Assembly: GCA_029204225.1 (NCBI GenBank)
Contig: CM055111.1
Coordinates: 14,691,861 to 14,755,860 of the forward strand
DNA: 64,000 bases
Origin: Diphasiastrum complanatum
Taxonomy: Eukaryota > Streptophyta > Lycopodiopsida > Lycopodiales > Lycopodiaceae
Direction: 5' to 3'
Part shown: positions 1-64,000 of the stretch, one piece after another
Layout: each line of letters starts with the position of its first letter
Position numbering within the stretch: position 1 is the first letter of the stretch
Program-made: the position numbers and the translations under genes
Notes under the pieces: model-generated
The model's database searches: none
The model's input: only the letters and a program-made list of their open reading frames with translations
What the model was told of the DNA's origin: nothing

Positions 1-2837
1 ACCTGAAGAACACGTGCCAGAATTGAAAGAGATTTACGATGGCCTAGCTAGGATGTAGCCAATGAATCTTGCTGAATCGGGAGAATCGGAAAAGATTGTA
101 CAAGTTGGATCACAACTTAATCCTGAACAATATCAAGCACTATGCGTGTTACTTATTAAGTATCAGGACTGCTTTGCATGGACTTATCAAGATCTGAAGG
201 GTATTCCAACATCAATGATTGAACATACCATACCTTTAGTACCTAATGCAATTCCAAAGGTTACAAAGTTCTGTCGTTGTAATCCTAATGTTGCAGATCT
301 GATAAAGAAAGAACTTCAGAGATTGCTTGACGCCGATTTCATTTATGAGATCGAGCATATCGACTGAATCTCATCGATTGTCATTGTTCCTAAGAAGAAT
401 GGGAAATTGAGAATCTATGTTAATCTCAAAGCGTTGAACAAAGTGAATCGGAAGGATCACTTTCCGTTACCTTTTACTGAAGGCATTTTGGATCGCCTTG
501 TTGGAGCAGAAGCTTATAGTTTCTTGAATGGATTTAGTGGTTACAACTAGGTTAAGATTGCACCTGCCGATCGCCACAAAACAGCCTTTGCAACAGAATG
601 GGACACCTATGCTTACAAAGTAATGTCGTTTGGACTCTGTATGCACCAAGTTCATTCCAAAGAGTAATGCAATTTGCTTTTAAAGATTATCTGCAAAAAT
701 TTCTTAAAATTTATTTGGATGACCTAGGAGTCCATAGTACAGATACATACCACCTGGATCGATTGGAGAAAGTATTTGAAAGATGCCACAAATATCAGAT
801 TTCTCTAAATTCAAAAAAATGTCAGATATGGATTTCCCACGGAGTTGTGCTTGGACATGTGATATCGAGACAGGGTATTGCCACAGATTATTCTAAGACC
901 AAGGTTATTGTGAAATTGCCACCGCCAACAACAATTCGTGGAGTTTATGTGTTTATGGGTCATGCGAACTACTATCGAATTTTTATTATCTTATTTGCAG
1001 ATTTAGCACGACCTACATACACACTAACTATTGTTCCTATTTGGACAGTAGAGGCGTTAGAAGCCTTTGAAAAGTTAAAAAAAGCATTAACTTCGGCACC
1101 AATACTGCATTCTCCAGATTGGACGATAGAATTCCATGTTCATACAGATGTCCTAAAATACGCCATTGGATCAGTTTTGACGCAGCCGGGTGATTATAAG
1201 AAGGACTATCCTATACGATTTGCAAGCAGACAACTTACAGATCCGGAGAAGAATTATTCAACAACAGAACGTGAAGCGTTAGCCATGATTTTTTTTGTTC
1301 AAAAATTTCGTCACAACCTCATGGAAACGCACTTTGCATTTTATACGGATCACCAGCCGTTACTTTACTTGGTAAACAAGATGTGCAATACTGGACGTAT
1401 TGCAAGATGGTTATTGTTATTGACTAAATTTGACTTTCGAATTGTGGTTGCAAAGAGGAAGCAACATCATCTAGCCGATCATGTTTCACGAATCGAATCC
1501 GCACCAGTTAATACTGAAGTGGATGAATGAACTACCAGATGCTGCATTGTTCTATGTTGAAGCAGTACCGGAGTGGGCAGCAGATATTGTTGAGTACCTG
1601 ATGCGAGGACAACCAAATGACTCCTTGACAAAAGTATAGAAGCCACAATTGATTCATAAGGGTCAACCTTATCAATTAATTGTAGGACAATTGTATCTTT
1701 GTGGATCAGACAATATTCTACGAAGATGTGTTTTATCACATCAAGTACCAGATTTAATCATGTTTTCACATGATGGCATGGGCGGTTGACACTTCTCTAC
1801 AGATATTACTGTTCGCAAACTTTTGCAATCAGGTTGTTGGTGGCCTACGCTAAGGACACAGAAAATTTTATTCAGACATGTGATGTTTGCCAGCGAGCAC
1901 GACGGCCTACTCAACAGAATTATGAACCCTTGCATTCGGTTTATCGCAAGCACCATTTGAAAAATGGGGACTGGATTATGTTGGTTCTATTCATCCTACC
2001 GCGCAAGGATCTTAGGCCCGATACATTATCGTAGCAACTGATTATATGACCAAGTGGGTTGAAGCCAAAGTTGTCAAAGTTGCTGATGCAAAATCTACGA
2101 CCAAGTTTCTATATGAAAATATTATAATCATATTTGGTTGTCCAATCGAGATTGTCAGTGACCGGGGTACACACTTTGATAATCAAAAAATAAAGTATTT
2201 ACTAGAAGATTTTTTTGTTATACACAGATTTAGTACTCCCTACTATCCCAGAGGGAATGGCCAAGCTGAATCTTTCAATAAGATTCTCTGCACCATTATG
2301 ACAAAGATAGTTGAAGCGAGTCGGTCTGATTGGGAACATAAACCGTATGCAGCGTTATGGGCATTCAGGACTGCTTACAAAAATAGTACAAATCAAACAC
2401 CTTTTCAACTGGTCTATGGTCAAGATGTTGTCATGTCGATTGAATTTTTAATTCCATCTTTACGCATAGCAGCAACGGAACGATTAAATGATGATAAGTC
2501 TTTACAACTCCGTCATGACACGTTGCAAAAATAATGTGAAACCCGATTGATGGCAGTTCATGCGTTAGCAACAGAGAAAGCCTGCCGCAAGGCATGGCAC
2601 GATCATCGATTGCACAAAAAAGATCTGAAAGCAGGAGATCTTGTATTGATGTACAAAACCAAACTGATCAAGGAAAAGTTAAAATTTACCGGTGAACGCT
2701 CATATAAAGTAAAGGAAATCCTGAATTGTGACGCAATAATTTTTGAGCACTTGGATGGAAAACGATTTGATACTCCGGTGAATGGCAGCCGATTACGCAA
2801 GTTTTGGCAGCCTGTTCCACCAGTTCAGCAAGCCTGA
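1..2837 (+). mobile_element. Gyp-1: Ty3/gypsy pol region (RT, RNase H, integrase), broken
   Basis: This is the pol part of an LTR retrotransposon; the 5' LTR, gag and most of the protease lie off the left edge. Readable in order: linker and RT N-terminus (about 62-367), RT palm with the YLDD catalytic box and RNase H with an HTD motif (598-1530), the integrase zinc-binding H2C2 part (about 1786-2034), the integrase core (2046-2534, including DRGTHF and the NGQAE region) and the integrase C-terminus (2547-2837). Gene order RT-RH-INT is that of Ty3/gypsy. The same family occurs at 52199-59833, where the region is less decayed. The copy is a fossil with roughly six to eight breaks. Family membership is firm; the lineage (Athila/Tat-like, from the tRNA-Asp primer site of its relative and the extra 3' ORF) is inferred. 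Confidence 0.93.
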
Positions 2838-3428
2838 TCTCAATGGTTCTTTTGATTTTATTTGTTTTTCAATTTTTTGTTTTCAGTATTTAAATTGCTG
2901 AGTTTTCTGAAAAAAGATAGTTAAAAAGAAAATTGAGAAAAGACTGATGAGCAAAAGTCAGAAAGTCATCAGCATGGGAAAAAGAAAGCACAATAATTTT
3001 TGATGGAAAATGCCTTGGAAAATCACTGTTTTAGTCAGATATGGCCTATACAGTACCAGAAACCTTCGCTGAGCTCTCAAACTGTACATCCACTCTAGAT
3101 TTATCTAATTTGAGTTGAGCGAAGGTTCCTGTCCAAAAAAATCCAGTTTTTGAGTCAGACAAAGGATCAGTAATATGCCATTTTGGGAACCTTTGTCGAG
3201 CACCTTAACCTCATTATGAACCTTCGTCGATCTGTTAGATGATCTTAGAATGTCCAAATTAGGTTGTCCATCGGTTTAGATTGTGAAAAAAAACATTTAT
3301 GACAGTACTTGGATGAAGGATCCTCCTAGGCAAAGGTTCATCCTTCGCCAGCCCTAGAAAACGTTCGCTTGATAGGTTCAGATCCCCAAAAACCTTCGTC
3401 GAGATTTTTATAGCCTATTTTTACAGTA
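2838..3428 (+). other. Gyp-1 spacer between pol and the 3' ORF, with CCTTCGCC-type repeats
   Basis: No coding signal is seen. The stretch carries several copies of a short motif close to AACCTTCGCCGA, in both orientations, for example near 3060, 3120, 3225, 3325, 3345 and 3395. The same motif crowds the matching spacer (56090-56460) and the 5' leader (28440-29075) of Gyp-2, so it belongs to the family and is not chance decay. Confidence 0.7.
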
Positions 3429-6400
3429 TTGTACATGCCTGCCAATTTTTGTTCAGAATTGATTAGCCAAACTAGTATTCAGTGTTATGGACCCACCAAA
3501 TTCACCTATAAGTTGGCTGAATTCGATTCATTCCTCACTTGTGCTAGAGAAGCTCTTGCGAATTTTTTCCGTGACCAAAGCCTTCCAAACTTCCTGACTT
3601 GCTTTTTGATACACTCTCACGTGTCTTACATTTTCTTTTTTCTCATCATGTCTTCTATCGATACTTCCCAATCTCCGTGCTATACTATCCATCGTGATGT
3701 CCCATTTGCAACGGACATCATGATCCTTCCTAGCACAAGCATGGTCACTCAGTGGATGACCCTTGCGGAGCCTCTGCTCACTGCAATGGGTATTCACGAG
3801 AGAGCCTTTTATGGCAGAATCAACATGGATTTCATTACTCTTGCCTTTAGTACGTGGAAGGAAGAGAAATCCAAATTTAAATCACTTTCCAGGAGCCACA
3901 CACAAGATGCACGTCACTGAGGCCGCCTTGTAGCCATAGGCATAACATCCGGTACACAGGCCTCACCCAATCACAAGCAGGCCATCAAGCCATACATTGA
4001 CCTCACCAATGATCTGCATTGGACCAATGACGGATACCTTCTGGAAGCCATCACTGAGCCTTCAATACACGCTACTGCCTAGCTACTGAACAACTTCCTG
4101 ATGGTTGGCAACCTCAGGAAAGACCACATCACATCACAAATCCTCCATAGGATAGTGGACTCCTACACCAAGTTGGCCAAAGCCCCTCTTGAACCATATA
4201 ATTGGTTCAAGACTGTTTCTGGTGAGATCAAATGAGCTATTAAGGCCAATACTAAGCAGCAGTTTGTTGCTGGCTCTTTATTGTCTCTTCTAGCCACTTC
4301 TCACCTAGAAAACCAAATCCATGGTCTCCACCTGGATTTTGTGCTTTTGGAATATGAAGAAGCACCGGCCGAGTCATCTCACCAGGCCCCGAGTTCTCAT
4401 AGTCGTCGTTGTCCACGCAGCGAGATCGTCATTCCTGACTCGCCTTTCGCATCACGATGTCATACTAGGCATACATCGTCAGCTGCGCTTCCACCTCCTG
4501 TTGCTGTTCTCACTGAACTTTCCATTCCCTCCGCCTCTGATGCTTCTCTCGCCTCTGCTGGGCCTACCATTCCCATCATAGTTGCCCAGGCCGTCTCAAC
4601 CCTGCACACCAAAGCCACTTCATTAAACACGCAATTTTTTATGGATATGTCCAATGATTTTGACCCCCTTGGGGTCGCCAAAATTTTTGAAATGGCTCGG
4701 AGCCCTGCGACCTTTGACCTCCAATCTTCTGGAAGAGGATTTGAGCATATCCATGACACTACTGATGATGTTGAAGATGTCATCCAGCAACCTCACAAGC
4801 AAGATAGCTTAGTTGCACTTCGGGTCCACAAAGTTGTGAAATCACCGAAACAGTTCGACGCCACTGTGCCTGAGGGTTTCGAGGAGGAAGACATTTTCGA
4901 AGAAGAAGAAGTACTGGCACCTATTCCATGCCAACCAAGGACCGTACATTAAATCCTCTTGCTGGTACCACCTCCACGACAGTCGATTCTAGTGGTGCTC
5001 TCGGTTTGGTCTCAAGCCTTGTGCAAGTGGTCCAGTCTATGCTTGACAAGACAAAAGAAATGGAGCAGAGAATTTTTGATATGGGGTCCGAAAACACTCT
5101 GATCAGCCAGAAGTTTGTCCAGTTGGATCGAGAGTTAAAGATTGCCAAACATCATGAAGACAAGGCTGAAACCGAAAAGAAGTTGGCCCAGCAACAAACT
5201 GATCACTTGGAAGACTATATTAGCTCTCTACAAAACGCCCTGACAACTGCACATGATCAGGTGGATAAGGCCGTGCAGGATGCAAAACAACAGGTGCAAT
5301 TGCTGAAGAGTCAATTGTAGATGGCGGAACAAGATCACATGTGTCTCCAAGGTGAATTGGATGCGACCACCCTTGAGCGTGATGCTTATCTTCAAACGCA
5401 AATACCAGATCATCCAGTCACACCCATTGAGATCGCATAATTGTTCAAGAAAGTGGAAACATACAAAGTGTCCCTTCAGGGATTCCAAGGCCGCTTTGAC
5501 AGGTTCAAAGGAGTAGCTTCAACCGAGTTGGCAAAGGCTAAAGAGACCATCACCACCTATGAAAAAGCAGCTGTTCAGGTATTGGAAGCCGGACCACAAA
5601 TCCCCATAACGGTCATGCCACAATTCTCCCCTTCATGCCAAAAAGATGTACAAATGGATACATGGGTAGATTCCAGCATGGACAAGGGGGGAGGTCCAAA
5701 TATAGCAAAACAATTGCCAATCTTACCAACAGTACAAGAAGGTCCATCCTCATCAAGGACCACACCTCTATTCAGAAAGCCCATCAGCGTTGAGGACCAG
5801 ATCCAAACCTTCTTAAAGCAACATCCGCATGAGTCCTCGCGTGGGGGTTGGGTTCTGAAGTTTAAGACCTTCGAGATAGAGGCCGACAAAGAGTTGGACA
5901 AAGTACCTGCATTGGGAGAGCAATGGCATGGATAATTACAGTGTTTAAGAAAACTACATATTCAATCAGAAGTTACGTCGCCAGCCCTCAATCAGGAGTT
6001 ACGTCGTCAGCCCTCACCAATTGCGGGTCGACCCTTATTATGTGCCAATGTCGTGAAGGAATCAATGGAAAGATTTGGGATTGGATATGGACAAAATCAC
6101 CATCCATACGTCCAATTGGCCAATCATCCATCAGCCCTACAGCTGGACCATCTCAATGGACTTCCACCGAGCCTTTCAAGCTTATCAGAGAGAGTATGTC
6201 CACTCTCCAGATCCAACGGTGCGACAATCGGCAATGTTTGCTAAAGATCTAACTTTGTTGGCGTCAGTGGCAACTAGATGGGACGATTGCCTCCCTCCTC
6301 TGGCATTCGATCCAAATAAGTCGATGGCCTCAGAGCAAATCAAAGATCAGCTGCCGGTTGCTCGTTTATACTTTCGTGCAGCAAGGATGGGAGGCTCCTG

Positions 6401-6608
6401 GGAATCACGCTTCACATCATGGACAACCTCAAAGTGGATTGTCGGAGCCCACCGTTGTTTTCTGCCACACACTTTGGACTTTAATATTGCACGCCTCGAC
6501 TTTATGGAGAAGGTGCAGTACATTCAATCAAGATTTGGCGTGAAGCAAATAAAAGTCCCCAATAACTGCATATTGCAGGTGTTGTGGGACCGCCACCAAT
6601 TTTGGTAG
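3429..6608 (+). mobile_element. Gyp-1 extra ORF between pol and 3' LTR, broken
   Basis: A long formerly coding stretch in the position where Athila-type elements carry an env-like or additional ORF. The N-terminal part (about 3648-3920) is globular, a middle Pro/Ser-rich acidic part follows (about 4281-4952), and 5050-5320 encodes a heptad-rich coiled coil (Gln/Lys/Glu/Leu pattern). The C-terminal part (about 6075-6608) is again globular and contains a PDPTVRQSAMFAKDLTLL stretch. The parallel copy at 52993-56089 has the same parts. I see no clear membrane segment, so calling it an envelope is not supported; I do not recognise the protein. It is a fossil with roughly eight breaks. Confidence 0.75.
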
Positions 6609-6615
6609 GGGATAC

Positions 6616-7348
6616 TGTTGGACGGTTTGCAGATCCCAAGGCAACCCTAACCCTAGTTAATAAGTGAGAGAGATTTGGCACCCTGCGTGTGTAAGTCCAA
6701 CCCGATGATCACATAGTTATTTGATTAGTTACAAGTCAATAAAAGGACTTAGGCCTTTTTGCGAGACTTTTAATGTCGCAGGGCCTAAATGTCAAGTTAG
6801 TGAATAAAGTTGGATTTCCCTCCTATTTGGATGGTTCCCACACTTTTTTAAATTTGAATAATTAGGGAGGCAAAAATGGACCGATAGGATTCAGAGGCCA
6901 GGGTCCTCCTCTCTACTATAAAAAGGGACCAACTCAAGTTCCTACACATGTTCATTTCCTCATTTCAATAAAGCAAATTGGTTCTCTTCAGGAATGGATT
7001 GATGAATGTCCTTGCTCTCTATCACTTTTCCTCCATCTCTCATGCTTTCTTTGGATTTTGCTAATTGTTGGATTGAATCTTATTGGGATTGTATGTTGTT
7101 ATACTTTTTATGAGAGAGAAAGGGAGAGAGAGAAAGAGTAAGTTATCTTGTTGTGTTTGGATAGTGCTAATGGATCGTAGGGTTAATGGATGTTAGAGTT
7201 AGATTTGGATCCTCCATTCATGTTGAAATCTGAACTATACTATCGCTCTCATGGGAACGAACCTACGCGTGACAACTAACTTCGTCTCTTTGATGCTAGA
7301 TTGACTAGATCTTGGTTTCAAGTTAGGCAAGGAAAGAAACCCACTACA
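6616..7348 (+). repeat. Gyp-1 3' LTR
   Basis: The 733-bp repeat starts TGTTGGAC and ends CCACTACA, preceded by a polypurine tract at about 6600-6615 (ggtaggggatac). It aligns end to end with the Gyp-2 LTRs at 27365-28106 and 52199-52942, at an eye-estimated 93-94% identity, lower than those two share with each other. A TATA box (ctactataaaaaggg) lies near 6914 and a purine-rich GA stretch near 7110-7140. Confidence 0.92.
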
Positions 7349-7700
7349 AAGCTAGTTGGAGAAGCCATAGTGTAGACTAGTTGGGAGACTGCCATAGTCA
7401 TGCTAGTTGGAGCCATAGCCAGTATGGATGCTGAAGATCCAACATTGGTGCCGTTACCGCTCTTTTTCTCAATTTCTCTCCGTTTCTAGCTACAATTTTT
7501 GCTTGTTCTTGTTTTTGCTTATTATACGTGTCTAGTTGCGCTTCTCGTTCTTGCTTGTTTTATTTTTGCATCCTTCCTGCATTTTTTTTTTGCTACGGCG
7601 CCAATGTTGTATCTTCAACATCCACACCGGCTATGGCTCCAACTAGCATGACTATGGCAGTCTCCCAACTAGTCTACGCTATGGCTTCTCCAACTAGCTT
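7349..7700. repeat. Long near-perfect inverted repeat (arms of about 79 bp)
   Basis: Left arm 7349-7427 and right arm 7622-7700 are reverse complements with only a few mismatches, separated by about 194 bp. Each arm is itself built from about three degenerate copies of a ~26-bp unit of the type ctagttggagaagccatag. The arms start exactly where the Gyp-1 LTR ends. The loop contains a degenerate gypsy primer-site-like sequence (ttggtgccgttaccgc, near 7446). A short ORF through the right arm (7528-7794) has no recognisable domain and is not called as a gene. Confidence 0.85.
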
Positions 7701-8341
7701 GGATATGGATGCAAGAAAGATAGTCATGGGCATGGTGGTGAGTATTCTGATGGGTAAGATCCACTCTTGTCTCATTTCTCTACTTAGGAACTGACTCAAA
7801 TGACGGCTTAACCTAATTCAATGACGGTTTAACCTAAAATCTCCTCCTCTAAGGCTTACCCTACTAGAGAATGGAGGGCCTAGATTAACTTAACCTGTTG
7901 CCAAATGAATAATATACAATACAATGTGAAGTAACATAGTACATGAAACCACACAAGGGAGAACACTCAGAAAGAAAGATAGGCCTGTATTGCAAATGAG
8001 GTTCTTCTCGAAAATGGACTCTTCCACTCCTATTTATACTTGGAGTGGTGGTCACTTACAGAAATGCACTGTGGGACAAGTTAGCCACATAGACTAACTT
8101 AACTTTGAATCACACTGGTGCCACGGGACAAACCCCCAATAGGCCTTTGTGACTAACTTTTACATAACTTGAAATTACATATCTATGTGTAGTGCCCATG
8201 GCAATTTAAACTTAGAACTAAATAACTTAAGCTAGTACGGATACCGTAAAAGCCTAAACTTGTTGGGCAAGTTCTACGTTTAAATCCTATCACGCTTGTA
8301 TTTTTGAAGATGTTCCATGTAGGATGGCTAGAATATTCCTT
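7701..8341. other. Non-coding stretch, possible LTR-like promoter on the minus strand
   Basis: No ORF of interest. Read on the minus strand it has a good TATA box (agtataaatagg, near 8033), which suggests a solo or truncated terminal repeat of an unidentified element. The boundaries are not defined; copia C begins abruptly at about 8342. Confidence 0.35.
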
Positions 8342-9121
8342 GGAATATCAGTCTACACCAACAAATCTACTAAAATCATCAATGAAAGTTACATACTTCT
8401 TAGTTCCACTATTGCTAATTGTAGTAATTCCATGAATATTTGAATGTACAACTTGAAAAGGCTTTGTAGATATAGATGTAGATCTAGTATAAGGTAGTCT
8501 ATGTGACTTTGACAAATCACAAGACTCACAAACATGATTGATATTTTCTAAGAAACTTGGAAGACCAATCACAACCTTCTTTCTAGCCATTACCTCCAAT
8601 GACTTGAAGTTGAGTTGCCCCATCCGGTCATGTGTGAACTTGCTCCAGTATCAATCCACCAAGGATCTAGATCTCCATCATTAGCAAGAATACATGAAGA
8701 CATCACAAAAGCATCATCATTTGCATCTTGAACAGCCAAACCATCCTCATCAAGAGTAAGATGACCTTGCTTGTCTCCTTGATCTCTCTTCTTCTTGTAG
8801 GACTCACTTGCAAAGTGTCCTTTGATGCCACAATAGAAGCACTTGAGCCTTGATCTATCATTCTTTTTCCCACTTGAAGAAGCATCCACTTGATCTTGTC
8901 CTTTAGACCACTTACTTTTGGTTTTGCCTTTGAATTTGTCCTTTGTGAACATAGCATCCTTTTGAAGTGTCAATGTAGATCCACTTCTTCCTTGAAGGCT
9001 ATATTCCTCATTGATCAAGATCTCTTGAAGATCCATCAAACTTGGCAAAGTCTTTTGAATAGCAATACTTTGAACAATGTTAGCATGAGCATCCAACAAG
9101 CCATTAAAAATCACTTGAATA
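8342..9121 (-). mobile_element. Copia C, 3' portion: gag end, protease, start of integrase (broken)
   Basis: Read on the minus strand this holds the gag C-terminus with a CCHC zinc knuckle (CFYCGIKGHFASE), the protease motif WWIDTGASSHM, and then the GAG-pre-integrase region and the start of the integrase core (near 8348-8623, ending FIDDFSRF). It is the continuation of the gag fragment at 13557-14004; the two were separated by insertion of element A between duplicated GAATA sites (9117-9121 and 13557-13561). The element is truncated at about 8342 and its 3' half, including the 3' LTR, is not in the window. A few breaks are visible. Confidence 0.88.
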
Positions 9122-9817
9122 TGTGAAATTACTATACTTTAGGACCATAAATGGATCTACAAAAGATCCACAAGAGTGATTGGATGCTTGCTTAACAATC
9201 TATCAAAAAACTAGACACAAAAAAGTTGATCTAGATTGGCAATTTGACAAACAACAAGCATTAACAATCAAAAGCATTGATAAACATTGAAATACGAGCC
9301 CACACGTGTGTACTACAGGCTGTAGTACGGCCTTCAACCTGAGAAACAAGTAGAAATTGGTTTGGTTTGGATCACAAAAACTCAATGTACATAGTGAACT
9401 AGCTTGAGATTGCCAATGAGCTCCAAAAATTTTCTATCTTCTCACTATGGAGAGAGGGAATACATAGCAAATTCGACTTCCTTCTTGAAGTTAGGTGGAT
9501 TTCCAGCATGTAATAAGGAAGTTAACTCACTCTCCTTGACCTAAACTGAAACCCTAGTCTATTTCCTAGAATTATGCTTGGTAGGTAGCTAGTTGGTCAA
9601 ATTTTCACCTTAAACTTAGGTGTAGGTCCTATAAAGTAGGGATGACTACCAAATAGACATGACCAACTCTCTTGACTTGACCTAACCTACATTAGGATGG
9701 TCTTCCCATGTGTCATCATGGCCTCACATGTGTGGGACCCACTTGTGTACACAATTTACACTATTCTACATGGTTTTTGATCAAGCTAGATTTGCCAATT
9801 TTTGGCAATTCTTCACA
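9122..9817 (-). repeat. Copia A 3' LTR
   Basis: In element orientation this is the 3' LTR (TGTGAAG...TTTCACA), adjacent to the polypurine tract. It contains the palindrome cacacgtgtg near 9303. A truncated near-identical relative lies at 60777-61295. Confidence 0.93.
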
Positions 9818-9992
9818 CTCCTCCTCAAATTTAGCTTGATCTATCTACAACTCTCTTGCTAGATGAATGAATGCTTTTAATAGTGTCTAAAAAATCCAGC
9901 ATGATGTCCATGAAAGATCTTTCACCACCTCTTAGAGGATCCCTTACAAGATGTTCCATAATGTGTCTATATACTTGTAGCACACTTCAAAA

Positions 9993-11288
9993 CTAAACAT
10001 CATGCCAAGCCATGGATTCCAAGGCATTTTGTGCACTTGAAGATACATCAATTAAAATGTTAAGTGCATAAATAATGTTGCCAAAGACAACTTGCCTTGC
10101 TTGATCCATATGATTGAGCCTTGATGGCTCTATCTTGATACTCAAGATTCTTCTTGGAGTCCTCGGGTCTTGAGCTTGATCCTCCACTTGACTTGACTCC
10201 AAAACATCAATGAATTGAATAAGGTGTTGATCCAAAGGTGCTTCTTCAAGTTTACAAATCTTCCACTCTTGAAATATCACATTTTCACCAGTGACAAATT
10301 CTTTGGTTGAAAACAAGTAGATTCTACAATCTCTACTTGAAGAGCAAAACACTACCATTATTCCTATCATTGAAATATGATAATCTTTGGTCCTTACATT
10401 GGAATGATCATGCACAAAGCATGTGGACACAAAGATTTCCAAAGCAAATGATGTTTCATCTTTCATGACTCTATTCAAACTATTACAAAAATAGCTATCC
10501 AATGAAATTGCTTTATCAACAACAAATGTAGATTTCAAAGCATCCGATTTCATTGTCTTGTCATACAAAGTAATAAACACCATGAATCTTAAAGATAAGA
10601 AACAAGTCACCTCATGTCTACTACTACTTTCCAAAAAGTATTCAAAGATAGTAGACTCTCCAATGCTCACCACCCTTGCAAGATGCACACTTGAATGGAC
10701 AATTTGCATGCAATTTGATGACTTGGCCATTGTCATTGAGGACTCCCTTGGAACTCTCATGCTTTGAGGCTGATCCTCAAGATCTTCCTCCTTTTGATGC
10801 TCCTCCTCAATGCAAGCAAGATCACACTTTGCCAAGATCTCCTCTTGAGTGACCTCCTCCTTTGCCAAGCTCATTCTTTCAAAAGCAACACTAGCTTCCA
10901 ACTTAAACAATCTTCCATGTTTAAATCCCTTTGCAATGCAAACATCATTCTTCAAGATGAAGCAAACACCATGCTTAAAGTGGACATCCAAACCACTTTC
11001 TAAGAGTAGACCAACACTAAGCATATTCTTGGTGATTGATGATACATAAAGGACATTTTCTAGATCCATGCATTTTGAGGATTCTAGACACAAAGAGATG
11101 GTGCCAACACCATCTATCCTACACTCTTCATCATTTGCAGTAAAGACAAACTTTTTAGCAGCATTGAAAGAGTGTAAGGTTGAGAAAAAGTCCTTTTCAC
11201 AAGACATGTGGGAGCTAGCCCCACTGTCAAACCACCAATTGTCTCTTGAATTGCTATTGCTTGTTGGTGAGGATGTAGATGCCATCAA
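9993..11288 (-). CDS. Copia A second ORF: retropepsin plus unusual tail (431 aa)
   Basis: The N-terminal part holds the copia protease signature WWFDSGASSHM at about residues 18-28 and the typical following region. The rest is not normal copia pol: there is no integrase catalytic core and no RT. Around residues 290-345 it resembles the far C-terminus of copia integrase (a FVSTCFVHDHS stretch, then YLFSTKEFVTGENVIFQE), so the middle of pol appears to be lost or replaced. The remaining 90 residues are unrecognised. The long uninterrupted frame suggests it was still selected when last active, or that the insertion is young. Confidence 0.8.
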   Translation of the reverse strand: MMASTSSPTSNSNSRDNWWFDSGASSHMSCEKDFFSTLHSFNAAKKFVFTANDEECRIDGVGTISLCLESSKCMDLENVLYVSSITKNMLSVGLLLESGLDVHFKHGVCFILKNDVCIAKGFKHGRLFKLEASVAFERMSLAKEEVTQEEILAKCDLACIEEEHQKEEDLEDQPQSMRVPRESSMTMAKSSNCMQIVHSSVHLARVVSIGESTIFEYFLESSSRHEVTCFLSLRFMVFITLYDKTMKSDALKSTFVVDKAISLDSYFCNSLNRVMKDETSFALEIFVSTCFVHDHSNVRTKDYHISMIGIMVVFCSSSRDCRIYLFSTKEFVTGENVIFQEWKICKLEEAPLDQHLIQFIDVLESSQVEDQAQDPRTPRRILSIKIEPSRLNHMDQARQVVFGNIIYALNILIDVSSSAQNALESMAWHDV

Positions 11289-11301
11289 GAATACATCTAC
11301 T

Positions 11302-12174
11302 TCATCCTCCTCCTCCTCCTTTGCAAAAATTTCCTTGTTTGTCCTCCTCTACTTGTGCTCTTAGCCTCTTGTAGCATTCAGATGCATAATGCCCCTTCTT
11401 TCCACAAAAGAAGCATTTTTGCTTTGACTTGTCCTTTGAGCTTGATGCATCATCCTCTTCTTTGGCCTCCTTTGGATGCTTCTTCTTTCCATTGGCCTTC
11501 TTTTTGCCCTTGAATGAAAAATTGGCTTTCTCATCACCATCCTGCAAAGACAAGGAACTCATCCTAGATTTTGCATTGAGCATCCTACACTCTTCAGCCA
11601 CTAATACACTGTGAAGTTTTTCTATAGTTGGCAAAGTGTCTTGGATGGCAAAACTTTGGACCAAATTTGCAAAGTCATCTCCTAGACCATTAAGGACAAT
11701 TTGTACAAGCTCTCCATCATGAATCTTCTCTCCAATGGAAGCCAACTCCCCATCTAGAGACTTGATTCTGAGTACATAATCCTGTGCACTCTCGTCACTT
11801 CTCTTCATGCTTTGCAAAATCTGATTTCTAAGCATGAGTACTCTTGAAGTGTTACTAGATTCATAGATTGATTTTAAAGACTCCCAAGCCTCTTTAGCAC
11901 TAGTACATGCTGATACTTCTCTCAACAAATCATTGCTCACATTCATCTTCACACAATGAAGTGCAAGCCTAGAACTCTTCTTGTATCTAGCTAACTCTTG
12001 TGCACCTAGAGGTTCATCTTCATCTTCAATCAAGAACTCATGAAGGTCTTGGAGCACCAAGAGTGACTCCATCCTAACCTTCCAAATAGCGTAATTTGTA
12101 GAATTCAATCTCTCACTAGCTTCTAGAAGGTATGCTCTAGCAGATCCCATCTTACTAGTGACTTCTACAAACAA
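11302..12174 (-). CDS. Copia A gag (290 aa)
   Basis: Structural protein of the element's particle. The N-terminal part carries the copia gag pattern (LNSTNYAIWKVRMESLL, then the UBN2-type helix-rich domain with AKEAWESLKSIYE), followed by a Lys-rich basic stretch and one CCHC zinc knuckle near the C-terminus (CFFCGKKGHYASEC). It ends in a short Gly run. The frame is uninterrupted. It lies just downstream (minus strand) of the leader and primer site, with the protease ORF immediately after it. Confidence 0.9.
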   Translation of the reverse strand: MFVEVTSKMGSARAYLLEASERLNSTNYAIWKVRMESLLVLQDLHEFLIEDEDEPLGAQELARYKKSSRLALHCVKMNVSNDLLREVSACTSAKEAWESLKSIYESSNTSRVLMLRNQILQSMKRSDESAQDYVLRIKSLDGELASIGEKIHDGELVQIVLNGLGDDFANLVQSFAIQDTLPTIEKLHSVLVAEECRMLNAKSRMSSLSLQDGDEKANFSFKGKKKANGKKKHPKEAKEEDDASSSKDKSKQKCFFCGKKGHYASECYKRLRAQVEEDKQGNFCKGGGGG

Positions 12175-12855
12175 GAAATAGATTTGATTGACTTGAAACT
12201 CACAAAGGTCTCACACTTGCAGTGTTTCACTGAAATTTGATTTCTAATCTAACAAATGGACTTATAATCACAGTTCTATCACTCCCTCACAAAGCTGGAA
12301 TGAAGATAAGATGAAGTGAAAACTACTTTCAAACAAATCTTGCCAAGAAATGGATTTGATTGTCTCTAGAAACTCACTAAGGTCTCTCTCTTGTAGTTTT
12401 TCACTCAAATTAGATTTCCAATCCAACAAATGGATTTATAATCTTAGTTCTAGCACTCCCTCACAAAGTTGGAATGAAGATAAGATGATGTGAAATCTAC
12501 TTACAATCAAGAACTCAGCCTAGATTAATTAGATTCCATGAAACAAATTCAAATCTAATCAATGGCAAATGATCTTGGTAGATTATCCTAGGATCTCCAC
12601 CAAAAATTACACCAATAGCTCACAAATTGAATTTTTTTGGATCAAATGAATACCATGCATTAAATGCAGGTTCAGAGGTGCCCACACATGTGGAAAGTAC
12701 GGATTTGGACCCCTACCAAGTTTGGGATCAAATCTCCTCACCAAAATCAAGATTCTAGCTTGCCCTCTCAATACTAGCTTTTAGCACCAAAACTTGCTAA
12801 AAATGGATTTGCATTAGATCAATGGCTTATGCTCTTGTACTTGGCTCTGATACCA

Positions 12856-13556
12856 TGTGAAAGTACTGTACTTTAGGACCATAAATGGATCTACAAAAGA
12901 TCCACAAGAGTGATTGGATGCTTGCTTAACAATCTATCAAAAAACTAGACACAAAAAAGTTGATCTAGATTGGCAATTTGACAAACAACAAGCATTAACA
13001 ATCAAAAGCATTGATAAACATTGAAATCCGAGCCCACACTTGTGTACTACAGGCTGTAGTACGGCCTTCAACCTGAGAAACAAGTAGAAATTGATTTGGT
13101 TTCATTTGGATCACATAAACTCAATGTACATAGTGAACTAGCTTGAGATTGCCAATGAGCTCCAAAAATTTTCTATCTTCTCACTATGGAGAGAGGGAAT
13201 ACATAGCAAATTCGACTCCCTTCTTGAAGTTAGGTGGATTTCCAGCATGTAATAAGGAAGTTAACTCACTCTCCTTGACCTAAACTGAAACCCTAGTCTA
13301 TTTCCTAGAGCTATGCTTGGTAGGTAGCTAGTTGGTCAAATTTTCACCTTAAACTTAGGTGTAGGTCCTATAAAGTAGGGATGACTACCAAATAGACATG
13401 ACCAACTCTCTTGACTTGACCTAACCTACATTAGGATGGTCTTCCCACGTGGCATCATGGCCTCACATGTGTGGGACCCACTTGTGTACACAATTTACAC
13501 TATTCTACATGGTTTTTGATCAAGCTAGATTTGCCAATTTTTGGCAATTCTTCACA
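12856..13556 (-). repeat. Copia A 5' LTR
   Basis: The 701-bp twin of 9122-9817, followed on the minus strand by the tRNA-Met primer site. The two copies differ by a short indel and a handful of substitutions. The palindrome of the sister LTR reads cacacttgtg here. Confidence 0.93.
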
Positions 13557-14606
13557 GAATAAGCTCTCCTTGCTTAATGCTTTCATCAATGCAAGCCAAC
13601 TCATCATTAAATGCTTTCATCCTCAAAACAAAAGTACTTGGACTTTCATCATTCTTTTGCAAACAAGAAAAGATTTTCCTTCTTAGAGTCGACACTCTAG
13701 AAGTAGACTTGGATTCATAAAGCCTCTTCAATGAATCCCAAGCTTCCAAAGATGATGTGCACTTACCAACTTCCTTGAGATGCTCATTGGTAACATTCAT
13801 CTTTATCATGTGTAAAGCCTTCTTGGACCTCTTGTCATACCTCACTTGATCTTGTTGTGTTGTTGGTCTCTCCTCCAAACCTACAACAATATCCAAAACA
13901 TCATTCATCTCAAGAAGTGACTCCATCCTTACTTTCCACAATGAATAGTTACTTGAGGTAAGCCTATCATTGGCTTCCAACATGACTCCCATTGAGGTTG
14001 CCATATAGCAATGGCCTAATCTTCTTTTTCAACCTGTTTTGATGCACAAAGCACTCCTTTGAACAACAACAAATGCTTTCAAAAGAAATCACAAAGATTT
14101 GAAACTATCTCAAAAATTCTCTTCTAGCACTTATACCAAGCAAATCAAGACATAAAATCATGGAATCTTGATCAACCTATGATCTATCCTCAATCCAATG
14201 ACTTTTTCCACTTCCTAAGATTGAAACACACTCAAATGAAGTCTAGCAACCTCACTATCTAGAGATCCAATCAAAATTAGGGTTTTGTCAAAATCACAAA
14301 AGATTGACTATTCCAAATCTACATGCAAATACTGAAATTTTGATTATGCAATCTAATAGCCACCACTAAGGCTGATCTAATGATCCAAAAATCGGCCAAA
14401 TCTAGTATGTGAAATAAAAAATTGTAATTGATCAAGTTTATAGACCTATATAGGATTTTGATCTACAAAAGATCCAATCTACAAAAGCAAAAAATTCGAT
14501 TTTGGTGTAGAATCCCCTCTAGCATGCTCTAGCCTTGATATCTTCACCAAATCATTGATAGATCTGATTTCCTCTTTCATAATCTGAAACACAAGCTCTG
14601 ATACCA
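13557..14606 (-). mobile_element. Copia C, 5' portion: primer site, leader, gag N-terminus
   Basis: The primer site lies at about 14588-14606 (minus strand tggtatcagagcttg), followed by a ~580-bp leader and the gag N-terminus (14004 down to 13557: LTSSNYSLWKVRMESLL). Gag is cut at 13557 by element A and resumes at 9114. Confidence 0.9.
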
Positions 14607-15150
14607 TGTGAAAGATTTCAGGTCATTAAGATCCAATCTACTTGAAAGATCTTTGGTTAGAAAGAGAAATACACTACCAATCTCACCAATGTAGAAAAAT
14701 TAGCATCTACACACAAAATGAGATGCAAACACTAATAGAACTTGATCAAACTTGAATGAAATGATAAAGTACTATTTCTATCCATAAAAACCAGCAAGCT
14801 ACTATATGTCACACGTGTGCATCCAAAAATAACAAATATAGATCATTCTACACATAAAATTGCATGCAATCACAAGTATAGTGCACCAATGGATAGTAGA
14901 ACCCAAGAGGACCATGTATAAGCATGAAATGAGATAGAGAAGGCATAAGATCACTCTCTCCACATGCTACATCCTTTTATTTTGATTTCAGTGAAATGCT
15001 TTCCAACACTTTCAAAAAGTGTTTCTTCAAATGAAGTTTAGACTAATTAACTTTGAAAAGTCAATCTCTAAGTCTAAAAACAAAATTGGCCTCAATATGT
15101 CAAATATGTTAATATAGCAAATATGATCAAACTAGTTGAGTTTTTCACAC
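14607..15150 (-). repeat. Copia C 5' LTR
   Basis: 544 bp, TGTGAAA...TTCACA on either strand, next to the primer site. Related LTRs occur at 32322-33219, about 36950-37456 and 60038-60707, forming one LTR family. It contains the cacacgtgtg palindrome near 14812. The insertion lies inside the protease region of copia B; the flanking 5 bp on the right are ctatg, but the left partner is missing. Confidence 0.88.
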
Positions 15151-15155
15151 TATGT

Positions 15156-16584
15156 ACGATGGAATGGCTCCAATACTGCTTATCTTACATTATTGATCAC
15201 TAGCTGTAAAGATAGATCTTTTTACATCATTATAAGAGAGTAAAGTGGATAAATAGTACTTTTTGAAAGTCATGTGAGAGCTAGCCCCACTATCAATCCA
15301 CCAAGAATCACTTGTGCTGCTCTTGGATGATGGTGATGTGTTGGATACCATCAAGGATGATTCTTCTTCATCCTCCTCTTGATGTGCAATATTGCTTTGT
15401 TTGTTCTCTTGTGCCTTCTTCTTCTCGAGACATTTTGATGCAAAATGCCCTTTCTTGCCACCAAAAAAAAAAATTGAACTTTGATTTGTCCTTTTTGCCT
15501 TTTGAGCTTGATGCTTCATCCTCTTCTTGTACAAGCTCGCTATCTTTAATCTTCTCACCAATAGTGGCTAACTCTTTGTTGAGAGATTTAATTCTTAGCA
15601 CATATTCTTGTGCATTTTCCTCACTTCTTCTCATGCTTTGCAAGATTTGATTTCTCATCATGAGGACTCTAGAAGTGTTATTGGATTCATAGATTGTTTT
15701 CAAAGAATCCCATGCCTCTTTAGCACTAGTACAAGATGATACTTCTTTCAAAAGATCATTACTAACATTCATCTTTATACAATAAAGTGCTAGTCTAGAT
15801 TTTTTCTTGTATCTAATCAACTCTTGAGCACCAAGAAGTTCATCTTCTTATTCAATCAAGAATTCATAAAGGTCTTAGTAACTCCGTCCTAGCCTTCCAA
15901 ATGAAATAATTTGTAGAATTTAGTCTTTCACTAGCTTCTAGAATGAAAGCCCCAATTGATGCCATCTTACTAGTGAATTCTACAAGCAAAAAATTGGTTT
16001 GATTGATTCTAGAACCTCATAATAGGTCTCTCTTGGAGTGATCCTCTCAAATTTGGTTTCTAGCCCACCAAAAGGACTTCTAACCACAGTTCTAGCACTT
16101 CCTCACAAAGATGAAAGGAAGATGAGATTTAATCAAGCTACAATGATATCAAGTCAATTTTGACTATTTTTGGACAATACAATGACAAAATCAAACTCAC
16201 ACTTCTTGATGGTTTTTCAAGACCTGTAAAACAATTTTAGAAGACTAGTTTTCAGCCTACATTAATTAGATCTCAAGTCAAATCTAATCAATGGCACTTG
16301 ATCTTGGTAGGTTTTCCTAGGATTAGCACCAAAAAACCACATCAAGAAGCAATAGAATCCATTTGTATGGATCAAGAAAAAATTGAGTATTAAATGCAGG
16401 CTCAGAGATGCCCACATGTGTGGACAATACAAATTTTGATCCCTACCAGTTTTGGAACCAAATCCCCTCCTCAAAGTATAGATTCAAACTCACCATCTCA
16501 ATTCTAGTTTTTAGCTTCAAACCTTGCTAAAAATGGATTTGTATTTGATCAATCAATAGCCTCTTGTACTTGGATCTGTTACCA
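15156..16584 (-). mobile_element. Copia B: primer site, leader, gag and protease (broken)
   Basis: On the minus strand: primer site (tggtaacagatcc, about 16572-16584), leader, gag (about 15970 down to 15430) with the same AKEAWDSLKTIYE core as copia A, a decayed zinc knuckle, and the protease motif WWIDSGASSHM near 15290. It is an older relative of copia A and is cut by copia C at 15151-15155. Several breaks are present. Confidence 0.85.
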
Positions 16585-17252
16585 TGTGAAAGTATAGTAC
16601 TTTAGGACCCTAAATGGATCTACACAAGATCCAGAAGAGTGATTGGATGTTTTCTAATCAATCTATTGCAAAAACTAGACACATAATTTGACCTGCAATA
16701 GCAATTTGACACTTAATAATTAAGAACAATCATAAAGCATTGATCAAATGATGAAATCGGAGTTCACACGTGTGATCTCCAAAGAGAGAATGAAGTACAA
16801 GACACTTTGATTGCATTTGGATCATAAAAACTCAATACACAATCTGGAGTAGCTCGAGATTGCCAATGAGACCTCAAAAATATTCTAAGTGTTCACTATG
16901 GAGAGTCTCCTACATATGAAAGCCTCTTCCTTTGTAAAGTTAGGTGAATTTCCAGCATGTAATAAGGAAGTTAACTTGGCTTTCTTGCCCTAATTTTCCA
17001 ACCGAGTCTCATTCCTAGAGTTATGCCAAGTAGGTGGCTATTAGGTCAATCTCCACCACAATTCTAGGAATTAGATCCTATAACGTAGGAATCACTACCA
17101 AACTGACTTGACCTACTCTTTAGACTTGATCTAAATACACTAGGATAGGTTTTCCACGTGGCTCCATGGCCTCACACGTGTGGGACCCACTTATGTACAT
17201 AATTTACAATAGTTGACATAGCTAGATTTGCCAACATAGGCGATTTTTCACA
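16585..17252 (-). repeat. Copia B 5' LTR
   Basis: 668 bp, alignable over its whole length to the copia A LTR at clearly lower identity (roughly 80% by eye). It is therefore an older insertion of the same family. It has two cacacgtgtg palindromes (near 16767 and 17175). Confidence 0.86.
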
Positions 17253-22680
<5,428 letters not shown>

Positions 22681-22732
22681 ATAATATCTCACAGGCCCTA
22701 GACTAGAAGCATCGGAAGGCCCACCATGGGAT

Positions 22733-22885
22733 CATATATAATCAATCATAGCAAAGAGGCCTGGCCTGGGGCCCATATTTCACTCCTTGTAAAGTCAATA
22801 TCCTCGCAGCTCCATAAAGGCCTTCAAGATGAGCACCCAAACTCAAGTCACGCCGAAAACAAAGAAACAAAGAAAAGAAAAGAAA

Positions 22886-22923
<38 letters not shown>

Positions 22924-23049
22924 GAGAGAGCTCAGAGCACACGAGAAGAGAAAAGAGAGCGATCACCTGTACTCCTTCACGCCCCCAGAGAGAGAGACAG
23001 AGAGACAGAGAGAGAGGGAGCACGGTGACTGATTGTTCTTCGAGTCCCC
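22733..23049 (+). promoter_or_regulatory. Putative promoter and GA-rich 5' UTR of the small-protein gene
   Basis: A TATA box candidate (catatataatc) lies at 22733-22743, followed by a GA-rich leader with a (GA)16 tract at 22889-22921 and further GA/CAGA repeats at 22987-23018. GA/CT-rich 5' UTRs are common in plant genes. One upstream ORF (22829-23032) lies wholly in the leader; it is mostly low-complexity Arg/Glu and, if translated, would damp the main ORF. Confidence 0.5.
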
Positions 23050-23873
23050 ATGTCGATGCGCTTCTCTGGATCGAAGCGGAATGCTGCTAAGAGGTCGTGC
23101 CTACTCCTAGGCAGCCTCGCTTCCTTCCTCCTCGTCATCGGCGGCTTTGGTTTGTTCCGGCAGCTGCCCACGTCTTATCATGCTTCGACTGCACCCGGGC
23201 TCATGATAGACTTGCCTGATGATTCTACTGGTCAGTCTTGTTTTTAGATCTTTTGATGCTGTAAATAGTAAAATCTGTAATGGTCGTTATTCGTCTGGAA
23301 GTCTTTATTTTAAAGATCTGGTATGAGCGTGTTGTTTACTTGATTGGACTCGGCTCTTTATCTGAAAGAATGTCTAAATGCACGTACTCGTTACTTCAAA
23401 TGTAGGTGTTGTCAATTTGCTTTTAAATCAGCACCGTCAGCTGTCTTCCTTGACATGCTTTTAGATCTTGGTCGGTGGTCTATAATTCCTTGAAATCGTA
23501 ATTACTGTGCGGTTTTTTTCCTGCTACAGGTACCGCAAACCATTCTTTGCATTCTGGAGCTCAGAAGCGTCTTACGGTAAGATATAATTGCACAGTTCCT
23601 GCGGGTATCTGCCCCGGCTAGGAAATAAATTTGTCGATTCTTTCTTCTTTTCTGAGCTTATCTTTCATTTCCCAATATTATTTACCTTTCTGTATGAATT
23701 GAATTCAGGCACATCTGAATGAAGCGGAGGGAACTTTGGCAAGGAAGTTTCTACACGTAATACCTCCCTCAGACAACGAACGGCAGCTTTTAGTCCATGC
23801 TGATAATACCGCACAGGATCATGTGGATTATATCTATGATGGCTTCGATAGACGGCATCCTCCCCATCATTAA
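23050..23873 (+). CDS. Three-exon gene for a 130-aa signal-anchored small protein; possible sulfated peptide precursor
   Basis: I infer exons 23050-23230, 23530-23576 and 23709-23873. Introns have GT-AG ends (donors ctg|gtcagt and acg|gtaaga; acceptors ctacag| and attcag|), and the frame runs through all three to TAA at 23871-23873, giving 130 residues. A basic start (RFSGSKRNAAKR) is followed by a strong hydrophobic segment at about 17-36: a signal peptide or single membrane anchor. The middle is polar. The C-terminus is DHVDYIYDGFDRRHPPHH: Tyr in acidic surroundings, then a basic His-Pro-Pro-His end. That layout recalls plant RGF/GLV/CLEL precursors (about 80-160 aa, N-terminal signal, C-terminal DY...HPP-type peptide), but the final Asn is absent and the spacing differs. 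The gene structure is fairly firm; the hormone role is a hypothesis. AATAAA at about 24092 could serve polyadenylation. Confidence 0.62.
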
Positions 23874-26563
23874 AGCCCTTGAGTCACAGCGTACTTCGGA
23901 TGACGTAAAGGATGCGAGAGAATATATAGGAGAGACTGATCAATTACAAATTGGCAAAGCTGCAAAGGGATGCAGACTCTTCGTTGCAAGATAAATCTTT
24001 ACGGCTTCCACTTCAGAAATGATACAGAAAAGCGAGATGGAAGATGATTTTATGTGAACAAGCTACGTTTCTGGCTTGCATGCCTCTTGAGAATAAAGTC
24101 TCAATGAGGCTAAAGATAAAATTAATCCAGAAAACAAAAGGATTTCTCATTATTTCAGTGGCCATACTATTCAATGTCACAGTATGAAGGCCTTCCTCTC
24201 TCATATATATACAATATAAACTTTCATGAATTTTAAAAGATTCGGCTTGTTCATACTCCCAAGTTTATGTAGTGATGTTCCATTTTTTCCGAGTTGCAGT
24301 TTGGAACTCATGATTGTTAGAAATCGGTACTTCTTAGAAGTGACAAGAATATGTGAAAACGTCACCCTTACTTCAGACGATGAAATATCTAGTTCTATAG
24401 CATTTGAGTTTACAATGGAGAAGTTTTTGACAGTAACGTTGAAAGTCCTGATCTCTGATTATCGCTAAATGCTTTGCTAATATAATTTCTAGCTGGAGCT
24501 TTGAACTTTCAACTATAACCTTTTGAGATTGGAAAATAAAGCATATTTTAATGCACCCACGCTTTGATACAATCATCACAGATTCAAAAGCTGTTGCAAA
24601 CAAGGAGTTGACCTTTGATCCGCTTTTAGAATTAAATACGGTGGCAGATCGTGTCAAAATAAAGACCGAATTGAATCCATGGCAAATAATGGTAAATTTC
24701 AGGTTTGTCAACTCATTGGTCGTTTACATTTGTCATCCTAATACATAGTTTCCTAAACAGATTCAGTAGTGGATGTTTGTGCTTGTTAACGGATTGTTAG
24801 GATATGTCTAATTTCCATGTAACATTCCATTTTTAACTATTTTGGATAGCATTTAAAAAAACACGTTTATTTATGATACACACGAAGCAAACATATGTAT
24901 GTATTTGTGTGCGCGTGGCTAACACTTCCCAGAAATCTGTCTATAAAACCATTTTCCAAGCTAGACCGGCCATTATCTCTTAGAACCTGCTAAACATGCC
25001 AACTCTTCACTTACTATTAAATGATTTCAATCTAACGTGAATGGGAAAAATTATCTCCCTTCATGATCACTTGATATTTTTTTTTCTGTTTTACGATCAT
25101 TATTTATCTATCATGGTAGCCAAAATCTTTTATGTAAGCCTTGAATTAACACCAATTTCACTCCACAATCGGAAGTTAAAAATAGATTAAAAAACTTAAA
25201 AGTTATATTCTTTTTGACACTTTAACACTTTAAAAAGCACATGGATTTGCTCAGAAATGCTTCCAAAAGCATGGACAACGTGCTCTTTCCAAAGCTTTGA
25301 GACCATGGAGTACACACGTTAGTCAACTACTTTTGTAAGATTTTCTTTGTTTTGCCTATTGTCCCGCTTTGACTACAACCTTATCATTGGTAAATTTCTT
25401 GCACACCATTTATAAAGTCATACCAAGATCAAAAGGTGATCATAAATGTGGAGTTCTATTAGGGTGTGACATTGAACCCCTTTCTCATTTCTAGACCTCA
25501 AGAGAAAGGCAATATTGGGCTGATTTTATACCGATTACTCGTCAAGTCCAAGTGGAACTTATCAACTTCTATTCGTTCATATGGGAAAATAGAGCCACCA
25601 CCTTCCCTTCAAACTACAATGCAGATGGCCCTACTTGCTACATGAGGTGGCACCTTGGGCTTGCCCTTGTAGGGGAAAGTGATCCAACCATTTTTTTGTG
25701 TGCCTCCTAATTACCTTGAACTAGCTAAAAAGGAGTCACTATTTGACAACTTCTCCTTCATGCCTCCTCACTTGCTACCCATCATCCTTATGTAGTATCT
25801 CAACCCTCACTAGGTCTTAAAAGTATACTAACTTGCTTGGCAAATTCGAGATACTTTCTAGGCAACCAAATTGAAACCACCCTTACGCGATCAAGTAAAG
25901 TGTATGAACATTCTAAAAAAGTAGCTCTCTCGATCTCAACAATATGATAATATGCATCCTTTTGAATCTCCACGATAGTACATGCAATTTTAATAGCTTG
26001 ACAAATTTTTGAGGGCGACGACCAATGATTTGATAGATTAGAATTGGAGTGTGGACCCTTGTTCACACTTTAAAGGCCTTCGAGGAGTTTGAACATGCAA
26101 ACCAATTGTGGGGATGATCATAAAGTGCTTGTCTATTAGACTTTTTTTTAATAGGAAATGTATGTCCTAAAAGTATGTCGGTTGTTGGTAAATGGCTCCT
26201 TGCCTCACCTCAACCTATGGGAGAATGGTTTTTGTAGCGAAATTGTTACTAAGCTAATTGTAGAGTTACATCAAGGTCACATGAAATTATATTTCTTTAC
26301 ATAAGGATGAGCAAGGTTGTCTCAATTTATGAGCTAGTCATTTATGGTAAATTTTCTAGTATAGGAGCACATTCTTATGGCATAAGAATTGTTTACATGC
26401 ACATCCTTTTGTAAGGCATGGAGGAACTTTAGACATTGTCTTTATTTTTGGAGATTGTAGTTTCGTCGATACCCTTAAACATCGCAAGCCATAAAATTAA
26501 ATAAAAGATTTATCTATGCAACACAAAAAGTTTACTTTTATATGATGCCAATTGACATTGTTT
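23874..26563. other. 3' UTR then intergenic DNA
   Basis: The first few hundred bases are probably the 3' UTR of the preceding gene (AATAAA motifs near 24092 and 24534). Beyond that there are only short, unsupported ORFs; no repeat family is recognised. Confidence 0.5.
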
Positions 26564-26674
26564 CATTTGTACGTGGTCATCATGAGGGGTTGGCTCAGTT
26601 GGTTAGCTTGACATCCAAAATTTCTTTGGTCTCAGGCCTCCCCTTGGAAACCAAGAAGCATTTGTACGTGGTCA
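26564..26674 (+). repeat. tRNA-derived SINE-like insertion with 16-bp target duplication
   Basis: A 79-bp body (26580-26658) is flanked by perfect direct repeats catttgtacgtggtca (26564-26579 and 26659-26674). The body begins with a tRNA-like 5' end containing an A-box (ggggttggctcagttggtta) and ends ccttggaaaccaagaag. A second copy with its own, different duplication lies at 43296-43407. In this copy the B-box region is shortened. There is no poly-A tail. The duplication length is typical of LINE-driven retroposition. Confidence 0.85.
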
Positions 26675-27359
26675 CACCAAACACTTATGTTTTTGCTATT
26701 GACAATCTTAACCCTTCTCCTTGAAGTTGTGCAATAGACAACCATGTACATAGACCTTCCAAAGTTAGTCACTCACTAGAGCACGTTATACCTTCAAGTG
26801 GAAGATCACTCACTAGAACAAGTTATACCGTCAAGTGGAAGATCTCTTCCAAGAGCATGTCAAGTTCACTTGGGGAAAACATAAGTCCACATTACATAAT
26901 GAAGGCCTAAGGTGTTGGGCCTTGCCATTGGGCTCTAGCCCATGGGCAAAAGGGCTCCCACAAGTTATTTTGCATCCATGTGTGTGTGCGTGATCGAATT
27001 CATTTTTATGCACACCAGGTTGCATATATCGTCAATATTTACATATAATGACAAAACATATAAACACCAATGGCCACTAAAGTGACAAATTGGCAGGTGA
27101 GTCCGGATAAAAGTCTAAACATGATATCTCAAAAAATATAGCATCAGCTAATTTGTGAAAAAAACTCAATTACTTGTATAAATATGGCGCCATAATCAAT
27201 GGTGCTTTTGTTCTCACATTTTTCATGTATCCATTAAGATAAGTGTCTTGAAAATCAGGATAATGAATACTAGAAAAAAAAATGGATAGGCAATAGTTCT
27301 AAATCTACAAAAATTGGTGTCTGATGATATTCTAGGAAAAATCAAATACACCCCTCTCC
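26675..27359. other. Intergenic DNA left of Gyp-2
   Basis: No gene. A near-palindromic stretch (gggctctagccc) occurs near 26930. If the inversion described in the findings is real, this flank was originally contiguous with the DNA now ending at 52198. Confidence 0.5.
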
Positions 27360-27364
27360 AACAT

Positions 27365-28106
27365 TGTTGGAGGGTTAGCGGATCCCAAGGCAACCCTAAC
27401 CCTAGTTAATAAGTGAGAGGGATTTGGCACCCTGCGTGTGTAAGTCCAACCCAATGATCACATAGTTATTTGATTAATTAGAATGTTAATAAAAGGACTT
27501 TAGGCCTTTTTGCAGGACTTTTAATGTCGCAAGGCCTAAATGTCAAGTTAGTGAATAAAGTTGGGTTTCCCTCCAATTTTGATGGTTCTCACACTTTTTT
27601 AAATTTGAATAAAAAGAGAGGCAAGACTGGACCAATAGGATTCAGAGGCCAGGGTCCTCCTCTCTACTATAAAAAGGGACCAACTCGAGTTGCTCCTGAT
27701 GTTCATTTCCTCATTTCAATAAAGCAGATTGGTTCTCTTTAGAAATGGATTGATGAATGTCCTTGCTCTTCCTCTCTTTTCCTCCATTTCTCATGATTCC
27801 TTTGTATTTGCTAATTGTTGGATTTGATCATTATTGCGATTGCTATTTCTTATGCTTTTTGTGAGAGAGAAAAGGAGAGAGAGAAGAGTAAGTGTCTATC
27901 TTTGTTGTGGATTTAGGGTTAATGGATGTAGTGTTAATGCTTAGTGTTAATGGATGTTAGTGTTAGATCCTCCATTCATGTTGAAATCTGAACTATATTA
28001 TTGCTCTCATGGGAACGAACCTCCGCGTGACAACTAACTCCGTCTCTTTGATGCTAGATTGACTAGATCTTGGATTCAGGTTAGGCAAGGAAAGAAACCC
28101 ACTACA
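27365..28106 (+). repeat. Gyp-2 5' LTR
   Basis: 742 bp, TGTTGGAGG...CCACTACA, preceded by AACAT (27360-27364). It has a TATA box (ctactataaaaaggg) near 27663. It matches the LTR at 52199-52942 at about 97% by eye (roughly 20-25 differences), closer than either is to the Gyp-1 LTR. Confidence 0.95.
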
Positions 28107-28110
28107 GTTT

Positions 28111-28128
28111 TGGCGCCGTTGTCGGGGA
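28111..28128 (+). other. Gyp-2 primer-binding site (tRNA-Asp type)
   Basis: tggcgccgttgtcgggga lies 4 bp after the LTR. This sequence is complementary, with about one mismatch, to the 3' end of plant tRNA-Asp, the primer used by Athila/Tat-type gypsy elements. Confidence 0.9.
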
Positions 28129-29325
28129 GCTACTCCAATTTTTCAATTTGCAGCATGTTTGGTTGATGGTTAGCTTGCATCAGGCATCTTGTCGTGGCAT
28201 GAATAGTGTTAAATCTACATTGTAGAGTTAGTTTGGGATTGATTTCGCTAGATTTGAGTGGATTTGCTTGTTTGAAATCTAATCTGATTATTAAACAGGG
28301 AAGGCTATTCAGATCACCAATCTTAAAATTCACTTGGATCTGAGATATCAGAGAAAATAACAAAAACTGGTCAAATCTACCAAATTTAGTTAAAAAGAGA
28401 CAAAAAGCGTCATCAGAGTTCAGAACTTTTTACCCTCTTTCAGGAAACCTTTGCCGAGTTTCAGACACCTTTGGTTATGTTTACAGAACCTTCAGTTTGA
28501 AGGGCGAAGATTAATTCCCAGCAGATTTCCAAAAACATTAGAAAAACCACCAAAAAAATACCAAAATTTATCAAAACCCTAAAAAATACAGAAAAAGAAC
28601 CTTCACTTGATCCAATGTGCTTAGATGTGATTCAGATCTATCTGTTGCCAGGTCGGCGAAGAATAATACCAAAAATAGAAAGGTTTTCAGAGGATCAGTT
28701 GTCATATTGTCATATTTTTGCCAAAAAAGTCACTTTTTTGCAAAATTACCAGTATTACTCTTGATCCTTCGCCAGAACCTTCGCCGATTTTCCAGAACAT
28801 TCTATTTATAAAAAAATACTATTTTTGAGTTCGACGAAGATTCATCTTGATCAGATCAAAAAAAAATTTGATATTTACCCTCGTTAGTTTACAAAAACTG
28901 TTTTTTCTTGTGTCAGAAACCTTCATCCGGTTGACCATAGTTTTATCTGTGTCAGATCTTTCATCTGAGAAGTCGACGAAGGTTATTTCCCAAGAAATTG
29001 CTAGAAAAGTGTTCAGAGAGTTTTTATTCCAAAATAGCACTGTTGAACCTTTGCCGAGACAACCTTCGCCAGTCCTATTTTTAGTTTCTGATTTTCCAGA
29101 TCAAGTCTCTGTCAAAATTTGGATCAAATCTGATATATTCTGAATTGGACTCTGAGAGATTTAACATTTTTGAGAAGTATCGATTGATCAAATTTTGGGT
29201 AGTTTTTCATCATATAGAATCCGATTCTTGAAAAGTGGAATAGAGCTAGCAGATGTAATCTGAGATAGTTTTTTTGGAAAAATCTATATCCAATCTCATT
29301 ATCGATTTGATCTAAATTTGTAAAG
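28129..29325 (+). other. Gyp-2 5' leader with CCTTCGCC-type motif cluster
   Basis: A 1.2-kb untranslated leader. About nine to eleven copies of a motif near AACCTTCGCCGA or its complement are scattered between 28445 and 29075, some in close pairs (28764-28792 and 29045-29075). No convincing ORF. Confidence 0.75.
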
Positions 29326-30595
29326 ATGGCTGCCCCTGGAGCTGCTCCTGGAGGTGCTCCACAGGAAATCAATCCAATTATTGTTAGAAGAGCACCCCGA
29401 TTGGATCTACCCAAATATAATGGATTAAAAGATCCAGTTAGATTTCTTCAGATCTATGCTGAATCCTGTGAGGTCTATGGTGAGATTTATCCTCAAGATA
29501 GATTTAAGTTGTTTCCTATGGCCTTAACAAGCGTAGCACAAGATTGGTACTATAACCAAGATGAAACTGAACGTACAGATTGGGAGGTTGTTAAACGAGC
29601 CCTTATCACACAGTTCAAACCGCGGAAGTTTATGAAAGACCCTTTCCTACTTTTAAGTAAAATTAAAATGGGAAAGTGGGAAATGGTTTGAGATTACATT
29701 GAAAGGGTGAAACGTCTTATATCTGAATGTGAGCCTGAGCTGATTAATGACAATGCCATGGTTATGTGGTTTTTGTCAGGTCTACCTAAACACATCAGAC
29801 GTGAGATGAAACGCCATAATGAGTATGCACTTTTGCAAAATGCGGACGATGCAATTCGGGAGGAGGATGAAGATTCAGATGATGAGCCGAATGTCAGTAT
29901 GTTGCCTTATACAGTAGGACAGATTACTACGACATCCATCATTATTGCATCAACGAATGCCAATGCTATTGCAGAAATGATGCTCAATGAGTTCGAGAAA
30001 CTTGGGAAGACCCAGCAGAAACAGATGGAAAAGTTGCAGTTGCAATTTGATGAGAAGATCAAAGCATTAGAAATTTTCCATGGAGAAGCGAACAAGGAAC
30101 TTGAGAAGTTTGCAAAGACTTTTCCTACCAGGGAAAATGTCTGGTGTTCTATTTGTACAGAAAATCACACAGTGAACGAGTGTCCTCAATTGAAAAAACG
30201 AATGGAAATCAGTATTTGCCATTTGTGTAATTCACCTGACCATGAGACTGCCTTTTGCAATTTCAACCCTCGGATAATTCAACAATGGTATGCCCAGATG
30301 GGATATCGAGATCCACAGTATGGAGGCAATCCAGCAGCAAGACTACGACACTCTACTCTTGGATACCCGGAACGTCTAGCTTTGCTTGCCCCACCAAAAC
30401 ACTCTGCTCCTCCTACCAATTTGATGGAACCAAAACCTTACGGAAGTGCTGAGCAATGGAGCTACGGTAATGATCAAGAAGGTGGATCTTCATAACAGTA
30501 TGCCATTTATGCTGCCGCTCAACAACAAGCCTCGAGAAATTGGGCCAGAGCACCACTTGGATGCTTTTCATGTGGAGAAAATCACAGAGTTGCGT
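29326..30595 (+). mobile_element. Gyp-2 gag, broken, fused to copia at its 3' end
   Basis: It starts MAAPGAAPGGAPQ and continues into the retrotransposon gag (capsid) domain (LPKYNGLKDPVRFLQ...AQDWYY), then a coiled stretch and zinc knuckles: CSICTENHTVNEC, CHLCNSPDHETAFC and the start of a further one (CFSCGENH) near 30567-30590. About one or two breaks. The reading ends abruptly at about 30595, where copia RT sequence takes over. Protease and pol of the same family are at 56739-59833 on the other strand. Confidence 0.92.
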
Positions 30596-30596
30596 A

Positions 30597-31330
30597 GTGA
30601 TGGGAAGATCATTATTTTGGTTTTATATGTTGATGATATAATTCTCACAGGAAATGATCTTGATGGCATTAGAGATGTAAAAATTTTCTCGTCTAGTTAA
30701 TTTAAGATGGTAGATTTAGGACTTCTAAAAGTTATACTTGGAATAGGAGTCACTAGAAGTAATGATTTTACTTTCATATGTCAATGTAAGTATGCTAGAT
30801 CCATCTTAGAAAAGTTTTGCATGAAAGATTGTAAAGCAGTTGAAACTCCCTTGAAACTAAGTGTAAAAGTTTTCAAGAAAAGTGATGAAGCATCCTTTGA
30901 GGACATAACTACCTATAGAAAGCTTATTGGTTCTTTGATCTACTTGAACATCACTAGACCAGATCTTAGCTTTTGTGTTGGCAAATTGAGTCAATACATG
31001 CAAAGTCCACTAATATGTCATTGGAAAAGTGCCAAAAGAGTGTTAAGATATATCTCGGCTACAAGAAACTTTGGCATTGTTTATCAAGGGACTAATATTT
31101 GTCTGAGATCATACTCGGACTCATATTTTGTAGGTGACAAAGTGGATAGAAGATCCACAAGTGCCTTTGCTACATTCTTATGTGGAGGAGTTATATCTTG
31201 GCTTTCCAAAAAACAAGATACCATCTCTCTTTCATCAGCAGAATCCGAGTACAAAGCTATGACAATAACAACAAAGGAGATCCTATGGCTAAGAAGACTT
31301 TGGAGGAGCTTAATGTGATCCAGGCTGAAG
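30597..31330 (+). mobile_element. Copia E: C-terminal RT and RNase H (broken)
   Basis: The reading opens at SDGKIIILVLYVDDIILTG, the YVDD catalytic box of copia RT, and continues through the thumb (SPLICHWKSAKRVLRYI) into RNase H (SAESEYKAMT). The N-terminal half of RT is absent here; a copia RT N-terminal fragment of suitable type lies at 59834-60037. One or two breaks within this piece. Confidence 0.9.
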
Positions 31331-31332
31331 AT

Positions 31333-31522
31333 ATTCCATGCATTTATTGTGAAATCAAGGGTTGACCGGTCAAACGTGACACATCACATGCTCACTGAGA
31401 CACTTGGTCCAGTGTATGAGAAATTCCATGCATTTATTGTGAAATCAAGCAGCCCACAATCCAAGTGTTGACCAGTCAAATGTGACACATCACATGCTCA
31501 CTGAGACAGTTGGTCTAGTGTA
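31333..31522. repeat. Imperfect tandem duplication (about 84-100 bp units)
   Basis: 31333-31416 and 31422-31522 share the start attccatgcatttattgtga and the end gctcactgagaca.ttggtc.agtgta; the second unit has about 17 extra bases in the middle. It lies between the RNase H of copia E and its LTR. Confidence 0.85.
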
Positions 31523-32321
31523 AAGTTAATATTAGCACTTGGAGTTGTAGATATATGTATGTTAGATTTACCAAGCTAGAATTTGAAAATGCACTTGTCC
31601 TTTAGAATAGTCATGTAGGTTTTACATATCATTTTATTTGAGATCTAGTGGCTAAAATGGCCAAAATCTAGTTTTCTAGCTAAATGCCACTTGGCATCAT
31701 ATTATTGGTAAAAAAAAGTTATTTCACATGGGTAGGAGTGATCTCACATGTGTGTAAACCTACTCACACGTGTGAAAACATTAGTATTAGGTGAGATTCC
31801 ACTTGTAGTAGATATTTGTGCAAGTCCCTATAAATTAGGAAAATTGCCTCAAATCAAGGGGGAGGTGACTATAAGTTAGGAATCTTGGACTATGTGCCAT
31901 ATTGATGATTATTGGTGGATCCTATGATGACTAGGCACTCTCACACGTGCCAAATCAACTCAGTACTAGCAGCTCTTGTGTATATATAGAGCCTCATTTG
32001 GCCATAATCAACACGCAAGTGAAATCTTTGTTTTGGAGCATTTCTTGAGTAATTTCACTATTTGTCTTGTGATTTTATGCTTCTATTGGATTCTAATCTG
32101 TGTACTTCATTCTCTGTCGGTAGTCGTACTCTGACAGGTTTTCACACGTGTGAAACCAGCAAGTCATAGTTTTAATTATAATTAATTGTTCTTGTTAGAT
32201 TTGTTGATGTAGAATTGATCTAATCTTGTGTAGATTGGTAGATCAATCTAATCTAACACCCAATCACTCTTGTGGATCTGATTTGGATCCATTCTTGGTC
32301 CTCATTTTCTGTATTTTCACA
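31510..32321 (+). repeat. Copia E 3' LTR (5' edge uncertain)
   Basis: The right edge is clear: it ends TTTTCACA at 32321 and its last ~80 bp align with the end of the copia A LTR (ccaatcactcttgtggatct...tggtcct). A TATA box (gtatatatagagcc) lies near 31979. Several cacacgtgtg-type palindromes occur (31771, 31950, 32142). The left edge could lie anywhere between about 31510 and 31870. Confidence 0.65.
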
Positions 32322-33219
<898 letters not shown>

Positions 33220-33690
33220 CTCCCTCTTCAACTAGCTTTAGCATAGACATTGAAAACACTCCAAGTGAGGTCATATGCTTTATGAACAAGCCTTTTACCA
33301 ATGTTGTGGTGAAGATATCAGCGCCACACTCTCTTGAGGAGACATGTTGAAGCTCCACCTCCTTTGCCATGACTTGCTCCCTCACAAAGTGATATGCCAT
33401 CTCAATATGCTTGCTCCTAGCATGAAATATAGGATTGCTTGCCAACTTTTGGGTTGATAGGTTGTCACAAAAGATGATTGGTCACTCTGAAAAATCTAGC
33501 AAGTGAATATCCGACTTGATCATCCTCTTGATCCATACCATCTCTTTTGTGCAATGAGTAAGGGCTTTGTACACAGCCTCACTAGATGACAATGAGATAG
33601 TGGCTTGTTTCTTCGACATCCATGATATAGCTCCATCACCTTCTTGTAGCACTCACTTGCAAAGTGTCATTTGATGCCACAATAGAAGCT
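33220..33690 (-). mobile_element. Copia D: RNase H joined to a gag scrap (internally deleted)
   Basis: On the minus strand a scrap of gag zinc knuckle (33640-33690) is followed directly by RNase H (SSSEA..., then HARSKHIEMAYHFVREQV) and the 3' end of pol (about 33215-33632). Protease, integrase and most of RT are missing. Fossil. Confidence 0.8.
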
Positions 33691-35780
33691 CTATGGTGTA
33701 TTTTATCAAGAAGAAATCAGAAGCTTTTAGTTGCTTCAAAATCTTCAAGGAGCGTGCAGAAAAAGAGACTGGGAGAATGACCAAAGCCCTGAGTCTGACA
33801 ACGGTGGAGAGTACATCTCTACCGAATTTAAGGAGTACTGCCAAAGCCAAGACATTGAGCAACAATTTATCACTCCTTATTCTCCTCAATCAAATGGCTT
33901 GGCCGAGAGAAAGAACTATACCCTAGTTGAATCAACTAAAAGTATGCTGGCACATGCATCACTGCCCAAGAGCTTCTAGGCCAAGGCTATCTCCACTGTA
34001 GCTTATGTCTAGAACAGATGTTCAACCAAGGCCCTCTCAGGCAGAACACTCCATGAGATGTGGACAAGCTCTAAGCCTTCTGTGAAGAACCTACAAGTGT
34101 TCGGATGCATCGCCTAAGCGCAGATCCCGAAAGAGACGAGGAAAAAATTTGACTTTCAAGGTCTCAAAACCATCCAACCTGAGTCTACCTATCTTTTGAT
34201 ACAAGAACCGACAATGGTCGAAGAGGCACTTAGCCAACCAGACTCTGAACTCTGCAGAGAAGCCATGGACAGATAATATTTCTCTCTGATCAAGAACCAA
34301 ACATAGTCATTAGGCGAAGCTCTTCTTGGGGGTGGCTACAATATCATCGATTGCAAACGGATCTTTAAGATCAAGTACAATGTCAATGGAACGATTGATA
34401 GAAGGAAGGCAAGACTGGTAGCATGAAGATTTATTCAGATTTCCAATATTGACTATAGTGAGACTTGCAGTCCAGTAGTCAAGCATTTATCGATCTGAGC
34501 CCTCCTATCATATGTTGTAGCAGCCGACCTTGAAGTGCATCAACTTGATGTGCAAATAGCTTATCTGGATAAAGTTATAGAAGAAGATAGCTACATGATC
34601 CAGCCCGAAGGATATATTCTGGAAGGTATGAAGAATCATGTATGTAAGCTCCATAAGGCACTTTATGGCTTGAAACAATATGCCAGAGCTTGGTTTCAGA
34701 GGATCAACACATTCTTCATCGAACAAGGTTTTCAACCAAGCACTGATGATTGCAACATCTATTCCAAGTCAGTGCAACAATCCTTCATTATCATTTTTCA
34801 GCACCAATACCAATTTGGTTAAGGATGCTAAACAGATATTGTTTTTTGAGTTTGACATGACTGATCTAGGTGAAGCTCACTTTTTTCTTGGCATTCAAAT
34901 CCACCGTGACAGAGCGAGAAGACTAATTTATATTACTCAACAAAGTTATCTTCACAATGTTCTTGACAGATATAATATGATGAATTGTAAGTTAGCTCAC
35001 TCACCGATGGATCCAGGCCTACGTTTGTCAAGGGACCAATGTCCTCAGACCAAGCAGGAAGAGGAGCAGATGAGAGAGTATCCTTATCGATTGATACTTG
35101 GATCTCTCATGTACACAATGGTTTGTACAAGACCTGACATCTCTTTTGTAGTTTGCTCACTCAGCCAATTTATGGCTAATATTGGCATTACCCACTGGAA
35201 GTCTCTCATAAGAGTCATGAGGTATATTTGAGCTACCATGGACCAGTGCATCTGCTATGGAGAAGTCAACAACGACATTCTTCATCAACTCAGTGGATAT
35301 TCTGATGCAAGCTGGGGAGGAGATGTAGACAATCATAAGTCCACATCTGGATTTACATTCTTCTTCAATGATGGTCCTATCTCATGGAACAGTCGTAAGC
35401 AAACCTCAATCGCTCTTTCATCTATAGAAGCAGAATACATTGTTGCTTCTCAATCTATTAAAGGAGCATTTTGGTTGAGAAATTTACTGTCAGACATTAG
35501 TTTGAATCAGTGCAGCCCTACTATCATATTATGTCATAATCAGAGTGCTATTGTCTTATCGACCAACCCTAGATTTCACTCTAGGAGTAAGCACATTGAG
35601 ATTCGATGTCACTATATTAGGGGCAAGGTTCTCAACAAAGAGGTAAGCTTAACGTATTGTAGAACACAGGACATGGTTGCAAATATATTTACAAAGCATT
35701 AAGTGTTAATGCGCATAACAAATTTTGTGCATTGCTTAGTCTGAAGATCAAGGCATTCAGGGATCCAGATTAAGAGGGGG
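33691..35780 (+). mobile_element. Copia J: integrase fragment, RT and RNase H (heavily broken)
   Basis: Integrase core remnant (SDNGGEYIS, then PYSPQSNGLAERKN) at about 33785-33979, RT N-terminal half (HQLDVQIAYLD, LYGLKQYARAW) at about 34535-34800, RT C-terminal half (MTDLGEAHFFLGIQI) and RNase H (SGYSDASWGGD, SSIEAEY, SKHIEI) to 35702. The lineage differs from copia A-E (Tork-like by sequence flavour, an inference). About ten breaks. It ends in a polypurine tract (taagaggggg). Confidence 0.9.
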
Positions 35781-36490
35781 TGTTGGATTTATTTTCTCTA
35801 TTCTCCTAAATCCTATGTTAATCTGCCTCCATTCAATGCTACTGCATTTCTACTCATGTTGTCGCATAGTCTGCATAAATACAAGCAAACTTGAATAGGC
35901 AAAAAATGTGAAAAATGCGACACTGCATTTTTACATGTAAAATTAGACAGGCGAAAAATGCGACACTTGTTGTTATAAGGGCAAAAGTTGCCTTTAGGTA
36001 AGGACAAGGCTGAAGGCCGAAGGGTGTCGCAATTTTTGCATTTTCACTAGCGTCAATTCTAGTGAAGCCTGATGTTGCGGCCTCGTCACGCTCGTTCTAT
36101 GCACTGTGCAATCAGATTTGACAATGACGACAGCCACCCACGATCTCCTACAGATAGCACAATCACTTTTGTATATTCTTCATCTGCACATATGTAACAT
36201 TTGTATATATATTGAATACCTTTCAAGGATTCATCACATATATAGAGAACGAAGCATGATTTGTAACATGTGAGATAGACATTGTAGATGCTTTCACACA
36301 TCGATTCTTTCTTTCAAACAGATTGTTAGCAATAGGTTCATAACCCTCATAGATTGTGATTAGCTTTGTGAAGCAAATAGTTACATCCACTATTGTTTTG
36401 TGCTTACCTACATTATTGACTTGTATATTTTGTTATACTTGATCTGATTACAGCTCTGTTTGGTTCTGCGTTCAGATTTGTGTCAATACT
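35781..36490 (+). repeat. Copia J 3' LTR (right edge uncertain)
   Basis: It begins TGTTGGATTTATT directly after the polypurine tract. Its length is typical and a TATA-like tgtatatattgaa occurs near 36200. The end is placed at about 36490 by the last plausible CA; no second copy is present to confirm it. Confidence 0.65.
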
Positions 36491-36541
36491 GCCATGCTTT
36501 TCCATGTTCTGTCTGACTATCTAATTGATTTGTCTAGTTAT

Positions 36542-37456
36542 CTACTCACCGCTTCTACTACCACCATGCATTAGAAGCTTTAAAATTATTATGTTTTTAT
36601 GTTCGCCTACTAAGTCACCAGTAGTCCACGCACCTAGAGAATTGAAGGGGTTGATCAATCCTCCTCTCCCCAATTTCTCCGACATCTTCTTCTTGTAGCA
36701 CTCACTTGCAAAGTGTCCTTTCATGCCACAATAGAAGCACTTGAGCTTTGACCTATCTTTCTTTTTGTCATTTGAAGAAGCCTCCCCTTGATCTTGCTTT
36801 TTGCCCTTGAATTTGCCCTTGATGAACATAGCCTCCTCTCCAACTTGCGATGTTGATGTAGATTTGTGAATTTTTTGATTTTCGGACAATGATTGATTGT
36901 ACTAATCAATCTTCAAGAGGTGTTGATTGCCAAATCAAGTGATCTAACAAGTTCTATTGATTAGATCAAGATCTAGATGTAGATGCTTAACTATTTAGCA
37001 AGATCAACACGTGTAAACATCAATAAACATCATGAGCGGCCTCACACATGTGGATCCGAATATAACATTTTATGAGCATTCTACACACAAAATTGCAAGA
37101 TATCACCAATATAGTGCACCAATGGATAGATAACCCAAAGAGAACGATGTATAGACATGAAATGAGATAAGAGATAGAGAAATTTTCTCTTCCCATAGCA
37201 GGTCCAGACCTAATTTCAAGCTTTGGTTTCTTTCCATAATGAAAAACCCTACTATTTTTGTGACTAGATTCAATGTCTCTACTACGCAAATTGAATCTAC
37301 CAGAAACTCGTGTAAACTTTTCAAAAGTGTTTATTCAAATGCTTTTAGACTAATATAACTCTGAAAAGCCAAACTCTAAGTCTAATATGAAATTGGCCTC
37401 AATTGCCAAATAAACAAATGTAGCAAATTTGACTAAACTAGTTGAAATCTTTCACA
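36542..37456 (-). mobile_element. Copia K: LTR and gag C-terminus fragment
   Basis: The right part (about 37020-37456) is a copia C-family LTR, starting on the minus strand at 37456 (TGTGAAAG). At 36889-36640 comes a gag C-terminus with the knuckle CFYCGMKGHFASEC, close to that of copia C. The primer site, leader and gag N-terminus are missing, so the copy is internally deleted. Confidence 0.8.
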
Positions 37457-38570
37457 GAATCTGCCATTTTCAATTAAATAAGTAAATAAATAAATAATGT
37501 GGTGATTGGAGGTTAGGATTTTTAGTTTGGCAATAGTTTAGGTATATGTTTATATCTATCAGGTGTCTAGTGCATATCTACAATGTGCAAAGTATCCATA
37601 TGGGTCTTTATCATACCCATATGGTAAAAGTATGTACAAAGTCTTTATCAAACTATTTATAATATATCAAATTTTCATATTGCAATCTCCATGATGTCAA
37701 AATACCAAAATTTTCAAATCCATGTATATCAATACATGTTGGTACCTACATAATTCATAGCATTCCTTCTCAATTGTGAGGCTAATCTAGCAAAAACTAT
37801 AATTCTGGGATGAGTTGGGGGCACTCTCTCTCCTTTCCCTATGGAACTCAGGGGATGTCTCTCTCTCTTTCTCAATGTAGCTAATTTTTGCATTTTCTTA
37901 GATTCTTCGTTCTTTCAACTTTGAAAGCTAGCCAATTTCAAATTCCAGTTTAGAAATGGTAATGCTCACTCTCTTTTCTTTTTTTGGATATGGGAGGATA
38001 TGTTTCTCTTTCTTAATGTAGGTAATGTTTTTTAATCCCTCTTGCTCTTTCAACTTTGAAAGCAAGGCCAAATTATGCACGAGTCAAAAAGTGGACTATA
38101 AATTTTCCAATCCAAACTTATCTAAGACAACGATCAGTTTAATGGAAATTGATGAAAATGATGAAAAGAACTGATGTGTGCTCACTTTGGCATATCCCAC
38201 GAGTTGAGTACCCTCTCAGACTCTCTGATTGCCTAAAACTTTTCCAGAACAAATCAAATTGATTTAGAAACGTGGACAACACATTCTACTCTTCAATACC
38301 TATCCAACAAGCTATAGAACATCAAATTTGGATCAAATCTAGAAAAGTAGCACTCAATTAATGAGGGATGATTTCACACGTGTGAGCTCTTTGTTCGTAC
38401 AGGGCTCTGTTGGAGCAAATCAAGCTCGTTTTGATCTACTTATGTTCCACAAATATCTTGTCTCTCAACGAGTTTGAATCTCTCTCCCAAATCCAAGTTC
38501 CTGCAAGCAAAAGCACTGAAAATCTGATGTATGCACCCTCACCTCTTCAAAGCATGAAGCTTTGATACCA
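37457..38570 (-). mobile_element. Leader and primer site of a copia F-type element
   Basis: Immediately left of the LTR at 38571 is a tRNA-Met-type primer site (minus strand tggtatcaaagc, about 38559-38572, overlapping the LTR edge by the usual CA/TG). The following ~1.1 kb is leader-like and has no ORF. So the LTR at 38571-39593 is followed by a second element's start. Confidence 0.65.
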
Positions 38571-39593
38571 TGTGAAGTTTTTAGCATGTGTGAACTTCAC
38601 CACACACCCTACAGGATCTTACTGAGGTGTTGTGATTGCAAAAGATTGATCAAAGTACAATATACTTGAAAAATCTATGACAAGAGCACAATGACATACA
38701 TCTAATGAAAAAATCTAACTCTTCACTATGAGAAATGAATGTCAGAAATAATTCTAAGTGTTCAGTATGGGAAAAAGAGGCTGCTCTCGAGTAGAGAGAG
38801 AAAATCAAGCATAGAAAACTCAGATAGAGAGAGAATGAGTCTAAAACACCAAAATCTCAATATTCACAATATGGCATGTGAAGTTTTTAGCACGTGTGAA
38901 CTTCACCACACACCCTACAGGATCTTACTGAGGTGTTGTGATTGCACAAGATTGATCAAAGAATAGTATGCTTGAAAAATCTAAGGCAAGAGCACAATGG
39001 CATACATCAGTTGAAAAAATCTAACTCTTCACTATGAGAAATGAATGTCAGAAATAATTTTAAGTGTTCAGTATGGGAAAAAGAGGCTGCTCTCGAGTAG
39101 AGAGAGAAAATCAAGCATATTAAACTCGGATAGAGAGAGAATGAGTCCAAAACACCAAAATCTCAATATTCACAATGTGGCAAAACATGCCCAGCTTTTC
39201 CTACATGAGAGAGACTCGAATTCCTACAGTGGAGTTGCATGGAAAGTCCACTTAATTGAACTAATTTACCGACCAGAGATCCACATGTGTAACTGCATGC
39301 ATGTATGTTGCATGTACTGCATGTCAACTCATAAAACTGCCTAGACATGTGTAGATCACTGAAACTACTTTGCATGTTGCATGTGGCTTGCATGCATACA
39401 GTAAGACTTTGCATGCTATCTAAACATTTGCATGTCATCATAATTGAACCTATCTAACTCAAATCCGAGCTACACTAGAAGGATATGTGCTCAATTCACA
39501 CTCCTTTTATATACAACATGAATTTTAGTGGAAATCACCATGGACATGGCCCCAAACTCGAGATATGAAGATAATATTTTAATAATCTTCACA
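38571..39593 (-). repeat. Copia F LTR with internal 306-bp tandem duplication
   Basis: Starts TGTGAAG (+ strand, 38571) and ends CTTCACA at 39593. Copy 1 (38571-38876) and copy 2 (38877-39182) of a 306-bp unit are nearly identical. The other end (about 39290-39440) carries a cluster of TGCATG motifs. It is flanked by the pol end and polypurine tract on one side and a primer site on the other. Confidence 0.85.
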
Positions 39594-40910
39594 CTCTTCC
39601 TTAAAATTTATGTTCCCATCAACATAGACTTTGAAATTAGGCCAAGGTTAGACCTCATCTTCATAAACACATTTTTGAGTAGAGGTTTGGTGAGAAGATC
39701 TGCAACACAATCTGAAGATGAAACATGCTCCAATGAGATCTCTCTCCCAATCACTTTTTCTCTTAAAAAATAATGAGCCACTTCAATATGCTTGCTCCTT
39801 GCATAAAAGACTGGATTATTTGCAAGAGCCTGAGTAGAAATGTTATCATTCTTGATAATTGGTAAATCTTCATATGCATAACACTTTAGCTCCAAAAGTA
39901 GCCTTTTGATCCATAAAACCTCCTTTGTTGTGGTTGTAAGAGATTTGTACTCAACTTCATAGGATGATAAGGAAATAATTGCCTACTTCTTTGATAGCCA
40001 AGAAACCAAGTTTCCTCCAAGAAATATAGTCTAATCACTTGTGGATTTCCTATCCAACCTGTCTCCTGCAAAATTTGAATCTGAAAAGGCAATCAAAGTC
40101 AGATCTTCTCCTTTGTATATGTACCTCAAGACTCTTTTAGCCAACTTCCAATGATATAACTTTGGATCCTACATGTGTTGACTTAGCTTATGAACACAAA
40201 AGCTTAGATCAGGCCTAGTCACTGTTAACCAAATAAGTGAGCCAATAAGACTCCTATAAAGAGTGATGTCCTCAAAGGATTTTTCATCATCTTTAATAGG
40301 AACTTTTACAGTGTGCTCCATAGGTGTATCTATGCCTTTACAGTTTTCCATATGGAATTTTCTGAGCATGGAAAGTGCATATCTACTTTGGCATATAAAT
40401 ATATGACCTTTCCAAAAATCTATTTCAAGGCCTAGAATATAGTGAAGAACTCCTAAGTCATGCATCTTAAACTCAGTACCAAGTGCATGCTTAGTTTCTT
40501 CAACTAACTTCTCATTGTTTCCACAAAGAATGATATCATCTACATAGATGAGAAGAATAATTACAAAGTTATCTACAAACTTATAATATAGAGAAGGGTC
40601 ATATTCACTTAGACAAAATCCAAGTGATATGAGATAGAAATTGAGCCTTGCATACCAAGACCTTGGTGCCTGTTTCAGTTCATACAGACTTTTGAACAAA
40701 AGACAAACTTTTGATTCATCACCTTCCTTCACAAAACCTGGAGGCTGCTCCATATAAATCTCCTCCTCAAGGTAACCATTGAGAAATGCATTAGAAACAT
40801 CAAGCTGGAACATACTCCATTTGTGAAAACATGCAAGAGAGATGAGTATTCAAATTGTTACCATATTCGCAACTGGTGCAAAGGTGTCTTCAAATATATG
40901 CCAAGAGACT
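39594..40910 (-). mobile_element. Copia F: RT and RNase H (few breaks)
   Basis: Minus strand: RT N-terminus (TFAPVANMVTI near 40910, then FQLDVSNAFLNGYLEEEIY), the YVDD box (LIYVDDIILCG), the thumb, and RNase H to 39608 (HARSKHIEVAHYFL..., DLLTKPLLKNVF). Gag, protease and integrase are absent; the piece ends at about 40910. About three to four breaks. Confidence 0.9.
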
Positions 40911-41021
40911 AGCCATGGACAACTATTGAGTAGAAACATTTAGAATGAGCATATTGATTAGAAACTTATAGAAAGGCACGTGATTTGTATTTCCATAATC
41001 TACAAAATTCACCAATAAGGA

Positions 41022-41836
41022 TTAGATTAAGTCCTGAAGCGTTTGATACTCTTTACAACACTCTATAGCACTTCTAAATACATTTAAATGAGAGCTTGTT
41101 AGTTTATCAAATCCATCTGAATTTTCATCTTTGGAACATAGATTTGATTCTAGTTCTAAATCCAAGTCTGAACAAGACCCTGATCCACCATTAGAGCCAG
41201 AATCTGAACAAGAGCATAGAGGAGGGACAAGGGATTTCACTCCACCATCGAGACTAAAGGATTCATGCTATAATTGCAGAGCCCCTGGTCACTATTCGCC
41301 TGACTGTCCCAAACCTAGGAGGTCAGTAGGATATGTGCCACTTTGTGCTAATTGTAAAGGCATAGGACATGTAACTGCCAAATGTCCTCAACCACGATCT
41401 AAACCGCAGTTTGTTAATACACCTAGAGAAGATGAGCCGCCATCTAAATCTAACACTGACATGGTATTCCAAAGGGTAGAAGTAGAGTCCAAGACCATAG
41501 AAAATCACGACCAAGATTGGCCTGATTATATTATTATATAATCAGGCCAATCTTGGTCTTGATTATATAAAAACCAAGCTTGATTATATTACCCGAAGCG
41601 GAGTCTTCCAAGATGAAGCATACCTTGAGAAGAAAGGGTACAGACTATCCTATATCAAAGATTCTAATCTGAAAAGTTTTGTCCGCTTCGCTTTTGCTTC
41701 GATATTTCTACCTGAGCAAGAGTATACAATATCCAATAAGAATATAGGATATTTTCTTAGAGCTCTAAATGGAGAGGTAATTGCTTTCAGACATATTGCT
41801 TTTAGGCAATTCTGTAAAATGATTAAAGATAAATAG
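41022..41836 (+). mobile_element. Zinc-knuckle gag-like ORF, broken, of unassigned retroelement
   Basis: The reading at 41131-41541 has an acidic, Ser-rich start and two CCHC knuckles (CYNCRAPGHYSPDC and CANCKGIGHVTAKC), a hallmark of retroelement nucleocapsids. Open reading also exists at about 41577-41836 (EAYLEKKGYRLSYIKD, ending in a Lys-rich tail) with no recognised domain. A perfect foldback lies in between. The element's family (gypsy, copia or pararetroviral) cannot be told from this piece. Confidence 0.6.
41509..41558. repeat. Perfect foldback: 23-bp arms, 4-nt loop
   Basis: 41509-41531 and 41536-41558 are exact reverse complements around TATT. Part of the arm (gattatat) recurs twice just downstream (about 41561 and 41581), which looks like templated repair or replication slippage. 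Confidence 0.95.
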
Positions 41837-43295
41837 TCTTCTTGACTAGGTTTCCAGTTTGGAATATTATGCTTTCATGCAGGTGTTCTCTCTGTGTAGG
41901 AAGATATCCGGCTAGCTCTAGTACACCAGCAAGTAACTCCGTCAATCAAAGTTGTTGACTCAGTAATGCAGACTTCAACCACATCAGCCACATAAATAGC
42001 GGCATCATCGGCTACTCTGAAGAATGTCAGTTCTATTAAGGCATCATCATCGTCACCACAATATAGGATGGATTCAACCCACAAGTACAGGGAGACGGAG
42101 AGCAGATTTCATGATGCTGAGCAAGACGAAGAGACGACACACCATGACATCCAGCATGCTGAAGAAGAACCAACACAACAGGAAAATCTTAATGTCCAGC
42201 AAGAGCAGGATGATGATATCGAACCAGCTGTTGTTGATGAAGAACTTTACCGAAACCTTCGAGATGTTGCTGGCATAGGCCCAAGCCTCAGCCCAGCACT
42301 TCATTAATCTGGAAAAGGTTTTGAGGAAGCGGAAGTCCACATTTCCAAGTCAAAGATAGAAATCTAACAACAATGAGGATTCTCCAGAAGAAGAAGCTAC
42401 TCCACCTTTGACAAGACATTCTCGCTCCATTTCAGATGTCCATCCTCTCATGCCAAAGATAACTTTGAATTATTGATATGTTTAAGAAATCAAGATAGTC
42501 ATGTGTAAGACTCATCGATAGGACATCATCCTCTTATCTCATTATAGGTTGATGGAATTGCCAAAGATGGGGACATCCCCATCGAATAATGTCTTATGGC
42601 GAGTGAATTGATGTCGTGCTAGAAATAGATTTGATTCTCGTGTTATTAATTATGATTCTTGAATATCATATGCATATTTGGAACGGTGAATTGTACCATT
42701 CTTAATTGCTAGTTTGAATTATGTTTGAGCTATGTCGTACCAAACAAAGTGTTTCCGAAGATCAAGCATCCTTGCAAACTTGTGCTTACATATGTAATGG
42801 ATGATGATTCCCTTTGATATGTTTATTTGACATATTCTCTCACTAGATTCGACAATAACAAAAATATTCTCTAACCTCATAATTGGATACTAGATTATTA
42901 CTCACATACAAAGGTGGGAGCATTTACTTATATGCTATCATGGAACTTTCTAGATGATCCCTGCATATGGTAGTCATTGCTAAGTTGAAGGATGTTACAG
43001 GTCCCACCTCAGACTCTTCACAATGCAGGGGGGGTTCTTACCTAAATCTTTTCTATTTATTATTATAAAGAGACATTAATGACTGTTTGCTCTTAATCTG
43101 AGCTACAGCATTTTCTTGTATTTGATATATGATTCTATAAACATTTATAAAGTATAATATACAATTACGTACATGCAATGCATGATATTAAAAAACATAG
43201 ATTATATTCTAATAGCAAACTGTTATATTATTCTTTGTTTATTGTTTGCTTGTGTAATATTAGATGCTCTATTTGTGATTTTGTTTGACAACTTC
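41837..43295 (+). other. Mostly non-coding; one acidic ORF
   Basis: A 79-residue ORF at 42068-42307 is rich in Glu, Asp and Gln (EPTQQENLNVQQEQDDDIEP) and may be another part of the preceding retroelement. From about 42480 on no gene or repeat is recognised; a G run occurs near 43028. Confidence 0.4.
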
Positions 43296-43407
43296 CATTA
43301 CTATTTAACACCCAATGGGATTGGCTTTGTTGGTTAGATTGCCATCCAAAGTTTCTTTGATCGCAAGTTCAAGCCTCCCCTTGGAAACCAAGAAGCATTA
43401 CTATTTA
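43296..43407 (+). repeat. tRNA-derived SINE-like insertion, second copy, 12-bp target duplication
   Basis: An 88-bp body (43308-43395) lies between perfect repeats cattactattta (43296-43307 and 43396-43407). A-box-like ttggctttgttggttag and B-box-like gcaagttcaagcc are both present, and the 3' end ccttggaaaccaagaag is identical to that of the copy at 26580-26658. No poly-A tail. Confidence 0.87.
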
Positions 43408-44758
43408 GCCAACAAATTGTAGAAAGCAATGTTCTATCTTACATTCTAAAACAGACTCTAAAGTTTTTCCAAAATGACTGTGAAAAGTGTAATTGGTACA
43501 GGTTCTTGAAAATAATTGCACAACCATCCTATGACTACATTCAGGTATTGAAAACAGAGCATGCTTAAAACAAAAGCGAAGAAATGTATGATCTCCAAAT
43601 CGGCACTTGATATGGAAGGAATTAAGGACTAAGATTTATCATATAAGTAGCCCTAATGTGCTTCAAACATATATTTTTGAGAAAAGATGTAAGAATATAA
43701 AATAAGAAAGGCAGGTCATGTAAGAAATGACTTTATAAAGATAGTTGATCATCTCTCATTGATAAATTGTCTTCCCTTATTCCAGAAAGTATCACTTCAC
43801 TAACAATTGATAGAAGAGTAAGATCAATACATTAAATACGAACACTCTTCACCATGAGATTTAATCACCTTATTGATGAATGACACTTATTTGAACCAAA
43901 TGATCAAATGCATCTCACATCCTCATACACTTCCTCTGACATCGGGCATAAGAACAAATTAAAAGGAAGACATTTCATAGGTGAAAAATTGATTGCAATT
44001 TGGCAGTAGATGACCTGTCTGTTTACATGAGCTACTTGATGGAAATCTGATTAAAGTTGAATCATGAATTCATGGGTCAAAGTAACACTTTGGAGAGAAG
44101 AGAGCCCATAATGCTCTTCTAATTTTAGCAGTACTATATGAAAAATCAGACATATTTCTGATTAAATACATATGGAAACCCCTTGTTATCTTATTTGAGC
44201 AACAGAAACATTTTTCAACACTTTTGACAAAAACAGACTAAAACAAGTTGCAATAAAATGAAAGCCAGCAGAAGGCCATCCGGCCGTTGTAGGGATAGGC
44301 GTAACATCTTAGACACCATGGAAAGCTATATAGCACGGAGGAGCTAGAAAGTTCCTCTGAGTATTGCACCAATGTGACTTAACTCTAGTGACTGAACAAT
44401 CACATCAGATATATTTTAATGTGCTGAACAATAATGATCTCTTTTGTGAATAGCAACATAGCATCAGCACCCAAAAAAATAATGGAGGAAATTAAAACCC
44501 AGGGGATTGAAAGAAAGTGTTGATAACCAGATGGCTGCGGGGAAGACAAGTTAGAGTTGAATAGTATTAGTAAGAGAATTGCGGATTTAAGATGTGTGCA
44601 ATAGCTTCAGCACCTCTTGATGGACAGAAGTTAGTATACACATAAATAAAACTTATTTGTTTCCATTGGTTGCGAACTGAGATACAACGTGAAGACTGAA
44701 ATCTCAAACACAACTTTCATTCAAGAAATCCTCCATGCTCATCTCGCAAAAAACGGCT
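43408..44758. other. Intergenic DNA and 3' flank of riboflavin synthase
   Basis: No gene is supported. The last few hundred bases before 44759 should include the 3' UTR of the minus-strand riboflavin synthase, but I see no decisive polyadenylation signal. Confidence 0.45.
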
Positions 44759-45646
44759 CTATGCTTTGCTATAACCCTTGAGTAGCCGCTCGACATACTT
44801 CCCCACAATGTCCACTTCAAGGTTGACTTTGCTCCCAAGCTTCTTCACTGGAATCACAATCTTTTGCTGTGTGTAAGCCACCAGCATAAATGTAAAACTG
44901 CTCTCCTCATCATAAACCCCAACAACTGTCAAACTGGTCCCGTCCACAGATATGTAGCCTTTCGGCACAATGTATCTCAGTAGATCTGCCGATGTTTTTA
45001 TCTTAACCCATAATGAATCCCCTTCTGGATTGAAGGATACAATAGTTCCTGTGCCGTCCACATGTCCCTGCACGAAATGGCCCCCCATCCGGGACACTGG
45101 CTGCAGCGACCGCTCCAGATTGACCGGAGATCCAGCAAATGCCTCCCCTAAGGAAGTTCTTCGAAGGGTTTCTGGAGACAAACCGACGGTGAAACCCTTG
45201 GAATCAAAATGCGTGACAGTGAGGCATGTGCCGTTCACGGAGATGCTATCCCCAAGCTTCACATCCTCAATAACAATGTTTGCGTCTATCCTCATCTCAT
45301 AGCCGCCATCTTCCGTCAATCGCACCTCTCGCACATTTCCCAACTCTTCCACAATGCCTGTGAACAAAGCCCGTAACCCTAATTGTTCGGATCGTCCCCT
45401 GTCGTTATTGCGAGCTACAAAATGTGTTGCTGCTGTTGTTTGTCTCAAAAGCTGGGAAGGCTTCTTCCCAATGGGTCTGAGTCCCCTCCATGTCTGCAGC
45501 CCAAGGGAAAGGGAAGCATCTTGCCTGAGAAATGGGCGCGAGAGCGAGTAAACTGTTGGACAGTGTTGGGGTTCTGCTTCTGCCTGAGATGGCAACTGCA
45601 CAGCAACAGATGCTGCTGCAGAAGAAATGCCTGGAAGCGTAGGCAT
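44759..45646 (-). CDS. Riboflavin synthase, plastid-targeted (295 aa, single exon)
   Basis: Catalyses the last step of vitamin B2 synthesis: dismutation of two 6,7-dimethyl-8-ribityllumazine to riboflavin plus the pyrimidinedione, in plants in the plastid. Residues 1-93 form a Ser/Arg/Gln-rich extension fitting a transit peptide. The enzyme starts at LFTGIVEELG (94-103; bacterial forms begin MFTGIVE) and has the expected two lumazine-binding barrels: barrel 1 with GDSISVNGTCLTV (132-144) and NLERS, barrel 2 from about GGHFVQGHVDG (188-198) to VEVDIVGKY-like LEVDIVGKYVERLL. His195 and the Asp235/Ser238/Thr240 cluster in SVDGTSLTV correspond to catalytic positions. The core of about 200 residues is full length. 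No intron is needed and the frame is clean, so it looks functional. It lies inside the proposed 29-kb inverted segment. Known as the RibE/RibC type in bacteria; no plant symbol assigned. Confidence 0.97.
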   Translation of the reverse strand: MPTLPGISSAAASVAVQLPSQAEAEPQHCPTVYSLSRPFLRQDASLSLGLQTWRGLRPIGKKPSQLLRQTTAATHFVARNNDRGRSEQLGLRALFTGIVEELGNVREVRLTEDGGYEMRIDANIVIEDVKLGDSISVNGTCLTVTHFDSKGFTVGLSPETLRRTSLGEAFAGSPVNLERSLQPVSRMGGHFVQGHVDGTGTIVSFNPEGDSLWVKIKTSADLLRYIVPKGYISVDGTSLTVVGVYDEESSFTFMLVAYTQQKIVIPVKKLGSKVNLEVDIVGKYVERLLKGYSKA

Positions 45647-45729
45647 AGTCGCTCACACTTTTGCTGACAATGCCACAGCAGCGATTCCTCCCCTCAATCC
45701 CCTCCTTGCCCGCCCCGTTCGTTCGTTCG

Positions 45730-45769
<40 letters not shown>

Positions 45770-45840
45770 CGCTCGCTCAAAATTTAACCCTAACCCTAAA
45801 CTACCATACAATCAATTCACATTACAACATCTAGAAGAAG
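45647..45840 (-). promoter_or_regulatory. Promoter/5' UTR region of riboflavin synthase
   Basis: Between the start codon and the LINE lie, on the + strand, a (GTTC)n run near 45718-45736, a (TC)n tract (about 45735-45766), GCTC repeats, and a telomere-type run taaccctaaccctaaac (45785-45801). On the minus strand this gives GA-rich leader sequence and a telo-box-like element, both common in promoters of plant housekeeping genes. The intact promoter space is at most about 190 bp because a LINE abuts it. Confidence 0.5.
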
Positions 45841-46870
45841 AAACTTTTTATTTTTATTAATAAAAGCTCATGTGCAATAGATGCCAATACGTCAAATACG
45901 TCACGAATGGAATCATGAGTCACAATGCGCTCTACGCCAGAAGGGCAACGCATGAGATGAGTGCCAATAGGATCAACAAGATGACCACAGGAACATTTTG
46001 TCAAACCAGCCAGCACTGGATGAGGGAGACCCAACCTAACCCGAAGAGCGGTGAAAAACAGCTCTGAAGAAAGGCGCAAGTGTGGAACAATAAGGCGCGT
46101 AACAAGACAAGCACCAGCACCCGGGCCTGCACAAGACAGAAGGCAAGCCCGAGTCTCATCGGAAGGTGAATCACTGAGAAGCTGAGTGAAAGCATTTGAG
46201 TGGAAGCGCTCCTAAAGATACTTTTGAAAATGAGCACGCTGATGGCTAAGCAAAGTCTCAAAGGGAAGCTCGCACAGGTGGAGGGATGTGATCCTTGGCA
46301 GCACGAAGATGTTGTTGGAAAGGAAGAATGTATGTTTTCACATGAGCTACTGAATCAAGAAGAATGGGCTTGTTGTCCTGCTGAAACCGAGAGATAAGTG
46401 CAGAGGCAACAAGGGCCCAACTTCTCATAAAAGCAGCTGGAGCAATAGAAGTTGTGCAAGAAAGACCAACACCTCCAGACGAAACGGGAAGAGAGACTTG
46501 TCGCTTAACGAACTGATCATTGGGAATACGAAAGGATTCTGAACCCATCAAGCAACCCAGAATATCTGATAAAGTGTTATCGAAATCTTGTAGCAAAGCC
46601 AAAACATCAAGAGAGGGAGGAACACATCGTAGAATATAACTTGGTCGTTGAGCGAAGCATTGAGTGAGAATCCCTAGAGCACCTTGAGCATTGCCAAGCT
46701 TTGGTAGCAAATCAGCGTGACGAAGATGTGCGCCCAAAGTGTCCCGCAAAGAGGAAGCCACAAAGTCCGAGAAACCTATAGGAATACCAAACGCTCGAAT
46801 CTCATCAACCGGAGTATTGAATCCTGTAGGTAAAGGGAGCTTAGGAAGGGTTAAAATTGGAAAAACAATC
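45841..46870 (-). mobile_element. 5'-truncated LINE (RT C-terminal part and C-terminal zinc motif)
   Basis: Minus-strand reading from about 46870 (LPTGFNTPVDEIRAFGIPIG) through 46761-46258 (LGNAQGALGILTQC, then SSGGVGLSCTTSIAPAAF) is the thumb/C-terminal region of a non-LTR RT. A second frame (46079-45831) carries the C-terminal Cys/His motif CSCGHLVDPIGTH...C followed by HDSIRD, typical of several LINE clades. A frame change lies near 46258 with a stop shortly after, so the copy is dead. The 3' end near 45841-45865 is an A-rich tail (aataaaaataaaaag). The endonuclease and RT palm are missing. Confidence 0.8.
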
Positions 46871-46884
46871 CATATTGATTTCTT

Positions 46885-47604
46885 GGCTTGCTACAAATGT
46901 TGTACCATGCAAGTATGTAGCTCATAAATGCAAAATGCCAAGTTTGGCCTAGATAAAACTCGAGCTACATGGCTATGTAATGTCTAAATTGAAGAATACA
47001 ACTTGCATATAGTTTGTAGACATAGAATTAACAAAGTCATGCTTGTAGAAACTCGTGGCAATTCACATGCATTAATTGTAAGTGATCCATAGTGACATGC
47101 AAGGCATGCACAAAGTGTAATGGACACGTGCATGATGATTTGTACTTTGTTAGTTAGAACTAGCACACTTGTTAAAAGTTGGTAAAATTTCATGCATGGC
47201 AAGTGACAAATGTCACATAGACTCTAGATGTCACTTTAGATGTCATTTTGTAATAAATGGATGTGGTTCTACCTCGAGCTACCTCAAACTCCATAAATAT
47301 GTGTAGCTCTTCTCACAATCAATGATGAAGAACCAAAGTTTTGTATCTACCTCATGCCATTTTGGATCTAAACAATTTTGCTTGTTATCTCTCTATGTTT
47401 CTCTCTCTAACTCGTGTTGAAGCAAATGCTTATACACTAATATCTTGTACTTTTGCTCATTATTGATTCATTGCTATCATATTCAGATGTTTATCATGCT
47501 AGATTGTGGTTAAGCCATTTCTTCTGAACTAGATCCTGCTAATCAATCTAGAATCAAGTTACTGTGGACATTCCCCACACGTGTGAATTCTGAAAATTTT
47601 GTCA
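46885..47604 (+). repeat. Copia I LTR (left edge uncertain)
   Basis: The right edge is set by the primer site that follows. It has a TATA-like ccataaatatgtg near 47290, several TGCATG/CATGCA motifs (46907-47200) and a cacacgtgtg palindrome 25 bp from the end. Confidence 0.65.
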
Positions 47605-48506
47605 TGGTATCAGAGCCAAATTAAGCTTTGCATGCTAACATCTCTGATTGTACAAGAAACTGAGAGCTAAATCAAGCAAAAAAGCAGTTTTGCACTTTTT
47701 CTCACCCTTCTCTGAAGTGTATTTTGGATCAAATCGGATTGGAACTGAATTTTCAGACCTGAAATGTGGTAGTACGGAATTCTGAAATTTCTCACGTGTG
47801 AAAATCAGAGATTTTCAGTACCTTTGTTCTCCTTGCTTATAGATCCAAACATAGCAGTGTTATAGCTTGATGGAAAGCTTATGATCTGTTCTCTCCATAG
47901 AAATTGAAACCAAATCAATCCGATGTGTCTAGAAAGAGTTATAAGCTCTTAAAGAGGATAGGGATAGGTCCAAAATCCGAGTGACAGCATTTTGATTTGA
48001 TTCAATCTTGCTTTGTTCTGAATCCATTGTTTTGAGCATCCTACACAAGAAACTGAAGATCAAGACTGAGTTTGAAGTAATGAACACCTTTTGAGCCTTC
48101 TGAGAGTCAATTGTGTTTTCTTTTGAAGCATTTCACTCGTGCCAAAAGTAGAATTCAAACTAGCCAAAGTGTCTCAATCCACTTTGTGTGTCTGATCTAG
48201 ATAACTTGTTTTGTGGAATATTTGAGAGTCATCTCAAATACAGTTGCAAGTGTTTCACATAGGAAGGTAGTACATCCTTGAAAATACCTATAGTGAAAGA
48301 GAGCAACAACTTTAAGTCTAATTGGAACAAGCTCAAACATATCTCAGTCCAATAACTAAGAAGTCTTCATTAAAATGGCATCTCAGGGAGGATACCTTCT
48401 AGAAGCCAGTGAAAGACTAAACACTTCTAATTACTCAATTTGGAAGTTCAGAATGGAGTCTATTTTGATACTCCAGGATGTTATGGATATTGTGCTTGGT
48501 ATGTGA
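47605..48506 (+). mobile_element. Copia I: primer site, leader and gag N-terminus
   Basis: tggtatcagagcc (47605-47617) matches initiator tRNA-Met. A ~750-bp leader follows, then the gag start at 48375 with the copia pattern LLEASERLNTSNYSIWKFRM, running to about 48506, beyond which homology stops. A 5' fragment only. Confidence 0.85.
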
Positions 48507-50008
48507 ATCTTGATAAAATTAGGAAACTTTTTTGAAAGAGGATAGTTATTGAAGTTTCAAATAGAGTATTATGAAGTAGCTTCAAAAGGTCAAGTTGAAA
48601 AAAATTGAAAGTTGTCCATTGAAGTGAGCTTTTTCTTAGTCCATTATGGGCTCCTTACATAGGTTTTTCCATTTCTACAATGAACCAATTAATGTATCAC
48701 CAAATTTGAGAGCATCCAAATAACTGATTCTCATGATGTTTGCATCAAAGGTGTTGGTAGAATGCCTTTATGCATAATAGGAATATTATCTGGTGCACTT
48801 ACAAAGTTAGGGATCAGAGACATTTTCTTAGTTCTTAACATTTTGTATTGATGTCTTGCAATGCCTCTGAAATTATTCGGAGTAGTGTTCTCTTTACAAA
48901 AGGCAATAAACTAGAAGAGCGGGGAAGAATAAAAGGCTCACAATTTTGAAACAATGAAGAAAAGCTGCAAACCATAAGAGCACCAAAGATCTCAAAGCAA
49001 GGAACAACTACTAGGAAAAGGACAACATAATATTGCATGGAGTACTGAAAACATAATCTAGAAGGATGCAAAGACTACTAAATCGAATATACCTATTAAT
49101 TCTTAGCTTGTAGACTTAGATATGATTGACAACAAAGTTATTCTTATGAAGTTGGGCACTTCCTCTGATGTCAATGCGATCTATATATCTCCTCATGTAG
49201 ATTTAAATATTTGACAATCATTGCTTTAAAATACATCACAGCCTTTCTTCTAATGATTTGGATTTCATTCTTTTTCCAACCAGGATTGCATTTTTCTTTT
49301 TGTACTTGTTATATTTAAATTATAGCTTGCTCTTCTTATTGGGACAAGTTATTAGCATTGTAGGTGATTATGATTCCAACTTTTCTTCTCATATCTCCAC
49401 ATGCAATTTATGAAAACCTATAGAAATTTTCAACTGAGATGTAGGGGATGTTTTAACATACATGGCCCCACTGGTAGGCACTGCAAGACCCTATGCTCTC
49501 CTTGTTGTCATATTGTGGTATTTTAAGAGTGAGGGGATGCGAGGTCCCTCCCAATTTGTTCCAAAATTTTGTATTCAATGGAAAGGGTGTTATCAAATTC
49601 TCATGCAATCTTCTAACAAAATTTCAGCTTCTACAATATCATAAGAGAATATCCAACTATGGAGTTGCAATCCTGAAACTACAGAGAGCGTGATGAAAGA
49701 CCAACAAGGGAGCTCCAGATTCCATATTTAGTGGGAGTGATACCACTCATGAGAGTCAACAAGTAGCGGACTGACAAACAAGCAAACAAAAAGCCTGATG
49801 CCTCATTTATAGTGACAGGAACAAAAGCATGGCCAAGTTGGCAAATGTACTTAAGGCTATCAAGTATTGTAAAGTCAGAGAAGCAATGTACTCGCAAGCC
49901 AAAGGCATGAGAATTAATGGTAGAGTAGCTTTCAAATGGGTCTAAATGTAAAAAGAGAACCAAGTAGTTAAAAACGAATTAAATATAAAATTTCTTAGAA
50001 ACTCAAGT
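48507..50008. other. Unassigned DNA
   Basis: AT-rich; short ORFs without recognisable content; no repeat family identified. Confidence 0.45.
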
Positions 50009-51141
<1,133 letters not shown>

Positions 51142-52193
51142 TGGTACCAGAACCTACCTAAGACAATAATCCATGCATCAAGAGTGATGAAAAATTTGGC
51201 TTGAAATGTAGATCTTGTGAGTGTAGTTGCATCTCCATAGCCATCTCCACCTCCACCTTCATCTCAAAGGCAACAAGTAGCACCAAGGAGAGTGGGTTGG
51301 CCCAGAGATCCAGCATGGCTGAAAGATATTAAGAGGCTTCAAAAAACGATGAACCTCCTCATCCCCAAGGCTCACATGCAAAGATGTATCAAGTAGGTGA
51401 CCAAGGATATTTCAGCAGATGTAAGATGGACTGTGACTGCAGTTGAAACACTGCACAAATTTTATGAAAATTTTTAAATAAAACTCTTTTCAGATTGTGT
51501 TGTAGCTGCAATACATGGAAGAAGGATAACAATAAGTCCCAAAGATTTTGTGCTGATATTTCATATGATGGATGCATATGAGACATTTGCCCATAATTTT
51601 CGGCCACCTCATCCTGCTTCAGCTATTGCTACCACCACTTTAGCAAGGAAGATGAAGTAGGTTGAACCAAAGAGGCTACCAGGAATCGTTCAACATGTTG
51701 CTATCAAAAAGAAAAGATCCTTAGCCCCTCCAAAGAAAGTGAGGGCTATTCTAAAGTTAGTAGCTTCTCCTTGAACACCAACCCCTTCTCCCCCCTCTTC
51801 TTCCTCTTCATCATCTTTTCCCAAGTCCCCATTCAAGTACCCATCCAAGTCCCCTTCCAAATCTCCTCAAAAATCAGTTTCTAAATCCCCTTCCAAATCT
51901 CCTCCCAATACACATAAATCAGTTTCTAAATCCCCTCCCAAATCTATTGAACAGTCCACACAACTCTCTAAATCGTTTTTCCCGAGTGATACATTGAGCC
52001 ATATTTTTGTATCTTTTCCCGCCCCTCCTTCATTAACTTTTGTAGATTCTAATAAATATGTACAGTACGATCAATTACTTTCTACTCATCTAAAATATTT
52101 CGTCCCCATTACAATTTTCAATCTCCTCTTATCATACCATGACTTCGCTAGAGACATAGGAATTAGAAAATAAAGATAAACTGTTAGGGGACA
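51142..52193 (+). mobile_element. Element H: primer site and decayed ORF with histone H3 (CENH3-like) fold and Ser-Pro-Lys tail
   Basis: A tRNA-Met-type primer site, slightly decayed (tggtaccagaacc), directly follows the LTR. The coding stretch behind it (about 51188-52173) keeps one dominant frame with about five breaks. At 51313-51560 it matches the histone H3 fold: helix-N pattern WLKDIKRLQKTM, NLLIPKA (51352-51372), VRWT (51421-51432), LFSD (51484-51495), AIHGRRITI (51508-51534) and PKDF (51538-51549). NLLIP, RWT, LFSD and KDF are closer to plant CENH3 than to canonical H3 (which has LLIRK, RFQ, LFED, KDI), but loop 1 has canonical H3 length. A basic stretch and a tail with about six Lys-Ser-Pro motifs (51820-51945) follow. 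The last ~75 codons are unrecognised. No gag or pol is seen; the element is cut by Gyp-2 at 52194-52198. Confidence 0.75.
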
Positions 52194-52198
52194 ATGTT

Positions 52199-52942
52199 TG
52201 TAGTGGGTTTCTTTCCTTGCCTAACCTGAATCCAAGATCTAGTCAATCTAGCATCAAAGAGACGAAGTTAGTTGTCACGCGGAGGTTTGTTCCCATGAGA
52301 GTGATAGTATAGTTCAGATTTCAACATGAATGGAGGATCTAACACTAACTTCCATTAACACTACATCCATTAACCCTACTTCCATTAACCCTAAATCCAC
52401 AACAATGATAGAAACTTACTCTTCTCTCTCTCCTTTTCTCTCTCACAAAAAGCATAAGAAATAGCAATCCCAATAATGATCAAATCCAACAATTAGCAAA
52501 TACAAAGGAAGCATGAGAAATGGAGGAAAAGAGAGGAAGAGCAAGGACATTCATCAATCCATTTCTAAAGAGAATCAATCTGCTTTATTGAAATGAGGAA
52601 ATGAACATCAGGAGCAACTTGAGTTGGTCCCTTTTTATAGTAGAGAGGAGGACCCTGGCCTCTGAATCCTATTGGTCCAGTCTTGCCTCTCTTTTTATTC
52701 AGATTTAAAAAAGTGTGGGAACCATCAAAATTGGAGGGAAACCCAACTTTATTCACTAACTTGACATTTAGGCCCTGCGACATTAAAAGTCCCGCAAAAA
52801 GGCCTAAAGTCCTTTTATTAACATTCTAATTAATCAAATAACTATGTGATCATTGGGTTGGACTTACACACGCAGGGTGCCAAATCCCTCTCACTTATTA
52901 ACTAGGGTTAGGATTGGCTTGGGATCCGCAAACCCTCCAACA
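52199..52942 (-). repeat. Gyp-2 3' LTR
   Basis: 744 bp, on the minus strand TGTTGGAGG...CCACTACA. Outside it the minus strand reads AACAT (52194-52198), the same five bases that precede the 5' LTR at 27360-27364. The polypurine tract (ttggtgggggatac) lies at about 52943-52957. Confidence 0.95.
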
Positions 52943-55900
52943 GTATCCCCCACCAAAACTGGTGGCGGTCCTACGACACCTACAATATGCAGTTATTGGG
53001 GACTTTTATTGGCTTCGCGCCGAATCTTAATTAAATGATACTGCACCTTCTCCATAAAATCAAGGTGTGTAGTATTGAAATCCAAATTATGCGGCAGGAA
53101 ACAACGGTGGGCTCCGGCAATCCACTTGGAAGTTGTCCATGAGGTGAAGCGGGATTCCCAAGAGCCTCCCATCATAGCCGCACAAAAATACAGTCGAACA
53201 ATCGACAGTGATCTTTGATTTGCTCTGAGGCCATCGGCTTATTTGGATCAAATGCCAGGGTAGGAAGGCAATCGTCCCATTTGGTTGCCACTGACGTCAA
53301 AAAAGTTAGATCTTTTGCAAACATTGCCGATTGTCGCACCGTTGGATCCGGAGAGTGGACATACTCTCTCTGATATGCTTGTAAGGCCCGGTGGAAGTCC
53401 ACTGAAATGTTCCAGTTGTAAGGTTGATGGATGATTGGCCAATTGGGCGTATGGATGGTGATTTTGTCCATAGCCAATCCCAACTCTTTCCATTTATGTC
53501 TTTGTGGCATTGGCACATAATAAGGATCTACCCGCAACTGCGATTCTCCATGCCGACTGCTCTCCCAGTGCAGGTATTTTGTCCAATTCTTTGCCGACCT
53601 CGATCTCGAAGGTCTTAAATTTGAGAACCCATCCCCCACGCGAGGACTCATGTGGATGTTGCTTTAAGAAGGTCTAGATCTAGTCCTCAACGCTGATGGG
53701 CCTTATGAATAAATGGCTTGTCCTTGATGAGGATGGAGCCACTTGTACTGCCTGTATGATTGGCGGTTGATCTGCTAGATCTGGAGCTCCTCCCTGGTCC
53801 ATGCTCGAATCAACCCCTGTATCCATTTGTACAGCTTCTTGGCGTGAAGGGGAGAATTGCGGCATGACTGGGACAAGGATTTGTGGTCCGGCTTCCAACA
53901 CTTGAGTGGCGGCTTTTTCATAGGCGTTGATGGTCTCTTTTGCCTTTGTCAGCTCGGTTGAAGATGCTCCTTTGAACCTATTGAAGCGGCCTTGGAATCC
54001 CTGAAGGGCCACTTTGTATGTTTCCATTTTCTTGAACAAATATGCAATCGTCGTCGGTGTGACCAGATGATCGGGTATTTGTGTTTGCAGATAGGCATCA
54101 CTCTCAAGGGTGGTCGCATCCAATTCACCTTGAAGCCATGTGCGATCTTGTTCGGCCATCTGTAATTGCCCCTTCAGCAGCTGCACTTGTTGCTTGGCCT
54201 CTTGCACTGCCTTATCTACCTGATCCTGTGCGATTGTCAAGGCGTTTTGCAAGGAGCTGATGTAGGTTTCCAAGCGATCAGCTTGTTGCTGGGCCAATGT
54301 CTTTTCACTTTCGCCCTTTTCTTCATGTTGCTTGGCTATCTTCACCTCTCGATCCAGCTGGACAATTTTCTAGCTGATCAGAGTGTTTTCGGATCCTAGA
54401 TCAGAGATCCTCTGCTTTATTTCCTTCTTCTTATCCAGCATAGACTGGATCACTTGCCCAAGACTGAAAACTAACCCTAGAGCATCACCAGAATCAACGG
54501 TCGTGGAGGTGGCAGCAACAGGAGACCCTGATGGTACTGTCCTTGGTAGGCGTGGACTAGGTGCCAAGGTCTCTTCTTCTTCAAAAGTATCCTCTTCTTC
54601 AAACCCTTCAGGCACCGTGGCATCGAATTGCTTTGGTGACTTTACAACTGTGTCGACTCGAAGTGTGGCTGGGCTACCCTGTGTGGGTGGTTGCTGACTG
54701 ACATCTTCGACACCAACCGTAGATTCATGGATATGCCCAAATTCTCTTCCAAGGGATTGGAGTTCAAAGGGCACTGGGCTCTGGAGCATTTCAAAGATTT
54801 CGGTGGCCCCAAGGGGGTCGGAATCATCGAACATATCCATGAAGAACTGTGTGTTAGGTGAGGTTGCTTCGATGTGCAGGGGTGAGGCGGCCTAGGCAGA
54901 TGTGATGGGAATGGTAGGCCCAATGGTCACTGTTTGTCCTTGTATGGGAGTAGAGGTGAGGGAAACATGAGAGGCGAGGGGAATGGGAAGTTCAGTGCGA
55001 ACAACATCAGGAGGTGGAAGCGCAGCTAACGAGGTATGCCTAGTGCGACGTCGTGACGTGGAAGGCAAGTAAGGAATTACGATCTCGCTGCGTGGACGAC
55101 GACAACTATGAGAACTTGAGGCCTGATGAGATGACTCAGCCGGTGCTTCTTCGTAAACCGAAAGCACAGAATCTAGGTGGAAGCCATGGATTCTGTTTTC
55201 TAAGTGAGAAGCGGCTAAGAGGGACAATAGAGAGCCAGCGACGAACTGCTGCTTTGTATTGGCCTTAATAACTCGCTTGAGCTCACCAGAAACAGTCTTG
55301 AACCAGTTATATGGTTCAAGAGGAGCTTTGGCCAACTTAGTGTGAGACTCCACTATCTTGTGAAGGATTTGAGATGTGATGCGGTCTTTCCTGAGGTTGC
55401 CAACCATCTGGAAATGATTCAACAACTGGGCAGCGGTGTGGATGGAAGGCTCAGTGATGGCTTCTAGAAGGTAGCCATCATTAGTCCAGTGCAGATCATT
55501 GGTGAGGTCAATGTATGGCTTGATGGCCTGTTTGGCATGCTTGTGATTGGGTGAGGCTTGCGTACCAGATGAGATTCCTATAGCTGCAAGTGCGGCCTCA
55601 GTGATGCGCACTTTGTGTGCGGCTCCTTGGAAGGTGATATAAAACTTGGATTTCTCTTCCTTCCACGTACTAAAGGCAAGAGTGATGAAATCCATATTGA
55701 TGCATCCTGAAAAGGCTCTCTCATGAATACCTATTGTAGTAAGTAGAGGCTCCGCAAGGGTCATCCACTGAGTACCATGCTTGTGCTAGGAAGAATCATG
55801 ATGTCCGTTGCAGATGGGACATCACGATGGATAGTATAGCGTGGAGACTGGGAAGTATTGGTAGAAGACATGATGATCAGAAAGGAATTATAAATGCGTG

Positions 55901-56089
55901 AAAGTGTATCAGAAGGCAATGCAAGAAATCTGGAAGGCTTTGGTCACAAGAAAAATTCGCAAGAGCTTTGCTAGCATAGGTGAGGAATGAATCAAATTCA
56001 ACCAACTTATAGGTGAATTTGGTGGGTCCATTACACTGAATAGTAGTTGGGCTGATCAGTTCTAAACAAAAATTTGCAAGCATGTACAA
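52943..56089 (-). mobile_element. Gyp-2 extra ORF between pol and 3' LTR, moderately broken
   Basis: Better preserved than the Gyp-1 copy. Minus strand: N-terminal globular part (55764-54892, 290 codons uninterrupted; starts around MTLAEPLLTTIGIHERAF), Pro/Ser-rich acidic part (54840-54370), coiled coil rich in Gln/Lys/Glu (54345-53680), and C-terminal globular part (53651-52993). No membrane segment or signal peptide stands out, so I do not call it an envelope. Unrecognised family. About five breaks. Confidence 0.78.
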
Positions 56090-56738
56090 TACTGTAAAAA
56101 TAGGCTATAGAAATCTTGGCGAAGGTTTCTAGGGATCTGAACCTATCAGGCGAACGTTTTCCAGAGCTGGCGAAGGATGAACCTTCGCCCAGGAGGGTCC
56201 TTCGCCCAGGTACTGTCATAAATATTTTTTTCCACAATCTGAACCTATTGACAACCTAATTTTGACATTTTAAAATCATCTAGCAGGTCGGCGAAGGTTC
56301 ATAATGAGGTTATGATACTCGACAAAGATTCTCAAAATGAAATATCACTGAACATTCGCCTGACTCAAAAATTGATTTTTCTCTTGTCAAAACTTTCGCC
56401 CACTTCAATTCAAATAAATGAAGGGTGGATGTACAGTCTGAGAGCTCAGCGCAGGTTTCTGATACTGTATTGGCCAATTCTGTCCAAACAGTGGTTTTCT
56501 AAGTCATTTTTCATAAAAAAAAAAAATATTGTGCTTCCTTTTTCTTATGCTGATGACTTCTTGACTTTTGCTCATCAGTCTTTCTTTATTTTATTTTTTT
56601 TCTCTTTTTCTTGTTTTTTTTTTTTTAACTGTCTTTTTCCAAAAAAAGTCAGCAAATTAAATACTGAGAACAAAAAATTGAAAACAAATAAAATAAAAAT
56701 ATATATTGAGATCAGACTTGCTGAACTGGCAGAGCAGG
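56090..56738 (-). other. Gyp-2 spacer between pol and 3' ORF, with CCTTCGCC-type motifs
   Basis: Motif copies near 56118, 56150, 56170, 56182, 56204, 56290, 56355 and 56395, in both orientations. T-rich and non-coding toward 56590-56640. Confidence 0.75.
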
Positions 56739-59700
56739 CTACCAAAACTTGCGTAATCGGTTGTCATTGATTCGAGTATCAAATCGTTTTCCATCCAAGT
56801 GCTCAAGAATTACTTTGTCATAGTTCAGGATTTCCTTCATTTTATACGGGCCTTCACCAGTAAACTTCAACTTACCCTTAATCAGCTTGGTTTTGTACAT
56901 CAATGCAAGATCTCCTGCTTCCAGATCTTTCTTGTGCAATCGACAATCGTGCCATGCCTTGCAGCGGGCTTTCTCTGCTGCTAAGGCATGAACTGCCATC
57001 AATCGGGTTTCACATAATTTGTGCAACGCTTCATGACGAAGTTGTAAAAACTGATCATCATTTAATCGTTCTATTGCTGCTATGCGTAAAGATGGGATTA
57101 AAAATTCAATTGGCATAACAACATCTTGACCATAAACCAATTGAAAAGGTGTTTGATTTGTACTATTTTTGTAAGCGGTTTTGAATGCCCATAATGTTGC
57201 ATACAGTTTATGTTCCCAATCAGACCGACTTGCTTCAACTGTCTTTGTCATAATGGTGCAGAGAATCTTATTGGAAAATTCAGCTTGGCCATTCCCTCTG
57301 GGATAATAGGGAGTACTAAATCTGTGTATAACAAAAAAATCTTCCAATAAACAATTTATTGTTTGATTAACAAAGTGTGTACCCCGATCACTGACAATTT
57401 CAATCGGACATCCAAATCTGATTATAATATTTTCATATAGAAACTTGGCCGTAGATTTCACATCAGTCACTTTGACAACTTTGGCTTCAACCCACTTGGT
57501 CATATAATCAGCTGCGACAATAATGTATCGGGCCTGAGATCCTTGCACAGCGGGATGAATAGGACCAACATAATCAAGTTCCCATTTTTCAAACGGTGCT
57601 TGCGATAAAACCAGATGTAAGGGTTCATAATTCTGTCGAGTAGGTCGTCGTGCTCACTGGCAGACATCACATGTCTGAATAAAATTTTCTGTGTCCTTAT
57701 GAAGCATAGGCCACCAACAACCGAATTGCAAAAGTTTGCGAACAGTAATATCTATAGAGAAGTGTCCTCCACCCATGCCATCATGTGAAAACATGATTAA
57801 ATCTGGTACTTCATGCGGTAAAACACATCTTCGTAAAATATTATCTGATCCACGACGATACAATTGTCTTGCAATTAATTGATAAGGTTGAGCCTTATGA
57901 ATCAATTGTCTTTTCTGTACTTTTGTCAAAGAGTCATTCGGTTGTCCTAGCATTAGGTACTCAACAATATCTGCCGCCCACTCAGGTATTGCTTCAACAT
58001 AGAACAACGTAGCATCTGGCAGTTCATCATCCACTTCAGTATTAACTGGTGCGGATTCAATTTGCGAAATGTGATCGGCTAGATAATGTTGCTTCCCCTT
58101 TCTGACCACAATTCGAAAGTCAAATTCAGTCAATAATAATAACCATCTTGCAATACGTCCAGTATTACATGTCTTATTTACCAAGTAAAGTAACGGTTGA
58201 TGATCCGTATGAAATGCAAAGTGCATTTCCATGAGGTAGTGACGAAATTTCTGAACAGAAAAAATCATGGCTAGTGCTTCACGTTCTGTTGTTGAATAAT
58301 TCTTCTTTGGATCTGTAAGTTGTCTGCTTGCAAATCGTATAGGATAATCCTTCTTATAGTCACCTGGCTGCGTTAAAAATGATCCAATGGCGTATTTTGA
58401 GACATCCGTATGAACATGAAACTCTAATGTCCAATCTGGAGAACCAGAATTGGTGCTGAAGATAATGCTTTTTTTTACTTTTCAAAGGCTTCTAACGCCT
58501 CTACTGTCCAAATAGGAACAGTAGTTAATTTGTATATAGGTCGTGCTAAATTCGCAAAGAAGACAATAAAAATTCAATAGTAGTTCGCATGACCCATAAA
58601 CACATAAACTCCTCGAATTGTTGCTGGCAGTGAAAATTCCACAATAACTTTGATCTTAGAATAATCGGTGGTAATACCATGTCTTGATATCACATGTCCA
58701 AGCACCACTCCATGAGAAATCCATATCTGGCATTTTTCTGGATTTAGAGAAATCTGATATTTGCGGCATCTTTCAAAGACTTTCTCTAATCGATCCAGGT
58801 GGTCTGTATCTGTACTATGAACTCCCAAGTCGTCCAATAAATTTCAAGGAATTTCTGTAGATAATCTTTAAAGGTAAATTGCATTACTCTTTGGAATGAA
58901 CTTGGTGCATTATAGAGTCCAAATGACATTACTTTGTAAGCATAGGTGTCCCATTCTGTTGCAAAAGCAATTTTGTGGCGATCGGCAGGTGCAATCTTAA
59001 CCTGGTTGTAACCACTAAATCCATCCAGGAAACTATAAGCTTCCGTTCCAGCAAGGCGATCCAAAATGCTTTCAATAAAAGGCAACGGAACGTGATCCTT
59101 CCGTGTCACTTTATTCAATGCTTTGAGATTCACACAGATTTGCAATTTTCCAGCCACTGGCTTGATAGTCCAAGTTGTAGGATCAACTTTAACTGCACGT
59201 TCACGATTTTCAAAAGTGAGTTTGCCGGTACCCCAGTTATGAATTACTTGTGCAACTCGTAACCATGGACGTCCTAAGAGAACTCGGTAGACATTTGGTG
59301 CTTCTGGTAAGTCCATCACGACGAAAGTAATGACGAACTGTACTCCTACAATCCTGACAGGTATATCTTCCACCATTCCTCGTGGACAAACTGTCGTTTG
59401 ATCAGCTAGTTTAATAGCAAAAGTAGCAGGCTTAATCTTTGTAAGGCCCCATTTTGTACATAGCTTTGTAGAAATCAGGTTAACTCCTGAACCGCCATCT
59501 ATCACGACTGCTTCTTTAGAAAATTGTCTATATTGTATCGACAGAGTGATATTCTTTTGTTCACTTTCCCAAGCGGCTCCAACATGGAGTACATCGTTAG
59601 ATTCTTCAAATCCAGCACAAAAAAGCGGCTCCTGATGGTCTTCTGATTCTTCTTGAGCTAACTTTTGCGTTAAGACTTCTTTTGCTTTTGGCACCAACTT

Positions 59701-59833
59701 TAGGAACTCTCCCAATGAGATATTGATCTTGCTAGACAAAATATTCATGAGTAATTCTGTATGCGGTGCTTCTTCAAAAAGCACACTTTGTCTTCTTCTC
59801 CATGTTTGATGAATCCCTCGGGTTGGCACATCT
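56739..59833 (-). mobile_element. Gyp-2 protease, RT, RNase H and integrase, broken; fused to copia at its 5' end
   Basis: Minus strand: aspartic protease (VVIDGGSGVNLIS near 59510) and RT N-terminus (59829-58786), RT palm/connection (58837-58574), RNase H and integrase zinc-binding part (58268-57654), integrase core and C-terminus (57548-56739, including VSDRGTHF and YYPRGNGQAEF). The parts are collinear with Gyp-1 and clearly the same family. Four long open stretches with about five breaks. Upstream of 59833 the sequence switches to copia RT. Confidence 0.94.
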
Positions 59834-60037
59834 AAATTTTCTCTTCCAAAAATCCATTCAAGAAATTATTTGTCACATCAAGTTGAAAGAACTCCCATTT
59901 GAAAGAAGTAGCAAGACATATGATCAATCTAATGGTTACAAGCTTTGCAACAAGAGCAAAGGTTTCATCATAATCTATTTCTTTGACTTGCAAAAATCCT
60001 TTTGCTACAAGTCTAGCCTTATACTTATGAATGGAAC
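59834..60037 (-). mobile_element. Copia E: N-terminal RT fragment
   Basis: Minus strand: KYKARLVAKGFLQVKEIDYD, then FQLDVTNNFLNGFLEEKI, the conserved start of copia RT, ending abruptly at the Gyp-2 junction. Its natural continuation (YVDD half) is of the type found at 30597-31330. On the other side it is cut by the LTR starting at about 60038. Confidence 0.85.
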
Positions 60038-60776
60038 TATGAAAGATTTCAACTAGTTTAGTCAAGATTGGTCATAGTTTGATAAATTGTCGAATACACA
60101 ATTGAGGCCAATTTTCATATTAGACGTAGAGTTTGACTTTTTCAAAGTTATATTAGTCTAAAAGCATTTGAATAAACACTTTTGGAAAGTGTGGGAAACT
60201 ATAGAACATGAGTTTTGATGAGATTCAGTTTGAGTAGTAGAGACATTGAATCTATTCACGAAAATAGTAGGGTTTTTATTATGGAGGGAAACCAAACTTT
60301 AAATTTAGGTTTGGACCTATTATAAAAGGATGTAACTCATGGGGAGAGAAGATATTCTCTCTCTCTCTCTCTCTCTCTTATCTCATTCATGTTTATACAT
60401 GGTTCTCTTTGGGTTCTACTATCCATTGGTGCACTATATTGGTGATATCTTGCAATCTTGTGTGTAGAATGCTTATCTTATGCTACTTTCGGATCCACAA
60501 GTGTGAAATATAGTAGGGTACTATTTTTGTACAACAACTTCATATCATATTTTATGTTTATGTCTGATCAATTTCTTAGTCAGTTTTCATCTTTTTCTTT
60601 AAGTAGATGTTGATTTTTCCACATTGGCAAGATGGATAGAGTTGATCTATATCTAACCAAAGATCGGGTTATGGAATTGGATCTTAAATGATTTGAAATT
60701 CTTCACATGATATCAAAGCTTGTGTTGCAGGTTGTGAAAGGATCAAGCACATCTATCAAGGATTTGGTGAAGGTAT
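60038..60776 (+). mobile_element. Copia L: 5' LTR, primer site and leader start
   Basis: LTR of the copia C family (about 60038-60707), with a short CT run at 60353-60378 where copia D has its giant GA tract. A slightly decayed tRNA-Met primer site (tgatatcaaagc) follows at 60708, then about 60 bp of leader similar to that of copia C. It is cut by a copia A-type LTR at 60777. Confidence 0.82.
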
Positions 60777-61295
60777 TGTGAAAGTACTGTACTTTAGGAC
60801 CATAAATGGATCTACAAAAGATCCACAAGAGTGATTGGATGCTCGCTTAACAATCTATCAAAAAACTAGACACAAAAAAGTTGATCTAGATTGGCAATTT
60901 GACAAACAACAAGCATTAACAATCAAAAGCATTGATAAACATTGAAATCCGAGCCCACACGTGTGTACTACAGGCTGTAGTACGGCCTTCAACCTGAGAA
61001 ACAAGTAGAAATTGATTTGGTTTCATTTGGATCACAAAAACTCAATGTACATAGTGAACTAGCTTGAGATTGCCAATGAGCTCCAAAAATTTTCTATCTT
61101 CTCACTATGGAGAGAGAGAATACATACCAAATTCGACTTCCTTCTTGAAGTTAGGTGGATTTCCAGCATGTAATAAGGAAGTTAACTCACTCTCCTTGAC
61201 CTAAAATGAAACCCTAGTCTATTTCCTAGAGTTATGCTTGGTAGGTAGCTAGTTGGTCAAATTTTCACCTTAAACTTAGGTGTAGGTCCTATAAA
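60777..61295 (-). repeat. Copia A-family LTR, truncated
   Basis: Almost identical to the first ~520 bp (+ strand) of 12856-13556, including the cacacgtgtg palindrome near 60957, and breaking off at 61295 (cctataaa). It shows the family was recently active elsewhere in the genome. Confidence 0.9.
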
Positions 61296-62054
61296 AAACA
61301 ATCATATCTATGTGCATTTTTTATGATTTTACTTGATATTATTTTGAAAAACATTTTGTTAATGGAAAAAATTCTTAAAGTTACAAATACACATAAGATA
61401 AGATATCATTAAGATATCCTTTATAACAAGTTTGTAGCCTTAAAGAGTTGAGATTAATGAGTCTAGAAGAAATGGGTGGATTGACATTTTTCGAGTAGAG
61501 TTTTGCGAGTTTGTAATTGCAAACAATACGAATTGTGGCTATTACCATTTTTTCTAAAAAGAAATCAAATATACATGGAATATTCCCTACATACCAAGGT
61601 ACACGGAAAAACATCAATGTTGTATTTGACAGTATTGATGATGCAAGTTTCAAGATGCACAATTTTTTTTCAAATATCAATACATCATTGTACATGTTTG
61701 ATATATATTAAAAATTTTCCAACTATTTGTAGCTTTTCAGAAGACATTTTCTATTTACCAGAACTTATTGGGTAAGCTCTAAGGGTCCAAAACATCAATA
61801 GTGCATCACATGTTAACTACATCATCATTCGAAAGCAATAACAAAAAGGACAAAAATACATCTCGAAATCGTACTGTAAAACTGTAATGAGTTACATCCC
61901 GAAATTTGTTGCATCATGAAACTATTAGAAAGGCACCCCTTCGAGCAATTCCAAAATGAACATAAGATTTGTTCGAGACGTAAATCCAATACGTGCAAAA
62001 ACCACAATCCTAGGAATCTATGTAACTATCTATCTTCTAAAATGTTGCTATCAA
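61296..62054. other. Unassigned DNA, probably the downstream flank of the MULE
   Basis: AT-rich with short ORFs only. A terminal inverted repeat of the transposon could lie here but I cannot find one without its partner, which is beyond the right edge. Confidence 0.4.
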
Positions 62055-64000
62055 TCATGTCTTCGACAATACATGAAACAACTCTTGGTCATCCATAATG
62101 GGTTGATGAATGAACATGTTCTCAATCACATCCAATCCCTTCACATGCAAATGAATGGAGTACATATGTTTACATGGAATATATATTTTTATTGGCAATG
62201 GACTTTTGGAAATCCATGCACGTGCATGATGGCTCGGCAAAAATCACAACATTATATTTTGTACATGATTTTTTGCTATCAAAGCTTTCAATGACAAACA
62301 ATTCTTTTTTCTATTGTGGTGTCCTTGTTATTTTTCGAACATCGACATCCAAAAGCAATGCTCTTGCTACTCTGTCCTTTGTCTCTTCAAAGAACCTGAT
62401 CTCTGTCTCATTTTTTTACATGTATGCGACATTGGGTTTTTAGGATCCATGTCTTGGTTTGATACCTAAGGATTAAAATTGGGTATATTAGCAGTTCCAA
62501 TAGTAGCGCCAATACCAGGATTTGTAGATCCCTCTGATTCTTTCATTTTCCTTTCGCCACTAGATATCCACCCATAGTTAATATATCAAGTTCATTCTGT
62601 GTTAACGAACTGCCTTTCTGCACCATCCAACAATTTTTTACTCTAGCTAGAGCATCACAAATATTTTTATTTAAACTCCAGGTGCATCGCACATCGTTTT
62701 CACAAAACCACATGTCCTTATGGCACTCATCACAATTGTATTTTCATCTTCCATAAAAAGTAGGGCCTATAGATGTTGTGATTAACTTGTTGCAACGTCC
62801 TCTACCCTCTGCTTTCATTCCTTGACACCTTATTTGCTTTTTTGGGCTCAAACAACCCACTAGCTACTATTTATAACTCTCTCGATCTCATGTTTTTGCA
62901 AAATGTTGTCTGAATGAAATCTTGACACCACAGGATGCGGAACTAGACTTGCAAAAAAATTAGGAGGACAACTATTTCCATGATGTCCTTGATAACTCTT
63001 TCTATGATGCCTTGATATATATTCCATATCTGGGCGACGAGATACAATATCTTTTTCATTGTTCCTTTATTGCATTGGACATTTTCTTCTCAATGTTTGC
63101 ATGTTTTTTACATTGGCGTCTTCAGAAGTAAGGTCTCTTGTCTCCACGAAGCTGTTAACAGATTCTAAAAATGAGGCACCAACAAATGAAGCACGACGAC
63201 CTGCACACACTCGAGCAAGCAAATCTTGTAGATTTAGACCTTTGCCTATGAACATCCCAACCCGAAAATATTTTTCTCTTGAACCCTAAACTATGGCATT
63301 TGCCATATCACCCACCGATGCCTCGTATAGGGATACTTTTGTGCCTTGATTGTCCATTATTTGCCAAAGACTAATATTGTACAATCTCCACCAAATTTGT
63401 TGTGGGTATCAAAGCCTCATCCACATCATTCATCATCTAACATACATGCAAACAACAAAAAGAGATTAGCTATTATCTTGTGTGTTCAATGATCATAACC
63501 ACAATATGTTGAAGATGTACCTCACAAATGAACTTTTTCCATCGAAAGATCCTATTTCTCCACCATGCAAGCCAACTCTCCAACTCCTTGTAACTATTTT
63601 CATATGTGTGTCCAATTTCCCACCAAACAGATATTTTGTTGAAGACATCCGCATCTGATCTGATAACTACATTCCTCCACTGAAGACACAGTCCAATATG
63701 TTCATCTCTATAATCAATCTTGATATATTTCTTAGTGTTTTTTCTTACACTATCCATGAAATGAAAGAGACAAGATTCTTTTCCAACCAGGGGGACTTTT
63801 GGATCTTCTTCCATAGATAATGCATACTGCCAGCCAATTTGCCTATGCTTCATCTGTCATAAATCCTCTAAACTATATTGGCTTATCCCAATGTCTAGCC
63901 ATCACGTGGTTCATCAATTCCCAAAAGAGTACTTGTGCCTGAACGTCTTGTAGTTTCATTTCCCAAAAAATTGCAACTTCCTTTTAGACATCAAATATAC
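62055..64000 (-). pseudogene. MULE-type transposase, decayed, running off the right edge
   Basis: Minus strand. Near 63960-63850 one frame reads QVLFWELMNHVMARHW and FMTDEA, like the FMAD-type stretch of plant MULE transposases. A 126-codon ORF (63853-63473) continues in another frame with ESCLFHFMDSVRKNTKKYI and ELESWLAWWRNRIFRW, matching the end of that core domain. Near 62270-62160 a SWIM zinc finger is split over two frames (CTCMDF in one, PCKHMYSIHLHV in the other), so there is a frameshift between them. Between these parts an open stretch at about 62741-62543 has a cysteine cluster (CDECHKDMWFCENDVRCTW) I do not recognise. Several stops and frame changes: a dead DNA transposon or domesticated-gene relic. 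Confidence 0.6.

Follow-up and report, generated by a model that had tools for sequence, protein, structure and literature searches.

Histone H3-like genes of putative DNA transposons in Diphasiastrum complanatum and a dead copy joined to a copia-type LTR

An H3-type frame, an LTR and a nested element in the window

The window, the 64,000-nucleotide stretch of Diphasiastrum complanatum DNA analysed here (contig CM055111.1, positions 14,691,861 to 14,755,860), harbors a dead reading frame of the histone H3 type. The frame extends from an ATG at 51187 to a stop at 52171, and the residues on which a histone H3 fold had originally been predicted (NLLIPKA, VRWT, LFSD, AIHGRRITI and PKDF) are all present in it, in a single frame and in H3 order. 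About five breaks had been expected; the frame is indeed dead, with four stops inside the histone (TAG at 51394-51396, TAA at 51475, TAG at 51658 and TGA at 51772) and two in its leader part (51202 and 51238), but it contains no frameshift. When 51241-51657 is read through with an X at two stops (P0001), the product matches the Pfam Histone profile (PF00125) with E 2.2e-16 and 60.6 bits (cut-off 26.4 bits) over profile positions 24-117 of 122, indicating that the H3 fold is real and not a chance resemblance, and it matches PDB H3 chains with E 1.2e-14 over residues 26-105. Taken singly, the open pieces give a weak signal: of the five searched, one (51478-51657) matches the same profile, at E 0.018 and below the cut-off.

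Based on the start points of genome copies and on two repeat copies, L033 and L034, the histone belongs to a 5'-truncated fragment of an H3-like element at 51241-52194 (plus strand), referred to below as family C. Its H3 fold lies at 51316-51579 (plus strand), as placed by Pfam, PDB and tblastn with the folds of families B and C, and is followed in the same frame, as read, by a Ser/Pro/Lys-rich tail and C-terminal part at 51775-52170 (plus strand). The H3 start ARTKQTAR is missing from this truncated copy, and its loop 1 has H3 length in the alignment, lacking the CENH3 insertion as had been predicted. The window histone is 34-35% identical to the host's own H3 and 81-82% identical in the fold to L033, which rules out a processed host H3 pseudogene. 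A protein database search with P0001 gave 21 candidates, none of them significant. The C-terminal part resembles that of family B weakly, with 6.8 bits, a score exceeded by 4 of 2000 shuffles. Elsewhere in the window, a long open frame at 44759-45652 (minus strand) resembles riboflavin synthase by eye and is probably a host gene.

The sequence upstream of the histone is that of an LTR. A genome search with window 50250-51240 as the query (40 scored of 3969 candidate places) yielded 13 places that begin at query 285-287 and 10 that stop at query 892-895, corresponding to 51141-51144. The LTR end predicted at 51141 is thus confirmed, and these shared start and end points identify 50535-51141 (plus strand) as a copia-type LTR of 607 bp, TGTG...TTCACA. 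Its left limit is provisional, because copies of the repeat adjoining it at 50251-50534 (plus strand; 92-96% identical) weakly match the right half of the LTR: 17 of the 40 scored places match only or mainly query 2-285, at 92-96% identity, and several of these have a weak match of 66-70% to query 581-986 close by. This repeat is perhaps part of a related LTR and may belong to a related, younger LTR family. The predicted primer binding site at 51142-51154 (plus strand) agrees at 11 of 13 bases with the tRNA-iMet consensus, leaving two mismatches. The same layout of LTR end and primer site (TTCACA/TGGTA) recurs at other sites in the window.

A copia-type leader follows at 51155-51242 (plus strand), as delimited by alignments to two other LTR copies, L035 and L036. 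Besides the window and its duplicate, five of the 40 scored places extend beyond the primer site into leader sequence. Of these, L035 is 91% identical to window 51149-51242 and L036 is 88% identical to window 51187-51246, after which each continues with its own sequence. Beyond the leader, L035 carries a copia gag (Retrotran_gag_2, PF14223, E 1e-8), and no histone was found behind the LTR in either of these two copies, the two that were read further. The histone copies behave in a complementary way. A search with the histone stretch (40 scored of 587 candidates, 90 match rows) gave 88 rows that start no further upstream than query base 80 (51229), one of them at base 80 itself and many at 92-96 (51241-51245), and two that reach the LTR leader, namely the window and an identical duplicate. 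This duplicate, at C20:15103067-15105011 (minus strand), is inverted and lies about 360 kb from the window, and may reflect a recent duplication or assembly doubling. As the two LTR-histone places are 100% identical, on the same contig and in opposite orientation, they represent one event that was duplicated. Where the window has the LTR leader, L033 reads MARTKHTARLSSGG, an H3-type start. The histone sequence thus begins at about 51241 and not, as predicted, at 51142.

LTR copies diverge at this point, histone copies start there, and L033 has its own H3-type start, all indicating that the join between leader and histone, which falls within a short CCA/TCT-rich overlap at 51240-51246, is a single rearrangement. 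Whereas a copia-type gag occurs behind this LTR in the sister copy L035, the histone of the window is no gag and is joined to the leader by this rearrangement. The prediction that this LTR element carries the histone in its gag place is therefore not supported; nor were further histone copies found behind the same LTR among the 40 scored histone and 40 scored LTR candidates, apart from the window and its one 100% identical duplicate, and none of the scored places has a histone bounded by this LTR on both sides. The idea of an LTR retrotransposon that acquired an H3 or CENH3 gene in its gag position and used it to reach centromeric chromatin is scarcely credible. In its favour, the LTR, the primer site and an ATG located 32 bases after that site are in line with the histone frame, a layout found at two genome places. 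Against it, these places are a single duplicated event, neither of the two LTR copies followed beyond the leader leads to a histone (L035 enters a copia gag), 88 of 90 histone match rows start beyond query base 79, and L033 has an H3-type start of its own in place of the leader.

At 52194 the histone element is interrupted by the insertion of a gypsy-type element. One LTR of this nested element lies at 52195-52942 (minus strand) and matches the other, at 27365-28106 (plus strand), with 97% identity in inverted orientation; its type was judged by eye from ORFs. Position 52195 had been considered as the start of the histone element's own 3' LTR and was rejected, as it is the end of the nested minus-strand LTR. 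The histone element continues at 26960-27364 (minus strand), where L033 2642-3015 and L034 2638-3044 match, and the two flanks, when joined by script, align to L033 and L034 in one piece. The stretches 26960-30500 and 52195-59900 seemingly constitute one gypsy-type element split by an inversion of about 29 kb, with its LTRs opposed, a gag-like ORF near one of them and RT/integrase-like ORFs near the other (by eye). The simplest account of this arrangement would be a single insertion followed by an inversion, one breakpoint of which lay within the inserted element. Families B and C have in common a further ORF or exon downstream of the histone (tblastn E between about 1e-5 and 1e-7), located at 3528-3788 in the B copy L018, 2918-3103 in L033, 2905-3069 in L034 and 26974-27096 (minus strand) in the window. 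It has no Pfam match, and a ULP1 protease, which had been considered for the ORF behind the B histone, found no Pfam support.

H3-like families with inverted termini and a candidate transposase

A Pfam Histone search of the whole genome (1.74 Gb; 150 scored of 6325 first-look candidates) revealed 13 places at 163.7-165 bits; the eight of them that were read proved to be ordinary H3. The remaining listed places, with three exceptions, have scores of 95-110 bits, many of them lying in frames 300-400 aa long, and are distributed over contigs C1-C23 and smaller contigs. Twenty of these, picked from the 150 best scores for their long frames (a choice that favours conserved folds), comprise 13 members of a family A and 7 of a family B. 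The A protein (about 410 aa, with one open frame in L009) starts with MARTKQTAR, continues through Ser/Arg-, Gln- and Pro-rich stretches and has the H3 fold at its end, and the B protein (about 330 aa) starts with MDRRKQTRR, followed closely by the fold and then by an additional C-terminal part. Pfam Histone scores are 98.3 bits for L018, 100.2 for L012, 66.7 for L033 and 27.0 for L034, all above the cut-off of 26.4. In a tree, the window family C groups nearer to B (support 93/81). Among the 120 listed of 355 hits to the B protein, each covers 25-40% of the query, and the C-terminal part of B is absent from the ten hits that were read. The structure model of the whole B protein was unusable (pLDDT 35).

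Both families have ends that can be recognized. Two B copies share 8.7-9.3 kb with near-identical, inverted 35-bp ends (CATTAGAGGAGTTC...), and the A terminus (CATTAGGGCCC...) is present on both sides of one copy and on a single side of others. The termini of A and B are inverted and read 5'-CATTAG...CTAATG-3'. Allowing up to three mismatches, 2378 places in the genome match the B terminus and 1848 the A terminus, counts that take in lone ends and short derivatives, while the reversed-pattern controls gave 0. In two cases, A termini lie about 1 kb apart (C1:67871296-67872435 and C4:15745948-15746971), and these pairs probably represent MITE-like derivatives that arose by internal deletion. On C1 (101.6 Mb), 27 of the 80 exact B termini listed lie, counted by eye, at 95-101 Mb, a clustering that could stem from a localized burst or from a preference for this part of the chromosome.

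Inspection by eye of 100 listed terminus places picked out four B pairs whose termini are 8-12 kb apart; each of them encloses the histone gene, cut short in one pair after about 110 codons. Besides the histone, families A and B have transposase-like ORFs and 3-4 further ORFs in common, in an order and orientation that differ between the families. Direct repeats of 3 bp flank 2 of 10 terminus pairs (six B, four A) and are absent from the other 8, in a sample in which the B pair L043/L044 (11.8 kb) may be two elements and the A pairs are known from termini alone. For one insertion, B2, which lies in a copia element, the empty form is present in the window; its joined flanks align over 240 of 240 bases, indicating that no base was duplicated at this site. 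No inverted termini were found for family C in the two 5-kb stretches read.

The transposase-like protein belongs to no Pfam family, and none of its 41 relatives in a large database has an informative name. Their alignment contains a set of conserved residues: D63 (39/39), C83 (40/40), H126 and H131 (both 41/41), E165 (36/41) and C86 (39/40), the latter being S in the query copy and C in L025. The C(2)C and H(4)H pairs lie between the invariant D and the conserved E, and D63, E165 and the motif residues are predicted to be catalytic. The model of the protein is of good quality (pLDDT 84), and Foldseek found no match to it in the PDB at E <= 0.001. Like members of the CMCT (CACTA-like) clade, A and B have 5'-CA...TG-3' termini and a candidate transposase with C(2)C/H(4)H between D and E. 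Unlike CMCT elements, they show duplications at 2 of 10 pairs, have no profile or fold match to a known member, and carry an H3-like gene. The protein is thus considered a candidate transposase that is CMCT-like, but it is not filed as a CMCT member, because target-site duplications of 2-5 bp are mostly not seen.

The claim that mobile elements carry an H3-type histone thus holds in a form other than the one proposed: where ends could be read, the histones of A and B lie in DNA elements, and a role of this LTR element as the carrier is not supported. In the window, 51241-52194 together with 27364-26960 (minus strand) is very probably a dead family C copy, whose sisters A and B are DNA transposons with a standard H3-like gene, and the LTR came to it by rearrangement.

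Conserved residues, constraint and the relation to CENH3

At the N-terminal start of the element histones, Lys4 is present in 22 of 22 copies (13 A, 7 B, 2 C) and Lys9 in 0 of 22, demonstrating that three diverged families kept the Lys4 neighbourhood and lost Lys9. Position 9 is Asp (11) or Gly (2) in A, Asp (6) or Gly (1) in B, and Leu in both C copies. ARTKQTAR is exact in 6 of the 13 A copies, with one or two changes in the rest; B starts with MD[RK]RKQTR, with changes in 2 of 7 copies; the C starts are MARTKHTAR in L033 and TKQTTR, without an ATG, in L034. The ARKS motif, the context of Lys9 and Lys27, is absent from 19 long A and B frames, most of the A frames among them being without the N-terminal part, and L033 has an AAAKS further on that could stand for the Lys27 context.

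Within the fold, all 20 rows from A, B and C retain R69, R83, H113, R116 and K122. D123 is found in all but one B row, K115 is K or R, and T118 and L126 are present in all but the C row of L033, whereas R49, R52, K56, K64, R72, Q85, S86 and C110 of H3 vary among the rows. In H3, these residues contact DNA or the second H3.

The coding sequences indicate constraint on the same fold. Between the B subfamilies, dN/dS is 0.12 in the fold (dN 0.063, dS 0.51), 0.51 in the linker and 0.38 in the C-terminal part; for the seven B copies pooled, the corresponding values are 0.22, 0.68 and 0.43. As these seven had been picked by histone score, the analysis was repeated on four copies picked by their termini, yielding 0.27, 0.48 and 0.44 when pooled and 0.28, 0.67 and 0.40 against L018. 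Single pairs vary: L046 against L045, one from each B subfamily, gives 0.13 for the fold, 0.38 for the linker and 0.47 for the C-terminal part, and L047 against L045 goes against the trend (0.36, 0.91 and 0.29). Stops or frame gaps interrupt the histone gene in each of the four terminus-picked copies, indicating that constraint is a property of the lineage that was copied and not of the copies. Family A has 0.38 in the fold and 0.63 in the N-terminal part. In family C, the window against L033 gives 1.26 on 17 differences, and three copies taken in two halves give 3.47 on 24 and 0.48 on 34 differences; these values show no clear constraint, in keeping with dead copies. The B fold is under purifying selection. 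The H3-like protein is a regular and selected part of the B elements seen, and is present in A. As a separate observation, the dS of the fold between B subfamilies (0.51-0.55) is about 2.6-3.4 times that of the C-terminal part (0.15-0.21), a pattern resembling an exchange of the fold among lineages.

The original assignment also pointed to CENH3-like residues, and this stands in part: all 20 rows have Pro at H3 position 63, like plant CENH3, but loop 1 of A and C has H3 length. Thr is found at position 85 in nearly all element rows, again as in plant CENH3, and loop 1 of B is one residue longer, like that of rice CENH3. The plant CENH3 sequences in both the alignment and the tree are provisional; the tree has 33 rows, with the A loci L020 and L024 and the C locus L034 left out. 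The best tree has the element histones and plant CENH3 on one side of a branch with support 53/7, and a grouping of A with plant CENH3, subject to the same provisional sequences, has a p-AU of 0.278. Element histones and plant CENH3 share the LLIP motif and Thr at 85, as well as KDF in B and C, but differ in that they are 33-54% identical and that A and C lack a loop 1 of CENH3 length.

Possible roles of an element-encoded H3

In plants, H3K9 methylation and DNA methylation on transposons reinforce each other. The H3-like protein of A, B and C may pair with H4 and enter nucleosomes. Such a histone could not carry the H3K9 methyl mark, because its position 9 is Asp, Gly or Leu, and it would retain Lys4, a site of activity marks. 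An H3 with Lys4 and without Lys9 may therefore weaken the loop between H3K9 methylation and DNA methylation on the elements. We tentatively suggest that the elements build their own nucleosomes, with the element H3 replacing host H3 nearby, keeping Lys4, removing Lys9 and evading H3K9 silencing. Alternatively, the protein could act as a decoy or competitor for proteins that read the H3 start. The anti-silencing reading is the most likely role of those considered, while in its full form less likely than not, and centromere targeting through a CENH3 ancestry is its main rival. If true, anti-silencing by an element histone would constitute a new route, one that alters the substrate of silencing rather than its enzymes, and an element-encoded H3 would be a possible source of host histone variants.

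That the histone is a CENH3-derived variant that targets the elements or their insertion to centromeres, either as drive or as safe harbour, is unlikely but is the strongest of the alternatives. It draws on Pro63 in 20 of 20 rows and Thr85 in nearly all, both as in plant CENH3, on the side of the branch that the element histones occupy in the best tree, and on the 27 of 80 listed exact B termini of C1 at 95-101 Mb; that branch, however, has a support of 53/7, and A and C have a loop 1 as long as that of H3, that of B being one residue longer as in rice CENH3. Less probable still is the notion that the histone ORFs are passenger fragments of a host H3 or CENH3 captured by accident, whose protein has no role. 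DNA transposons do capture gene fragments, as stated in PMC13317346, and many copies carry stops, but the B fold is constrained between subfamilies (more weakly in terminus-picked copies), every copy examined from the three diverged families retains Lys4 and has another residue in place of Lys9, and 4 of 4 terminus-picked elements carry the histone gene. An endogenised DNA virus of unknown type carrying a histone, instead of a transposon, is very improbable: ORFs on both strands without a Pfam match above cut-off and the existence of histone-bearing viruses (PMC9145170) would be consistent with it, but the thousands of places with short inverted termini and a transposase-like gene bearing the CMCT motif argue against it, as does a scan of viral contigs that found no relative, using P0022, an H3 fusion from another source and not the A or B protein, as its query.

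Searches of the open full-text literature turned up no transposon or LTR element encoding a core histone. Transposons carrying other chromatin cargo are described in PMC12730594, and include fungal elements with TET/JBP dioxygenases, the oomycete HarbingerS and MuDR elements with SET methyltransferases, and plant Vandal elements with self-regulating proteins. These carriers resemble A and B in that an element protein is aimed, by proof or presumption, at host silencing, but their cargo is an enzyme or regulator, whereas that of A and B is a structural histone. Viral histones, among them the H4 of bracovirus and the histones of Marseilleviridae (PMC9145170), are similar in that histone genes reside on a selfish element. 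In contrast to these, the elements here have terminal inverted repeats, an H3 with long extensions and a high copy number.

A comparable arrangement was observed in proteins from ENA contigs. P0002, P0005, P0022, P0077 and P0094 (388-425 aa) have a MARTKQTA start, a long insert and an H3 fold at the end; P0022 and P0094 have 150 and 134 member sequences, respectively, and the five may form another, independent family of repeated H3 fusions.
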